Shown piece by piece: positions 1 through 64,000 of a DNA stretch of 64,000 nt (positions within the stretch are counted from its first letter, which is position 1; each line of letters opens with the position of its first letter). The stretch covers positions 14,443,144-14,507,143 of the forward strand of contig OU342634.1 of the NCBI GenBank assembly GCA_910589415.1. Direction: 5' to 3'. Under the pieces are notes generated by a model, which was given only the letters and a program-made list of their open reading frames with translations, did not search any database and was not told the DNA's origin. Position numbers and translations under genes: made by a program. Source of the DNA: Malachius bipustulatus (Eukaryota; Arthropoda; Insecta; Coleoptera; Melyridae).

Positions 1-972
1 TGTCACTGTATAACATCTGATTCCAAATTATCAGGGCCGTGCCTCAGAAAAATTTCACATAAGCGCGGTAATTTATCGAGATCCATGTAGTTGTAAGGGG
101 TGTATATCCAAAACGGCAAATGGCAGAGAGCAAAATGGTTTCAAGTTTTGGACTCTCCATTCTCTACAGCATCGGATCCCTAATTTTCAGAGTGTTGCCT
201 CAGAAAAAATCACATTACCGGCAATTTACCGACATCTAGACAATACTTAGGAGCGTATTTCCGAAACGGTAAATTTCAGAGTCAACTCGTGTCAAGTTTC
301 GGGTTCTCTATTCTCTATAGCATCCGATTTCAAATTATCAGGGCCGTTACTTCAGAAAAAATTCACATACGCGGTAATTTATTACCGAGTTCTATATAGC
401 TCTAAGGGGTGTATATCCAAAACGGTAAATGGCAGAGCAAAATGGTTTCAAGTTTTGGATTCTCCATACTCGACAGCATCGAATTCCTAATTTTCAGACA
501 GTTGCGTCAGAAAAATCGGTGAATAGAAAATTGGAAAAAAAAGTGAAAATCGGTAATTTAACGAATTCTACAGAATTCTAAGAGGCGGAACCGCATCTAT
601 CTGCAAAAAGTAATTTTAAATAATGGTAATTTACCGAATTCCACATACTACTGCGAGCTTACCTCCAAAACGGTAAGTCGCAGAGAAAAATGGTTTCAAG
701 TGTTACGCTCTCCATACTTTATGGCATCTGCTTCCAAATATTTAAATGTTGCCTCAGAAAAAATCTCACATAAACGGTAATGTACCAAATTAAAACGGTA
801 AACCGAAGAGTAAAATGATTTCTTGTTTCGGGTTCCCTGTACTTTATAACACCTGATTCCAACTTTTCTGAGTCTACCAATTCTAAGAGTTGTATATCCA
901 AAAAATAATTTTCAAGAACGGTAATTTACCAAATTCTACACAGTTCTTAAGAGTATATCTCGAAAACGGTAA
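1..972. repeat. degenerate ~153-bp satellite array (about six units)
   Basis: Recurring blocks are a 'cggtaatttaccga' box, a 'gtatatccaaaacggtaaat' box, and a 'gagcaaaatggtttcaag' box followed by a 'cagcatc' box. The third box falls near 131, 283, 438, 686 and 811, giving spacings of about 152 and 155 and then irregular ones caused by deletions after 480. No coding frame runs across units. A related partial unit lies at 5606-5650, so the array once extended further. Confidence 0.85.
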
Positions 973-1465
973 TGTAACGATACGACCCCTGGTCCGTTCG
1001 TCTTTCGCGAAAAGCCACTGTGATCGTCTATTTACCTCTGGGTTTTCCCTAATAGGACCGCTGTGTTTTTCTTACTTTGTGTTTACGTAGTTACCCCTGC
1101 TCGTTGATTGAGGTATGCCAGGATTACTATGGCCGAAACGGATGCGCAAAAGAACCTACTATGACTCATTGTATCTCGGTTGATTGGGATTTCTTTCGGA
1201 AAAGCGGGGAAATTAACTGAGACTTGTTGTTAACTGTTGGCTTCCTGTCAGATGTCTAAAAGCGAGTGCTGAGCGAGAGAATTCGTTTGCAAGAGCGTAA
1301 AATGGTGAAGGGCGAGAGGGGCTGGTATTTTGCATAGAGAGTACAAAACAATGGAGAGCGAATGATGAATCCCTTTCATGCATTTTTCAAACTCCAATCC
1401 ATTTCGGATTCCACTCTTTTGCACACCTGTGCTTTCTAATTATTTCACTTGTTTTTGTTTCGTTT

Positions 1466-1640
1466 ACAAACTACCCGGTATATTGCGGGAATGTCTGTTT
1501 GATTACCTATTCAATGTTTTTCTTTGCCTAATTTCCTTTTTCTAGTTTCTTTGATTTCATTTCAAGCAACTGCTTGAATTAATTAAAGGAGACAACCACT
1601 TTGGTTACAGACTACCCGGTATATTGCGGGAATGTCTGTC
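1466..1640. repeat. 31-bp direct repeat 'actacccggtatattgcggg...', two copies
   Basis: A near-identical stretch beginning 'actacccggtatattgcggg' and running on to 'aatgtctgt' occurs around 1471 and again around 1613, about 141 bp apart. The sequence between is unrelated and AT-rich. No function is apparent. Confidence 0.7.
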
Positions 1641-2116
1641 TGTTACCTAGTTAATTTCTCGTACGAATTTATCATGTATTATTTCACCGATTACAATTAT
1701 TTATGTGTAGACCTCGTACCTATGGCAAAGCCGGGAGGATCGCCCTGTATGGCCAGCGAAGTCGCCCGTTGTGTCGAACTGTGTTGATTCTCGCGCCTAG
1801 ATGGACCGGCGGCAAGTTCGGTTGCCGAGCTACCTTTCGTGTTTGGATACGGGGATTCGGACCGCTTAAGATAGTCTTGCCTTGCGAGGCTCATTCGAGT
1901 GCGGGGTCGCCACTTCTCCTGAATTTTGATTTCGTATCTCTTATAAAATCGTTCCTTCCGATTCTCTTTTATTTAATGATTTTATTTTCACAGTTGATTT
2001 ACCTTGCAGAGTGAATTATTATTTCACCTCCGTTTGATTTAATTCATAACCTGGGTGATACTGTATTTAGTTATCACTTTGTATACCTTATTGTTATTTG
2101 TCTTGTTCTACCTTTT

Positions 2117-2839
2117 ATTGCACCCGTCATGAAATCGTCACTGACAGTCAGGCAGCTCTACGAGCACTGGACTCGGTGACGATACAATCAAATACAGTGA
2201 AGAGCTGTATTAACTCTCTAGCAAAGCTGGCAGAGAAAAACAACAAAATAAACCTGAGGTGGACAAAAGGACACCAGAACAACAAAGGTAACGAAAAAGC
2301 GGATCTTCTTGCAAAAAAGGGATCCAAACTACCCTTAATAGGGCCAGAACCAACTTGCTGCATAGCCTACAGCGAAGTCAGAAGGGAAATAAAAGACCTC
2401 CTGAAGAATAAACATAACTCCCATTGGAATGAAATAGATGGACTGAGACATTCGAAGATATTTATCAGAGAACTATCAGAGAATAAAACCAATGAATTAA
2501 AAAAGCTGAGTAAACACCAGCTGAGATGGGCAATTGGACTTCTAACAGGACACTGCCCACTAATGAAACACCTCTCAATAATAGGGGTGAAAAATAACCC
2601 AGATTGCAGGAGATGCGGGGAGGGGGAGGAAACCCCATACCACCTGATCTGTGAGTGCCCGGCACTAGAGGGAACTAGACTTCTAATATTTGGGACCGAA
2701 ATGGCGGAACCAAAAGAAATAGAACAAGCACCCATTGGACTCGTTCTGAAATACTTTCGGGAGACGGGACTGATGAGCTAATCATCCAAAGGGGTACAAT
2801 AAGCGCAAGCTTCAGTACAAGGGCTTTGAACCTACCCTA

Positions 2840-2886
<47 letters not shown>

Positions 2887-2897
2887 TTGCACCCGTC
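2117..2897 (+). mobile_element. 5'-truncated I-like non-LTR retrotransposon with (TAA)n tail and TSD
   Basis: The element body is 2129-2885. It is flanked by a perfect 12-bp direct duplication, ATTGCACCCGTC, at 2117-2128 and 2886-2897. The 3' end is an (AAT)n/(TAA)n run of about 45 bp starting at 2841. A TAA-repeat tail is the hallmark of I-clade elements. The copy is severely 5'-truncated and begins inside the RNase H domain. The target lies in an 88-bp tandem duplication, the second unit of which is visible near 2974. A second, diverged copy of the same family is on the minus strand at 34185-35666. Confidence 0.9.
2129..2781 (+). pseudogene. RNase H / C-terminal zinc-finger part of an I-like ORF2 (truncated)
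   Basis: The frame stays open from the truncation point at 2129 to the stop at 2779-2781. The upstream ATG at 2098 is in flanking DNA and is not a real start. The first residues give the DSQAAL motif of RNase H (the third catalytic Asp). About 45 residues on comes WTKGHQNNKGNEKAD, which holds the last catalytic Asp. The first Asp and the Glu of the domain are missing because of truncation. A CCHC-type finger, CRRCGEGEETPYHLICECP, follows near residue 170, as is usual at the C-terminus of I/R1-type ORF2 proteins. The frame has no internal stops, so this copy is fairly young, but it cannot be functional without endonuclease and reverse transcriptase. Confidence 0.88.
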
Positions 2898-3035
2898 GAT
2901 GCTGCCTCGTCAGGCGACCTTTATGTCACATATGTTACCTTGTCCTGAGGCATTTGTCACTGTTATACCTTTTATTGCACCTGTCGATGCTGCCCCGTAA
3001 GGCGACTTTTACGTCACATAATTATATTACCTTAC
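2886..3035. repeat. 88-bp tandem duplication (target of the I-like insertion)
   Basis: 'attgcaccYgtcgatgctgcc' followed by 'cgtMaggcgac' and 'tYacgtcacat' occurs at 2886 and again at 2974. The first unit is where the I-like element at 2129-2885 landed. Confidence 0.7.
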
Positions 3036-4415
3036 TCGTCATTCGAGTGCTTTTCAGATTGAAACCTTAATCAAACTGTATTATTGTAGATTTTCCTACA
3101 CACCTTAATTTATTACCCAGAGCATGTTGGCTCCGTTCTTTCTCTTGTTCCTCAACGTGATTATTAGCTGAACATACTACAGGCCACGACTCTTTTAACC
3201 ATTAATCTAGTTAATGATTGAAAATGCTGGACTTTTGTTTATCATTCGTGTTTAGGCTTGTTTACAGACAAATTACTTAATCTTTTGTATCGGTACCAAC
3301 CACCGGTCCGCCAGTAACACGAGTACGTCGACCTATCACCCCAAAGAGCGTAGATAGTATGATGAGAAACATAATAATAGCGTTTGTCACATGAGATTTA
3401 GGTGTGTATAAAATCTGGTTAGAAGAGGTTCGGAAAAACGACCTTATAATGATCAATTTGGTTTTTAATTTTAATTGGCTTTACCCACTCTCGAGGCCGT
3501 CTAATTTTGGTGATTTTGATTCTCTATTTTATTGCCCCGTGGCTTGCTACGATTTCCACTTTAAAGAGTCATGCTCTTTCTCCGGCTCCCCGAGGTCTCC
3601 ATCTGGACATCGAGATGAATGCCTCCCCCAACGTGTGGCAATCGAGTACCTATTATAAATCCTAATTGGGTGTTGTAATGGAACTGGTATATCCTAATAA
3701 TGTATGCAAGTAGCAGGTGCTACATCTGACAACGCTGCCTTGTTCTATATGGACTTGTTGTATATCGGAGGGTGCTCTTGCTTCATTCACGTTGATATAC
3801 AATGAGAGGAATTGCTAACTTTCACTTTCTTAAAGTCGTAGAATTTAAAGGGACATTTATTGCCTAATATTCGATTGATGCTCCATCTGCACTAAATAAA
3901 CTCGGATTCTTGGAAAAAGAGGATGACTGAATTATTTCTAATCATTGGCCGTTTTATTTAATCCCTGACTTGGGTTCATTTTCCTCCTAACTCTTTCTCG
4001 ATTTCCTATACGTGAATTTGTAATTATTTGTTGCAGTATGTCTATTTCCGGCCTAACTTGGGTTATTCCTACGTGCCGCTTTAATTATTATTCACAGGTT
4101 ATTTTATTCCTGACCTGGGTTCATTTTCTTCCTAGCTCTATCTCAATTTCCTATTTATAAATTATTTGTTGTTGAGGGATTGCTTGCTGCCGCGGACTCT
4201 TTATTGGTTAACGTGATTGAGTAGGTACCTATGTACTAGGTATTTGCTGCTGATGCCGCCTAATTCCTAGCTGATTATTTTACTTGATTTAAAATGGGAT
4301 CTGCGTTCGTGGATTTGGCGAATCTGTTTGATTATTTATTTATGTGGATTTTATTTCGAAGAGAGATCTTCCCTAACTATTTTCTCATTGGGTTTTCCTG
4401 GGTTTAGGAGGGAAA

Positions 4416-4760
4416 TTCAGCCGGAGTTCACACAGGCGTCGTCTCTGGCTGAATTATCGGGTTAGAATTGTGATTAGAAGTTTGTTCGGGTGCTATAATG
4501 GAAATTCTCAGGTAGATGATGGAAAACTCAGCCGGAGTTCACATAACGTCGTCTCTGGCTGAATTATCGGGTAAAGAAGTGTGATTTAGAAGTTTGTTCG
4601 GGTGCAATTCGACCCTAACTCAATTGGCAATGGAAATTCTCAGGTTGATGAAAGAAAACTCAGCCGGAGTTCACACAAGCGTCGTCTCTGGCTGAATTTT
4701 AGGTTAAAGAAGGAGTTGTAGACCGGAGTTCACACAATCGTCATCTCTGGCCAACAATTA
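4416..4760. repeat. tandem hairpin repeat, four units of ~60-130 bp
   Basis: The box 'cagccggagttcacac' recurs at about 4418, 4529 and 4661, with a variant at 4721. In the first three units it is followed 20-25 bases later by 'gtctctggctgaatt', so ATTCAGCC...GGCTGAAT can pair into an 8-bp stem with a ~24-nt loop. The fourth unit has changed both sides ('gaccgg'/'ctggcc'), which would partly keep pairing. The spacer between hairpins is also repeated ('gaagtttgttcgggtgc', 'ggaaattctcagg'). Confidence 0.75.
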
Positions 4761-5605
4761 AAGGGTTAAGGAGTCAGATGCGACCTGCTTGGAAGCTGAT
4801 CTTCATCTGCCTTGAGCTGCGGTAGGACGTCTGCTTTTATAGAAGCAGTCGTCCGCTTTCTAAACACGACACGTAACAATGCAACTTCTTGGCACTGCCT
4901 CATACCGTGATTTTATGTGTTTTATTCCTTATCATATCTCACTTGTCTTGAAACTTGGCAAGTTGACCTCGCGGCTACCTTACTGAATTGTCCTAAACCT
5001 GAACTACCTAAATTTTCCTTTAAATCGGTCAACGCGTTCTGTACCTTTCCATTGTGTCTAGCTATTATAATTACACCGGCTTAACTTTCATTTTGCATTT
5101 TCACTTGTTTGTTGTTCCAGGATTATGATGAACTTTCGGCTGTTGCCATTTATTTATTCGCTTTATCGATTGGTGTAATTTTCCTTCTCGTGGGTGTAAT
5201 ACCTATCGACTTACTATTGTCTTTGCATGGAGTTATTGTCTAATTTATGATTCCACAAAAATCTTCCACCCGGCGGTCTGTTTCTAGGTCAGCTCATCCT
5301 TTCGTCACGCGGGTCGAGAGTGTCTTTTATAAAGGCATCTGGCAATATTTAGTTACCCTTGCGGTGGCCGCTCTCTTGCTGTTCCGTGTTTGATGTGACC
5401 AGCTAAAGCGATTCTATTTTTCTGCATATTTAATGAGATGACGGGAATCGTTTACTTGATGTAACGGCGGGTGGCTGCGTTTCAATTACCTTTAGGTATT
5501 TACGTAACTATTCTTGCACTATTTGCTTTTTCGATTTGGGCTGATTTAACGAGGGAGGTGGAAATAATTTCCTTATCATCCTACCTAGGTGCGATCCATT
5601 CAGTA

Positions 5606-5655
5606 AATCGCAGAGCAAAATGGTTTCAAGTCTTACGCTGTCCAATTATGATCGT
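5606..5655 (+). repeat. isolated unit fragment of the 1-972 satellite
   Basis: The stretch from 5606 matches the satellite block at 671-715 ('cgcagagMaaaatggtttcaag' then 'ttacgctStcca'). It lies 4.6 kb from the array end and marks its likely other side. Confidence 0.75.
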
Positions 5656-5719
5656 GACTTATAAAAATTTTGACGTTAATAGCAAAGGTTTCCAGCTTAT
5701 GAATAAAAATAAGTGAACT

Positions 5720-7990
5720 AGTTTGAAGGGGCCACTCGGGAAAATGTTTAACAACGGGGAATAAAATTTCATTAGTAACATATCATTGAGGACGCCTCGT
5801 TAATCCCGTACGTGAGCCCACATGAGTCGTTCTGCTACCCGCCAGAGCTGGATCTTCCAATAATGACGACGAAGGAGATTTGGATGGAAGGGGATTCTTG
5901 TCAGGCAAATTGAATGCGAGGAAGGACTTCTCGGTTGAACTCACATTGTTTTTTAAACCGAATACAATCCGATCAAGGAAATAATTTATTCAACTTAATC
6001 GACGATCGATTTCTTAAATTCAGCATACAGCGTTTTCGATTTCCATCTATTTTATAGTGTATAGGTAGGTAGGTGGGAAATCAAAATAAACAGCATATCA
6101 ACCAATTTAACTTTTCGCAATTTCTGATAAAGGAAACTATGAATATTTATCGAAGTTTATAATAAAGTCAGTATACATGAGGTGTTAAAAATTCGTATTT
6201 GATAGAGCGAGGAAATTACAGTCACACTTTACATCGCCTTTTTTGCTTCATATTTTCCGCACTCTAGTTTTGATGGGTAATTTGAAATTAAATTCACAAG
6301 TGCACATCAAATTTACAGCAGTCATTAAACTTGATAACGGTCGTATGGTCAAATAAAATTCCCGTCCAATAAAAAGGCGAACATGATGTAGGTACCTAAA
6401 CAATTCAACCGTTCCGAATTTACGTAAATTTAACATCTCAACAAGGTGTTATTGGAATATAAAATATAAAATAATATTAAACGACATGAATCTTTGCATT
6501 GAAGTAAGTTCGATTCAAAATCAACCGTATCAACATCTTATGATGTGGCTTCCTGTTTTCTTTGGAGAGGAGAGCGTTCCGTACTTTCAGCCGCAATTTA
6601 CATTCACTAATTAATCTTGTTACCCAGCATTGGTTCAACCGAAGGCTAGTAAATAGTGATAAAACCTTTCATATTTATTTTATCCTTAATGAATATATCT
6701 TCAACTGAGACTCGGATGAGTAGAAAATCTGATACTGATCGTCTATGAGTATACTTAATACTTTTATACTATTTAATACTTAATACATTTATACTATGAG
6801 ATACTTAACTCCGTTAACAAAAACCTACGATGAAAAGCAAAAAAAGTGCATGATTTCTATGGGCAAAAAAATACAAAAGCAATTCAGTAAAATATGTTAA
6901 ATTTAACTCGTGGAAATTAAAAAAAATACTCTAAAACGTTCATAGAGCGCAAGAAATCCAAGCAAACGTTTGACGAGGAAGGAAGTGTACAGAATCTTCA
7001 AGTTACATAACCCGAATGTAAAATAAAATAATCTTTTGTTAACACGTAAGAAGTCTTAAAATTCTGTTGCACAGGCGGATCAGCGCAGTAAATAATATAG
7101 TTTAAACGTATGTAAAAATATGAGAGCGGGAGTGTTGCTCTACCTACTTCTCCAGCTTACCAGATCAAACCTACGGAGCAGAAAATCCCCAGAATATCCT
7201 TTCCCCGGATAAACATGCACCATCTGTACAATATGAAAGATATACTTATGTATCAAAAATGCTTCAATAAATGTTCGGTCATTCCGGTATAGCCAAGGGT
7301 GGTTGACGACCAAACATAACCGACCTAATTGAGGATAAATTAAATAATCAATTACTTCAACCCTCGACGATTATTATTGCTGGGGAATGAAGACTCATCC
7401 TGTTATTACAGGTATCTACGAGTACAGTTAAGATAAACCGTTCCAGTTATTTACCTTTCACTTGTTTAGGTTGCTTAGGGTGTGCACATACCAAAATTCC
7501 TGACGTCATGACGGCGAGCCAGGGGGGGGATCAGGAAGGTAAGGTTCCAATTTTCGGGTTTTTCCGGTTACTCTAATAATAAAAACAGCTCATAAAATTA
7601 TCAAAAACTGTAGGTTTTTTCGAATTATTAACCGTTTTTTAGCTACATGCTCTTTCTCTGGACAAAATACCGAAGGATCATCATTTCCCATGGCATTTCC
7701 CATGAACACGAGTTTGGCTGTTTTTGTCAGGGTTTATTCTCAGTGTTGAGCCATCACAGGTCATCGGCTTCTTGAGCGAACATCAGCCAAGTGAAGACTG
7801 CATGTGTATGTGAGAAGATGGTTATAAAAAGAGACACATTTAAAAGCTCTTTTAATTGTCTATACCAGCAGAAAAGCGAGAACAGATCATGTCTCCGCGT
7901 CTATGGTTTAGCGGTCCATTTTCTGGAAGTAGAACGAAGATGGAGTGAAGGTTGCCTTTGAATGTTCTACTTGAACATAAGATCTCTAAG
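5720..7990. other. AT-rich non-coding stretch
   Basis: Frames are closed throughout, apart from short chance ORFs. The only visible structure is a 'taggtaggtaggtggg' microsatellite near 6063 and a G-run near 7524. No gene, RNA or element was recognised. Confidence 0.5.
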
Positions 7991-8034
7991 ATACAAAGTC
8001 ATCGAGCTCGAAGCTCTTTTGTCAGATAAGTCTT

Positions 8035-8250
8035 TTGACGCTGTTTTCCGTAACGAACACTGACTCTTTTAAGACGAGTTGGATCAAAGCCATACGCTTG
8101 AGCGAAGTGGATTTAAAATGGAAGGAAGAAGTTAAATTTCTAGGAGTAACACTGGACAAAAAACTACTATGGAACCAGCACCTGGACAAAACAGTAAGTA
8201 AGGCCACTACCGTTCTCATGGTGTGCAGGAGAATGGCTAGCAGAACGTAA
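8035..8250 (+). pseudogene. RT thumb fragment, family D
   Basis: The peptide includes KFLGVTLDKKLLWNQHLDK followed by KATTVLMVCRRMA. This is the conserved 'vKYLGv.LD.kL.W..H' block after the YADD box of Jockey/R1/I-type reverse transcriptases. The frame ends in a stop just after the block, where about 40-60 residues of the usual connection are missing before the next fragment. Confidence 0.8.
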
Positions 8251-8279
8251 GGCTATAACACACACGTTCAACCGCTGCG

Positions 8280-8537
8280 TTGGAAGTAATTCTGGATCTG
8301 ACACCACTATATCTGGTGATAGAAAGAAGAGCTGGAGAAGCTCTACTTAGGATGTCAAGAGTAGGAATCAAGAGTGTACGGCGAGCCACTGAGGATCGAT
8401 CCTTGTGTGACTGTGAGGGGCTCTTGACACTACCAAAAGACAGAACTGTCAAGAAATTGGAATTACACGCAATAGAAGTATGTGCCCAAATAAACCTCGA
8501 CAGAAACTACAAAAACAAAGAAATAGAGAAATATTGA
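8280..8537 (+). pseudogene. RT-RNase H connection fragment, family D
   Basis: It begins MEVILDLTPLYLVIERRAG, the conserved 'tAamEviL.l.PL...i...A' motif that follows the RT thumb. It runs on about 85 codons to a stop just before the RNase H 'TDSQ' motif, which is in another frame. This is a frameshifted continuation of the same gene. Confidence 0.75.
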
Positions 8538-9187
8538 CGGATAGTCAAGCAGCCATAAAAACGCTGAGCTCTCCAATCATCAGCTCCAATATGGCTTGGG
8601 TGCCTAGGAAAACTTAACAAATTAGGCAAGAAAAATAAAATTCACCTCAAGTGGATACCGGGCCATTCCGGAATCGAGGGAAACGAACGTGCCCACTCAT
8701 TGGCAAGAAAAAGAGGCATCGACACCCTTCATAGGACCAGAACCATTCTGTGGCTTCGCAGATACTTTCTTCAAGGCAGACTCCAAAAGGAAGAAGAAAA
8801 ACTGACAGAAACCCATTGGAGGAACCTCTCAGGGTTGAGACAAGCCAAAGAACTTCTAGGGAATTTTAACCGAGAGAGGTCGAAGATACTTCTTCAACCT
8901 CAGCAAGGAACGTTTCAGAACACTGATGGGATTCCTAACGGGACATTGTAAGCTTTTGCTTGTAAGCACACCTGAGGAAGTTACGCATAGAAGAGAACGG
9001 CGTCTGCAGATTCTGCGGGAAAGAAGACGAGACACCACGTCACCTACTACTCAACTGCGATGGGTTAGAACTCAAAAGAAGTAATGTTCTGGGCCACCAC
9101 CAGATAGAGGCAGGGAACTTACCCGACCTTGATCCTCTCAAAATCCTGAAGTTTCTCAAGGAAACGGACGTGGAGAGGGTGCTTCAC
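8534..9187 (+). pseudogene. RNase H and C-terminal CCHC finger, family D (frameshifted)
   Basis: Reading across two frame changes gives TDSQAAIKTL (about 8538), then WIPGHSGIEGNERAHSLARK (about 8652-8711), where the usual final catalytic Asp position has become His. A helical segment follows, matching that of the 46.8-kb copy (GLRQAKELLGNFNRE). The finger CRFCGKEDETPRHLLLNC is at about 9006-9060 and the C-terminal tail ends at 9187. The protein is degraded and certainly inactive. Confidence 0.8.
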
Positions 9188-9290
9188 TAAAGGGATTCCA
9201 CACCAGGCGAAGCACAATAGAGGGGATACAATGGATCTTTTAGGTCGCAGTAACTTGATCACCCTCAATATACAAATACAAATACAATAC

Positions 9291-9900
9291 AAGATGAGTT
9301 GGATATGCTGAAGATTCTGGACTATGTAGCAGCTTCTGTGTCATGTAGAAAAACGTACGGAGGAGGTGGATCGGCCATTATGACTGCTCCTAGTCTAGAA
9401 CGTAGAGTCCTGGATTTTCTGAGTTGTTTTAGTATATAGGAGTCTGTGAGATGTGCGGTGTTTATGTGAAACTGGATAAGACATATTTTATTTCAGTATG
9501 CAGGCCACCTGATAGCCGTTTTGATACTTTTTTGACCATGTTGGGAGATGCCTTGTCCCGAATTGACCCTAAGGAAAGGGTATGTCTAGCTGGTGACTTA
9601 CAAAGTTCACTACGATACGGGTGAGGATACATGATACATGCAGAGCACAATGTGACTCACTATACAAATTTTTAATTGTCCAACGAGAGGCGAGAACTGC
9701 CTTGATAATATATTTTTGAATTTTAAATGCAGGGACGGTTGATGTGGGTGTCATCTGGTGTTGGTGCTGACTTTGAACTGTTCAGCGAGCGGCGCGCCTG
9801 AAGGGGTGTTTGTGAAAGTCTGTCGACCCATTACTGAGTCAGCTAAGATCAGATTCCATTCCTTATTAGGTGGATCTATATATACAGGTCGTTGACGTCT
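9291..9900 (+). pseudogene. AP-endonuclease fragment of a Jockey/CR1-like non-LTR element (family E)
   Basis: The frame starting at 9452 reads ISVCRPPDSRFDTFLTMLG and ends ...VCLAGDL. This is the 'vYRPPd..f..fl..l........v.iaGDfN' motif of APE-type endonucleases, with the Asn lost. Further on, in another frame, comes PTRGENCLDNIFLNF, the 'TR....lDhIftN' motif. A stretch like the endonuclease-RT junction (RPITESAKIRF) follows near 9825. Several frameshifts and stops make it a pseudogene. It may be the same lineage as the RT debris at 47.2 kb and 57.4 kb. Confidence 0.78.
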
Positions 9901-12763
9901 ATATGAAACATACATTAATTAAGCACTGGTCGGCGCCGTTACGGTGCGCTTACACTAGAAAGGGCACTCCTTCATTAAACAAATTCCGGGAGACGAGTAT
10001 TTCCCTCAGAATATTACCAGACTGACTCAATAACCTCAAGTCTGCATGGAACAGGATCGCCATGATATTTTTAAGGGGCTCAACTTTAAAGAAGGTAGAT
10101 TTGTCACTTCAATATAGAAAGCAAACAAGTTTGGAAATGCGAACAAGGGAAACAGGTCAGGAAAACTGCTTGCTCTTGTCCCGCACCCGCTGATTTCGTC
10201 GGTTTATTTACCTTAATAATGACGCAGAGTCCCGTTGGATATCTTTCCTGATTCCAGGAATCTAATCTGGTCTCGAAATAATATTCCTATAAGGCAATAT
10301 CCTCCATTGAATACTAGAGGCATTCATTAAGTAAATTGATCTTCATCGAGCACGAAAAACGTGAAAAGTAACTGAAGAGGATCAACCGAGGGATCAACTA
10401 ACTAGTAAAGGATCAATCCTCAAAACTACATTATTGAATTTGAGATGATGGGTATAGCAGCGAAATAAACCCCAGGCCCAGAGAGCGGGTATATTTGTAT
10501 TTTTATAAACAATAAAGGATTACTTACATGAACAAATAAGAATCAATTTAAAGAGAACCTGGAAAACGGCAGTAAATGTTGGCATTGATCCGTTTTCAAT
10601 TGATTCGTATGAATGTTTCATTAGAATCGGGCGTAATTCAATAGGACGCCGTTGTAAATAAGTAATAAATCCCTCTTAGTCCCAGCAGGCGGCCATGGGA
10701 GAGAATCGCTTTAGCCCTTCGACATTGGGATGAATATTTAAGTCCATTATGATAATCTGGACGTTCGCTCCCTTGCGGCAGGAGAGGCCGCCGCCGCCAC
10801 CGCCGCCGCCGCAAATTCAAAGATCCATTCCGTTTAAACGACGTGAATTCAGAGATACGAGCTGGGGAACGACGTCATCAGGACTGATGGCCCGGACACG
10901 GGGCTAAATGGGGTCCTTTCCCAGCTCTCTCAGAGAAACACATAACGGACCTGGACTTAATTGAACGACCTTGTCTAGAGGGCACGCAATTATTATTGTC
11001 GATGTAATGAAATATGTTGTAGATTGTAAAGGGAATTGCTGTAAACCGAATCCGTTTACAGGGCTCGGATCTAGCGTTAGCGTAACCTAATAATAATCGT
11101 GTATTGCGTAGATACACTCTGAAAACTTCCATCAAAAGGCTCGGGTCTCTTTTCTTTTTCAGATCGCTCCCCGGGGCGTTGTGAAATATTGCTTCAGCTC
11201 TAAAACTAATAAAAATATTGAACTTTCCTTCAAATTAACTCCAGAACATTAATTAAAGTTTCAAAGCCGACCAAACTTTCTGCGTTGATATAAGATCAAT
11301 CGCGGAACTTTCTCACTTTTGTTTGTCTTATTATGGTTAAATTTTGTCAATCAATAAGCTATACAGATATGGTAAGTAATCGAAGCACTTAACATCTTTC
11401 TACTGATTTAATTTAGATAGAGCTGGTTATTAAAGTGGCTTGATTGAGCCTCGAGGGGGTCGCTTCTAGTTCTCAGATGGATGTCTGATTTCAGCGGATT
11501 ATAGGGAATTCTATAATTATAGCAATCCCATGTCAATCAGATATACAGATCTATTATCTGCGGATATGATCAAAGCGCGTCTTTGATGTATAATATGATG
11601 TATGATGATTAATATCTGCACACTGGAAATGCTTCGGGATGGTTGATTCTTTGGGGATGATACGCATTCCTATGTAAATGCCAATCATCATCTTATTTTC
11701 AAGGGAAATACAGAATATAACAAGTCTTGAGTTTGGATTAATTAAGGAAATATTATATTTTAAGGCGGGGGGGGGGGGGGGGATTAATTTTTTTGCAGAA
11801 GCTTAAAGTGGGGTAAAAATTACCGTTTTGGTTATTTTAGGTCATATATTTAGTTTAGGTTTTATTTTTTTGGGTATCAGTGTGTTTCACTTTAAAGCTG
11901 ATTCCATTTAAAGTGTATTTTAGGTTATATATTAAGCTCGTTTTCCTGCAAGAGGGTGAACTAAGGGAATACTACCCCTTTGAGTTTTTTTATGTTGATA
12001 GAATAATGTTATGGTGATAGAATTTTATTATCGAAGTTTCTTTTTCTATTTCAAGTCGTTAAAGAAAAAAAGATAAATGCGAATTTTCTACCCCATTTCA
12101 TAGGGCTGTAACTTCTCAGCGGTGGCTTAAAAAAGATTTTTATTAGGAATGTCCACTTAAATTTTTCTCTATTGATTAATGAGACATTCTCTATACGTGC
12201 TACAACAGACAGCGAAAATAAAAATAGCGTGCAATGTGAAAAAGAGTTCGGAAAGCGGAAAATACCGTAAAAGTACGGAAAGTCCCGGTAGAAGCACCGA
12301 GAGGAGGGATAAGTTTGTTACATTTTCAGCTTATGCAAGTTCTTTTGTTATTAACAACTTTAATATAAGGGAGTAGATAAAATAATTTAAACTTCAAATA
12401 AACAATAATTTTGAACTGAATATTTTAATTTACAATTTTGTACCTCCCGAACGTACCCGCGGTAAACTTGATAACTTTGATAACTTTGCGATTATTATAC
12501 AGTCATGGATGAAATTTGAGCTCAAAGCGGTTGCTGCATATTTCCTTTGTTTTCTATAATCTAGCAGAGCCTGTTCATCTGATTTGATAGCGTTATAAAC
12601 AAAGTTTTAACATGGCCTCCATTCTAGATTACACCACCACTGAGAGGAAATTGCGAGGACGTTTAATTAAAAATGTTAGTACGTTATTGAGGGCAACTTT
12701 ATGCTTTTTTGTTATTGTTATTATCATTTCGTTATTACGTTTACCTTTTTAATACCTTACATA
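9901..12763. other. non-coding stretch
   Basis: Possible weak continuation of family E up to about 10190. Otherwise AT-rich sequence with a short (CCG)n run at 10788-10812 and a 17-base G run near 11767. No gene was recognised. The 10.6-11.1 kb part is less AT-rich, but its ORFs run on both strands and look like chance. Confidence 0.5.
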
Positions 12764-14464
12764 CAGGGTGAATTATAAAAAACGCCCCAAGCGATAACTC
12801 CGTTAATTTTGAAGATATGACAAAACTTTTTGAAACAAAGTAGCGTAGTTTATCATCATCTATATGTTGAGATAAACGCTCGATCAACACAACTTCCTGT
12901 TTAACCGGAAGTAACATCAACTTCGGGTTTTTAAATAGAACACCCTGTAAAACTTTATATTTTTTAAATGTCTGAAGAAATCTAATACAGGCGGTTTTCA
13001 CCATTGGAATTTAGATTGAGCGGTTTATGAGTTATAAACAAGTGAAGATCGAAAATTTTCAACTTCAAAGCAGTGTAGAACTAGAACGGCTCAAGATATC
13101 TAAAAACGGTTTACATGTCTCTATCCTAACTTTTCATGTTTTATTCCACTATGTGGAGTAAATTTTAATACAGGGTGATGAAAATTATCCGATTTTTCAT
13201 CACCCTGTATTAAAATTTAAACCACATAGTAGGATACTGTATCAAAAGTTAGGATGGGGACATGTAAACCGTTTTTAGATATCTTAAGCCGTTCTAGTTC
13301 TACACTGCTTTGAAGTTGAAAATTTTCGATCTTCACTTGTTTATAACTCATAAACCGCTCAATCTAAATTCCAATGGTGAAAACCACCTGTATAGATTTC
13401 TTCAGACATTTAAAAAATATAAAGTTTTACAGGGTGTTCTATTTAAAAACCCGAAGTTGATGTTACTTCCGGTTAAACAGGAAGTTGTGTTGATCGAGCG
13501 TTTATCTCAACATATACAGGGTAAGTCATTGATATGGTAAAGCTCGATTGCACCTACACCATTAAAGATATCGAAATGAACCAAAAAGTGCTGTAAATGG
13601 GAGGGTAAAGTGCAGTTTGTAAAATTATTTTCAGATACACAGGATGGCCCAATATCGCTGTACGCCATACAACTTTGTTATTTTAAATAGGACACCCTCT
13701 ATATTATTACATTTTCATATTGTTTGAGAAAAGTCAAAAAGAATGGTTTGTAAAGTTGAAGTTTGTAATGAGCAATTTATGAGTTATAAACAAATGAAAA
13801 TCGCGATTTTTCATTTTCAAATCAGCTTATATTGAAAACGGCTCGAGATATGGAAAAACGGTTTACATGTCCCTATCTTAATTTTTAATTTGGTATCCTA
13901 TCATGTAGCTGAAATTTTTATACCGGGTGATGAAAATAATCAAATTTTTTACCACTCTGTATAAAAATTTCATCCATCCAATAGGATACCGCTTGAAAAG
14001 TTAAGATAGGAACATGTAAACCGTTTTTCCATATCTCGAGCCGTTTTCAATATAAGCTGCTTTGAAAATGGAAAATCGCGATTTTCATTTGTTTATAACT
14101 CATAAATTGCTCATTACAAACTTCAACTTTACAAATCATTCTTTTTGACTTTTCTCAAACATTATGAAAATGTAATAATATAGAGGGTGTCCTATTTAAA
14201 ATAACAAAGTTGTATGGCGTACAGCGATATTGGGCCATCCTGTGTATCTGAAAATAATTTTACAAACTGCACTTTACCCTCCCATTTACAGCACTTTTTG
14301 GTTCATTTCGATATGTTTAATGGTGTAGGTGCAATCGAGCTTTACCATATCAATGACTTACCCTGTAGATGATGATAAACTACGCTACTTTGTTTCAAAA
14401 AGTTTTGTCATATCTTCAAAATTAACGGAGTTATCGCTTGGGGCGTTTGTTATAATTCACCCTG
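12764..14464. mobile_element. ~850-bp palindromic TA-inserting element, interrupted by a second one
   Basis: The ends are TA-CAGGGTGAATTATAA at 12762 and TTATAATTCACCCTG-TA at 14466. The left arm is 12764-13188. The right arm is split into 13190-13516 and 14368-14464 by the insertion listed next. If that insertion and one TA are removed, the arms are both about 425 bp and nearly identical, with the axis near 13189. It has no coding capacity. The TA duplication and the length place it with non-autonomous Tc1/mariner-type elements (MITE/foldback). The superfamily is inferred from the duplication only. Confidence 0.85.
13517..14365. mobile_element. 849-bp palindromic element nested in the previous one, TA duplication
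   Basis: It begins CAGGGTAAGTCATTG and ends CAATGACTTACCCTG, flanked by TA at 13515-13516 and 14366-14367. The axis is near 13941 and the arms are about 425 bp with scattered mismatches. The empty site can be read from the other arm of the host element ('ctcaacatatagatgatga'), which has a single TA at this point, so insertion with duplication of TA is directly visible. No transposase is encoded. Confidence 0.9.
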
Positions 14465-14467
14465 TAT

Positions 14468-15500
14468 AACGGAACTAACGTCACGACTCTTCAAAAGATA
14501 AAAATAGGGCAAGAATGCTCTAAAAATTTAATTAGAAACATGTAATGAAATTGTTCCCCTGCTGAAATAATGTAACGTGGTCGTAGTTAATTTATTCCAG
14601 TTTGGATTGCTATATTAATTCTAAAGTTCTTCTTGCAAGTACTCGGCTATTATAGATGCTTGGCTACTTTTCAGTTTCAGTGAAACTGGCTGTGAAAAAA
14701 AGAAGGCGTAAACTGACACTATAACCCGTTGTCCAGAGCGTCTACTGGGAAACATCCTACCAATTTACACTAGTACAAGTACATTCCTCTTAAATTAAAT
14801 AATCCTGCAAATTATGCCCCAAGGAAAAAGAGTCTCGGTAATAATCTAAGAAATATGGTAATATGAATTGACTGTTTAAAAAAATGATCAAGTCTTCTAT
14901 ATGTACTTGACAAAGTTGACCACTATTTACAATTATTACGCCCATGGAGACTTTTGATCGCCGTTAATATATTTGAATTTCAATAATTTTGAAAATAATC
15001 AAATGATTTCCATTTGATTCGTGCGGAGTCCAAACTTCGGAAGTTCATTAAGTCTTTGCTGGCAGATATCTACAATTAGGCGTGAGTTATCAAGCTTCGG
15101 TTTTTAATGATACCTTAAGAATTTAATTCTTCCTTTCAGTGTGTAAAAATAAATATAACTATTCCGTTTAATTTTTCTTGAAAAAATCACGATAATTCCT
15201 TATACGTCAGATAACGTCCTCTAGCGGTTGCGGTGGTAACAAAATTAAAAATTCGTAAAAAAAAATCGATAGACGAAGAAAAACTCTTTGTAATGAGACT
15301 AATCTGGTTAAATTCCGTTGAGGTTAACCGGAATGATTATCGACATTTGAATAAACAAAGTTTTGACGTTCCCTCACCACTTTATTTATGGAGTTATCAA
15401 AAAAACTGCAAGATAAAAAATTAAGCTATTTAATTGTTACACCTATATGATATTTTAAATATAACCTAATTTTGAAAAATGATGAGAAAATTAATTTTTT
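14468..15500. other. AT-rich non-coding stretch
   Basis: No coding, RNA or repeat structure was recognised. The short ORF at 15233-15424 is Lys/Asn-rich and looks like chance. Confidence 0.5.
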
Positions 15501-15960
15501 TTTATTTTTTCATGTATCTAGCGGTCATTTTAGAAGCTCAAAACTATTTTCCAACGAATTTTTAGGGCCACTTTCCTTAGAATTTTTTTTGCCTGAGTAT
15601 ATACGACGCTTATTAGTTTCTGAGATATTCCCAGTGACCATAAATGACTCACTGGGTACTGGAGGTTTACGCAAAAAGCAAATTGGCAGAAAATGTTTTC
15701 CCTCAATTGGAAGAATTGTCCAGATGCCCTCCAGTAATTTTCTTCCATATGGTAGATATTTTTTGAAATCGCTCGGGTAAATCTGGGTAAAAGGCCGTAG
15801 CCGCTCATCGCAACGCGCTGGACCTCTACTTGACAAGATGGATTTTGAAAGGGGCCTCGAACTATATAAAAACCAGCTTTTCTTCCATTTGGGAGATACA
15901 AGGCATTTTTGTCACCATCATCGAAAGACGAAAAGGCGCCGTTTTATGGTTATAGTTGTG
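15501..15960. other. unidentified segment with overlapping open frames on both strands
   Basis: Open frames of 102 codons (+, 15472-15780), 103 codons (-, 15525-15836) and 123 codons (-, 15530-15901) overlap. None shows a motif I recognise. Three mutually overlapping frames in a base composition less AT-rich than the flanks suggest transposon-derived non-coding DNA more than a gene. Confidence 0.3.
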
Positions 15961-16280
15961 CTGCTTGTGGTGGTTCTCAGACAAAAAAAAAATTAATGAA
16001 AGTTACATTTCGTAGATTTCGCTTATTTTGGTTCAATTTGCCTTTATTTTGGTGCATTTCTGAAGATTTAATACTTTACAAATCTCAGTTTGCACTTCAA
16101 GCAAGGAACATTGACAGTCGGAAACAATGTCCGCCATTTGCGTCAACCATCTCGGTTCCACAACAATCACGAAAATGCTCCTTCCTTTTTCATACATATA
16201 TCATATCATTATTATCATGTATATTATATTATATTACTGGAAACGGGAATATGCACGTTTGCGGTCTTATCAGCCTCTCT

Positions 16281-16434
16281 AATGCCCGTATTCACAAACA
16301 ATAATTTCCTAAATAATTACGTAATTAATTAAATGAGTGAGATGGAGATATGCAGTTTTTTTTGCAATAGAATGAGATGGGGATAATTGATTACGTAATT
16401 ATTTAGGAAATCATCGTTTGTGAATACGGGCATT
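16281..16434. mobile_element. ~150-bp MITE with ~50-bp terminal inverted repeats
   Basis: The left end reads AATGCCCGTATTCACAAAC and the right end GTTTGTGAATACGGGCATT. The inverted match continues inward through 'cctaaataattacgtaatt' to give arms of about 50 bp around a ~50-bp centre. There is no coding. The target duplication is unclear because the flanking bases extend the palindrome. Confidence 0.8.
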
Positions 16435-16851
16435 AAAAAAATAAACCAAAAAATATGAATTTAATATTTAATTACCGAAATTGATGCAATTAAATTTAGA
16501 GTGCGCAGAACATTATTTAATAACTCTAATAACTTATTACGCAAGCATAATTTTAGCATTCGTAATTTGTGATATAATTACAATTTTTCGCAATTAAATT
16601 CTTAATTAGGCAAAATAATTTAACCCTGAGTAAACGTTCCATCTTCGAGACGAACTGAAATAAGGTTATTAGCTTTTTTAATTTGTTTCATGATACTAAT
16701 CTCCTTAGGGTGTATATTTGAGTTTTAATATGCCAACGTCTTCATCTGAAACCGATCTTAAGAGTACCTACCTAATTAAAAAAATATCCATCAACGAAAT
16801 TGACGTCATTTTATTGAATTTGTTAAGTGTTAATCTCTATTTGCGGTTATA

Positions 16852-17870
16852 CAGGGTGTTTGACATGAGAAAGTGAACCGACATAGAGCAGGGGCGTGTA
16901 GAAGAACCCATGATATGATAAATTAATGCAACTTATTTCTACACTAATTTGCATCCCTTGAAATAGGGGTTTAAAATTTCGAATAAAATCCATATCTCAA
17001 TTATACTTGAGGTTAGAAAAATCAAATTTGATAGATATGGTGAGTGTAGCAGGAGCATTCATTGACAGTAAGTGAAGTTAAATTGTAGCATTTTAAAGGA
17101 TTGATAAGGGATGATGCACCCTTAAAATGTTACATAATTTTTTAACCTGCAAGCCGATTTGGGAAATTGTTACTTTATTTTATCGGGAATTTAATTGTAG
17201 AACTTTTATTTCTTATATTATTTTTCAAAAAACTTTGTAATTTTCAACAAAAACCCGAATAGCTAAAAAAAATTATGTAATTAAAAATAATCGACAATTC
17301 AAAAGTTTGGCTTCAAACGTGACATTCAGGAGGAAATTTGGAAACGACCAGTTTGTTGAAAAATTACAAGAAAAAAATGTTGGAAAAGTATGAAATCATT
17401 AAGTACTTTACCTATGAGGAATTTGATTTTCAAACTTTTTCTTCTCTTGTAATTTTTCATGAACTGTAATATTTTCAAGTTATCACGTTTATCACTGATT
17501 ATCACGTTTTAAATTTAATATGCCAAGTTTTGAATTGTGGATGATTTTAAATAACACAAATGCAATTCTTTTTTTTTAATTATTCGGATTTTTGTGGAAA
17601 ATGTCAAATTTTCTTGGAAAATAGGGAAATAACAGTTTGATAATTAGATTCCTCATAAAATTGAGTAATAATTTTTTAAATTGGCCAACGGGCTAGAAAA
17701 TTCTGTAACAATTTTAAGGGTGCATCATCACTTATCAACCCTTTAAAGTGCTACAATTTTGACATCTATCAAATTTGAATTTTTAAAACTTCTATTTCAA
17801 GGCCTATAACTTAATATAAAGAGAAGTTGCATTAAGTCACCATATTTGGGTAGAATAGTTTGTATTTTTT
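16852..17870. mobile_element. decayed ~1-kb palindromic element with CAGGGTG left end
   Basis: The left end is TA-CAGGGTGTTTGACATG at 16850. Inward, 'gatatgataaattaatgcaac' (about 16912) is mirrored near 17845, 'cccttgaaataggg' near 17800, and 'ttgataagggatgatgcaccc' (about 17101) near 17720. The axis is near 17407. The arms are clearly more diverged than in the 12.8-14.5 kb elements, and the right terminus is no longer recognisable. Confidence 0.7.
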
Positions 17871-17964
17871 TGTAAATTTTTTGTGAACTCCCTAATATGG
17901 ACATTTATGAAACCTATGAAGCTACTAAAATGATTATAAAATTGAATTTGAAACTACAATCGCA

Positions 17965-19554
17965 TAACTCCGATATTCATGACGCTGTTTATTTGACAAG
18001 GATCTGTAAAAGGCGCTAAAATATATTTTTCTAAAAAAGAGTTATTTCACATTTAAGTCCTTAACGCACTACAATAATTAAACCGTTCTTGAAGCCCTTT
18101 AAACACATGCAGAAATAAAATGTCACCAGTTTTAAAATATGGGCAACTACTTGCACCTTACCTACTTCTTGCCTTTCGATCGGAGCTCGACACACCACGT
18201 GCCTAACATCACACTTCTGGGATCTCATAACTAAGTCGTGGTCGATTCAGGTTAAGTCCTAGCTGGGAAAAAAAGGTTTTGGCCGAGAGTCAATTCCTGA
18301 GGGCTAGGAATGCGGGAGTGTCGGAGGTCAGTTCCCAAAATCGCCTTAGTGGCGGGTCAATATGGTGTTTGTATGAAAACGTCAATTTTATAAGACCCGT
18401 ATACGCAGTGTTAAACAGTTATTAAAATTATTATTATTTTATTTTTATGATAGATGTGATATTACTCTAAAATAATATTAGTAGCTGTTATGAAAAGTAA
18501 TCTATAGGAGTGAACAAATTATGCGAGAAAGCTTTTTATTTAATATTTCTCTCATGACATAGATTGATTATAGAGATTTTTAAAAATCATATGTTATATT
18601 CATAAGAAGAACCATATAAATTATTACAGCAATAACAGTTTTAATAAACATGATGCACATCAAAAACTCTGATATCTAATTTCCTAAACTGCTCAATCTG
18701 GGAGAATAGAGCATGTAGACAGCATGAAAATGGAAGGGAACACATTCATACTTAATCATCCAGAAAGTTATTTTCGCTCGGAGTTCTTCTTTCCCGAACT
18801 GAATAGAGATTATTTATAAGTGTCGGATCGTGGTAGTTTATTAAAAAGTTTTGCAATCTTCTCCTGTTTGAAAGTCTTGTCGTTCCAAAATCGTTCCTGT
18901 TTCCCATCAAGGTTCTCCATGATTTTTCTTTTCTATGCGGTCGATGTGCAAAACGTCCCTTTTCCTTAGAAAGAACATCAAATACACTTTTAAACTTGTT
19001 TGCTTCAAGAACTTTGAAAGAAATGAATATTATCTCGCGCCTTGGTAGAGTTTTAATGAGTTAGGATAATTTAATAACGATTAACGAATACAAAGTAATT
19101 TTGTAATCATTGATCTATTTAACGTTATCTATTATGAATGATTGGTAATTGATTAATCAACTCTGGAATTCCCGTTCGTTATTTATTACATTCTGCAATC
19201 TTTGACGTCACTCTTTTTTCCTGGTAATCCTGAAATATTTCCCATTAAAATTATATCATTCAAAGTAATCTTTACAAAGTAGTGACGGGAAAAAGTAATA
19301 ATTTATTCCGTTTCGCTTCGAAAAAAGTAGCTGCAAAAAGTTTATGATTTAAAATAGAAGTCTGGATATTTATGGGGCAAAATCAATCGTGTATTGATTT
19401 CTGGCTTGATGAATAATTAGAGTACTTAATGCATTTTTTTTGTTATAGGTATGTCAAATAATTGCCCCTCAAGCCATTTGAATATATCAAGTTTTTTTTT
19501 TACATCAAGCTATATGGTAAATACAACTCCAGTTTTTCAATCAACGATGATATG
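17965..19554. other. AT-rich non-coding stretch
   Basis: No feature could be supported. 18160-18370 is less AT-rich but has no open frame of note. Confidence 0.45.
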
Positions 19555-19556
19555 TA

Positions 19557-20196
19557 CCGGGTGTCCCAACACTAGTGTTCACCCCCTAAACAGAGCTTAA
19601 TTTTAAAGATAAAAAATTGAAACTTTGAGGATTTGTGTACTTGATATAGGACCACGAAATGACATAATCAGTTTCATTAAAAAAAATTAATTCGGGCGCC
19701 AGCGATAAAAAACTGTAAGATGGTGGTAAATTGTCGAAAAAAATTCGATTTTTCTTCAATGCATAGGTAGAAATGGATTAATAAAATCAAAATCGCTTGA
19801 AAGAAATGTGAAAAACTAATTATACGCCTTTAATTAAATAAAATATAATTATATAGCAATGACAGGTAGAACACTGATTTATGATGTGCAATAGGGTGAT
19901 CAATATAATCTGAAAACGGTAGGTGCATTAAAGTTTTATGACAAAGTAAATAAGGCCCAAATAAATAGAAGGACGGCTCTTGCTGGGCTAGCCGGCACAC
20001 TGAACCTGCACTGGACAGTGTCGTATTATGGAGTAATGAAAAAGGTGATTAATAAAAAGCTATTAATTTTTTTTTAATGAAACTAATTATGCCATTCCGT
20101 GGTCCTATATCAAGTACACAAATCCTCAAAGTTTCTTTTTTTATCTTTAAAATTAAGCTCTATTTAGGGGGTGGACACTAGTGTTGGAACACCCGG
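19557..20196. mobile_element. 640-bp TA-flanked element with ~130-bp terminal inverted repeats
   Basis: The ends are TA-CCGGGTGTCCCAACACTAG and CTAGTGTTGGAACACCCGG-TA (TA at 19555-19556 and 20197-20198). Inverted repeats extend about 130 bp on each side and include 'gatataggaccacgaaat' on the left and its mirror on the right. Unlike the full palindromes, the centre (about 19690-20065) is unique. A fragment of the same family in the opposite orientation is at 43865-44105. No transposase frame was seen. Confidence 0.88.
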
Positions 20197-20198
20197 TA

Positions 20199-23100
20199 CA
20201 ATATACTTTTCCGAGAGGGGTAGATTGTATTATCCATTATATTATGAACTAAGTCTCATAAAGTCAGCTAAGCCAAGACGTTGTTTGGAGGGGGAGAATC
20301 GGTGCTTACAATTTATTCAACTGACCAGTCGTTTCGTCATTTATATTCAAAGAGTGACTTTTGACTACTTCGATGGACGGAAGTACTGAATATCTCTCCT
20401 TGCAGCTCCAGGCTAATTTCTGGGTCACGGTACATTCCTCTTCTATATAAAAAAAATAAAGCAAAATTTTAGACGTTTGGGAGTGTGCGAGTATCGAAGT
20501 ATAATACCCAACAGCACAGTAAATCGATACCTTTTTAGCGGCTGGAGTGAACGGGTGGAGTTGGAGGTCAATTCCCAACAACTGGTATAAGAAGAGTTCC
20601 TCTGCAGTTAATATCTCTAGAAAAAATGAATTCTTACTTCAATTGTGGCTCCTTGTATTATAGCCGGTTTCTTGACGGCGTCTCTTGACGAATCTCTTGA
20701 TGGATCGTGTGACGGCTGTCATGCCTATTTTATTTGGTTATACTTCTCAAGCACCCCAGCAATAATTGTTCCGAGGATCCTGTTTTTTACCGCTAAGTAT
20801 ACAATAATTATAAAGTGTGACCCATTTGTTCTTGAGCCACCCTGTAAAATCTTTATTCTTGTGCGGTCTAAACCTGATTTTTTTTATGATAGAGTTTGAT
20901 GAACTGTATTTGGAGCAAAAGCACCCGGTTCCTACAAAGTCCAAGGTACTAGTCAGTAGTGTGTAGTAGTAAAATTTTCAGAATTCACATTAGTGATTTT
21001 TTAGAAATGATAAAATAAACTTTAAAAGATAATATGCTATTGCGCAGGTTCTCCCTCTAACTCTAATTTCCTCATTCGGTCTGTATGGAAAGCCTTGAAT
21101 TTAGGAAGTTTCTTATAGTATTATTATTAGTTTATTGTGCGTTATTATACATTTTACAGCTAGTAAATATGTTCGTAATCTTCAACTAATGAACTGTTAT
21201 GAAAAATCTACAGTGAAGAGATGCCGGCAGATTTAATCTGGAACAATTCCAACGGAAAATCAGGCTTTGGATTTTGTAGGTCTTCCAAAATACAGTTCAT
21301 GAAGTTCTATAACTTGAAAATAATCAGTTAAAATGCACAAGCACAATGAATAAATATTTTACAAGGTGATTAAGAAATAAATGGGACACACTGTAGGTTC
21401 TAAATATACTTACTTTAAATATGCCAGTAAATTTATAAAATGATATCGAACATTGCATCAAAGATTTGCTGCCATCTTTGCATACGATAAATTACCCCCA
21501 TTTCACTTCATATTAACATTTCCTAGTACAAATGTCACAAGCATTCAGCATTACAATAACATTTACTTTTATTTCTAAATCAACGTAAAAGCTTCTCCAC
21601 ATGGGTGACTAAAAACTCATGCCAAAGGAATAGGACCAAACAACGCGCCGACCGCCGACCCGTGATGTTGAAGAAGTAAATTTACTAAAACGTTGCTATG
21701 TAGTTCTATAGGTTAGATAGGAAAGTGCACTTCTTTCGAGTCAATTTTTAATGTCGTTGATGTATATTTGATATTCAGAAAGTGCACTCAATTTTATTGA
21801 ATTCTTTTTGAACGGAGCTATAAATATTTACAAAGCTAAAGTAGATAAGTTCATCTAAAAAAAATTACAACAAAAAATTACTTCAGATTTAGTTCAGCAT
21901 TTTCATCACTCCATTGAAGTACAGAACTTATACAATATGATCAAAAATACTTAGGTATAATACGTAGGTAAACACTGAAATGAAAAATTCATTCATAAAT
22001 TCCAGACTGGTTAATTTAATTCTGTATTTAGACGAATTAACGAATTCCGTTAGAGTTACATATAAAACTTTCATCAACAAAGTCTTTCCCCACTGGTCGC
22101 ATAGTCTAAATCTCGTTACAGAACGGTTGTCTCGGTTATCTCTCTTCATGACTACCGCCATGATCCTCCACAACGACCCCTCTTAGATTGACAGTAGACG
22201 AACGGGGAGTATTTTATCTGCACGAACTGGCTTTTCTATTAGGAAACGGCAGCTAGTAGCTAACAAAGCCCTCATGCGCCCGGGAAATGGTCAAAGTTAG
22301 ATGGCAAGCGTCGCCAGCGTCGCGGCGTGAATGTCGATCGCTCGTCGCCGAAGTCTCGGGTCGGGGATTCTTTGGGCCCCCGATGAAATTACACGCCGAT
22401 TTCACACGGACTATTTTTCCCGTTTCTGAACAATTTACTCAGACGTCTGGCTTAAGAGGACTAAACTTAGGAACGAATCACTGATATATTGCGGCACTTT
22501 GGCCCGAATTACCGGCGGGATTGGAGATCTGTATCGCTGGGCTGTTCCGCATTCGTCACATTCCCCCCGATGATTGCAGAGGGCAGTTAGGGATGGCTTG
22601 CTGGGGGAATTACAGACAGGCTATCGCGCTGATTTATCCACAGGACCGAGCGTGACAAGTACCAAGGCAGTAATTCACTTTGATTTTCTCCTTATTCTCT
22701 GAATTGGACTGTATTAATTTCACCATTCTTAGGTTCTTATCAGAGATTTATTAAGGTACCTATCCATATAAACTGGAGTACATGCGTGAGTATGAATCAT
22801 TATAATTTATTATTTGAGAAATTTGTTCCTGTTTTATTGATGCTAATTTGTTGAAGTTACCATTAGTAGAATCTTGCAAGATAAGGAGAATAAAAAAAAA
22901 ACATGTTTTGGATCCTAAAATTTAGTGATCAAATATTTTCTTTCAACTTATTGTTACCTTCAACTTATACCTCTGACATTGGAAGAATCCATTTGTTTCA
23001 AATATAACCCAAAATTTCTAAAAACATGCACACTTCTTGCTCTTTCTCTTCCCAGATAAATGGTTACAACCCCCTACTCAGCACTTTTTTTCTTGCTTTT

Positions 23101-25440
23101 CCAACAAAGCATTATCACTTTCTCCTCTCCTAAGCTTCGGAAAATTTCCTCCTACTACAAAAAAACTTCCATCTTATCTCTTCTCAGAAGACTTCAACAG
23201 TTACCCCAACAAGTAGTACCTATTCAAGTTCCTACTGGTCCCAAAAATGATCAAAAATGACTCCGAATCCGCACGAGGACCGTTAACTTTCCCAAATCCC
23301 AAATATTCTGGAAACACCTTCGTCTTTTACCAGACACTTGATTACACTCCCTGCTTATGTGGAATTCTTGTATTTCTAATCGAATTATGGTCATCTCGTC
23401 CTTCAAACAGCCTCAGAAACTCCTATTTTTTTCTATTTTCCTACTTTACTGTAAGTTTTACGATATCCTGTACATTGGAGGAATAATTTCAAGGAACCTT
23501 GTATAGTTTATTCCATTTCAACTTACTACATTTCTTTTTATTTGTTTCAAATATTACTGGCATTGAAGCCAGGTAGGTACTCTCAGAATTGGTCACACCT
23601 GACCATAAATGGTCAGACACCTTATGTCACTTTAAACCACACCTCTTGGTTTAGAGGAATTTTTCTTCTATTTTCTCATTTTCTTTAACTAATCTCAGGA
23701 GCTTTTTCTTCTTTTTATTTTTATAAAATATAAATTATAATATTCTTTTCTTCTTGAAGTCGTTTTTAATTGCCTACCAGGAACTCTCCCAAAAACTTAG
23801 ACACCCAAGAACTGCCACCAAAGAACTTTCGGTCAGTAGTTAGCATGAATCTCAGGCTGTTGTTGTTTCTGCATCAAGCCAATTTCAAAGAATTTATTGA
23901 AATCAGTCTCCGTGAAGAATTCTAACACTAACATTTTTGAAGTGGAACCCTATAGTTAAAATCAAAAGAAAGTGAATGCATTGTCTTCAGTGATAAATAT
24001 ATTATAATGTAAGCAGCTGACAACATATCTTGAATGAGACTTATAATTCTAATAAGTAAGTAGGTACCTAAAATCGAAGCGAAGCGACAGTAATTTATAG
24101 TTCAAGAATGATGACATCAGTGACATGTTCTTATTACTTTGGATGTACCGAGTATAATACCGCGGAATTAATTCAGTTCATTGCGAGCAGCATGTCGAGA
24201 ATAATAAGTGGTCATTGTTTTCGCTGCATAGACTAATGCAGCAGAAATTTGAGCAATTTCACCTTGAACCATGCATCATGCAGACTTGATTTCCCATAAG
24301 AATATAGCATCTGATGTTGAACCTAAACCACACCACAAAACTCGGCAAAGTTCACTAGTTTGACGTGTGTGATAGTGATAGAGTCTAAAACTTTGTCGCC
24401 GCAGCTCTCGAAATTGGATAACAAAGTCAAAATTGTTTTATACAAACTTCACTTTAGCTCACAAATTCGATAATCTTGCTGTATGTAATATTAAGGGAGT
24501 ATCCATTTTTATCCGCTCCTGCAATGGCAATAAAAAACTTTAGTAATCATCATAATGTATATGACGTAAACCTGGTTGACTGAATGATATGATATAGGTA
24601 TGGGACTTTTTTAGTGGACAGGAATAAAAGATTAGAACACAATTATGTAAAAGCAAAAGAGAAGGCAATAGATAAGCGATGTTGTCTAGCCTGGCAATTT
24701 TCAATTAATATGTATACACAAGTTTCAAATTGTTGTTGTTCGTTAATTTCCGTATCAATATGACAACCTACAGATTCTCCATCCTCTCTTAATGGGCATC
24801 TCCCCTATACAGCTATCTTCTCTTATAATGATTAAGAAGGCGGAATTCTGCTTGTTTTATGCTTACCTTTTCTCTAGTTATCATGGGTAGTTATTTTTCA
24901 CTGTCGTCTTCCACTCATTCCTTTCCAATGCATCTTATTCACTCAGCCACTTCTCCCTTACTTAGTTGTTTAAAAACACAGACATTCCACAATCACAACT
25001 CAGACCTTGTCTCTTCACCTTCTCTTCCACCTGGTGCTTCGTCTTACCATCTGCATCTGCAGGCGGGCTATCCTTCTTCAATTGTAGCATTCTCCCCCTT
25101 TTCCATCCTGCAGTCTTCTATTCTCTTTTTTAGACGCCTTTAGACATCTCTCATTTGAGACTTCATTCATTTGAGCATTCTCAAGATTCTTTTTCGACGG
25201 CCTCGATGTAGATTTAATATCTTTATTCTTATTCACCTTCCATTTTTTTGGTAAAACAACATGCCTGTCGATTTTTAGTGTATTTTTTAACAAAAAATAC
25301 ACTATTGAGGACGACATCACTTTCCAAAAATTATTTATTTCTCCAAAATCACGTTTTTTCGATTTTAAAAACGCTCCTGTAGCTTTATCTTTCAAGATTA
25401 GTGAACTAAATTTTGGATTCTTGTAAAGCTTTGAATAGAT
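20199..25440. other. mostly non-coding stretch
   Basis: Only short chance ORFs occur. 22190-22640 is markedly richer in G+C than its flanks and has no convincing long frame. It could be a conserved non-coding or promoter-like segment. 23040-23480 and 24740-25140 are pyrimidine-rich on the plus strand, which creates open frames without recognisable protein. No RNA gene was seen. Confidence 0.45.
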
Positions 25441-25900
25441 TTTCGTTGAAAAAATTTCCAAAAGTCACGTCACTTCTACAGGGTGTCCTTCCAAAGTTCC
25501 AAAAATCCGGTTCTTGAGGCATGGTTTTTGGTCGCAGTTTTCAATCTAGAGGGCTGAAATTTTTGTGAGAGTAAGATGTCTACAAGGAGTGGTCTGGTAT
25601 TGCAATTGAGAAAAATCGGCCGAGCCGTTTCAAAATGGCGACCATTTGAATTTTTGGGAATTTTTGGAAAATAGGCTATTTTTTGCACCCTTGTATGAGC
25701 AGGATGGCAAAAAACTTGAACTTAATTAACAGGATTTGAAGAAAATTATTGGAAATTTGAGTTAATGCAATAAAATTAGCATATTTTCCATTAACAAGCC
25801 AGTGTCGTGGGTAGGAAAAGGGTAAAAATGTCTAAATTTCTACAACCGTTTATGAGTCCATTTTTGAAGAAATTGAACCGAAATTTTCCATTTTTTTTCT
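25441..25900. repeat. dispersed repeat copy 1 (direct repeat with 27676-28250)
   Basis: It begins 'tttcgttgaaaaaatttcc', then 'cacttctacagggtgtcc', then shares a colinear series of boxes with copy 2 ('tcgcagttttcaatcta', 'acaaggagtggt', 'ccgtttcaaaatggcga', 'attggaaatttgag'). The CAGGGTGTCC next to TA at 25479-25480 looks like one terminus of the CAGGGTG family. The paired terminus was not found. Confidence 0.75.
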
Positions 25901-26175
25901 TTAACATATAATTTGAAGTTTCAGCTTCATTTCATCTCGCATATGTGGGCACTTTAAACGAAAAACAAAAAATTTCCTCGCTGGTAGAAAATTAGCTTAC
26001 ACTTATTTAAAATTATTAAATCGATGAAATGGTTCGCAATTTCTTTTTTATTTCAATTATTTTACTTATTTTATTTATTTCACATTCAATTATGAATGGT
26101 TCTGAAAATTAGAAGAGCAATCGCAACGACAATTAAATCACCTACATGTGGGTGAAAAAAGTTTTCAAATTGGTC

Positions 26176-26200
26176 AGGTCAGGTCAGGTCAAGTCATGTT
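26176..26200. repeat. short 'aggtc' tandem run
   Basis: About four to five copies of a 5-bp unit 'ggtca' lie just upstream of the tRNA-like segment. Confidence 0.6.
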
Positions 26201-26251
26201 TGTGATAATGTACCTGACGTAATACATTATACCCAATCAGCACTACAATTC

Positions 26252-26340
26252 TAAATAGGACCGTGGCCTAGTTAGTTACGCTCTTGCCTAGCAAACTGAT
26301 GGTGCGGAGTTCAAATCCACGAGAGGATCACTTTTTTTTT
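26252..26340 (+). ncRNA. tRNA-like Pol III unit (probable SINE head)
   Basis: An A-box-like 'tggcctagttagtt' near 26260 and a B-box-like 'gagttcaaatcc' near 26308 have tRNA spacing, followed by nine T at about 26332-26340. The acceptor and anticodon stems do not fold well, so a tRNA-derived SINE head or tRNA pseudogene is more likely than a working tRNA. No target duplication was found. Confidence 0.5.
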
Positions 26341-26394
26341 AGGTAGGTAGGTGGAGTTTTCCCAAAAAAATCGGATTATTTTTTGTTAAGTATA

Positions 26395-27330
26395 CAGGGT
26401 GCACCATGTATGCTTCTCTAATGTATGTAAGAGATACAGGGTCGGTTAAATTATAGAAAAGATGCGCAGTTTTGTGGTCATCTCGAATTCGTCAAAACAT
26501 GCAAGATATGAGAAGATAATAAAACATGCAAGATAAACTGAAAAATCGAGATTTCTTATTTTCGTCATATCTTGTTTATTATTGGAAATTAATAAATAAT
26601 TTTTGTAGGCTTACATAAGCCGTTAAGAGCTATCCATCTGACATTTCAAAAATTTTCAAGGCCTACTAGATCCAAGAGTTTTCACAGTCAACTTTAGTTT
26701 TTCTTATGGCCGCCATATTATTTTTTTATGTCGTTCGCTATGAAAAAAATAATGGAAACCAAAAATTAATAAACTTTTTTTTTTAATTTTTATTCTTCTT
26801 TTTTCAAAGAAAAACCTAAAAAAAAAATCGTCGAAAAACGTCAACATTTGTAAAATACGCCGAAATAGTGCTTGCCTTATGGTTTTTTAATTTATCTATG
26901 AAATTCGGTCTAAAAATGTCTTTTTTGTAAAGAAAAAACAAGAATAAAAAAATTTTTAATTTATTTTTTGAAGTTTAACAATTTTTAGTTTTTATGATTT
27001 TTTTTATATCGAACAACATAAAAAAACAATATGGTGGCTATAAGAAAAACGAAAATTGACTATGAAAATTCTGGGATCTAGTCGGCTTTGAAATTTTTGA
27101 AATGTCAGATGGGTAGCTCTTGCCGACTTATGTAAGCTCACAAAAAATTATTCATTAATTTCATTTTTTCAGTTTTTTCAGGATATTTCAGGAACGATCA
27201 CAGATATCTTGTATGTCTCGACGGAATCAAGATGGCCACAAAATTGCGCTTCTTTGGACTCGTTTAACCGACCCTCTATCTGTTAGCGTTAGGAGATAGC
27301 AATATAGAGAAGGATACATGGTGCACCCTG
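26395..27330. mobile_element. 936-bp palindromic element, TA-flanked, with a two-layer structure
   Basis: The outer ends are TA-CAGGGTGCACCATG and CATGGTGCACCCTG-TA (TA at 26393-26394 and 27331-27332). About 50 bp inside each end lies a second terminus, TA-CAGGGTCGGTTAAATT, mirrored near 27275. The core from there inward is the same family as 53311-54267, including 'ttcttatggccgccat' and its mirror. The outer layer differs from that copy. There is no coding. Confidence 0.85.
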
Positions 27331-27675
27331 TATTTTTGAGGGACTTCAAAGTATCTATGCGAAACTAACTTTTACGCGCGGTCTCGGAAGTTCCCATATT
27401 TTATATTTGTCCTTCAGGAGCGATAGAGAAAAAATTAATACAAAAAGAGATGAATGACAGATTTTAACTATGACGCGGAATCTACTGATCACAGGGCCGT
27501 GTAGCGTTAAAGAAAAATGTTAACAGGAAAAAAAACATGAAAAATTAACATGAAAAATTTTAACTTTGATGGGGAATCAACTGAAACTCCGGGCCGAAGG
27601 CCTGGAGTATGGAGGGTCGAAGGCCCGACTTCACGAAGACCATTTTTCACTCTTGTGAAACTTTGAAATGACGTT

Positions 27676-28250
27676 TGACTTTCGTTAATAAAATTTCCCA
27701 AAGTTGCGTTACTTCTACCAATCGCGTCCCTTCAAATTTCCAAAAAACTCGTCTATGAGGTACGGTTTCAGGTCGCAGTTTTCAATCTACGGGGTTAAAT
27801 TTTTGTGGGAGTAAGATATCCACAAGGAGTGGTTTGATATTGCACTTGAGCCAAATCGGCGGAGCCGTTTCAAAATGGCGACTTTTTGAATTTTAGAAAA
27901 AATTGCTATTTTTTTAACCACTGTTTAAGCAAAATAAAAAAAAATAAAACTTTTTACCCACATTATAGAATGGAAGAAATTTATTGGAAATTTGAGGTAA
28001 TGCAATAAAATTTGTATTATTTCTATTAAAAAGCCAGTGGCGGGGGTAGGAAAAAGGAAAAAATGACTAAATTTCCGTAACCGTTTATGAGCATAGTTTT
28101 CAAAGGAATTGAATTGAAATTTTCACAATTTAAACAACTACGCTAATATCATGATTTAACAATGAAAAATTTCAGAAGGCCAATTTGAAAAGCGGTGAAA
28201 GTATTCATAATTGAATCGTATAAAAATACACTATTTATGCGATTGATGCG
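27676..28250. repeat. dispersed repeat copy 2
   Basis: It is colinear with 25441-25900 over about 430 bp. Its CAGGGTGTCC terminus has decayed ('ctaccaatcgcgtccc'). It extends further right with 'gaaaaatttcagaaggccaa' and 'aaaatacact', and these boxes recur at 58195-58300. Confidence 0.7.
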
Positions 28251-30140
28251 CAAGAAGGTTTTTCTTAAGGATGAACCTTCGGATGATGTCCTTGTCTATG
28301 TTCTCTTCTTATAAGTAATCAAGGTACAAGAATAAGTTGACCTTAGTAGGTCTCATCATTTATGCCGAACTGGGCTTATTGAATAATCGGATTCGAGATC
28401 ATGTTTTAAGTCTTCCATTTATTAAGTTTACAGGCTCTTAGGATGAAAATATTAATTTCGTCTTATTAAATTCAAATTAATATTTCTCCATTGGCAATTT
28501 TTTTATTTTTTTTTCTAAATTTAAATAACTGAAGGCGAATAAACAATTCTAATTATTATATTACGTTCATTTAATTTGTAAAGATATTTAAATTTAGATT
28601 GATAGCGAGTAGGTATTTGATAGTCTGTATAACCTTCTCGTTATAATGATTGTTATTAAATAGCAATTATTACCATTACTCCGAGATAAGATTTCGAAAT
28701 TTACCGGTTTTTTAATTCACAATTTTCCAGCCACTATCGAAAAGCATTTCCTTAAAGTCTGTTGTAATTAGGAAGTCGAATAAGGAAAGGTTTGCATGTG
28801 AAATACTTAATTTATTTCAGGATTATATGCACAGGATTCAATATGTATTGTATAAAAACTTCTAAATATTATATTAATCTCAGTCATATGTATTTTACAT
28901 AGTTTTTTTTTTTAATATGGAAAAATATTTCCGAGCATCAATAATTTATTGATAATACCGCTTTAAATAAAAGGGCACATTAGTGATTGTTCTTCAAACT
29001 CAAAATTGACAAACCAGGTCGTATGGAGATTCCTTTTTTTAAGGACGATTATTTGTCATAAACGGTTTTATTTGATTTCATTTATAACAAATAAATTCCA
29101 ATCAAATTAATGAAATAACGATGCACCAAACAAATACAAATGCAAAACTCTATAATTGCATAGGTATTTGATTGATCGAAAAATAATGAGATTTCCGAAC
29201 AATTTTAAACAATATTAATGACATAATATGTTCCAATTTACAGGATTATTATTTCGTTGCCTAGTTTATGTATGAAACCCTGGATTAATTTATCCCATAT
29301 AATAATCATCGCTGGGTCGAAACTAAGGGATAAAGCCCTATAGTTTCATCAACCATATACTACCCCATTTATTAATAAACAGGTGCAGTGATAATCTAAT
29401 ATTGAAGATAGATTATTGGAAGTTATTATTATCGTTTTGTATTGAATTAGAGATTTTCAAAACTCATTTGAGTTTTTCTGTTGGAATGAAAGGATCCGTA
29501 AACAATTTTCATTTTTCAAATCAGTAAATAATTATTCTCCGTAAACAAAGAGTCGAATTCATTAGGCTAGGAATTCGTTGATCACTCTTGAAATCAAAAT
29601 GATTAAGAGAATAATTAACGTAATCAGGCGTCAAATTTCTGGACTACGGTGGAGAGAGGTTATCTGCAAAAAGCTACGCCCACATTACACCGGCTTCAGA
29701 ATAACAGGTATATAAATTTTCCAGAAATATTATTACATCTGAGTGATAATTTAAGGGAGTGTGGCCTCTAGCACAGTCAGAGGTGATCACATTTTAAATA
29801 AATGGAATTGAGAAATCAAACTAGACTCCACGAAGCTAAACAAACAAAACAAGTGCTTTAAGAAATGTGCACAAAAGTACGAATACTCCACGCACAAATA
29901 AAGGGTAACTCATCGCCATGGCAAGGTAAGAACACCCAAAAATGCCTGAGGGTAAAATAAAAATCAGTACTGAATAAAGGTAGCTCACAGGGCAAAATAA
30001 AAAGGTTTTAAAAAGGTTCAAACAGGTGGGATCAAAATAAACAAATAAGTTAACCAAAAATGCCTAATCTTGAGTCATAATTCGCCACATGCATTTTATC
30101 CAATGCCAATTATTGTATCTTCTACCTGATCAAATTTGTG
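28251..30140. other. AT-rich non-coding stretch
   Basis: No gene or element was recognised. The ORF at 29836-30057 on the minus strand has hydrophobic composition but no family resemblance and lies next to a minisatellite. Confidence 0.45.
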
Positions 30141-30149
30141 ATTCAAGGT

Positions 30150-30810
30150 TGTTCATGAGCTAAAACCGTCCTCATTTTGCGTCGAATGTCAATCGGTAAG
30201 CTTGATCTTGGAATCAAATCTTCTAGGTTGATCTTGGGCCAGCACCAGAACCAGAACCACCCGCTCTCTATCTTCCGGTATAACCTTAGTCCAGAACAGA
30301 TCTTACGGCAATCTTCTAAGATGATCTTGTGTCAGAACCGTCCTCATGTAAATTTTCAAGGTAAGTCTTGGCCAATTATAAATAGTATCTGCTAAAATGT
30401 ATGGCTTATGGTTGATCTTGGGTCAGAACCTACTAATTGTACTAATTAATTGTACTAACTCTACCCCTTAAATTTGTGGAAAAAGGTTGATCTTGGGCCA
30501 GAAGTGGTCGCTTTTCAATCTTTAAGTGTGATCTCGGACCAGAATGTCAATCTTCCAGGTTGCACACGGGCCAGAACCGTCCTCTTGTAAATCTTCAAGG
30601 TAAGCCTTGGGCCAGAATTGGTCCAATGTAAAAATTTAAGGTTGGTATTGAATATTGGATAGAACTGGTGAACTATAATACCTAGTAAGTATTTGCTAAA
30701 AGTCTAATTGAAGTCAGCACTGGCATCATGTTAATTTTTAAGCCTGGTCGTGGGCCAGAACAACTCGGATCTCAATTTTAAATGTTGAATTTGGGCCAGA
30801 AATAGAAAAC
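30150..30810. repeat. degenerate ~40-45-bp minisatellite
   Basis: The box 'ttgatcttgggccagaa' recurs with changes near 30229, 30413, 30489, 30530, 30560, 30605, 30750 and 30795. It is often followed by 'ccgtcctcatgtaaat' and 'cttcaaggt'. Units are heavily diverged and partly deleted. The 72-codon ORF across it is a by-product. Confidence 0.7.
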
Positions 30811-33236
30811 TAAGTTTACTCAGGGTGCGTGTGAAAAACCTCTCTGGAGAATCAAAATGAAAATTCCAGATAAAAGATTAATCTGGAAACTTGACCTCTA
30901 GCAATTGAAAGTACAATGCATCGAAAAATTAGTGTTCTAACTCGGAGATACCATCAGAGTACAAGAAAAAAAGATCGAAATGAAGACAAATTTTCTCATC
31001 GGTTTTGGCATCTACCCTCAGTAGTTGGGAACTAAATCTTCAATTCTGCCATCAGGATTTTCATCAGTGTCCATATGATCAGCCCTGTCAAGCTCTACAA
31101 AAACTGACTTAATAAGAGTCTGACTCCGAATTCCAAAATGATCACATGGGGTAGAGATGTATGCTGTATTAGAATGTAAAACCAGATCGATCTATCCATT
31201 AGAGCTAGCATTAGTAAAAGTCGCCAAAAGTATTCTGTTGAAAAAATACTGCTTTTGATAAGAGATCATAGACACTTCTTTCTCTGTTTAGTAAACTCCA
31301 GAGTTCAAGGATTTAATGGAACGTTCTTCCCAGTTGATGGAAATACCGTGTGATAGTCCGGAATGTGTACCGATTTTCCATTAATTTTTAATTTGCAATT
31401 TCGCAGTAGATGAGTTATGATCGCTTAATAAATTTTGCACTATAGGCCACTTTATCGGGCGTTTACTTAATGGTTTTGGAGCCGCTCCAGCTTTTTAATT
31501 CTTCTCATAAATTTGTTCGATTATTTCGTTAGGCGCTGTTTGCAATTTCCGGAGGGCCCCGTGCTGTCGGAAAAACGTAAACGGGTGTATGCATTTTAAT
31601 TACGAGTTTTATTAGCCGGAGCGATTCGCGGATTTTATCGCCACGAATAGAAAGGGCATATCTGTTCAGACGACTCCCACCCTCCGGCAATATTCATATT
31701 TTTAGCGTCCTGAAGACTCTCTCTTTCTCGTTCTCTCTGAACATTTTTATCGCTCGAAAAGTTTTCAAGAAAGCTAATTCTACAAAGCCCACTCTGATTT
31801 CTTTTCTCAAGTCATAAAACTACAACGTAAGTGCTTAGTATTGATTAAATGTTTTTCTCTGCCGACGTCAAAGCGACTGACTGGGATGAACTTTCCTAAC
31901 GAAATTGTTTGATTAAGATTTGACTGGGATATATCCGTTCGTTCCGGATATGCTCATAAAAATGAGAATTCTTAGAAACACAGACTTTATGGAACATATT
32001 ATTAAATCAAAGTAGGTCAATGCTGAAGGTATTATCAACACTAAGTAGGTATATCGCGTTTAACTTATCCAACAATTTTAATTTTTATAATCAGAACGGG
32101 TTTCCTATTATCATATTATTTATACACACACACACACACGCCTATGTACAAATATGTATTACATATATCTGCACTATATTTTGTTCTGGATGAAATTAAT
32201 TATTTATTTATGTCAGTATATTAGAAGTACCTACCTATGCGGTACCGAGTGATTTTATCTAGATCTATTAATTCTACCTATCAGAACGTAACAAAGCTGG
32301 TGCTTATTACAAATATACCCTTAGGTTGGACTTGGGCGTTGTGCTAAATTACTGCTAAGCAAGAGTAAATAGATTTACTACTAAAAGGAACAGTGACCAT
32401 TAATTACATTTCAAATTAATTGATGTAAGACTACATCGCATATAATTTCGAAGAGAAATAAAAGAAAAATCTAGTTATGTTCGATTTCGCACCAGATTCA
32501 GGAAGCTTTTTTCCCTCTTGTTGAAAAACGCTGACGTTTTATAACAACCTGACATGGCATGCCGAAACAGAATTAAGTCTTTTGCGTGACGAAGCCTCCC
32601 TTGTTGTGCCCTTTGCCTAGAAAGGTATCCCTTGGCACCTATTTACGTAGTTGTCCCCGGCTATGTTGAGATTAGCAGAAGTCTTCTTAGCTACTCGTTG
32701 CTTCTGTACCAAGGACTTGGCGGAGGGATTTTCATCGTAACCATCAAGTACCATTATGGCGCTCGACGGCGCATAGCGTTTTTAAAACGTACTCAATGTA
32801 GGCTTAATAAACATAGGTGTTAAAGATGATCAGAAGTCTTTCCAACGGTCCTCAAGACCGTCCTGCTCAAGTCTTTCACGTTCACTAATGTAGATATGAA
32901 GTTATTATCTGTACACTACGACCTAGAAGATATTTTGCGCCACCCCTTCAAGTTACTATTCGATTATAGCACCCCATCCAATCCAAGTTCTTAGAGGGGA
33001 CTTAGGAGTTTCGATGCTTCTAAAGATGCCTAAGTCTTTTTCTGCTGGTTGGTAAAGATCTAAACAGCGGAATCTTCTTTGTTATACTGCATGGACTTGA
33101 CCAGAACATGATAGCCATGCAGAATCTAGAGTTTTAGTCATTTAGTATCTTATTATAATGGTGTGTGCTTCGAGTTTACACTGCCCTCTGAGAAAACCTG
33201 CTCAAACCGTTTTTGTTGACTTTAATACAGGCTTAA
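30811..33236. other. non-coding stretch
   Basis: A short (AC)n run lies at about 32129-32140. The 31430-31720 part is less AT-rich and has no open frame of note. It could be conserved non-coding DNA. 32500-33200 has the composition of old transposon sequence, but no motif was recognised. Confidence 0.4.
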
Positions 33237-34172
33237 AATGTTTATGATTGCTTATTTCTCAAGCATTAGATAATTTGGCCTCTCTAAACCTGGGAGGTCT
33301 TTCCATAGGTTTTCTCTTTTGGTTTCCTCTTCTTTCTTTCTTGTCTTTGAGAATATTATCTCCTAGTCCACAAAAACGTTCAGATGCTCCACGCTTTGCT
33401 AGGCTGTTGACTTCTTCGTTACCTTCTACACTTATATGTCCTGGCGCCCAAAGGAGAGCTACTTTGTTTCCTTCGCCTAATTTATTTAGCTTTCATTAGA
33501 CATTTCCATTCAATTTTTGAACTAATGACGTATGAGCACAGTGCCTTAATGACACCTTGGCTATCTGATAAGATAGAGGTTTTTTAAAATTACCTCCATT
33601 GCCGCTGTGAGGCATGTTTGCATGTCTCCTGTTATGCACGCAAGTCTCTGTATTTTTGCAAGGGTATTTTTCGTTCGGTCTAGCCACAGTTCCGTTTAAG
33701 TAATTATACGTCTCACTATCATGGTGTACATTCGTCGCAGTGTACCCGGGCTACATCCCCAGGCCTTTCCTGCAATGTTCCTGCACACCATGAGGGCTCA
33801 AGTGGCTCTGCTGATCTTCTCTTGCTGTCTAGTTATAACTCCTTGATATTTTTTAACCTCTGGCTTCCATTCAATTTTTGCCACATCTAAGCTGATTGTT
33901 TTCATTTTAAATTTTTTTGCCTAGTACTTATGCTATGACTGTGGTCTGCGCTGGTTTTATGTTCAGCTTCACTGACAAGCACCATCTTCTTACGATGTTT
34001 AAACTCTCTTTGGCTTATGTCATAGAGAGTTGCTTCGAACTTTCCTCTGTCTATTATCAATGTCATCGACATAGCCTTGGCAATCGATGTCTTGACTATA
34101 TCAATATTGCGAGAAAGTTCATCTACCACTAAGCTTATTTGAATAGTGTTTTTTCCCATCTTTGTTTCAGCT
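33237..34172 (-). pseudogene. RT (motif C onward) and RNase H of a non-LTR element (family B), 3' half
   Basis: Read right to left across several frameshifts. SLVVDELSRNID is the segment just before the catalytic box. YVDD at 34062-34076 is the YxDD box. RGKFEATLYDISQREL is the segment after it. The thumb and the 'AMEVIL' motif follow. RNase H gives DSQGVIKAL and then PGHISVEGNEEVNSLAKRG near 33400-33460. The last catalytic Asp is replaced (EEVN). The other half of this element is at 35679-35990. The two are separated by the inserted element at 34185-35666 and a missing motif B region. Confidence 0.75.
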
Positions 34173-34288
34173 GCTCTTGTTCTTATTATTATTACTTCTA
34201 GGGTAGGTTCTAAGCCTTTGTACTGAAACTTGCACTTATTGTACCCCTTTGGATAATTATCTCATCAGTCCCATCTCCCGAAAGTATT

Positions 34289-34537
34289 TCAGAGTCCAAT
34301 GAGTGCTTGTTCTATTTCTTTTGGTTCTGCCATTTCGGTCCCAAATACTAGAAGTCTAATTCCCTCTAGTGCTGGGCATTCACACATTAGGTGGTATGGG
34401 GTTTCCTCCCTCTCCTCGCATCTCCTGCAATCTGGGATGTTTTTCACTCCTATTATTGAGAGGTGTTTCACTAGTGGGCAGTGTCCTGTTAGAAATCCAA
34501 TTGCCCATCTCAGCTGGTGTTTACTCAGCTTTTTCAG
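34289..34537 (-). pseudogene. C-terminal ORF2 fragment of the I-like family
   Basis: From the junction inward the frame reads KLSKHQLRWAIGFLTGHCP, then HLSIIGVKNIPDCRRCEE with the CCHC finger CRRCEEREETPYHLMCECP, then FGTEMAEPKEIEQA. It is nearly identical in protein to residues 130-215 of the 2.1-kb copy. An in-frame stop lies near 34288, 30 or so residues before the stop of the other copy. Confidence 0.85.
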
Positions 34538-34544
34538 TTACATC

Positions 34545-35489
34545 TTATCTGCTCCCTCTTCCCTTTTCCCACCTAGTCGCTTGAACAGCACCCCAGTTAG
34601 GTTTAAGTAAGGTCTGCACTGGAGTTGCTATATTTTCTTCCAAAGGTTTTCTCTCATGAGGAAAATTAGTTGTTGGCTTTTTGTGTCAAGTTTTCTGTCC
34701 ACTACGATCCACGTTTCTGGTTTTTAATCCCTGGTTTTGAATTCCCAGTATTTTTTTGATTTTTTCTGGGTCCCTGGTATCCACACTGGTGCTCTTATAG
34801 GTTTCGGAACGTCCTTGGTGCCGAGTTTCGCTCCTGATCAGGATTCCATTTCCCTGACCACCCGCACCAGCCAGTCCTCTGTGGCCTGGTCAGCGCAGGA
34901 AGCCATGAGAAAGCCCCCTCTAAGCTGCACTCCTGAGAACCTTGGTGCAGGTTCTCCTTCTTTTACGTTGTTCCGGTTCCTTGCTGGTCCCGGGTTTTGT
35001 TACACTGGCGTTCACCTTCAACCCTAGCTTTTTAGGTTCCCCCTGGTTTTGTAGTTTCTACTCTTTTCTCAGTTTCCTGCGAACGGCTTCTGAGATTTTT
35101 TTGGGTGGGTCTTTCTTTTCAGAATCCCTTTCCTTTTTTGAATTAGGTGTGTCTTGGTCCATATGGTTCCCACGAGTAATGCGTGGGCTCCACGCAGAGC
35201 TCCATACGTATGGTAGACATTTATTTTCGAAGGTGCGCCACTTCTTCGAGGTTGAATCCAGAAGGAACTGATCTACTATTCAGCCACGCATCCTTTTAGC
35301 CTGGGTTCCCGCCGTAGGATTTAGGTTTTTAAAGGTTCTCTCCTTTTGGTCCAGGCGGTAAAGCCTAGACCCCCGTATTCCTCTGTTCGCGAGATGTGAC
35401 CCCGACAACAAAGTTTTACGGTCTTTCGGAGAGTCCACTTTCTGACGTTCTCCGGCATCGTTATAACCACTGTGCAGACTTTTAGTCAC
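34545..35489 (-). pseudogene. ORF1 (gag-like) remnant of the I-like element
   Basis: The minus strand reads through several frameshifts. The N-terminal part is at 35280-35489 (GIRGSRLYRLDQKERTFKN). A Lys/Glu-rich linker follows near 35130. Then comes GFLMASCADQATEDWLVRVV, then GAKLGTKDVPKPIRAPVWIP, then WIVVDRKLDTKSQQLIFLM. The last three resemble the DUF4780-type domain common in ORF1 or adjacent regions of insect retroelements. The naming of that domain is from memory. Stops and frame changes make it inactive. Confidence 0.6.
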
Positions 35490-35678
35490 GACACTACAAC
35501 TAGGTTTGGGGAGGTGGTCCGCGGCAGAACTTTTTGAGCTGCCAGTCTGGAGTTTTAAATCCGACGAGCTCTATCACCGCTGCTAACCTTACTCACTATT
35601 GATCACTGTAAGGCCGTGCCCTATCCGCCACCTGGGACGCGCTAAATGGGTACCTCAACCACACAGGTTCGTGTTCTT

Positions 35679-35990
35679 AATGTTCATATCCATTTGGGCA
35701 CTGTTTTGCTCTCTTTTAATTAGAGAGCTTTCGAGAAATATTATCAAAAGCTTCTTTTATATCCACAAAGGCACAAATAGTTTTTTTCTTTTACCTACAG
35801 TATACTACTGATTTTTTTTGTTAACTGATGCAGGGCGGTCTCCATGGATTCTCTCGCTTGATATGCATGTTGGTTTGGGTGCAATGGCGCCCCTCCAGTA
35901 CTTCTGTTCTTAAGAAGTTATCTGCAATTTTTTCAATCGTTTTACGCTTCCCAAAAATGTGACTTAAAAAATGTTGAGACTGTTACTTCA
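35679..35990 (-). pseudogene. RT motif A region of non-LTR element B
   Basis: Right to left: KTIEKIADNFLRTEVLEG, then LHPNQHAYQARESMETALHQL ending with the classic 'QHaY..g.St..Al' block. FVDIKEAFDNISRK follows at about 35740-35770, which is RT motif A with its catalytic Asp retained. At least one frame change occurs between blocks. It lies just 5' of the inserted I-like element and belongs with 33237-34172. Confidence 0.75.
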
Positions 35991-38526
35991 AACCAGGAAA
36001 AGACAGGTCAGGTCCGTGTCGGAACAAAAAATCAAAACCTCAAGAAAAGACAATTATGATCACAAGTACGTACAGATCGGAATATTGAGCACGCTTTCCG
36101 TAAAAGTAGCCTAAACAATTCTGCAAGTTATTGTCTCAAAACGGTAATTGTTGCTGAAGTCAGGTCAGATTCAGGATCTTGATAAAGTTAAGTAATTTTG
36201 GCACTTCTTGCATTGTCACCATGTATTCAATGCGAGATTTAGTTGCTTGGTGGCGTGATAAAAAAGTTATTGGTCCCCGGACCCCGGGAAATTAATTTTT
36301 TCTTTAAACTTTTACTCGCTCCTGAGGGGCCCTTTAGTTGCAGGATCTTAGAGACGACTGCGCGATTGTTCCTTGGTAAATACGGCTTTGCCCACTTAAG
36401 TATAATAAGTTTACGCCTTGCACCACTAACGAAGCGATAAATCTTACGACTTAACTTTGCGCAAGCATCCATGCAACACTGAGCGTTTGTAGTGACCTTA
36501 ACACCACAAACGCTTCCATGATTGACCAATTTTTTCAGATATCTTTATTGTAAACGAGAACAAATTTCGGGGTGTTCTATTTCGTTCTTATTGTTTGTTG
36601 CAATAATTTTTTGAGTTGCCTTGAACTAATTCGCTCAAAAAATTATTCATCCTGTTTGCATTTAATTTCTCGAAAATGTCAGATTAATAAACTATCGTCT
36701 ACTGAAACAAGATCAGTAATTACTACGTTAACTGCGAGTGTAATTAACGATATAAATTTCTGCACCGATCTGACGAGTTGTTAGACTAATCGGTATTGTT
36801 TTAAAAATAACAAATCACTTCAGGACTATAAGATTGATAAGAAATCAGTTAGCGTAATTGGTCTGCTTTAATGTTATGCCTCGCAGCATGTCATAAGGAA
36901 ATTACTTCAATCAAAACTCATAAAATTAGAAATTCTTTAAGAAGACAACCTCGAATTTTGTAATAATAATTCTCTAATAACTATAATTATTATTGCGAAC
37001 TATAATAGTGAAATATTTTTTATCATAATCTCGATAAACGCATAAGATTAGAATCGATCTAAATAGAAAACCTTCACTTTTTAAAAGGAAAGTGCATTAC
37101 CTTATTATTAGAAACATAAACCACAAGGAAACAAATGCATAAATCGCGTAGGCAGAAGAAGAATAAGACTGGCTATTATATTCAGTTAATCTACCTAATA
37201 ACTGAAAGAAAATTAATTGAAACAATAACTCACATATGAAACGCGGCGGTAATTATAATTTGTATCCCTGACATAATTGCTTATGTTCTCCATTATTCAA
37301 ACCAAAATTTTGTATTTGATCGTTATAAATATTATTCTAAAACAGTTTCGTCAATTGGGTTAATAGTCAAAATAAACATCAATCAAAAATAATACGCGGA
37401 TTTTTAAATTATACATGTAGTTTCACGTAATAACGAGCGCAATCACATGAGACAATATTCCATTGATTAACGCTCATATTTCTTGCGTTTCATGTTACAA
37501 AACGGCCGATTTATAAATCAACAGCAACAAACAGAGCATTTTGGACGTCCAATCAGGACATTGTAGCTGCAGTTAGAACGTTATTACACCTTTTTAAGCA
37601 CGCATTTTGCAAGAATTAGCGTTATAAATCTGGAATTCGTAATTCCACACGATATCGTCATGCATTATACTCGTTACGACACATTAATCAATTTCATAAG
37701 GACTCATGGAATGAGTCAAGCGACAATTCTCGTTAAACAGTTAGTCTGGGGAAAACTCATTTGAAAAATTATAAGAAAATTCTCATGAAAAGGAGAGGCA
37801 TTTAAATCAGATTATCTCCAATCTCCAACAGTTTTTTTTTTAAACTCTTGGAAAGTTCTTTTTTTTTTACTTTTTAAAAAAATTATGCCAAACAAGACAG
37901 CGGAAGGGTAAAATAATATAAATAATATTACAAAAAAAATAATTTCTTATTAATTTTTTTATATAGCTACATGAGGTTTAAAATCCTTTTCTAAAAAATC
38001 CTCTGTATACCATACAGATCACATCATCTCCATAAGCTGCTTCCATTCCATCAAGTACGTCGTTTCCTTACTCGAATTTAAATAATTACGAATCAGGCCT
38101 GGGACTAAAAAAAATCTGCATAAAACCCATCTGCACCGCGCTTTTTAATTCCCGAACAGCGACGTAACTCCTCTCTTTTTCCAATTAGGGGCAAGTCGCT
38201 ATTCTACTCTCATTAAGAATTTCAGCTTTCTTCGCGCACTACCCGCCAGAGACGTAACGTGGAAGTCTTGATTACCGAGAATATATTAAATTGTAAAAAT
38301 AAACATAGTAAGATTTTCTAGCAGAAAAGTTTCGAGTATAAAAAATGTAATTTAAGACACTAATAATATAAAGCGATTTGTTCTTAGGAAAATGCAGTAA
38401 AATAACATGTTTTTCACAATGTAACGGGGTTTTCTCATTTTTATACGTTCCACTATTAATAACGTATCATTATCATCTTAATACTCATTTTAATAAAGGG
38501 GATAATCAAAAGAGCCCGTAATATGA
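35991..38526. other. AT-rich non-coding stretch
   Basis: The minus-strand 96-codon frame at 36239-36529 has no motif I recognise. 37400-37700 has several runs of well-spaced CpG and no frame. No other feature could be supported. Confidence 0.4.
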
Positions 38527-38942
38527 AAACAAAAGAAGAAGAATCGTGGGTTGCTTGGCTCTTGTTCGAAAAAGTACCCTGATTCCAGTGACATGAAATA
38601 TCTCGCAATATCTATCGAAGGATGGCGCCCACCAGCACCAGAGCCGGTCACCTCGTTCAGTTTTATCTGCTGTGAGGTTGCGCATGTTGGCTGGCAGTGC
38701 TAGAGCAGAGAAAAATTAATAGAGCAAAAATGAGAAATACACGAAGCCACCAATACCTGTAATATCCACATTACGAGGAAATGCAACCACCAGTCTCCGC
38801 ATCGATCACGCTGATAAGGTCTTAAAGAGACGGAAACAGCTGCCTGTGGCTGTGACTACCCAAGATCATGAATTCTATGTGGTGTTGTCTGTCATGGAGC
38901 TCGATGAAAGGGCTAAATCCACGATTCCTCTTCTTTTGTTTA
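38527..38942. mobile_element. ~416-bp segment bounded by 22-bp inverted repeats
   Basis: The left end is AAACAAAAGAAGAAGAATCG and the right end CGATTCCTCTTCTTTTGTTT, matching at all but one position over about 22 bp. The inside is less AT-rich and not palindromic. No frame longer than about 60 codons and no clear target duplication were seen. It may be a small DNA transposon derivative of unknown type. Confidence 0.45.
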
Positions 38943-41795
38943 AATTAATTTTCGTATATAAATAATATATTCTCTTTTGTTTCTTCCTCAGACAACCTAT
39001 TTGGATGCCAGGAACATCACCGTTCTTGGAAGTTTTTTCTCGAAATTATAATTTGATTTTGAATGAAGAATTTGGAATTCTGAAAAGTCTCTTTATTGAT
39101 TTCTAGATCCTTTGGTTTTCGTAATCAATTTTTTGTTTCAGGTAATTTGAGCGAAGTGTATTATTATTGCCGATTCTTTATTATTTCTTTTGGTTATAAT
39201 AAATCTGGATTGAATTCTCGATCACTCGGAAGCAAATAAATTACTTCATTATTACCTGGTTTACTTTCTCTTCAATATCAGAGAAAAACAACTCTGCACC
39301 CTCTCATATTTCAATTTGTATTTGGTTGGCAGCAATCCGAACGTAATTATTCCGAATTTGAAACCGCAATTCCTGAAATATTCAGTTTTTCGTTTAATAG
39401 CTCGACGCCCCTGACTCGATCCTGATCCTGTGGGATTCGGTAGTTGTTCAGTGATCCCTCACCGCTTTCCAGGAGCTCGGGAGTCGATATCAGCATGTTG
39501 CAGGCGGGCATCAGCGCGCAATTAAGACAGTCTACTTATAACAATAAAGGCCCACCATTACCATCGCAAAGCGGGCGCTGTAATGAGGGGGCACCCATTA
39601 CCGGGAAATTAGGCAGCCGCTCCCGCCTCCCTCCATCCCTGAGTTGCCATGCAAGAATTCAAATCGTCCTAGATTGTCTTGGCTCGAAGCCGCGACGGCC
39701 ATTTTCTTGATAGTATAAGGAAACAAGATTGACTTTGCATATTCCGAATCTTTTTTGTATGCATAATGCTGTCTGACAAGCTATGCGAGCTTATAAAATA
39801 TTTAACACTTGCTTATCGCAGAGACTGAGACTAATTACAAACTGTAATAACTAATAATACGAGAATTCAGAAGTAAATTAATGTAACTGTAGCATGAGCA
39901 TCATCATTCGAGACATACCTATTAATAAATTCAAAGTTAGATGGGGCTGAAGCTCTATATCAAACGTAACATAAATTCAACAGCAGCAGAATAAATTTAT
40001 GAATGATTCAATTCAAACAACGTTCACTCTAATAAAATCAACCGCACAACTAGAACAAGGGGGCATAACCAGACCTAATTAAGGACATAAATCAGCGCCC
40101 TTGTGTTTGTGTTTGTAGTAAATGTTTATAATAAATAACGCTGTGACACTCGCAATGTTGCGTATCTGCGCGGAGAGTTCATGTGAAACATCCCCCGGCC
40201 GGAGATTTCCAGGGGTAGGTGTCTAGGGGGTTTCTGAGTCTACATTGCAACGCGTTGAAACATGGAAATTAGCTGCCCGTTGTCTGTGGGTATTAGCTTG
40301 TTATTTATGTCCGCTATTACAGTTCGGACAAGACATAGCTACCTGACTTACATTACGACATGTCCGATGTATTCCGTGTATTTTGCTCTGGTCCAAGGCA
40401 TTACTTATGCAGTGTAGTGGCAGTCTCATGCGGAGTCTATCTTGGGTCACCATCAGACATTTTCTTATAGGAATTGTGCATAAGTAAAGTAGGTAGAGAG
40501 TGGGGAATTTCCAATTCATGCTAACAGGTTACCTGGATCATTATCAGGAAGTATGTGTGTGTATGTGTATTTGAATAAATTTTTGGAAACAACGCAAGGA
40601 TCATAGGAAAAAGAACAAAAATAATACTTTTGATGGGGGAATTTCAAATTAAAGATAGGTTGCTAAAAAGTGCTAAAGAATATTTAATCCGCAGAAAATA
40701 TCCCTATTAAGTGAGTAAAAGTTTTAATAAAAATACGATTGTAACGTTTTTTCAGAAGAAAATTTATATAGCGCCCATCTAGCGACGGGCAACCTCAACA
40801 AAATAAGTTGATTTCCCCTAACTTTTACTAATAACGAATTGTAAGTTTTCGATAATTTCAGGACTCTGTACTGTTATCATATCAATTGTTGTTTTACATT
40901 GGTTACCCACAAACTGAGCGTTACAAAGATAATAACATGTGTTTTTTAATTTTCAACGTCGCGTAGTGAAAAAAAGAAAGAGTCTACCTTCAAACTTGCG
41001 ATAACAAAAAATTATAAAAATTCTGAAAGTTACATGGATCTGAAATGTGCTGTAAAAATCTTCAAAACTTTACTTTTGATTACAAGATAATGGTTTCTTC
41101 TGTCTTCAACAGTCTAAATGAATCATTTTAGACCATCTCAAGTGTAAGCTAACATGTTTTCATTCAAAACTCTTTGTTTACCATTTTTGCAGGAGGATGT
41201 AAAAAGAGGTTGCAGGAGACTAATAGGGGGGCTAGAGCTCAACGAATTGAGTCATCGGCTACCAGAGACTCCAACGAACCCAAATGTGCCAGAAAAAATG
41301 TTGTTAAGTAAGATCTTATTCTCAAAAAAGAAGTGGTAAGAACAACTCCCTAATCCAGATGAAGAGGTTGCAATGATTTTGGAAATGCTTTGAACAATTC
41401 ACATTTGGGTGACCTCTTTTGTGATGAGAAAAAACGATTTTTCTCAAACTTGAGTCATTTTTGAGCATCTTGTGGATGCTTTTCACGATTTCGATTTATG
41501 ACGATATCTGCAGGGAGTTTGAATCATTCAATCATTCAAGTCTGTTAAAGGATCATCGAAATTCTGGTGGTTATAAGGCAGACTTAAAATTTAAACTGAA
41601 AAACAGACACACATAAACCTGGGAGTTGGAGAACTTTGAGAATACCTTTGCTGCTTGATTCATGTAAAATTTTTAGAAAATCTAGTGACTGGTTTGTCGG
41701 CCAGGGAACCCAAAAAGTGTGCGCTTAATTTTGTGCAGTAGTATAGAATCATTGATATAAATGCTACTAATAAAAGTGACCAAGGTTCTGAAAGG
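38943..41795. other. non-coding stretch
   Basis: 39440-39710 and 40080-40260 are richer in G+C than the rest and hold short frames without recognisable motifs. They could be conserved non-coding DNA. Nothing else could be supported. Confidence 0.4.
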
Positions 41796-41810
41796 AATAG
41801 GTATATTACT

Positions 41811-43545
41811 AAATCTGGCAACGAGGCTTTAAAAGAAGAATGTCAAAGCGTTTATTTTGAAATTTTGTAGCCAAAAAGTGCTAGAAGTTTACAACATAAA
41901 ACTCTATTCCTGCTTAAAATTGAAATTCTCTCCCCAAAATTCACTTAGTAGGGGATATGTTACTAAATCTTGCAACGAGGCATTAAAAGAAAAATGTCAA
42001 AGCTTTTATTGTCAAATTTTGTAGCCAAATAGTGCTGAAAGTTTGCAACATCATCAAACTGTATTCCTGCTTAAAATGAAATTATCTCCCCAAAATTCAC
42101 ATAATAGGGGGGGGGGGGCTAAATCTGGCAACGAGGCTTTAAAAGAAGAATGTCAAAGCGCTTATTTTGAAAATTTGTAGCCAAAAAGTGCTAGAAGTTT
42201 GCAACATAAAACTGTATTCCTGCTTAAAATAAAATTCTCTCCCCAAAATTCACATAATAGGGGATATATTAGTAAATCTGGCAACGAGGCTTTAAAAGAA
42301 GAATGTCAAAGCGTTTATTTTGAAATTTTGTAGCCAAAAAGTGCTAGAAGTTTGCAACATAAAACTCTATTCCTGCTTAAAATTGAAATTCTCTCCCCAA
42401 AATTCACATAATAGGGGATGTATTACTAAATCTGGCAACGAGGCATTAAAAGAAAAATGTCAAAGCTATTATTGTGAAATTTTGTTGCCAAATAGTGCTA
42501 AAAGTTTGCAACATCATCAAACTGTATTCCAGATTGCTATTTAAATTCCCTCCCCAAAATTCACATTATAGTGGATATATTATTAAATCTGGCAACGAGG
42601 CTTTAAAAGAAGAATTTCAAAGCGCTTATTTTGAAATTTTGTAGCCAAAAAGTGCTAGAAGTTTGCAACATAAAACTGTATTCCTGCTTAAAATAAAATT
42701 CTCTCCCCAAAATTCACATAATAGGGGATATATTAGTAAATCTGGCAACGAGGCTTTAAAAGAAGAATGTCAAAGCGTTTATTTTGAAATTTTGTAGCCA
42801 AAAAGTGCTAGAAGTTTGCAACATAAAACTCTATTTCTGCTTAAAATTGAAATTCTCTCCCCAAAATTCACATAATAGGGGATGTATTACTAAATCTGGC
42901 AACGAGGCATTAAAAGAAAAATGTCAAAGCTATTATTGTGAAATTTTGTTGCCAAATAGTGCTAAAAGTTTGCAACATCATCAAACTGTATTCCAGATTG
43001 CTATTTAAATTCCCTCCCCAAAATTCACATTATAGTGGATATATTATTAAATCTGGCAACGAGGCTTTAAAAGAAGAATTTCAAAGCGCTTATTTTGAAA
43101 TTTTGTAGTCAAAAAGTGCTAGAAGTTTGCAATATCATCAAACTCTATTCCTGCTTGCAATTTAAATTCTCTCCCCAAAATTCACATAATAGGGGATATA
43201 TTACTAAATCTGGCAACGAGGCGTTAAAAGAAAAATGTAAAAGCTATTATTGTGAAATTTTGTTGCCAAATAGTGCTAAAAGTTTGCAACATCATCAAAC
43301 TGTATTCCTGATTGCTATTTAAATTCTCTCCCCAAAATTCACATAATAGTGGATATATTATTAAATCTGGCAACGAGGCTTTAAAAAAATAATTTCAAAG
43401 CGCTTATTTTGAAATTTTGTAGCCAAAAAGTGCTAGAAGTTTGCAACATAAAACTCTATTCCTGGTTATAATTGAAATTCTCTCCCCAAAACTCACATAA
43501 ATAGGGGATGTATTACTAAATCTGGCAACGAGGCTTTAAAAGAAT
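41811..43545. repeat. 155-bp satellite, 12 units, with 3-mer higher-order repeat
   Basis: The box 'aaatctggcaacgaggc' starts units at about 41811, 41965, 42121, 42274, 42428, 42585, 42738, 42892, 43049, 43206, 43363 and 43518 (spacing 153-157). There are two unit types. One has 'ttaaaagaagaatgtcaaagcg' and 'tagccaaaaagtgctag'. The other has 'ttaaaagaaaaatgtcaaagc', 'ttgccaaatagtgctaaaag' and 'catcatcaaactg'. The segments at 42320 and 42784 are nearly identical 464 bp apart, that is, a three-unit repeat. Open frames of 74-75 codons across it arise from the unit length and are not genes. Confidence 0.95.
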
Positions 43546-43864
43546 ATAATTGATTCCCTCGAATAGATTCCCATTCGAGTTCTGACTGATTAAGGATTTA
43601 TGGTAGGTAAATACCTGTTCAGATTATTGGTCCCTTTTATTACCACCATATATCATTCATTAGATACCTGTCATTTACATAATTATTTTATATGTTTTAT
43701 TTAATAAAGTCTTGTAATTAGATTTATAATTATTTTTATTGAACCACTAATTATTTGATTATATAATATTTGACGAATTTTATTGGGATTTAGGTTCTAA
43801 TTTAAATTTGCCACTAAAGATTCTTTACAGAACAAATTATCTTGTCTTGTACTTAATTAGTTTT

Positions 43865-44105
43865 GTGGTATTTCTTGTTAGCGATTTTGATTTTATTAAT
43901 CTATTTCTACCGATGTATTGAAGGAAAATCTGATTTATTTTGGCCACTTTACCACCAAATTACAGTTTTTAACGCAGGTGGCTGAGCGAAAAAATAATAA
44001 TAAAACTGATTATCTGCCATTCTATGGTCCTATATCAATTACACGAATCCTTAAAGTTTCAGTTTATCATCTTTAAAATTAACCTGTTCGGGGATGGAAA
44101 TAAGT
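43865..44105 (-). mobile_element. fragment of the 19557-20196 element family
   Basis: Boxes 'cgattttgattttattaatc', 'tttaccaccaaattacagtttt', 'ggtcctatatcaattacac' and 'atctttaaaattaa' are colinear with the reverse complement of about 19590-19810. The terminus (CCGGGTG) is lost and only one side of the element is present. Confidence 0.8.
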
Positions 44106-46640
44106 AATGGACCAGTCTGTAGATGGTTCAAGCTACGGGCCTAAGTACCAGCCTCCATGGTAATTCCTGAGGATATTTTTTAATGATTAATCTTTAGTTA
44201 TATCTCTGAAATAGTGCAATAAAGCTATGATGGTATAAATTTTAATGCTTACAAGCAATTCAGCAGAAAAAAATGACATTTTCAGCTTGAGATAAAATCG
44301 GGAGATTTATGAAATAATTCTACCAGGGGCGACATCGTAAGTCTAATTGCTCCAACTTCAATCAATATATTATCTGTCTACTGTGTTGTTTTATGCTGTT
44401 TCACAGTAAAATCGATAAAGGTGAATAAGCTAAATTACATCTGAGTTATAATCCTCGCAGTTGAAGTGAGGTATGTAATTCCATGGCTCATAGTTTGGAA
44501 TTAATTCCAAGCCAAACATACATACAATTCCTCGGTGAATTCTCTCGTACGATCCTACGAATAAATCGACACCTATGGAGCCAAGCACAAACACTCAGTA
44601 TGCAAATAGCCGCCACTTGAGCTTATATCAAATAAGGACTGTGATGTCTGACGGTGTTGTTGTAATGAAACAATGTAAGGACGCGTCCTCTGAGAATCGC
44701 ATTATGATGTAGATCATTCCATCTATGCAGCGCTTCAATTGTTCCGTGCGCCATTAAACCTAGCCCTCTAGATTGCGACACCCGCCTGCGATGCATGACG
44801 ACTACAAATGTCAAAAGTGACGGGCCCGTAACCACACCGAGGTGGCAAGCCTGTCGTAGAATTGCCCCTGCAAGGAAAATAATTACCGGATATCATGCAT
44901 ACAATCTTCAAGTATATGCAACAGAAAAGAAGAAAAGAGTTTTGAATAATAAAATATTTAAAGCCGTTTTATTTATTTTACGTAAGGCGAAAAATTTTTT
45001 TTTATCATTATTCATCATGACCGTTTATACACCTCTATCCGGATAACTTATTCATTCCCCGTGCGTGCTCCTTGTTGAAATAACAATTTTTTGTTTTAAT
45101 CGAGTAAAAATCTAATGGTAAATTGGTTAGTAATACCTACTACTTTCCGCTAGATGCCATTGCGTAATGCAAGTCACTTGAAATTGATCAAGCTGGGGTA
45201 TAATAATTTCCTTTAATCGGCGCAAAACTGGTATAGAAGATTGACGAGTTTCAATAAAGACGAAACGATTTCAGACTCTTCAGACCGAAGGAAATTATTA
45301 TTCTTCATAACAAATTTGAGGTAGATAATTATTATTCAGTAAAAAATCGTTTAATTGACTCTAATCTTTAAGTTAAAGTTGGCTTGTATGGATATAAAGG
45401 ATAAAGAGGATTTTGCAAAGAATGAAAGTTCAAACGTGCCCTCTGAAAAATTTCTACGCAAAGCGGTGCAACAGATCAACTACAGAATAGGGCAAGGAAG
45501 AAGGGACCGACGTAAAGGGCTTTATATTCCTCTGAGGAGTTGCTCGCAGCCAACTCCAATTTGCTATTATAAACTACGAGCCTTTTACGAGTTCATTCTG
45601 AAGGTGACAGAACGGCTAACAATGCAATTTTGTCTTTCAGCTGAATTTCTTGGAATTATTCGGTAATCCCGACACGTCCTGGCGAAATATAGTCGTTAGC
45701 AAGTCGACAAACTTGATATTTGAATTGATTATATTAAATAATGGACTCACTTAAAAACATTTTTATGATTCCTTTTTAAGAATTAACTGGAAATATTGGG
45801 ACTCTTAGAGCGGATGTTGCGTTTATAAAAAATATGTATGAATTTTATAGAATGAGAAGTTATGCAAGTTATAGTCGTATAATTTAATAACAATGATATT
45901 AACCCAATTGTAATAATGATTTAGATTTAAAAATGTCATGTCAAAACCGTAAGCAAAATTGATACGACTAATTTAGATACAATAAATGTATAAATTTATT
46001 ATATTGATTAAATTTAAATTGTGTGCATGGGTCTAGTTAAAATATGAAACGAAATTAAATAGACGTGAAAGTAATTATTGTAACGCCAAATATTACTGTA
46101 TCGACCCGCCATCAAAGCTGATTTATCGACGTTGTCAGGATTTATCGTAACATTCGGTAAAAAGTAACCCATTTCAATCAAGAGATTAATCGCTTTATAA
46201 TGTCGCACCCGACTGAATATTTTGCAGATCACCGAGCTGTTATTTTAACGTAAAGCGTAAAGCTCTCTCTATATATTTGTTATCAATAGTTATTATAAAA
46301 CCTTTTGGATGGAATTAGTTTTGCCACAACGGTTTATGATAATTCGTTGATCCTATTATTAATTCTGCATTTTTTTTTTGAAAATTATTTCCATTTTTTC
46401 CATTCCCTTAAGAATTTCCCCATTTACTATTTTTATTTCTGGATATAAAGCTGGTCGAAAAGTAGTAGAACAAAAGTTATGGTCTCAATTTCGAAAACTG
46501 GAAGTCATAAGAACGGACAGACTTCATTTATGGAATTCTTATGGTCAACTTTAACTTGAAGTGTTGATTCAAAATATAATGTTTGTTGCGATCTCTCACT
46601 GTGTTTAATCTTAGAAACCATCGTCAGAGCTAATTACAAA
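44106..46640. other. non-coding stretch
   Basis: The plus-strand 103-codon frame at 45355-45666 has no recognised motif. No RNA or repeat was recognised. Confidence 0.4.
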
Positions 46641-46759
46641 ATAAATATTGTGTGGCCAAAATTTATATTTCTACCCCCATTCATATCGAATTGTGTTTCT
46701 GGAAGTTCAGCACGATTTCTCTTATTTTTCGATTAAATCAGCTCTAAAAGAAACAGAAA

Positions 46760-47165
46760 AAAATTTACAGTCTTCATGTCTTAAACTGGAAGTCATAGAA
46801 AGGAACATATGTACATTGACAATCCATTGGGAAAACTTTTTAGACTTGAGGCAATCCAAGGTGCTCCTCGGGAACTTTAACCGAGAAAAGTCAAGAAAAT
46901 TCTTCAATTTCGACAAAGGAAGTCTCAGAATGCTAACGGGATTCTTAACACGTCACTGCAAGCTCAATGAACACCTGAGAAAGCTTGGCATAAAAAAATG
47001 GCGTTTGCAGATTCTGCAGGGAAGAAAACGAGACACCTCGTCACGTATTGACGAACTGCTGATCACTAGAAAGCGAGAGAAGAAATGTTCTGGGGCAACA
47101 TCAGCTCACGGAGGAGCTCTCTCTACCCACCGTCCAATCCATTAAAATCCTGAAATTCCTAAGGC
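46760..47165 (+). pseudogene. C-terminal ORF2 fragment of family D (second copy)
   Basis: The frame shares HWENFLDLRQSKVLLGNFNRE and LTGFLTRHCKLNEHLRKLGI with the region after RNase H in the 8-9.3 kb copy. The zinc finger that follows is frameshifted ('ttctgcagggaagaaaacgag'). The tail 'ccattaaaatcctgaaattc' also matches the 9.1-kb copy. The upstream half of the 165-codon frame (46648-46760) is not recognisably coding, so the ATG at 46648 is probably fortuitous. Confidence 0.75.
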
Positions 47166-48235
47166 TAGAACCCTTAAAATTTTTTTGTAACTGTGCTGTT
47201 GCAGAAAACTCACACCAGTCACACCATCCAGGTCCCTATCTAAGACGTCTCAACCCTGGGCTCGGGCATCGGGATGCGCTCTCGGTAGACGTCAGCCACC
47301 TTTCTTATAATTTCAGAAGGGATCACCATATCTCCCTGTATTTAGTTTCTGGTTCTTGGTCTAGAGTTTTTCTTGAGAAGGATCTTGATTTGACATTGTC
47401 TTGTTTCTATAATATCCTATATGCAGCTTTCACAAGTCTTCACCAAGACCCTTCAGAAAATACCCACCTTGGTTTTCCAAGGACATAATTAATAGAATTC
47501 AAGAAAAGTTGGAGGCGTTACAAGCGAAATAGTGTTAGGGTTAGACTACTCCCATGATCTTTTGTGAAATTATTATTGAGAAATTATCTCCCCGGCAGAA
47601 GTCAGTTTGTTGAACTTTCTGGCTGCAGGTCTGTATCTTCTGGTGTCCCCAAGGCTTCGTTTCGGGTCCGCTTCTTTTCATGTTGCTAAGAAACTTGGTG
47701 GTGGGTGTCTGCTCTATGCCCATGACCTAAAAATTTACACGTCATTAAGTCTGTTGAAGAGACAAAGATGCAGCAGACATGACTGGATAGTTTCACTAAA
47801 TGCTGTGAGAAGAACCTTCTGACTCTAAAGACTCCCAAATGCTCTGTTAAGTCTTACTCTCGTTGCAAAAATTTAGTCCTACACCAGTATACTATCTGTG
47901 TCGCCTTGAATAATTATTGGTGTTGGTGTTTACCTTTTTTTTACCTTTTCCCGCTTACAGGCTTCTCGGATTCATTATTCGAACTTTTACTAACACAATG
48001 TTGTCCCTGTTTAAGGTATTGGATAAGGTCTCGCCTTAAGTATGCTTTCCTGATATGGAGAAGATATGGAGATATTTGGAGAAATGCAATAAATTGTAGC
48101 AATAAATCCTAATTAATACACACAGAGTTGAAAAAGTTCCGTTTTTGGTAGCACCCATACCTAATTTTACACATATTTCTGATCTAGAACAATTAGAGAA
48201 GAGAATTAGGTTCTTTTTTAATGAAGAATTAGGTA
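47166..48235 (+). pseudogene. Jockey/CR1-like endonuclease-RT linker and RT fragments
   Basis: Blocks in order: PSEKYPPWFSKDIINRIQEK near 47450-47510 is the 'P.y..PwfskeL' linker. LRNYLPGRSQFVELSG with SSGVPQGFVSGPLLFMLL near 47570-47690 is RT motif B region. YAHDLKIYTSL near 47714-47747 is the YADD box with the first Asp changed to His. NLLTLKTPKC is the segment after it. RSRLKYAFLIWRRY near 48020-48065 is a thumb block. Much of the RT core (motifs 1-A) is missing and the blocks lie in different frames. Confidence 0.72.
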
Positions 48236-49618
48236 AATACTAGAAAGCAATATCCGCCCGTTGTTGTAGGTGTTTTTTTATTATTATAGCTTTGCTAGCG
48301 GCAGTAGCTAAATTAAAATAATTATAATTTGTATTAGACTGATGATTTACCACGCAAACTATCATTATAATTAATGGCAATTAGCGTGTAGCTGTTGAAT
48401 GGGACGTTAAATAATCGTTATTATCTCCTAGAAAGATAATGGCTTGTTCGCCATATCCTTGGTAGCCTAGCCACCATGAGCTACCAAATGGCGCTCAGGA
48501 TGATAGCCCAAGTTTTATTAAAATAGGGATGAGATAGGTAGTAGTGATTTTCATGTAACGGTGACGGTTTCGTTAGTAACAATAAGAAATATCAGATCTT
48601 ATTTTAGTCATTAAAGGCTTCACTCGTAATTGGAGTCATCATCATATGAACCCATTTAAAATGTTTCCAAGGATGGGATTTACTATATGTATATGTACTT
48701 GTAAAAATTTTCATTCTTTCGAAAAAAAGTCATTCTTCATCTTAAATTGATGTTCAAAAACAAAACAAAATAATTGAATGCCGATGTGGTGAAGCTTAAT
48801 TTTGATTTTATTTCCAAGAGAATAATTCGGAATCCCTTTTTAATCAAGAAATTAAAAACAGTAAAAACGTAACTTTGGAGAAATATAAAAAGTTTCCAGA
48901 CACACCAGACTCAAACAGAAGGGAGATCGGAAAACACATAATAGAAGGATCCTAATAATAGAACTTTGAACGTGCAAAAGAAAATATTTTTTTGTTCCAG
49001 TCAAACTCCATGCCGAGACTTCGACTGATGCTGCATTAAATTTTTCATTACGACGGCAAAATAATCTCTTTGAGATTGAGAGAGTCACCACCAGAACAAA
49101 TACCTACGCGAATCTTTTTTGCCATTTTTGCCAGGGTTGCTTAAGGAATTATTTATCAACAGAATTTTTAATTAATTTAATGAATTTTATTATAATATTG
49201 TTTGTTGTATATGAGCTTGAAACTTATTTCAGCTAGTGATAATGATCAGGAACAATTTTTGATGAAGCTGAAAACAACACTCACATCTTCAAGATGTAAG
49301 AGGAGAGTGCTTCAACTTAAAAAATTTGTATTAAGAAGATAAAAAATACTGTAGGAAAAAATTTGAGCTTTGCTAGATTTTACACGTAAAAATGCATATA
49401 AATATCAAATTTAAAAAAAGATTGTTTACAATCTTTTGATTGTAAGGTTTGATTGATACAAAAGGTGATTTTTTTATAGCGCATTTTCCTCAATGGTACC
49501 TACATTTCAGGGGACAATTCGTGCAGCACAGGAAAAATTGTTACAAAAATTTGGACCGTTTCATATTTATAGAGAATGGCAGATATTTAATTGATTTTGT
49601 TAGAAATTTTACTTTGTG
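48236..49618. other. AT-rich non-coding stretch
   Basis: No feature could be supported. Short frames are chance. Confidence 0.45.
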
Positions 49619-49915
49619 TAGGTCCTATTCTTTTTTTTTTTTTTTAAAAAGAGGGAGCATCGGTCTTAACTGTGTAGGTAAGACATAGTCGCTCCACTCT
49701 GGTAATTTGGCTTTGAGACGAACTCTTTAGCCACACACACTTTTAAATTTATATTTTCCTTTTAAACGTTCGATCGCTTGTTTTACTTTTCACAGACATT
49801 CGAAAATGAATCTGAAAAGTAAAGCGGGCCGAGGTGAGTTTCGAACTCGCGATCTATGGCTTCGTGAGCCAGCGGAGAACCACTAGGCCACGCAAGTCAC
49901 TTAGGTCCTATTCTT
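49619..49915 (-). mobile_element. tRNA-derived SINE with poly(A) tail and 14-bp TSD
   Basis: On the minus strand the element starts at 49901 with a tRNA-like head: A box at 49878-49890 (tggcctagtggtt) and B box at 49836-49848 (gagttcgaaactc). It continues as an unrelated body and ends in an A run of about 15 at 49631-49645. The direct duplication TAGGTCCTATTCTT at 49619-49632 and 49902-49915 is perfect. Body length is about 270 bp. Because the head is followed directly by the body with no processing boundary, it is a SINE and not a tRNA gene. The intact duplication suggests a fairly recent insertion. Confidence 0.9.
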
Positions 49916-49929
49916 GTAAATATATTTTT

Positions 49930-50110
49930 TCACATTTCTCATTCTTCAAGTGACATCTCCGAGTGCGGTCATTGATATTTTTACTTTAGACGCGGCTGCT
50001 TTAAAAAGTTGGTTAGACGTGCATCCGAACCACTCTCTCAGGTTTCGCAACCACGAGATTTTCCTCATGCCTATGCCACGTTTTCCTTGGATTTTACCCT
50101 AGATTATCAA
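49930..50110 (-). pseudogene. C-terminal tail of an RTE-like ORF
   Basis: Right to left: LIIQGKIQGKRGIGMRKISW, then WLRNLREWFGCTSNQLFKAAA. This is the conserved C-terminal block of RTE-clade proteins ('GkieGkRgrGRrr.sWl.nLr.W......LfraA'). Most of the RT domain between this and 50150 is deleted. Confidence 0.82.
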
Positions 50111-50149
50111 TTGCAGAAGCAGAAGTTCATATTTCTTTTCCTTCTTTCA

Positions 50150-50675
50150 TAAATTTTTCAATGCATATTTTAGATGTTCTTTGGTGATATCTGGACCTAT
50201 CTCTTCGTGGTAATTATTCATTTCTTCTGGGTCCGCTCTATTATCCATAAATAACTCTTCCGTGTACTCTTCCCATCTTTGTAGTTTGTCTGCTGTGCTC
50301 ATTAGGACTTTTTTTATTTATCCTCTTTATTCACCAGAGTACTTGTGCAGATTGAACATATCGTATCTTCTGTCCAGGTGCTGGATTTCATTACATCTGT
50401 CTTCGTCGTATTTTTTCTTTGCCTGTTGAATCTTTATTCTGGTATCCCTCTGTAGTTGCTTGTATTTTTGGATATTCTGGCTTTTGTATATTCTTCTCTC
50501 GCTCATCATATCTAATATTTCCTCAGTTCCACTCTTTCCAGATTTTCTTTTTGTCTTCAGTTAGAAATTCTTTTCAGGGATTAATTATACTTTCTTTGAA
50601 GTTCTCCCATTCTTCGTTTATGTTTCCGTGATTTGTTTGCATTTTATCTAAGTTTTCGTAGATTCTGTTTTGGAC
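50150..50675 (-). pseudogene. endonuclease-RT linker and RT N-terminus of the RTE-like element
   Basis: Following the inserted ribozyme element, the frame resumes as IREQVQNRIYENLDKMQTNH. Then come KRISKNTSNY-like and YDEDRCNEIQHLDRRYDMFN blocks (50330-50480), and LQRWEEYTEELFMDN with GPDITKEHLKYALKNL near 50165-50290. This is the typical helical linker and the 'GP.I...Ev..Al..lK' start of RTE RT. There are a few frameshifts and stops. Confidence 0.8.
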
Positions 50676-51074
50676 TTGTTCTCTTATTAACTTAGAGTGA
50701 ACTCACGGTTAGTTCTTTGAACTGACCGCTAGATGTCGCTCCATTTACACCACATGGAGATCCGTGTTAATTCTTGCCTTAAGAGGCCCCAACTTCCGTT
50801 CATCCGACAGCATCCTCCAGACACTCCAGATGCAGCACACTGATGAGTTCCAGTAGAACGAAACACGTGTCTGTGCTTGATTTGGTACTCTGGAAGGCTC
50901 TGCTGTTGGATATTGGAAGCTCCTTCTCGATTGGAGTTTCGGGCACTGCCAGCATGACAACTGTTATGGGCGATGGAGGAATTCTCCGAACCCACCTAAC
51001 AGGCTAGTAATTGCACTCTATGTTCTTTATACTCATTGACCTACAATTCACTATTTTATGAATTGTTCTCTTAT
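50676..51074 (+). mobile_element. 375-bp hammerhead-ribozyme element with perfect 12-bp TSD
   Basis: The element body is 50688-51062. TTGTTCTCTTAT stands at 50676-50687 and again at 51063-51074. Removing the insert and one copy restores an uninterrupted RTE-like reading frame on the minus strand (..NIREQ joined to VQNRIYENL), so the boundaries are exact. The insert is non-coding in sense. An 88-codon minus-strand frame (50729-50995) has no recognised motif. It carries a complete type I hammerhead ribozyme at 50825-50894. It has no poly(A), no TIRs and no Pol III boxes. It shares several boxes with the element at 54285-55140. It could be a retrozyme or a short Penelope-like derivative. Confidence 0.85.
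50825..50894 (+). ncRNA. type I hammerhead self-cleaving ribozyme (copy 1)
   Basis: All parts of the hammerhead consensus are present in order. Outer stem I is UCCAGA/UCUGGA (50825-50830 with 50889-50894). The internal loop is UGCA on the 5' side and 12 nt on the 3' side. Inner stem I is GCACA/UGUGC (50835-50839 with 50872-50876). Core CUGAUGA is 50840-50846. Stem II is GUUC/GAAC around a 5-nt loop (50847-50859). GAA is 50860-50862. Stem III is ACA/UGU around CG (50863-50870). H17 is C50871, giving a GUC cleavage triplet. Predicted cleavage is between 50871 and 50872. The very short stem III is like hammerheads of Penelope-like elements and animal retrozymes, which often cleave best as dimers. 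Confidence 0.9.
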
Positions 51075-51360
51075 GTTTGGTTCTTGTAGTTTCGTTGTGT
51101 TAATTCTTGGTATCTTATTTTGTTTTTTACGAGCCTTTAGTTTGAGCTTTATAGTGGCAGTTAGTGGGTTGTAATCTGAAGAAGCGTCGGCACCTGGATA
51201 GGTTTTTACTGAATGAATAGTATTTCTGTATCTTTCATTAACAAGGATGAAGTCGATTTGATTTCTAATGATCTTGTTGTATTCATCTGAAGGGGATTTC
51301 CATGTATAAAGCCTTCTGTTCGGCAAAAATTGTTAGCTGCAAGATTGTTCTCCCATTTAA
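51051..51360 (-). pseudogene. AP-endonuclease C-terminal half of the RTE-like element
   Basis: The frame reads LPNRRLYTWKSPSDEYNKI, then IRNQIDFILVNERYRNTIHS, then YPGADASSDYNPLTATIKLK. These match the 'RRYTW.SP......iDfI........i...ktfpGAd..SDH.lv......k' block of RTE-type endonucleases. The catalytic His of SDH is replaced by Tyr. It runs into the linker and is split from 50675 by the ribozyme element. The endonuclease N-terminus above 51360 is not recognisable. Confidence 0.85.
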
Positions 51361-53290
51361 ATTTTTGTGAGCTCAATTTGACGAATTAGATCAAAAGTTA
51401 TAATGAATTTAGTGCAGCGCGGTCGTGGCCGTGATCCCTGGGAGCGTTAGCCTGTTTCCGATTTTCGGCCTTTAGAAAAGAAATTCTGCAGCTTACAGTT
51501 TTCATTTTAGAGAAAAAACTTTATTTACATTTTTGATGTAAAATTGCCTATTCTTTCGAATGTCAACCAGTTTTTCTAGGAAAGTGAAGTTTTCGAGAAA
51601 CTCCATAAACAAAAAATGTATATACATACATACTTCTTATATGTTGAATAAATAGTCAAGCTAAGGCTTTATGGTTGGGAGCTTTTCACCGGTTGGTAAA
51701 TCTTCCGCCAGTTTTTCCGAAGTAAAAATCTAATTTGACTCCACTCTATGAACAATATTAATTATTATTACTAGATAATGAAAGTTTTAAGTGATTGAAT
51801 GCAAAGTAAAAAACCTAGAGCGTTCCATCTCTAAAACAAGAAGTCCGATAACTGTAACGGATCACCCAAGTCACTGCTACGTTTTACCATCACTCTTAAT
51901 GATTTTGTTGGAAATTTGCCTGTTGTCCAATGCGTGAATCACTGTAATTTGGTTATTGTATCTCTTACAATAGACTTGCTACTTAATTACTTTCGTGACT
52001 GATTGACGATGTAATTAGAAAACGAATAATCCAGGATAACGGTCCAAGCAGAGGCGTTCTCGCAGCCAGATATATACAAGTTTGATCATCCGAGCCGGCG
52101 AGCCCTAACGAAATTACTCATGTTAACACTAATCAATAATGTTGATCCCGTTTTTACAGAACTCAATAACGAACGGTTCTCATTTTATGAAATATACACC
52201 CAACACTAATGATGACAATATGTAAAGTAATATTCAATTTGGATTCTGGAACGCATGGAAGTTTAACATTAGCGGTGGTGATGGTGATGGTGAATCGATA
52301 CCTTCGGCTTGCCATTAGTAATTTGATTTCTGGCATAATTAGATGACGTGTTCTGTTCGAAAGGGGCGCTCAATAATTTAGGGGACAGATCGAGTGCTGT
52401 TATTATACCTAAATCTTACGTAGAGGTTCCTCCAATAAACGTTCAAGTACACCCCCTCTTTCTGAGGGAGGGAATTCCTATAGTTACTATTATAGTATAA
52501 TAGGTATACCTATTCAATTAACTACGGCAAAGTAAATTCCATTAATGAAATTGAACGAATACCTATCCTATTAAGTACATAATTATCGTTTATGTAGGCA
52601 CGTTGCTTTGATTTATTGATCATGTCTCTACAATTTATTATAACTATTTAATTATGTAAAGTAGGTAAATATTCTTTCTTGTATAACACTTCCTTTTTTG
52701 TTTTGACTCGCAAAGTAATACGTATTAATTGATAATTCAATTAACTCAGATTTTTCGTACATAATTCCTTTTGAAAAATTGAAATATCTCTGACGGATGA
52801 TTAATACTCGTAAAACACACACTATAATGTTTTAAAAATTCTACTGTATGCTGATAAAAAATATTATCAATTTTATAAAGTAGCAAAACACGTGTAACAA
52901 TGATAATATCCAACGCAGTATACAGTAGAATTTTTAAAACATTATTGTTTTATTTAACATCCATCAGTATGATGCAGAGATTATATACAAAGTAAAAGTA
53001 AGGATTGAAAACATAAATTTTATAAAATATCTCTGTTTGTTTACATGTTAACATGTTAATAAAATTTCGTAATGCCTCATGTTAATACTGCCATGTTTGC
53101 AGTAATTCGTCCCAAAATTGTGAAAAAAGTGTTGTGCTATTATTAGCATGGTCTGATGAGAATGCGGGTATATTGTGACGTTGTAGATAAGAATAATAAG
53201 TTTAAAAGGATTATTTCGCTTGTCGTATATCGTGAACATTGCGGGAGTGAGCAATTGAAGATTTCTAGACACTTTTCGATTACGAGATTT
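51361..53290. other. AT-rich non-coding stretch
   Basis: No coding or RNA feature was recognised. 'gttttaaaaattctactgtat' near 52830 has an inverted match near 52922, suggesting a small (~115-bp) decayed inverted-repeat element. Confidence 0.45.
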
Positions 53291-53310
53291 ATGAAAAAAA
53301 AAAAAAAAAA

Positions 53311-54267
53311 TAGTTTAAAGTGCAGTACATGGGTATATTGGAAACGGCAAGAGATACAGGGTCGGTTAAATTAGAGAAAAGTTGCACAATTTGATGCTTA
53401 ATAAGAATTTGATTTTTTCTCCTGAAATATCCTGAAAAAACTGAAAACCCGAAATTTCTTATTTTACCCATATCTTTTTTATTATTGAAAATTAATTAAT
53501 TATTTTTTGTAGGCTTACATAAGTCGTCAAAAGCTATCCGTTTGACATTACAAAAATTTTCAAAGCCGACTAGATCCCAAAGTTTTCATAGCCAACTTTT
53601 GTTTTTCTTATGGCCGCCATTTGGTTTTTCTGTGTCATTCGGTATGAAAAAAATAATGGAAACCAAAAACTAATAAACTTCAAAAAATAAATTTCAAAAA
53701 TTTTTATTCTCCTTTTTTCGAAGAAAAACAACAAAAATTTCTCTGAAATACGTCAATACGGAGTCATACTGCTTGCCTCATGGTTTTTTAATTTCTCTAT
53801 GATATTCTATCTAAAAAGTTGTATTTTTTTAAGGAAAAAGAAGAATAAAAATTTTTGAAATTTATTTTTTGAAGTTTATTAGTTTTTGGTTTTCATTATT
53901 TTTTTTCATACCTAATGACATAGAAAAACAATATGGCGGCCATAAGAAAAACAAAAGTTGGCTATGAAAACTTTGGGATCTAGTCGGCTTTGAAAAATTT
54001 TGTAACGTCGAACGGATAACTTTTGACGACTTATGTAAGCCTACAAAATCAATTAATTAATTTCCAATAATAAAAAAGATACAAGTAAAATAAAGAATTT
54101 CGGGGTTTCAGTTTTTCAGGATATTTCAGCAACTACTGAAAATATAAATAAAAAAAACTCAAACTTATTGAGCATCAAAATATGCAACTTTTCTCTAATT
54201 TAACTGACCCTGTATCTCTTGCCGTTCCCAATATACCCATGTACTGCATTTTAAACTGGACACCCTG
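53311..54267. mobile_element. ~957-bp palindromic element, second copy of the 26.4-kb core family
   Basis: The right end is '...aaactggacaccctg' followed by TA at 54268-54269. The left end starts at 53312 with 'agtttaaagtgcagtacat', and its last ten bases are replaced by an 18-base A run. An inner pair of termini, TA-CAGGGTCGGTTAAATT and its mirror, lies about 45-50 bp inside. The core matches 26395-27330, including the 'atggccgccat' boxes. It is non-coding. The ribozyme element at 54285 lies directly to its right. Confidence 0.85.
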
Positions 54268-54366
54268 TATATTAATACAAATAAATTCATTAATAATTTT
54301 TCAGGGCTATTTTTACGCTCTCGAAGGGCTTCCTGAGGCAGACCAACACACAGAGCCATCCAGTCA

Positions 54367-54430
54367 TCTCGAAGCCGTAGACAACGCTGTTTCGGTCTTT
54401 TTATGACCTCATCAGTAAAGTTTATCGAGA
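54367..54430 (-). ncRNA. type I hammerhead ribozyme (copy 2, minus strand)
   Basis: Read on the minus strand. Outer stem I is UCUCGA/UCGAGA (54425-54430 with 54367-54372). There is an internal loop and a weak 2-bp inner stem I (UA/UA). CUGAUGA is 54409-54415. Stem II is a perfect GGUC/GACC around a 7-nt loop (54394-54408). GAA is 54391-54393. Stem III is ACA/UGU around GCGU. H17 is C at 54380. Predicted cleavage is between 54380 and 54379. The inner stem I is weaker than in copy 3, so activity may be reduced. Confidence 0.85.
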
Positions 54431-54810
54431 AATAACTAGAGGATGCATGCTAAGTCAGACCAGGAAGCCACTCTTATATGGAGAATCGACACGGAACTCC
54501 GCAACTCCAAGAGCATATTGCCATCTACCGATGGAGACAAGAACTAACGGCAGCGTGAATGCTAGCTTTTGTCCATCGGGAATGCGAGCCCCATGCAGAT
54601 TGCACATTTTGGAGCAATACCATCCGTCAGGCGGTGCTGGTAAGCTACCGATAGATGTCTCTCATCAAGCCCAAGATGATTACAAATAATAAAAATGTTA
54701 TAATCGAGCGTTGAATTTTATAAATTCATGAATAACTTTTCAGGGCTATTTTTACGCTCTAACCTAGGGCTTCTTGAGATAGACCGACACACAGAGCCAT
54801 CCAGTCATCT

Positions 54811-54845
54811 CGAAGCCGTAGATAACGCTGTTTTAGTCTTTTGTC
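54811..54845 (-). pseudogene. dead 3' half of a hammerhead ribozyme
   Basis: This is the head-to-tail partial unit. The stem III/cleavage side is present, but GAAAC has become AAAAC, stem II loses a pair, and the CUGAUGA half is absent because the unit is joined to the inverted copy at about 54846. It cannot fold as a hammerhead. Confidence 0.8.
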
Positions 54846-54955
54846 TTGTCTCCATCGGTAGATGGCAATCAGCTCTTGGAGTCACGGAATTCCGTGTCGA
54901 TTCTCCATATAAGAGTGGCTTCCTGGTCTGACTTAGCATGCATCCTCTAGTTATT

Positions 54956-55018
54956 TCTCGATATGCTGTACTGATGAGGTCATAAAAAACCGAAACAGCG
55001 TTGTCTACGTCTTCGAGA
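54956..55018 (+). ncRNA. type I hammerhead ribozyme (copy 3)
   Basis: Outer stem I is UCUCGA/UCGAGA (54956-54961 with 55013-55018). The internal loop is UAUGCU on the 5' side and GUCU on the 3' side. Inner stem I is GUA/UAC (54968-54970 with 55006-55008). CUGAUGA is 54971-54977. Stem II is GGU/ACC (54978-54980 with 54989-54991), one pair shorter than in copy 2. GAA is 54992-54994. Stem III is ACA/UGU around GCGU (54995-55004). H17 is C55005. Predicted cleavage is between 55005 and 55006. Confidence 0.88.
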
Positions 55019-55152
55019 TGACTGGATGGCTCTGTGTGTTGGTCTACCTCAGGAAGCCCTCGGTTAGCGCATAAAAATAGCCCTGAAAAGTTATTCATGA
55101 ATTTATGAAATTCAACGCTCTATTAACATTTTTATTATTTTAATACAAATAA

Positions 55153-57210
55153 TATATTTTTTTAACAGACATAAGTAGATGTTGTTTTCGGTTTTACTTT
55201 TCATTCTTTTGTTTCCCCCAATTATGTTCGTTGACTTATGTTTTATTAATTTTTTTTAGGTACTTGAATTTTGGTTTAAATCCGGGAAGTATTGCTTGCA
55301 TTTATTTCCTTTCGATTCTTGGAAGAGCTTTTTTGTACAGCGTGGTTTTTTGTATGTCAAAAGGTTGAACAAGGGTTTTCATTGGATTCCCAGATAATAT
55401 TGTAGGTTGTCAACGAAAGAGATAGGAATAGTAAAGTTTTATAAAAAGTAAGGCTTATCTTTCTTGAATACATCAGAAGTGGGATTTCTTGTTGTAGAGC
55501 TTTTTAGTATCTCCTATACCAAGAATTGTTATGGCATATTTTATTTTTTTACACATAATCAATAATCTTCACTTCACCAACTTAAGACAACACTGTATTC
55601 TTATGGTAGCGAGTGCTTTCCAGAAGGATGAGCCCGGTGCTGGTTATAATGTAGCCAAACCATTTAAGTGTGAGAAATTCGAATTGACGTTACTTTTGTG
55701 TTCGAGGTCAGTTCACCACACTACGAGCTGATAACTTCAAGACTTCTGTTGAGGAAAATTAATAATTATTGTCATTTAAATAAAATATTTTATTTTTCAT
55801 TTATTCTATTAAAAAATAATTTTTTTAGGTAGACACCTAATAAAAATAAAAACATTTTTGGATAAATTTTAAGTGTTCTTACGTAATATGTTGATTTAAG
55901 TGTTCTAGAAATTAATGGCATAAATCTATTCAGTTCAGTATCTATTTTATGCACATGAGAACTATTCCTCCCAAAGGGGTAATAATCGTCAAATACACTA
56001 GGTATCTGCAGAACCTAAAGTTCTGAGCAACCAAACTCCAGCCAGTTAATTTATAATATAAGCGAAATGCTGTTTTAATTTCCGCTATAATGTGCACTTT
56101 ACCTGTGTGGCAGTTTGCAAATTAGCAAAAGATGATGATCAAAGCAAAATTTTAGTATTACCGTTAACGTATATAAAATCAGGTTGCTACCATGAAACTT
56201 TTTTTTTATCGATCCGTAAGAGTAAACCGATTTTTCTTTTTTGTTTATCATGTATAGGTACTTCAATCAGGCAAGCGATTTTGTTAAACTATCATGAAAG
56301 AAATTATCGAAAGTAACAGAGAAAATTCCCATTTTTTATTAATTAAACTCCTCTTTAATATCCAATTTTCTGTATACCCTTGGGTTATCTTCATATCGAA
56401 GGCAACATTTTTGACATTTATTTTTTTTTACTTTAAATTTGTAATAATATTGTTGAGCGCAAAACTGGGAAGATTTTCGTTTAATTATTTTGGGTTTAAA
56501 ACAACATAATTATTCTATCTCTTCAAGCAATTCTTTTCCGAATTCAGGTAAATTTGACAAATTTGAACTCATTTTGAGCCGAAAGAATACAAAATAACCA
56601 ATTTCACTGCCTCAGATCTTGGCGATTTTTTGAACGCCTTAGGAGTCAAAAAGAGTTTGTTTCCGAAACAATGAATGATTTCTTTTCTAGCAAGTATAAA
56701 ACGTATCTAATAAATAAAACAGTTTTCGATGTTTTCAGATTTGCATCAAGTTGCAAGTTCAATCCCTCAAGCGCCAGCCGAAGGATTCAGAGCAGTCTAG
56801 CTTCCATTAGAGCAAACGTCCCATAATTCTCGGACGATGAAACGATTGTCCGTCGCCTCAGGTCGACACAATTACGACATATCTTAGTAATTATGCTGTG
56901 GCCGCAAGAATATCACTGGCATTGTATGAGAAAGGTCCCGTGGACCACGATCCTGACATATCCGGCGTAATGCACTTCGTGTTACGAGATTTAATCTAAT
57001 GGTAACACTTACTGACGACAACGACGACACGATCACGGAGCTCGAAGCAAGTGATGCATCAGAAGTTGACATTGACTGAGATAATTATTATCATTTTCCT
57101 AAGATCATTAACCCAGATGAATCACCTATAATTATTATTATTGGTGTGATTCAAATTGGCTTTGAAATGTAGTTTTCGACAAATTTTTTCTCATAATGAA
57201 TAATAATAAT
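55153..57210. other. AT-rich non-coding stretch
   Basis: The 56790-57080 part is less AT-rich and partly open on both strands (e.g. minus 56884-57072, Ser/Val-rich), without a motif I recognise. It could be an old coding fragment. Nothing else could be supported. Confidence 0.4.
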
Positions 57211-57212
57211 TA

Positions 57213-57250
57213 TACAGGGTGAGTCAGTTTTTGTAGCAGGATTTCATCAA
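57213..57250. repeat. isolated CAGGGTG-type terminus
   Basis: 'ttatacagggtgagtcag' has the same TA-CAGGGTG end as the palindromic elements. No inverted partner was found downstream, so this is a lone end of a decayed element. Confidence 0.5.
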
Positions 57251-57359
57251 TTTATAGAAGACTTGTTTTTAAGTTCTCATAAACTTGCTCAGAAAAGCTT
57301 GGAAAAAAGATACGGGGTGTTGAAAAATAAGGTCCTATGGTGGCAAATTGTGGTCATTC

Positions 57360-58110
57360 GCAGTTCCGGTGCTCTCTACCCAAAACGTGAGGGGATGAAA
57401 AAGTTGAAAAATAGAAAAACGGCGGGCTTTAATCAGATTCCCAGTTATTTGATAAGAGGCTGCCGGGATATATTTCTCCAAACCCATGTGTTCATTTGTA
57501 ATTTATGCATGAAGACCTCAACCTTTACGGACGTGTGGAAGATGGCCAAAGTCTGCCCGATCTTAAAAAGTGGGGATTCAGCTCTCGTAACTAATTATAG
57601 ATCCATCTCAATCTTGAATAACTTCGCCAAGATATTTGAGATGCCGTTGTACTCTTGCATCTATCCTGTGGTCTCTCAGTCAATTTCTCCCTGACAGTAT
57701 GGTTTTATGGAAGGGCGGTCTATGTGTCATGTCAAGCGCAGGTGGATGTGGTTTAGACCGACTTTTCGAAGACAATTTGATCGGATCGATCATGATAGTC
57801 TGTTGAGAAAGCTCGATCAGTTCAGCTGTGCTGTCGTTCTTCACTTCATGTTTGTCTAGCAGGCAGCGACGTGTCCTATACAATGGTCATATCTCGGATA
57901 CTTTCTCACCCACTTCTGGTGTACCCCAAGGGTCAAACCTAGGGCCACTACTTTTCTTGCTTTTTATTAATCACATTACCGATGTGATATCATCTGCCAA
58001 GCTGCTAAAATGACGTTGAGCAGTTGCATCGGTGGTGTAGGCATAACAAACTTCACATGAATGTGCAGAAATGTAGGGTGGTCTCCTATACAAGGGAAAA
58101 GAAAACGCCC
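57360..58110 (+). pseudogene. Jockey/CR1-like reverse transcriptase fragment
   Basis: KLKNRKTAGFNQIPSYLIRG is the 'lk..KA.G.D.Ip..ll+' start. VWKMAKVCPILKSGDSALVT and NYRSISILNNFAKIFEMPLY are RT blocks 1-2. RIDHDSLLRKLDQFSC is the motif A region (the first part 'DFSKAFD' has been lost by frameshift). SSRQRRVLYNGHISD and SGVPQGSNLGPLLFLLFINH are the motif B block. The YADD box is not found. Three frames are needed to read it. Confidence 0.8.
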
Positions 58111-58189
58111 CTGTAACTTTCCAAGAATTTCAAGGTTGTTTAAAAAATATTGAATTTTAAATTTACACATTTTCAAACGATTTGAAATG

Positions 58190-58305
58190 AAATTTTCAAC
58201 TTCGCTAATATGACTTGACCATGGAAAATTTCAGAAAGGCCAATTTAAAAAATGGCGAAAATATTCATAAATAGCATAAAAATACACATGCTTATGATAG
58301 CGGGG
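58190..58305. repeat. fragment of the 27.7-28.2 kb dispersed repeat
   Basis: 'ttttcaacttcgctaatat', 'ggaaaatttcagaaaggccaa', 'gcgaaaatattcataa' and 'ataaaaatacac' follow in the same order as at 28110-28235. Confidence 0.7.
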
Positions 58306-60640
58306 AGATACGATTCCAGAACTTCAAGTAATTTTTTTGATATCACTGGTCAAGCTGGATGACTGGAATAAACTGGTTCTCTATTCTAGGTAGCGGTGTT
58401 GTCAGATTCGTAGATTTACAGATATTTCGTCTTGTTTCTAGTAACAATAAAGTATTGAACATACGAAAGTTGTTCATATGAAAATGTAATCACGAATATA
58501 TCGAGGAATCGAATTTTTATTAGAAATCGAGATATGCAGTTATTAATAGTCCTGTATTACTTCAATTAGATCGTGATGTAAGAGAGTCGTTAAAAGTGGA
58601 AGTTAAGGCATCATTATTGTGTACTAGAAGATTTTACGTTCTTAAATTGGAAACGACGTTAACTGATGCGGGACAAAAAGAAAAACGAAAATATCTCGGC
58701 GTAACTTCCGAGAGCTTCAGGAAGTTTACATTGCAAACATGGTTTGAAACTTTACAGTTATTAGTGTTTTATGGTTTTCTTTGCAGAAAAAATTTTCTCA
58801 AGTAAATCCTCTAACAAGTCAATTAATACGTTGACGCCATTGACGCCCCTAATTTGGGCATTGAGCTTCATTATCGCACTAGTGTCATAAAATTAGTCAT
58901 AAAACTTAACATTAGTGGGGTTTTAACCACCTCATGCAAGCAGAAGAATTTAGGTCATATATTATTCATTTATGTCACCAAAATACAATTTCTGACCAAT
59001 AATAAAAACCTGGTTGTCTAACTTAATACAGAAAATATAATAAAAATTCAGAAGTTCCTGATAGTATCGATTCAGATTTAGCAGATTTCCTGGTATATTT
59101 GATAAAATTTTACCCATTGTGATGACTGATGACTGTTGGAGTGAATCAGAGCTTTCAAAACATTAATTCCGAAGTTACTTAGACAGTTGTGAAATCCGAG
59201 CGAAAACTCGTAATCAGTAAATGCACTTCACTGGAAATGAACCCTTCACCCGAATTTTCTGGGTTAATAATTCAATAAATGACCATCTATTAAGGAACCT
59301 GCCTGAGTTTCCGCAGAATCTTAATTAACTTGATGGTGTACTCAGGAATTTAATGGCCGTTGTCTTCGTAGTCGCTTGCGAGTTTAATTTAGAAATTATG
59401 GTGTGCAAAAGATTCTAAAGGAGCGCTTTTAGATAGTGACATTTTTACTTAACCCGGTTAATCCCGAACTTTCACTTTTATACGGATGGTCATAATACCT
59501 AATAGAAGTCAGGGTTGAATTTATAATGAGAAACGGATGATAAAAATCTCCGATAAGTCAGGAATAATTAGTAGATTTTGATTAATTTCCATTTTTCGGT
59601 TTTAGGGAAAGTAAAACCAGATAAAATATAATCACGGTAAGAGGTAGGGGATGGATTTTTAATAACGAAATATAGGTATTGGAATTCTCAGCTCATCAAT
59701 CTTATGTATTCGTTGTTTTATACAAACAAATATTGTTTCATATTCATGAAAATATCTGTGATTGCTTCGTAAATCCAAGATAATCCCAGCTGATTTTTAT
59801 TAGCATCCCGTAAAAACGAACCCTTATGTGGAGAATTGATTATTTATCTATCTGCCACAGCCGATTTTCTCAGGAATATTTTAAATTTGCCATTACAGTT
59901 ATAAAACTTGTGTTGGGTTGATTTGAAAAAAATTGGGAAGAGAAATTATTAGTTCCTTCTCAGTTAACCAGATAGACTTTGTCGCCTCCCTTTACCTCCG
60001 ACCACCCTGGGCTGAACGATTTTTGTATCAGTACTATCTACACATAAATAGAGTAAAGGAAGACATAAATTAAGGAATAAATCAAGCGTAATTGGTAGTT
60101 TCTATCCTTTCATCATTTGGATTACAGTCGACATTGGCGGACAAAGCTGATGATGTTTGCAAATGCGAGTGCATCATCTATTGATAAACGACCTTATCTT
60201 TGTCTCTTTCAGTTAGTTCGGGCTTTGCGTCGGGTTTGGCTGCAAACTGCAATGCAAACGTACAAACAACTGAACGCCAGAGGATTTTAATGATGAATAA
60301 TTTCCTATTGTCTACTCCGAGTCCGTAAGCTCTGCTCTAGTGTGCTTGCAAACTTGCATTATTAAACTACGGCGCGTTGTTTTCAGCGGCTTATCTCAGC
60401 GGTTAAATCTAACTTTTGGAACAATTCTCCATTGTTTTGTATCGAGGCGGGAGCAGAGCTCTTTAAACGATCGCCTTTTAATGTGTTTTACAAATTTTAT
60501 GCTCTCGATTATTGTTAGTATTACTTTACAGGTCAACTATTTTGAACGATTTGCTTATTATATTTCAATATTTCGCCATCAAGACTCACCTTTCCATATC
60601 TTGAACTAGCCTTACCATTTTCTCTGATAGGTGGTACTGT
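58306..60640. other. non-coding stretch
   Basis: Mostly AT-rich. 60180-60500 is less AT-rich with an 89-codon frame (60340-60609) of no recognised family. Nothing else could be supported. Confidence 0.4.
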
Positions 60641-60643
60641 GAT

Positions 60644-60666
60644 AGAGGGACCAAATAGGTCCCTCT
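60644..60666. other. perfect 9-bp hairpin
   Basis: AGAGGGACC-AAATA-GGTCCCTCT. There is no T run after it. It lies about 170 bp before the GC-rich island. Confidence 0.6.
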
Positions 60667-60699
60667 GGAAATAAATATGCTCTCTGAGAATATTATTAT

Positions 60700-61190
60700 G
60701 ATATCCGATAGAAGTGCGTTCAAGGAGGATGTCGTCAAAATACCAATCTTGGAATGCGACGCGGACGGATGTGGAGACTTTAACGTGAGGCGTAGAAAAC
60801 CACTTTATATTTGTTTATAAAATAAGGATGAGCGACTGTGCGCGTACGGCAGGAACGAGAGAAGAGAAGAAGCGGACCCCGGACCCTCGGGTGGCCGTGA
60901 GGAGAGGAGGCAGTAGAAAGTTGGTTCTCGGTGTGGAGAGATCGAGATTGAAGAGCTGGGATGTCGCGTCTGGGTGCGTGCGAGAGCATCGAAGCGGACG
61001 ACTCACGGGATGGACTGCAGCATGGGAACCATGCCTAAGAAAAAGGGGGTCGCAAAACCGATCGCTAAGGCCACACTGCCGACTGGCCGGAAGAGTGCGG
61101 AGGGTGCCCACCGTCGTGGAAATCCCACGGAGCCCTACAGTAGCCGCGCTGCCTAGAGAAGTTGCTCCCGGTAAATCTAGTTAAGCTTCC
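60700..61190 (+). other. GC- and CpG-rich island with overlapping open frames
   Basis: The base composition changes sharply from the surrounding AT-rich DNA at about 60750 and returns after 61180. Open frames overlap: plus 60828-61184 (118 codons, Arg-rich), plus 60974-61156 (60 codons, containing MPKKKGVAKPIAKATLPTGR) and minus 60815-61111. None has a motif I recognise. A possible splice donor (CCG|GTAAAT) follows the short frame at about 61169. It could be a first exon or promoter island of a host gene, or the 5' UTR of a retroelement. Confidence 0.4.
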
Positions 61191-62239
61191 CGTCTTATTA
61201 TTATTTTATTTATGCGTCAAGTGTATTTACAATCATTATGTTATTTATGTGGCAATACATTAGGTAATCAATTCGGCTTATTACAATTATTTGTTATATA
61301 TTCAAGGCCAAGCTTGTGTATGTGTGCGTCTCGTTTTTGTTCATTTGCATTTTAGATAGTTACCTATAACAAAGTAACGGATGCCCACGACACACGACAG
61401 AAACATACGAAACAATCCGATAGTCCCGTTAGGTGATCCCACGGTAATGAGTCTTCCCCAAATGGTAGGTGCTCTCCCGAACTTCCAAATACTCCAACTT
61501 TCAAATACACGGTGTCCTGGGTGGCAGTTTAAGGATTGCGATACGGAATCAAGTTTTTTTTTTTATATTAAAGTTTCCCACGTGTTGGGCCCCGTTTGGC
61601 GTCACGAGGGTATAAACATTGGGGTATGGTTTTGCAACTACGCGGTATGGTCCTGCATAGAGGAGGGCGAATTTACGGCTGAAATTTTCGATGGCCATGG
61701 CGCTTGAGTGTGTGTGGGTCTTTATGGCAATTGTTACAAAGGCGGCTTGTATGTGTGTCGTCCCAAAATATGTGCGACGCTAAATTCCGATCTCGAGGGG
61801 CTGTACGCAATTTACGGATGATCTTTCAAAAGATCAAAAGGTAGTTAATAATTATGGTAGTACCAATTTTGGAAATAGTTGTGTAAAATATTTTGCAAAC
61901 CGTATAACAAACCAGTGACAAATAATTAAAGACTTAAATTTTGCACAAATTTAATTATTTATCCTTTTGAGAGCAGTTCCCAGTCAATGCGAAAGCCCTA
62001 ATTATTGTAATAGGTAACTACCCATAAACCCTGCAAACTTCCTGACAAAGGAAAAATAAATACTTCTTCCACGTAATTCTCCCAGACTGATTTTATGGTC
62101 ACCGATAAACTACACTTTTATTCTTTTATAAACTTCTAGAAATTGCTCATAGGACCTTCTTAGTACACCCTACAGCTCTAATTATCTACCAGCAGTAGTC
62201 TATTTTCATTACAAAACAAAAAGATGCTTTAGGTGGTGG
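61191..62239. other. stretch without recognised gene
   Basis: The plus-strand 108-codon frame at 61381-61707 lies in moderately GC-rich sequence and has no recognised domain. It could be transposon-derived. The remainder is AT-rich. Confidence 0.4.
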
Positions 62240-62279
62240 AAATTTGATTACGGAGTAGTACAATGTATGAGCATACAAG

Positions 62280-62800
62280 TCCAGATAAAAAGAAGAGTTG
62301 CTTCAAATGTGGAAAAAAGGGTCACACAGCAAAAAATGCGGAAACGCCGATGTTCTTATATTATGTAGCAGAAGCGGTTATTTGCACCTGATAACAAACA
62401 AACTGACAACTAAAACCTTGAGGTTCCTGCAGATCAATGTTGACAGAGCCCGAACGGCACACAACCTAATTGAAGCGGAAATGAGGAAATCCAAAAAAAA
62501 AAAAACGTAGTTCTGGAACAGGAAGCAAACAAGAAACGAGTCTCAAATAGCCCAAGAATAGTGTGCGATGAAGAGTATGATAGCTTCATAATGGTAAAAA
62601 GAAACGTTCTAATAGCCGGAGGACGTAAAAGATAGAGATTTGTTGGGGATGATCTGGTGAATTTGACGGCACTGTCGCGTTATTTTTCCTCAAACAGAAA
62701 TCAGGTGGTATTCTAGAGATTCAGGATGACTTCAATGCTAAAACCACAACATCTGGCTCAATAATACCAACGGGCAATAATTTTCTGTTGCAGTAGCCTA
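62280..62800 (+). pseudogene. ORF1 zinc knuckle and ORF2 endonuclease start (R1-like)
   Basis: CFKCGKKGHTAK near 62300 is a CCHC knuckle whose last Cys is shifted out of frame by one base. LRFLQINVDRARTAHNLIEA (about 62420-62480) is the typical N-terminus of R1-type endonuclease ('lrilQiNl.rsr.A..ll'). A run of 12 A at about 62493 disturbs the frame. RIVCDEEYDSFIMVKRNVLI and a 'DDFNAKTTTSGS' block (the 'GDfNAkS..WGs' motif) follow in shifted frames. Confidence 0.75.
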
Positions 62801-63179
62801 GCTTTGTGCTGGAAAGTTAACTAGACATAAGATTCTTTCACTGCACACAATAACATCTATATATGTCGAGAATATGGAGAAGAGCGACACCACGTTCAAG
62901 GGGTGGAAAGCGAGTAAGAGTCTCAGGATCTTTGAGGATTGATGCAAGATGTCTCTTCGAGACATATATTACGGCGCAAGCGGCAATAAACCCGAAAAGC
63001 TTGTTCACGGCCTCACTTAATTACATAGTAAAGCTGAAGAAAAAGCCGGAGTATGCGTTTATGAGTAAATTAGGCGAGTAAGCGTTCAGTTGGCTGCCCC
63101 AAAGACCAAGATGGTATTACTAGAGGGAAGAAGAAATTTGAAACATCTTGAAATCTATTTTGGACGGGGGAGGGGCATG

Positions 63180-63495
63180 ATGACCAGCCAGACGTCAATA
63201 AAGTACTTAGGAGTACATATAGATAAAGATGCCAGGATCAGGGATCACGTCAAGTAAATATGTGCGAAAGCGAAGAACGCCCCTAGGCCTGGTTACCGCG
63301 GTTACCTCAAGTATGCTATATGGAACACCAGTATGGGAGAGAGCTCTTAAATACAAATATTGTGTACATCTAATAAAACGAGTAAATAGGACAATGGTAA
63401 CCAGGGTGACCAGCGCAAATAGGACCGTGGAGATAGAGGCTGTCCTCGCGATAGCTGTTGTGCCCCTAATGGTGCTCAAAGTTCAGGCGTGATCC
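63180..63495 (+). pseudogene. RT thumb/connection fragment (R1-like)
   Basis: SVKYLGVHIDKDARIRDHVK occurs in one frame near 63195-63255. Then, in another, LGLVTAVTSSMLYGTPVWER and KYKYCVHLIKRVNRTMVTRV, ending IEAVLAIAVVPLMVLKVQA. These match the 'yLGv.ld......H', 'yG.pVW' and 'q+....ri..ayrTvs..A..viagi.Pi.l' blocks of R1-clade elements. There are two frameshifts. Confidence 0.8.
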
Positions 63496-63500
63496 AGGAT

Positions 63501-64000
63501 ACAACGATTTAAAGGACCCGGATTTAAATGACAAGCCAAACATGAACTCTACCGGAGATCATGAAAGATGTGTGCAGTATGAGGGGTGGACTAAGACTTG
63601 GATCTTAACAATCTAATCACATGAATAAAGAAAGAGGTCTGGCTACCCACACCTCTTTCTTTAGGTTTTTTCTTCGAATAAAAGAAGAAACAACCTCATA
63701 ACGTCCTCTTCATAGGATGTGACCCAGGTATTGAAGACACTTCCCTCCGAATGTCAGCAGTATTTACTTTATCCCAAGCGGTCCAGATTTCGTCTTTCAT
63801 TTTGTTCAAGAAACGAGGAGAATTCGTCTGTGGGCGTGAATTCTCGCTCCCGTGAATGATAAGGAAAATAAAGCAGAGCTGTACTACAGCCCTGAGCCGA
63901 AGGTTGAGGTCGCGATTTTGTACAATATCATAGGGGGTCCCACGTTTTTCCCAATTTCCAATTTCCCAATTCTTTATCTCGACCTTTGCGTTGATTAGTT
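63501..64000. other. stretch with a hairpin and a possible transposase tail
   Basis: 'taaagaaagaggt' near 63627 pairs with 'acctctttcttta' near 63650 (13-bp stem). On the minus strand 63700-63815 reads FLNKMKDEIWTAWDKVNTAD followed by IRREVSSIP, faintly like the C-terminus of Tc1/mariner transposases. This is not strong enough to call as a gene. Confidence 0.3.

Follow-up and report, generated by a model that had tools for sequence, protein, structure and literature searches.

Animal retrozymes, as described in PMC7229834, are non-coding elements built around a type I hammerhead ribozyme with a short stem III and an extended stem I. They occur as tandem or single copies, with units of ~170 to 400 nt, target duplications of more than 4 bp and a stable predicted RNA fold. 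Penelope-like elements (PLEs) have been put forward as strong candidates for the helper of animal retrozymes because the two share traits and occur together (PMC7229834); shared hammerheads and tandem copies are cited besides the co-occurrence itself (PMC7229834, PMC7761336). In 2024, LINEs or PLEs were still being named as the candidate spreaders (PMC11722881). The LTR retrozymes of plants (PMC4918200), as described in PMC7761336, are also non-autonomous carriers of a hammerhead, and their spread is presumed to go through circular RNA.

PLEs themselves leave a characteristic signature. Insertions of Poseidon in Anolis (PMC11167929) and of Penelope elements in bdelloids (PMC3846280) show two internal RT start sites that bound a tail of 30 to 40 bp. 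Their arms may be inverted or partly in tandem, the target duplications are short, and a hammerhead adjoins the start of the ORF. With the purified PLE protein, reverse transcription starts at two adjacent internal sites, the interval between them matching the genomic 30 to 40 bp tail, and both target strands are extended (PMC11167929). In bdelloid Penelope families, a 31-bp tail is present on one of two inverted pLTRs (PMC3846280).

The element that concerns us here lies in the window, a 64,000-nucleotide stretch of the genome of the beetle Malachius bipustulatus. It has every feature of the animal retrozymes listed above except the size of the unit, which is 458 nt. It also departs from them in its short arrays (none above ~2.5 units in the loci studied), in the inverted arms of more than half of 38 insertions and in a 3' module derived from a PLE. 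From the plant elements, with their type III hammerheads, LTRs, PBS/PPT and 4-bp duplications, it is set apart by its type I ribozyme and a 12-bp duplication. It shares with PLEs the two internal 3' sites and tail, the arms and the short duplications. Unlike them, it has no ORF (reverse transcriptase and GIY-YIG domains are found in a separate element, L074), and its hammerhead of the working type, a canonical type I, lies elsewhere in the unit, the PLE-type one being degenerate. Our reading, to which we would give a probability of roughly 0.85, is that this is a non-autonomous, non-coding retrozyme of the animal type that uses the reverse transcriptase/endonuclease of a PLE as its helper. What would be new is evidence at insertion junctions for PLE mobilisation of an animal retrozyme, previously proposed from co-occurrence. 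Among the open-licence papers that our searches listed, no title or opening of an abstract mentions end- or sequence-level evidence for a retrozyme helper, a result that falls short of proving novelty.

The hammerhead and its 458-bp family

The first-pass annotation, made from the letters of the window, had placed a type I hammerhead at 50825-50894. The elements it named are all present, in canonical order (Table 1). It had also read stem I as two-part, which stands, with an inner helix one base pair shorter than the 6 bp we count, and in the predicted fold stem I runs past the limits it had set. A covariance-model check, which it had proposed, came out formally borderline: RF00163 (Hammerhead_1) is matched from its first to its last position, at 32.6 bits. 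The E-value is 3e-5 when 6 kb are searched and 3.2e-4 when the whole window is compared with all 4227 Rfam families. The match stays under the gathering score of 34, and a default Rfam scan gives nothing at that score. Taken alone, an 86-nt stretch holding the hammerhead has an unexceptional folding energy (z -1.5); at minimum energy it folds into stem I but not into the full three-way junction. A second, weak match, to Hammerhead_HH9, lies at window positions 54363-54426 (23.2 bits vs a cut-off of 52, E=0.27).

Table 1. Features of the hammerhead, the insertion and the related Penelope-like element (window positions unless a contig is given).
Feature	Position	Strand	Remark or basis
Left target site duplication copy, 12 bp TTGTTCTCTTAT	50676-50687	+	within exact repeat
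Inserted element, unit 1-375 of 458-bp retrozyme unit	50688-51062	+	3' end at site A (after TATGAA)
Hammerhead including two-part stem I	50826-50885	+	sequence and predicted fold
Stem I outer helix, CCAGAU/AUUUGG	50826-50831/50880-50885	+	read from sequence
Stem I internal loop between inner and outer helix			GC/UG
Type I hammerhead ribozyme, Rfam RF00163	50834-50877	+	model match; core near-invariant in ~60 aligned copies
Stem I inner helix, AGCACA/UGUGCU	50834-50839/50872-50877	+	6 bp
CUGAUGA	50840-50846	+	
Stem II (4 bp) with loop (5 nt)	50847-50850/50856-50859, loop 50851-50855	+	
GAA	50860-50862	+	
Stem III, self-complementary ACACGUGU	50863-50870	+	2-3 bp
Cleavage-site C of GUC	50871	+	predicted cleavage after 50871 = unit position 184
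Degenerate relic of PLE minimal hammerhead	50958-51002	+	both stems pair, CUGANGA core lost
Segment homologous to L074 pLTR-ORF junction	50958-51062	+	unit 271-375; alignment score
5' arm UAUACUCA of site-A hairpin	51028-51035	+	3' arm UGAGUAUA at unit 384-391
Right target site duplication copy, 12 bp	51063-51074	+	within exact repeat
Intact PLE L074	C6:1069300-1073600	minus	open frame 823 codons, 810 aa from ATG

An 85-nt stretch with the hammerhead is identical, letter for letter, at 14 other distinct loci (30 were fetched, of which 28 are distinct, counting the window). Variability across copies is about threefold lower in the hammerhead (unit 147-190; 0.011) than the mean elsewhere (0.034), a level also found at unit 251-275 and 301-325. 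The dispersed copies, the identical hammerheads at other loci and the low variability of the core rule out a chance motif. The ribozyme in the window is thus confirmed as a structure, with cleavage as a prediction from it. Viral contigs scanned with the hammerhead pattern gave no match.

The annotation had assigned the ribozyme to a short mobile element, and the exact 12-bp repeat on either side of 375 bp, together with the many dispersed copies, bears this out. In the same genome (544 Mb, 52 contigs), a 331-bp query gave 1517 first-look candidates, and the 40 that were scored yielded 64 matches of 90-100% identity; the best other copy among those scored is 99% identical over 329 bp. The best of the other copies are 98-99% identical, and the window copy departs from the majority letter at 3 of 375 positions; it is therefore young. 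Tandem copies place an 83-bp linker between 375-bp parts, hence a unit of 458 bp (unit position p is window position 50687+p, up to p=375). In 5 of the 38 loci, two pattern-intact hammerheads stand 450-459 bp apart on the same strand; the window copy, having one, could not release unit-length RNA by itself. Repeated three times, the unit contains no stop-free stretch longer than 74 (+) or 88 (-) codons, and its GC content is 44.8%. By its sequence, then, the window element is a young, many-copy, non-coding mobile element. Its 375 nt are unusually stable in predicted fold (z -4.3). Folded as a circle, the 458-nt unit reaches -150.2 kcal/mol vs -110.6 (sd 6.3) for 100 shuffles, with a paired fraction of 0.61, the same as the 0.60 of the shuffles. 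The annotation had named both retrozymes and PLEs as known contexts, and both turn out to be relevant: the build is that of a retrozyme and the integration module that of a PLE.

By eye, the sequence on either side of the insertion (50000-50687 and 51075-51400, minus strand) resembles the decayed remains of a reversed non-LTR retrotransposon. At 49826-49889 on the minus strand, Rfam gives a tRNA-like match (23.9 bits, below the gathering score of 29), possibly the head of a tRNA-derived SINE. Farther off, the RNase H open frame of a non-LTR element occupies 2071-2781 (with zf-RVT just under its cut-off), and the 3' part of that element (2500-2860) recurs inverted at 34177-34534 with 92% identity. 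Self-comparison shows a tandem array of ~11 copies with a period of ~155 bp at 41796-43546. Large inverted repeats or palindromes at 12761-14467, 17080-17759 and 53312-54257, probably DNA transposons, have identities of 83-99% (71% at 17080-17759), and 13143-13235 holds sub-threshold matches to miRNA models.

Insertion ends and a Penelope-like relative

Our set of 38 distinct insertions comes from 40 loci (L001-L030 and L033-L042), of which L015 and L023 are duplicates. It consists of the best matches to the 331-bp query, not of a random sample, and its proportions are not genome-wide ones. Two outer 3' ends recur among the insertions, 34 nt apart and assigned with a precision of ~10 nt: site A at unit ~375, after TATGAA, and site B at ~409, after CTTCTTC. 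Both outer ends are readable in 21 of the 38 (L003-L007, L010, L012, L013, L017, L019, L020, L022, L025, L026, L028, L034-L036, L040-L042), and all 21 are inverted head to head with one A end and one B end. The B arm is only ~12 nt in L005 and also short in L020, and L013 contains ~1.1 kb of other sequence. An exact flanking repeat of 8-14 bp is present at 20 of the 21 (none was found at L025), a count in which repeats may include a few bases common to the element end, the L022 repeat is poly-A, and the 8-bp repeats, confined to L004, L028 and L042, are possibly chance within the search range used. In the remaining 17, there is a single arm or at least one end that cannot be read as A or B. 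The single-arm insertions are the window copy, which ends at A, and L039, which ends at B and has a 12-bp repeat; at least one end is neither A nor B in L002, L008, L009, L011, L014, L016, L018, L021, L024, L027, L029, L030, L033, L037 and L038.

These ends are distant from the ribozyme cleavage site, and cDNA synthesis would therefore have begun inside the RNA unit. The longest array among the loci studied, L016, holds ~2.5 units, and copies of more than one unit call for a circular or multimeric template. Within an insertion, opposite arms agree at subfamily sites in 166 of 181 comparisons (96.1 expected) and same-strand units in 106 of 125 (67.5 expected); rare variants are mostly private (228, with 10 shared). 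The agreement supports a common template for the arms and units of one insertion, short of proof that the template was a circle.

A search for GIY-YIG in the same genome (150 of 775 candidates scored) found several families with long open frames among those scored, up to 855 codons and once 921, many of them in tandem arrays of ~3.3-3.5 kb. GIY-YIG by itself is not specific to PLEs (12 of 14 control genomes match), and both domains were verified in the L074 family only. The L074 protein has RVT_1 (1.7e-9) and GIY-YIG (2.8e-8) domains. Its best match, at 44%, is unnamed; among named proteins, those of beetles come closest (Diabrotica, up to 42%), and butterfly proteins reach 35-36%. As a separate observation, head-to-tail GIY-YIG arrays with a period of ~3.3 kb occur on C11 and C9 and at C2:60809391-60829603 and C3:53639590-53653136; their frames often have 833 or 841 codons, and the strand switches within the C11 array.

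It is the junction between pLTR and ORF in L074 that the retrozyme resembles. Unit 271-435 aligns with it (reverse-complement 1463-1617) at a score of 32, vs a mean of 17.9 (sd 1.9, maximum 27) for 300 dinucleotide shuffles; the homology reaches unit 435 in full-length copies, and the window copy is without that last part. A core identical at 21 of 22 positions, TTTATAC[T/C]CATTGACCTACAAT, is embedded in similarity of ~65%. The junctions of five other PLE families (open frames of 833, 848, 855, 840 and 841 codons) score 13-17 and the reversed unit 16-20. A further related PLE, L069, has a raw alignment score of 27.

The ends of the L074 family obey the same rule as those of the retrozyme. A 241-bp query from the L074 junction gave 41 matches (40 of 260 candidates scored). 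Nine reach the end of the query, and the other 32 all stop at query 159-167 (A', n=13) or 195-208 (B', n=19). Counting opposite-strand matches no more than 12 kb apart as ends of the same insertion gives 10 pairs, every one of which joins an A' end to a B' end; the 12 of the 32 ends without a partner among the scored matches are 3 A' and 9 B'. Duplications of ~13 bp can be made out by eye in three pairs (L077/L078, L080/L081 and L083/L084). Of 11 helper end regions, L076 proved to be no end, since it continues into the ORF, and L085 yielded no match. Site A aligns with A' in an ungapped stretch, and site B falls within ~2 nt of B', beside a gap in the alignment that is followed by a shared ATTATTC. 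Pooled, the one-A-one-B rule holds for all 31 double-ended insertions (21 retrozyme, 10 PLE), for which the probability would be 2^-31 if each end chose freely and equally. Together, the module and the ends point to an L074-type PLE as the helper on which the retrozyme would depend.

The resemblance extends to RNA structure. Perfect 8-bp arms, 32-35 nt apart with site A in the loop, read UAUACUCA...UGAGUAUA in the retrozyme and L069 and UAUACCCA...UGGGUAUA in L074 and L065. The two forms differ by one compensatory pair change, which separates the L069 and L074 families of PLEs; the retrozyme has the L069 form. Because the window copy ends at site A, it lacks the 3' arm. Upstream of this hairpin, the PLE has a minimal hammerhead (CUGAAGA...GAAAC) that aligns with a hairpin in the retrozyme, in which stem I and stem II are retained and the last pair of stem I is U-A where the PLE has C-G. 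A pattern scan found a minimal hammerhead-like motif of the PLE type before the ORF in four of the five other PLE families and none in the 833 family. An Rfam search of L074, L065, L049 and L055 gave no hammerhead even at E-values up to 5. Distinct CTGANGA...CGAAAC motifs near the expected pLTR-ORF junction were also seen in L049, L066-L069, L074 and L087-L089. Mutation of the PLE hammerhead left insertion in vitro unaffected (PMC11167929), and a structural role for that hammerhead, and for the relic hairpin of the retrozyme, would fit this published result.

The genome holds a second retrozyme family, with higher hammerhead scores. An Rfam search of the whole genome (74 of 73468 candidates scored) put all 74 above the gathering score, at up to 60.1 bits; 11 of 14 control genomes gave weak matches, none above gathering. 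Several of the genome hits are in tandem with a spacing of 319-320 bp. One, L090 (C1:2206015-2207019), has a different unit of 320 bp with a similar hammerhead (58.7 bits), and its family includes tandem and inverted copies. Four of four inverted insertions (L091-L094) have outer ends at unit ~266-272 and ~118-122, and it seems that the fixed two-site rule holds here too, with sites ~170 nt apart. Among the PLE loci studied, none scored above shuffles as a helper for the 320-bp family.

Other ways to account for the element

Could the element be part of a PLE, a solo or deleted pLTR of an autonomous copy with no separate existence? Unit 271-435 does derive from a PLE and the ends coincide with PLE ends, as such a fragment would require, yet unit 1-270, which includes the type I hammerhead, matches the helper and the other sampled PLE loci no better than chance. 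The retrozyme family is homogeneous, moreover, with a tandem period of its own (the spacing between paired hammerheads given above), and it has 1517 first-look candidates against 260 for the helper junction (these are not copy numbers). We consider this explanation improbable. We think it very improbable that the ends of retrozyme and PLE coincide through the same host repair or RNA structure and not through a shared enzyme. Site A does lie within a hairpin loop in both; a shared enzyme, though, would account at once for the common module, for an A/B rule obeyed by 21 of 21 retrozyme and 10 of 10 PLE insertions, and for the known internal priming by purified PLE protein.

SINEs moved by LINEs have a single 3' end, with a tail that is poly(A) or made of short repeats. 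An ordinary SINE with the hammerhead as a passenger would be short, non-coding, dispersed and flanked by duplications of more than 4 bp, all of which is true of the element, and the window copy sits in sequence that by eye is LINE-like. Against this, its copies have two end sites, TATGAA and CTTCTTC, with no poly(A) or simple-repeat tail at either. The fixed internal 3' ends, the head-to-head arms and the partial tandems are PLE traits, and the sequence matches a PLE junction, all of which makes a SINE very unlikely. As for satellite DNA spread by recombination, with terminal repeats that are coincidental, the first animal hammerheads to be described came from satellites (PMC7229834), and the second family in this genome has 320-bp tandem copies. 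Ends that recur at fixed unit positions and exact flanking repeats at 20 of 21 double-ended insertions leave that account scarcely credible.

How a retrozyme might borrow a PLE enzyme

The preferred reading, a retrozyme moved by a PLE protein, suggests the following course of events. Copies would be transcribed, and tandem copies, with the two hammerheads seen in their structure, would release 458-nt units by cleavage. The released RNA would probably be circularised. The PLE protein would then bind the module that, by homology, was copied from the PLE pLTR-ORF junction: the former hammerhead hairpin followed by the UAUACYCA/UGRGUAUA hairpin. Both strands of a staggered target cut would prime cDNA inside this RNA, perhaps simultaneously, one cDNA end falling within the hairpin loop, at A, and the second at B, 34 nt downstream, as the ends in the DNA indicate. 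Joining of the two cDNAs head to head, often 5'-truncated or longer than one unit, would give the insertions we see, with duplications mostly of 8-14 bp. The window copy would be a single-arm product of 375 nt ending at A.

A more specific picture is one that we offer tentatively and would rate at a little under even odds. The PLE enzyme, probably as a dimer, would hold one circular retrozyme RNA; the cut target ends would start at A and B, and the circle would be copied outward both ways, with head-to-head closure. The retrozyme would then be a fusion of a canonical hammerhead RNA with a PLE priming module, in which the PLE hammerhead was kept as a structural hairpin without its catalytic core. 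In the published PLE assay, no difference in start site was observed between the two target strands (PMC11167929), whereas the genomic rule of one A and one B is strict here.

That strict rule is a sharp constraint on PLE integration. And as one genome contains the retrozyme together with an intact PLE whose priming sites are homologous and whose ends obey the same rule, the question of the helper is directly testable.
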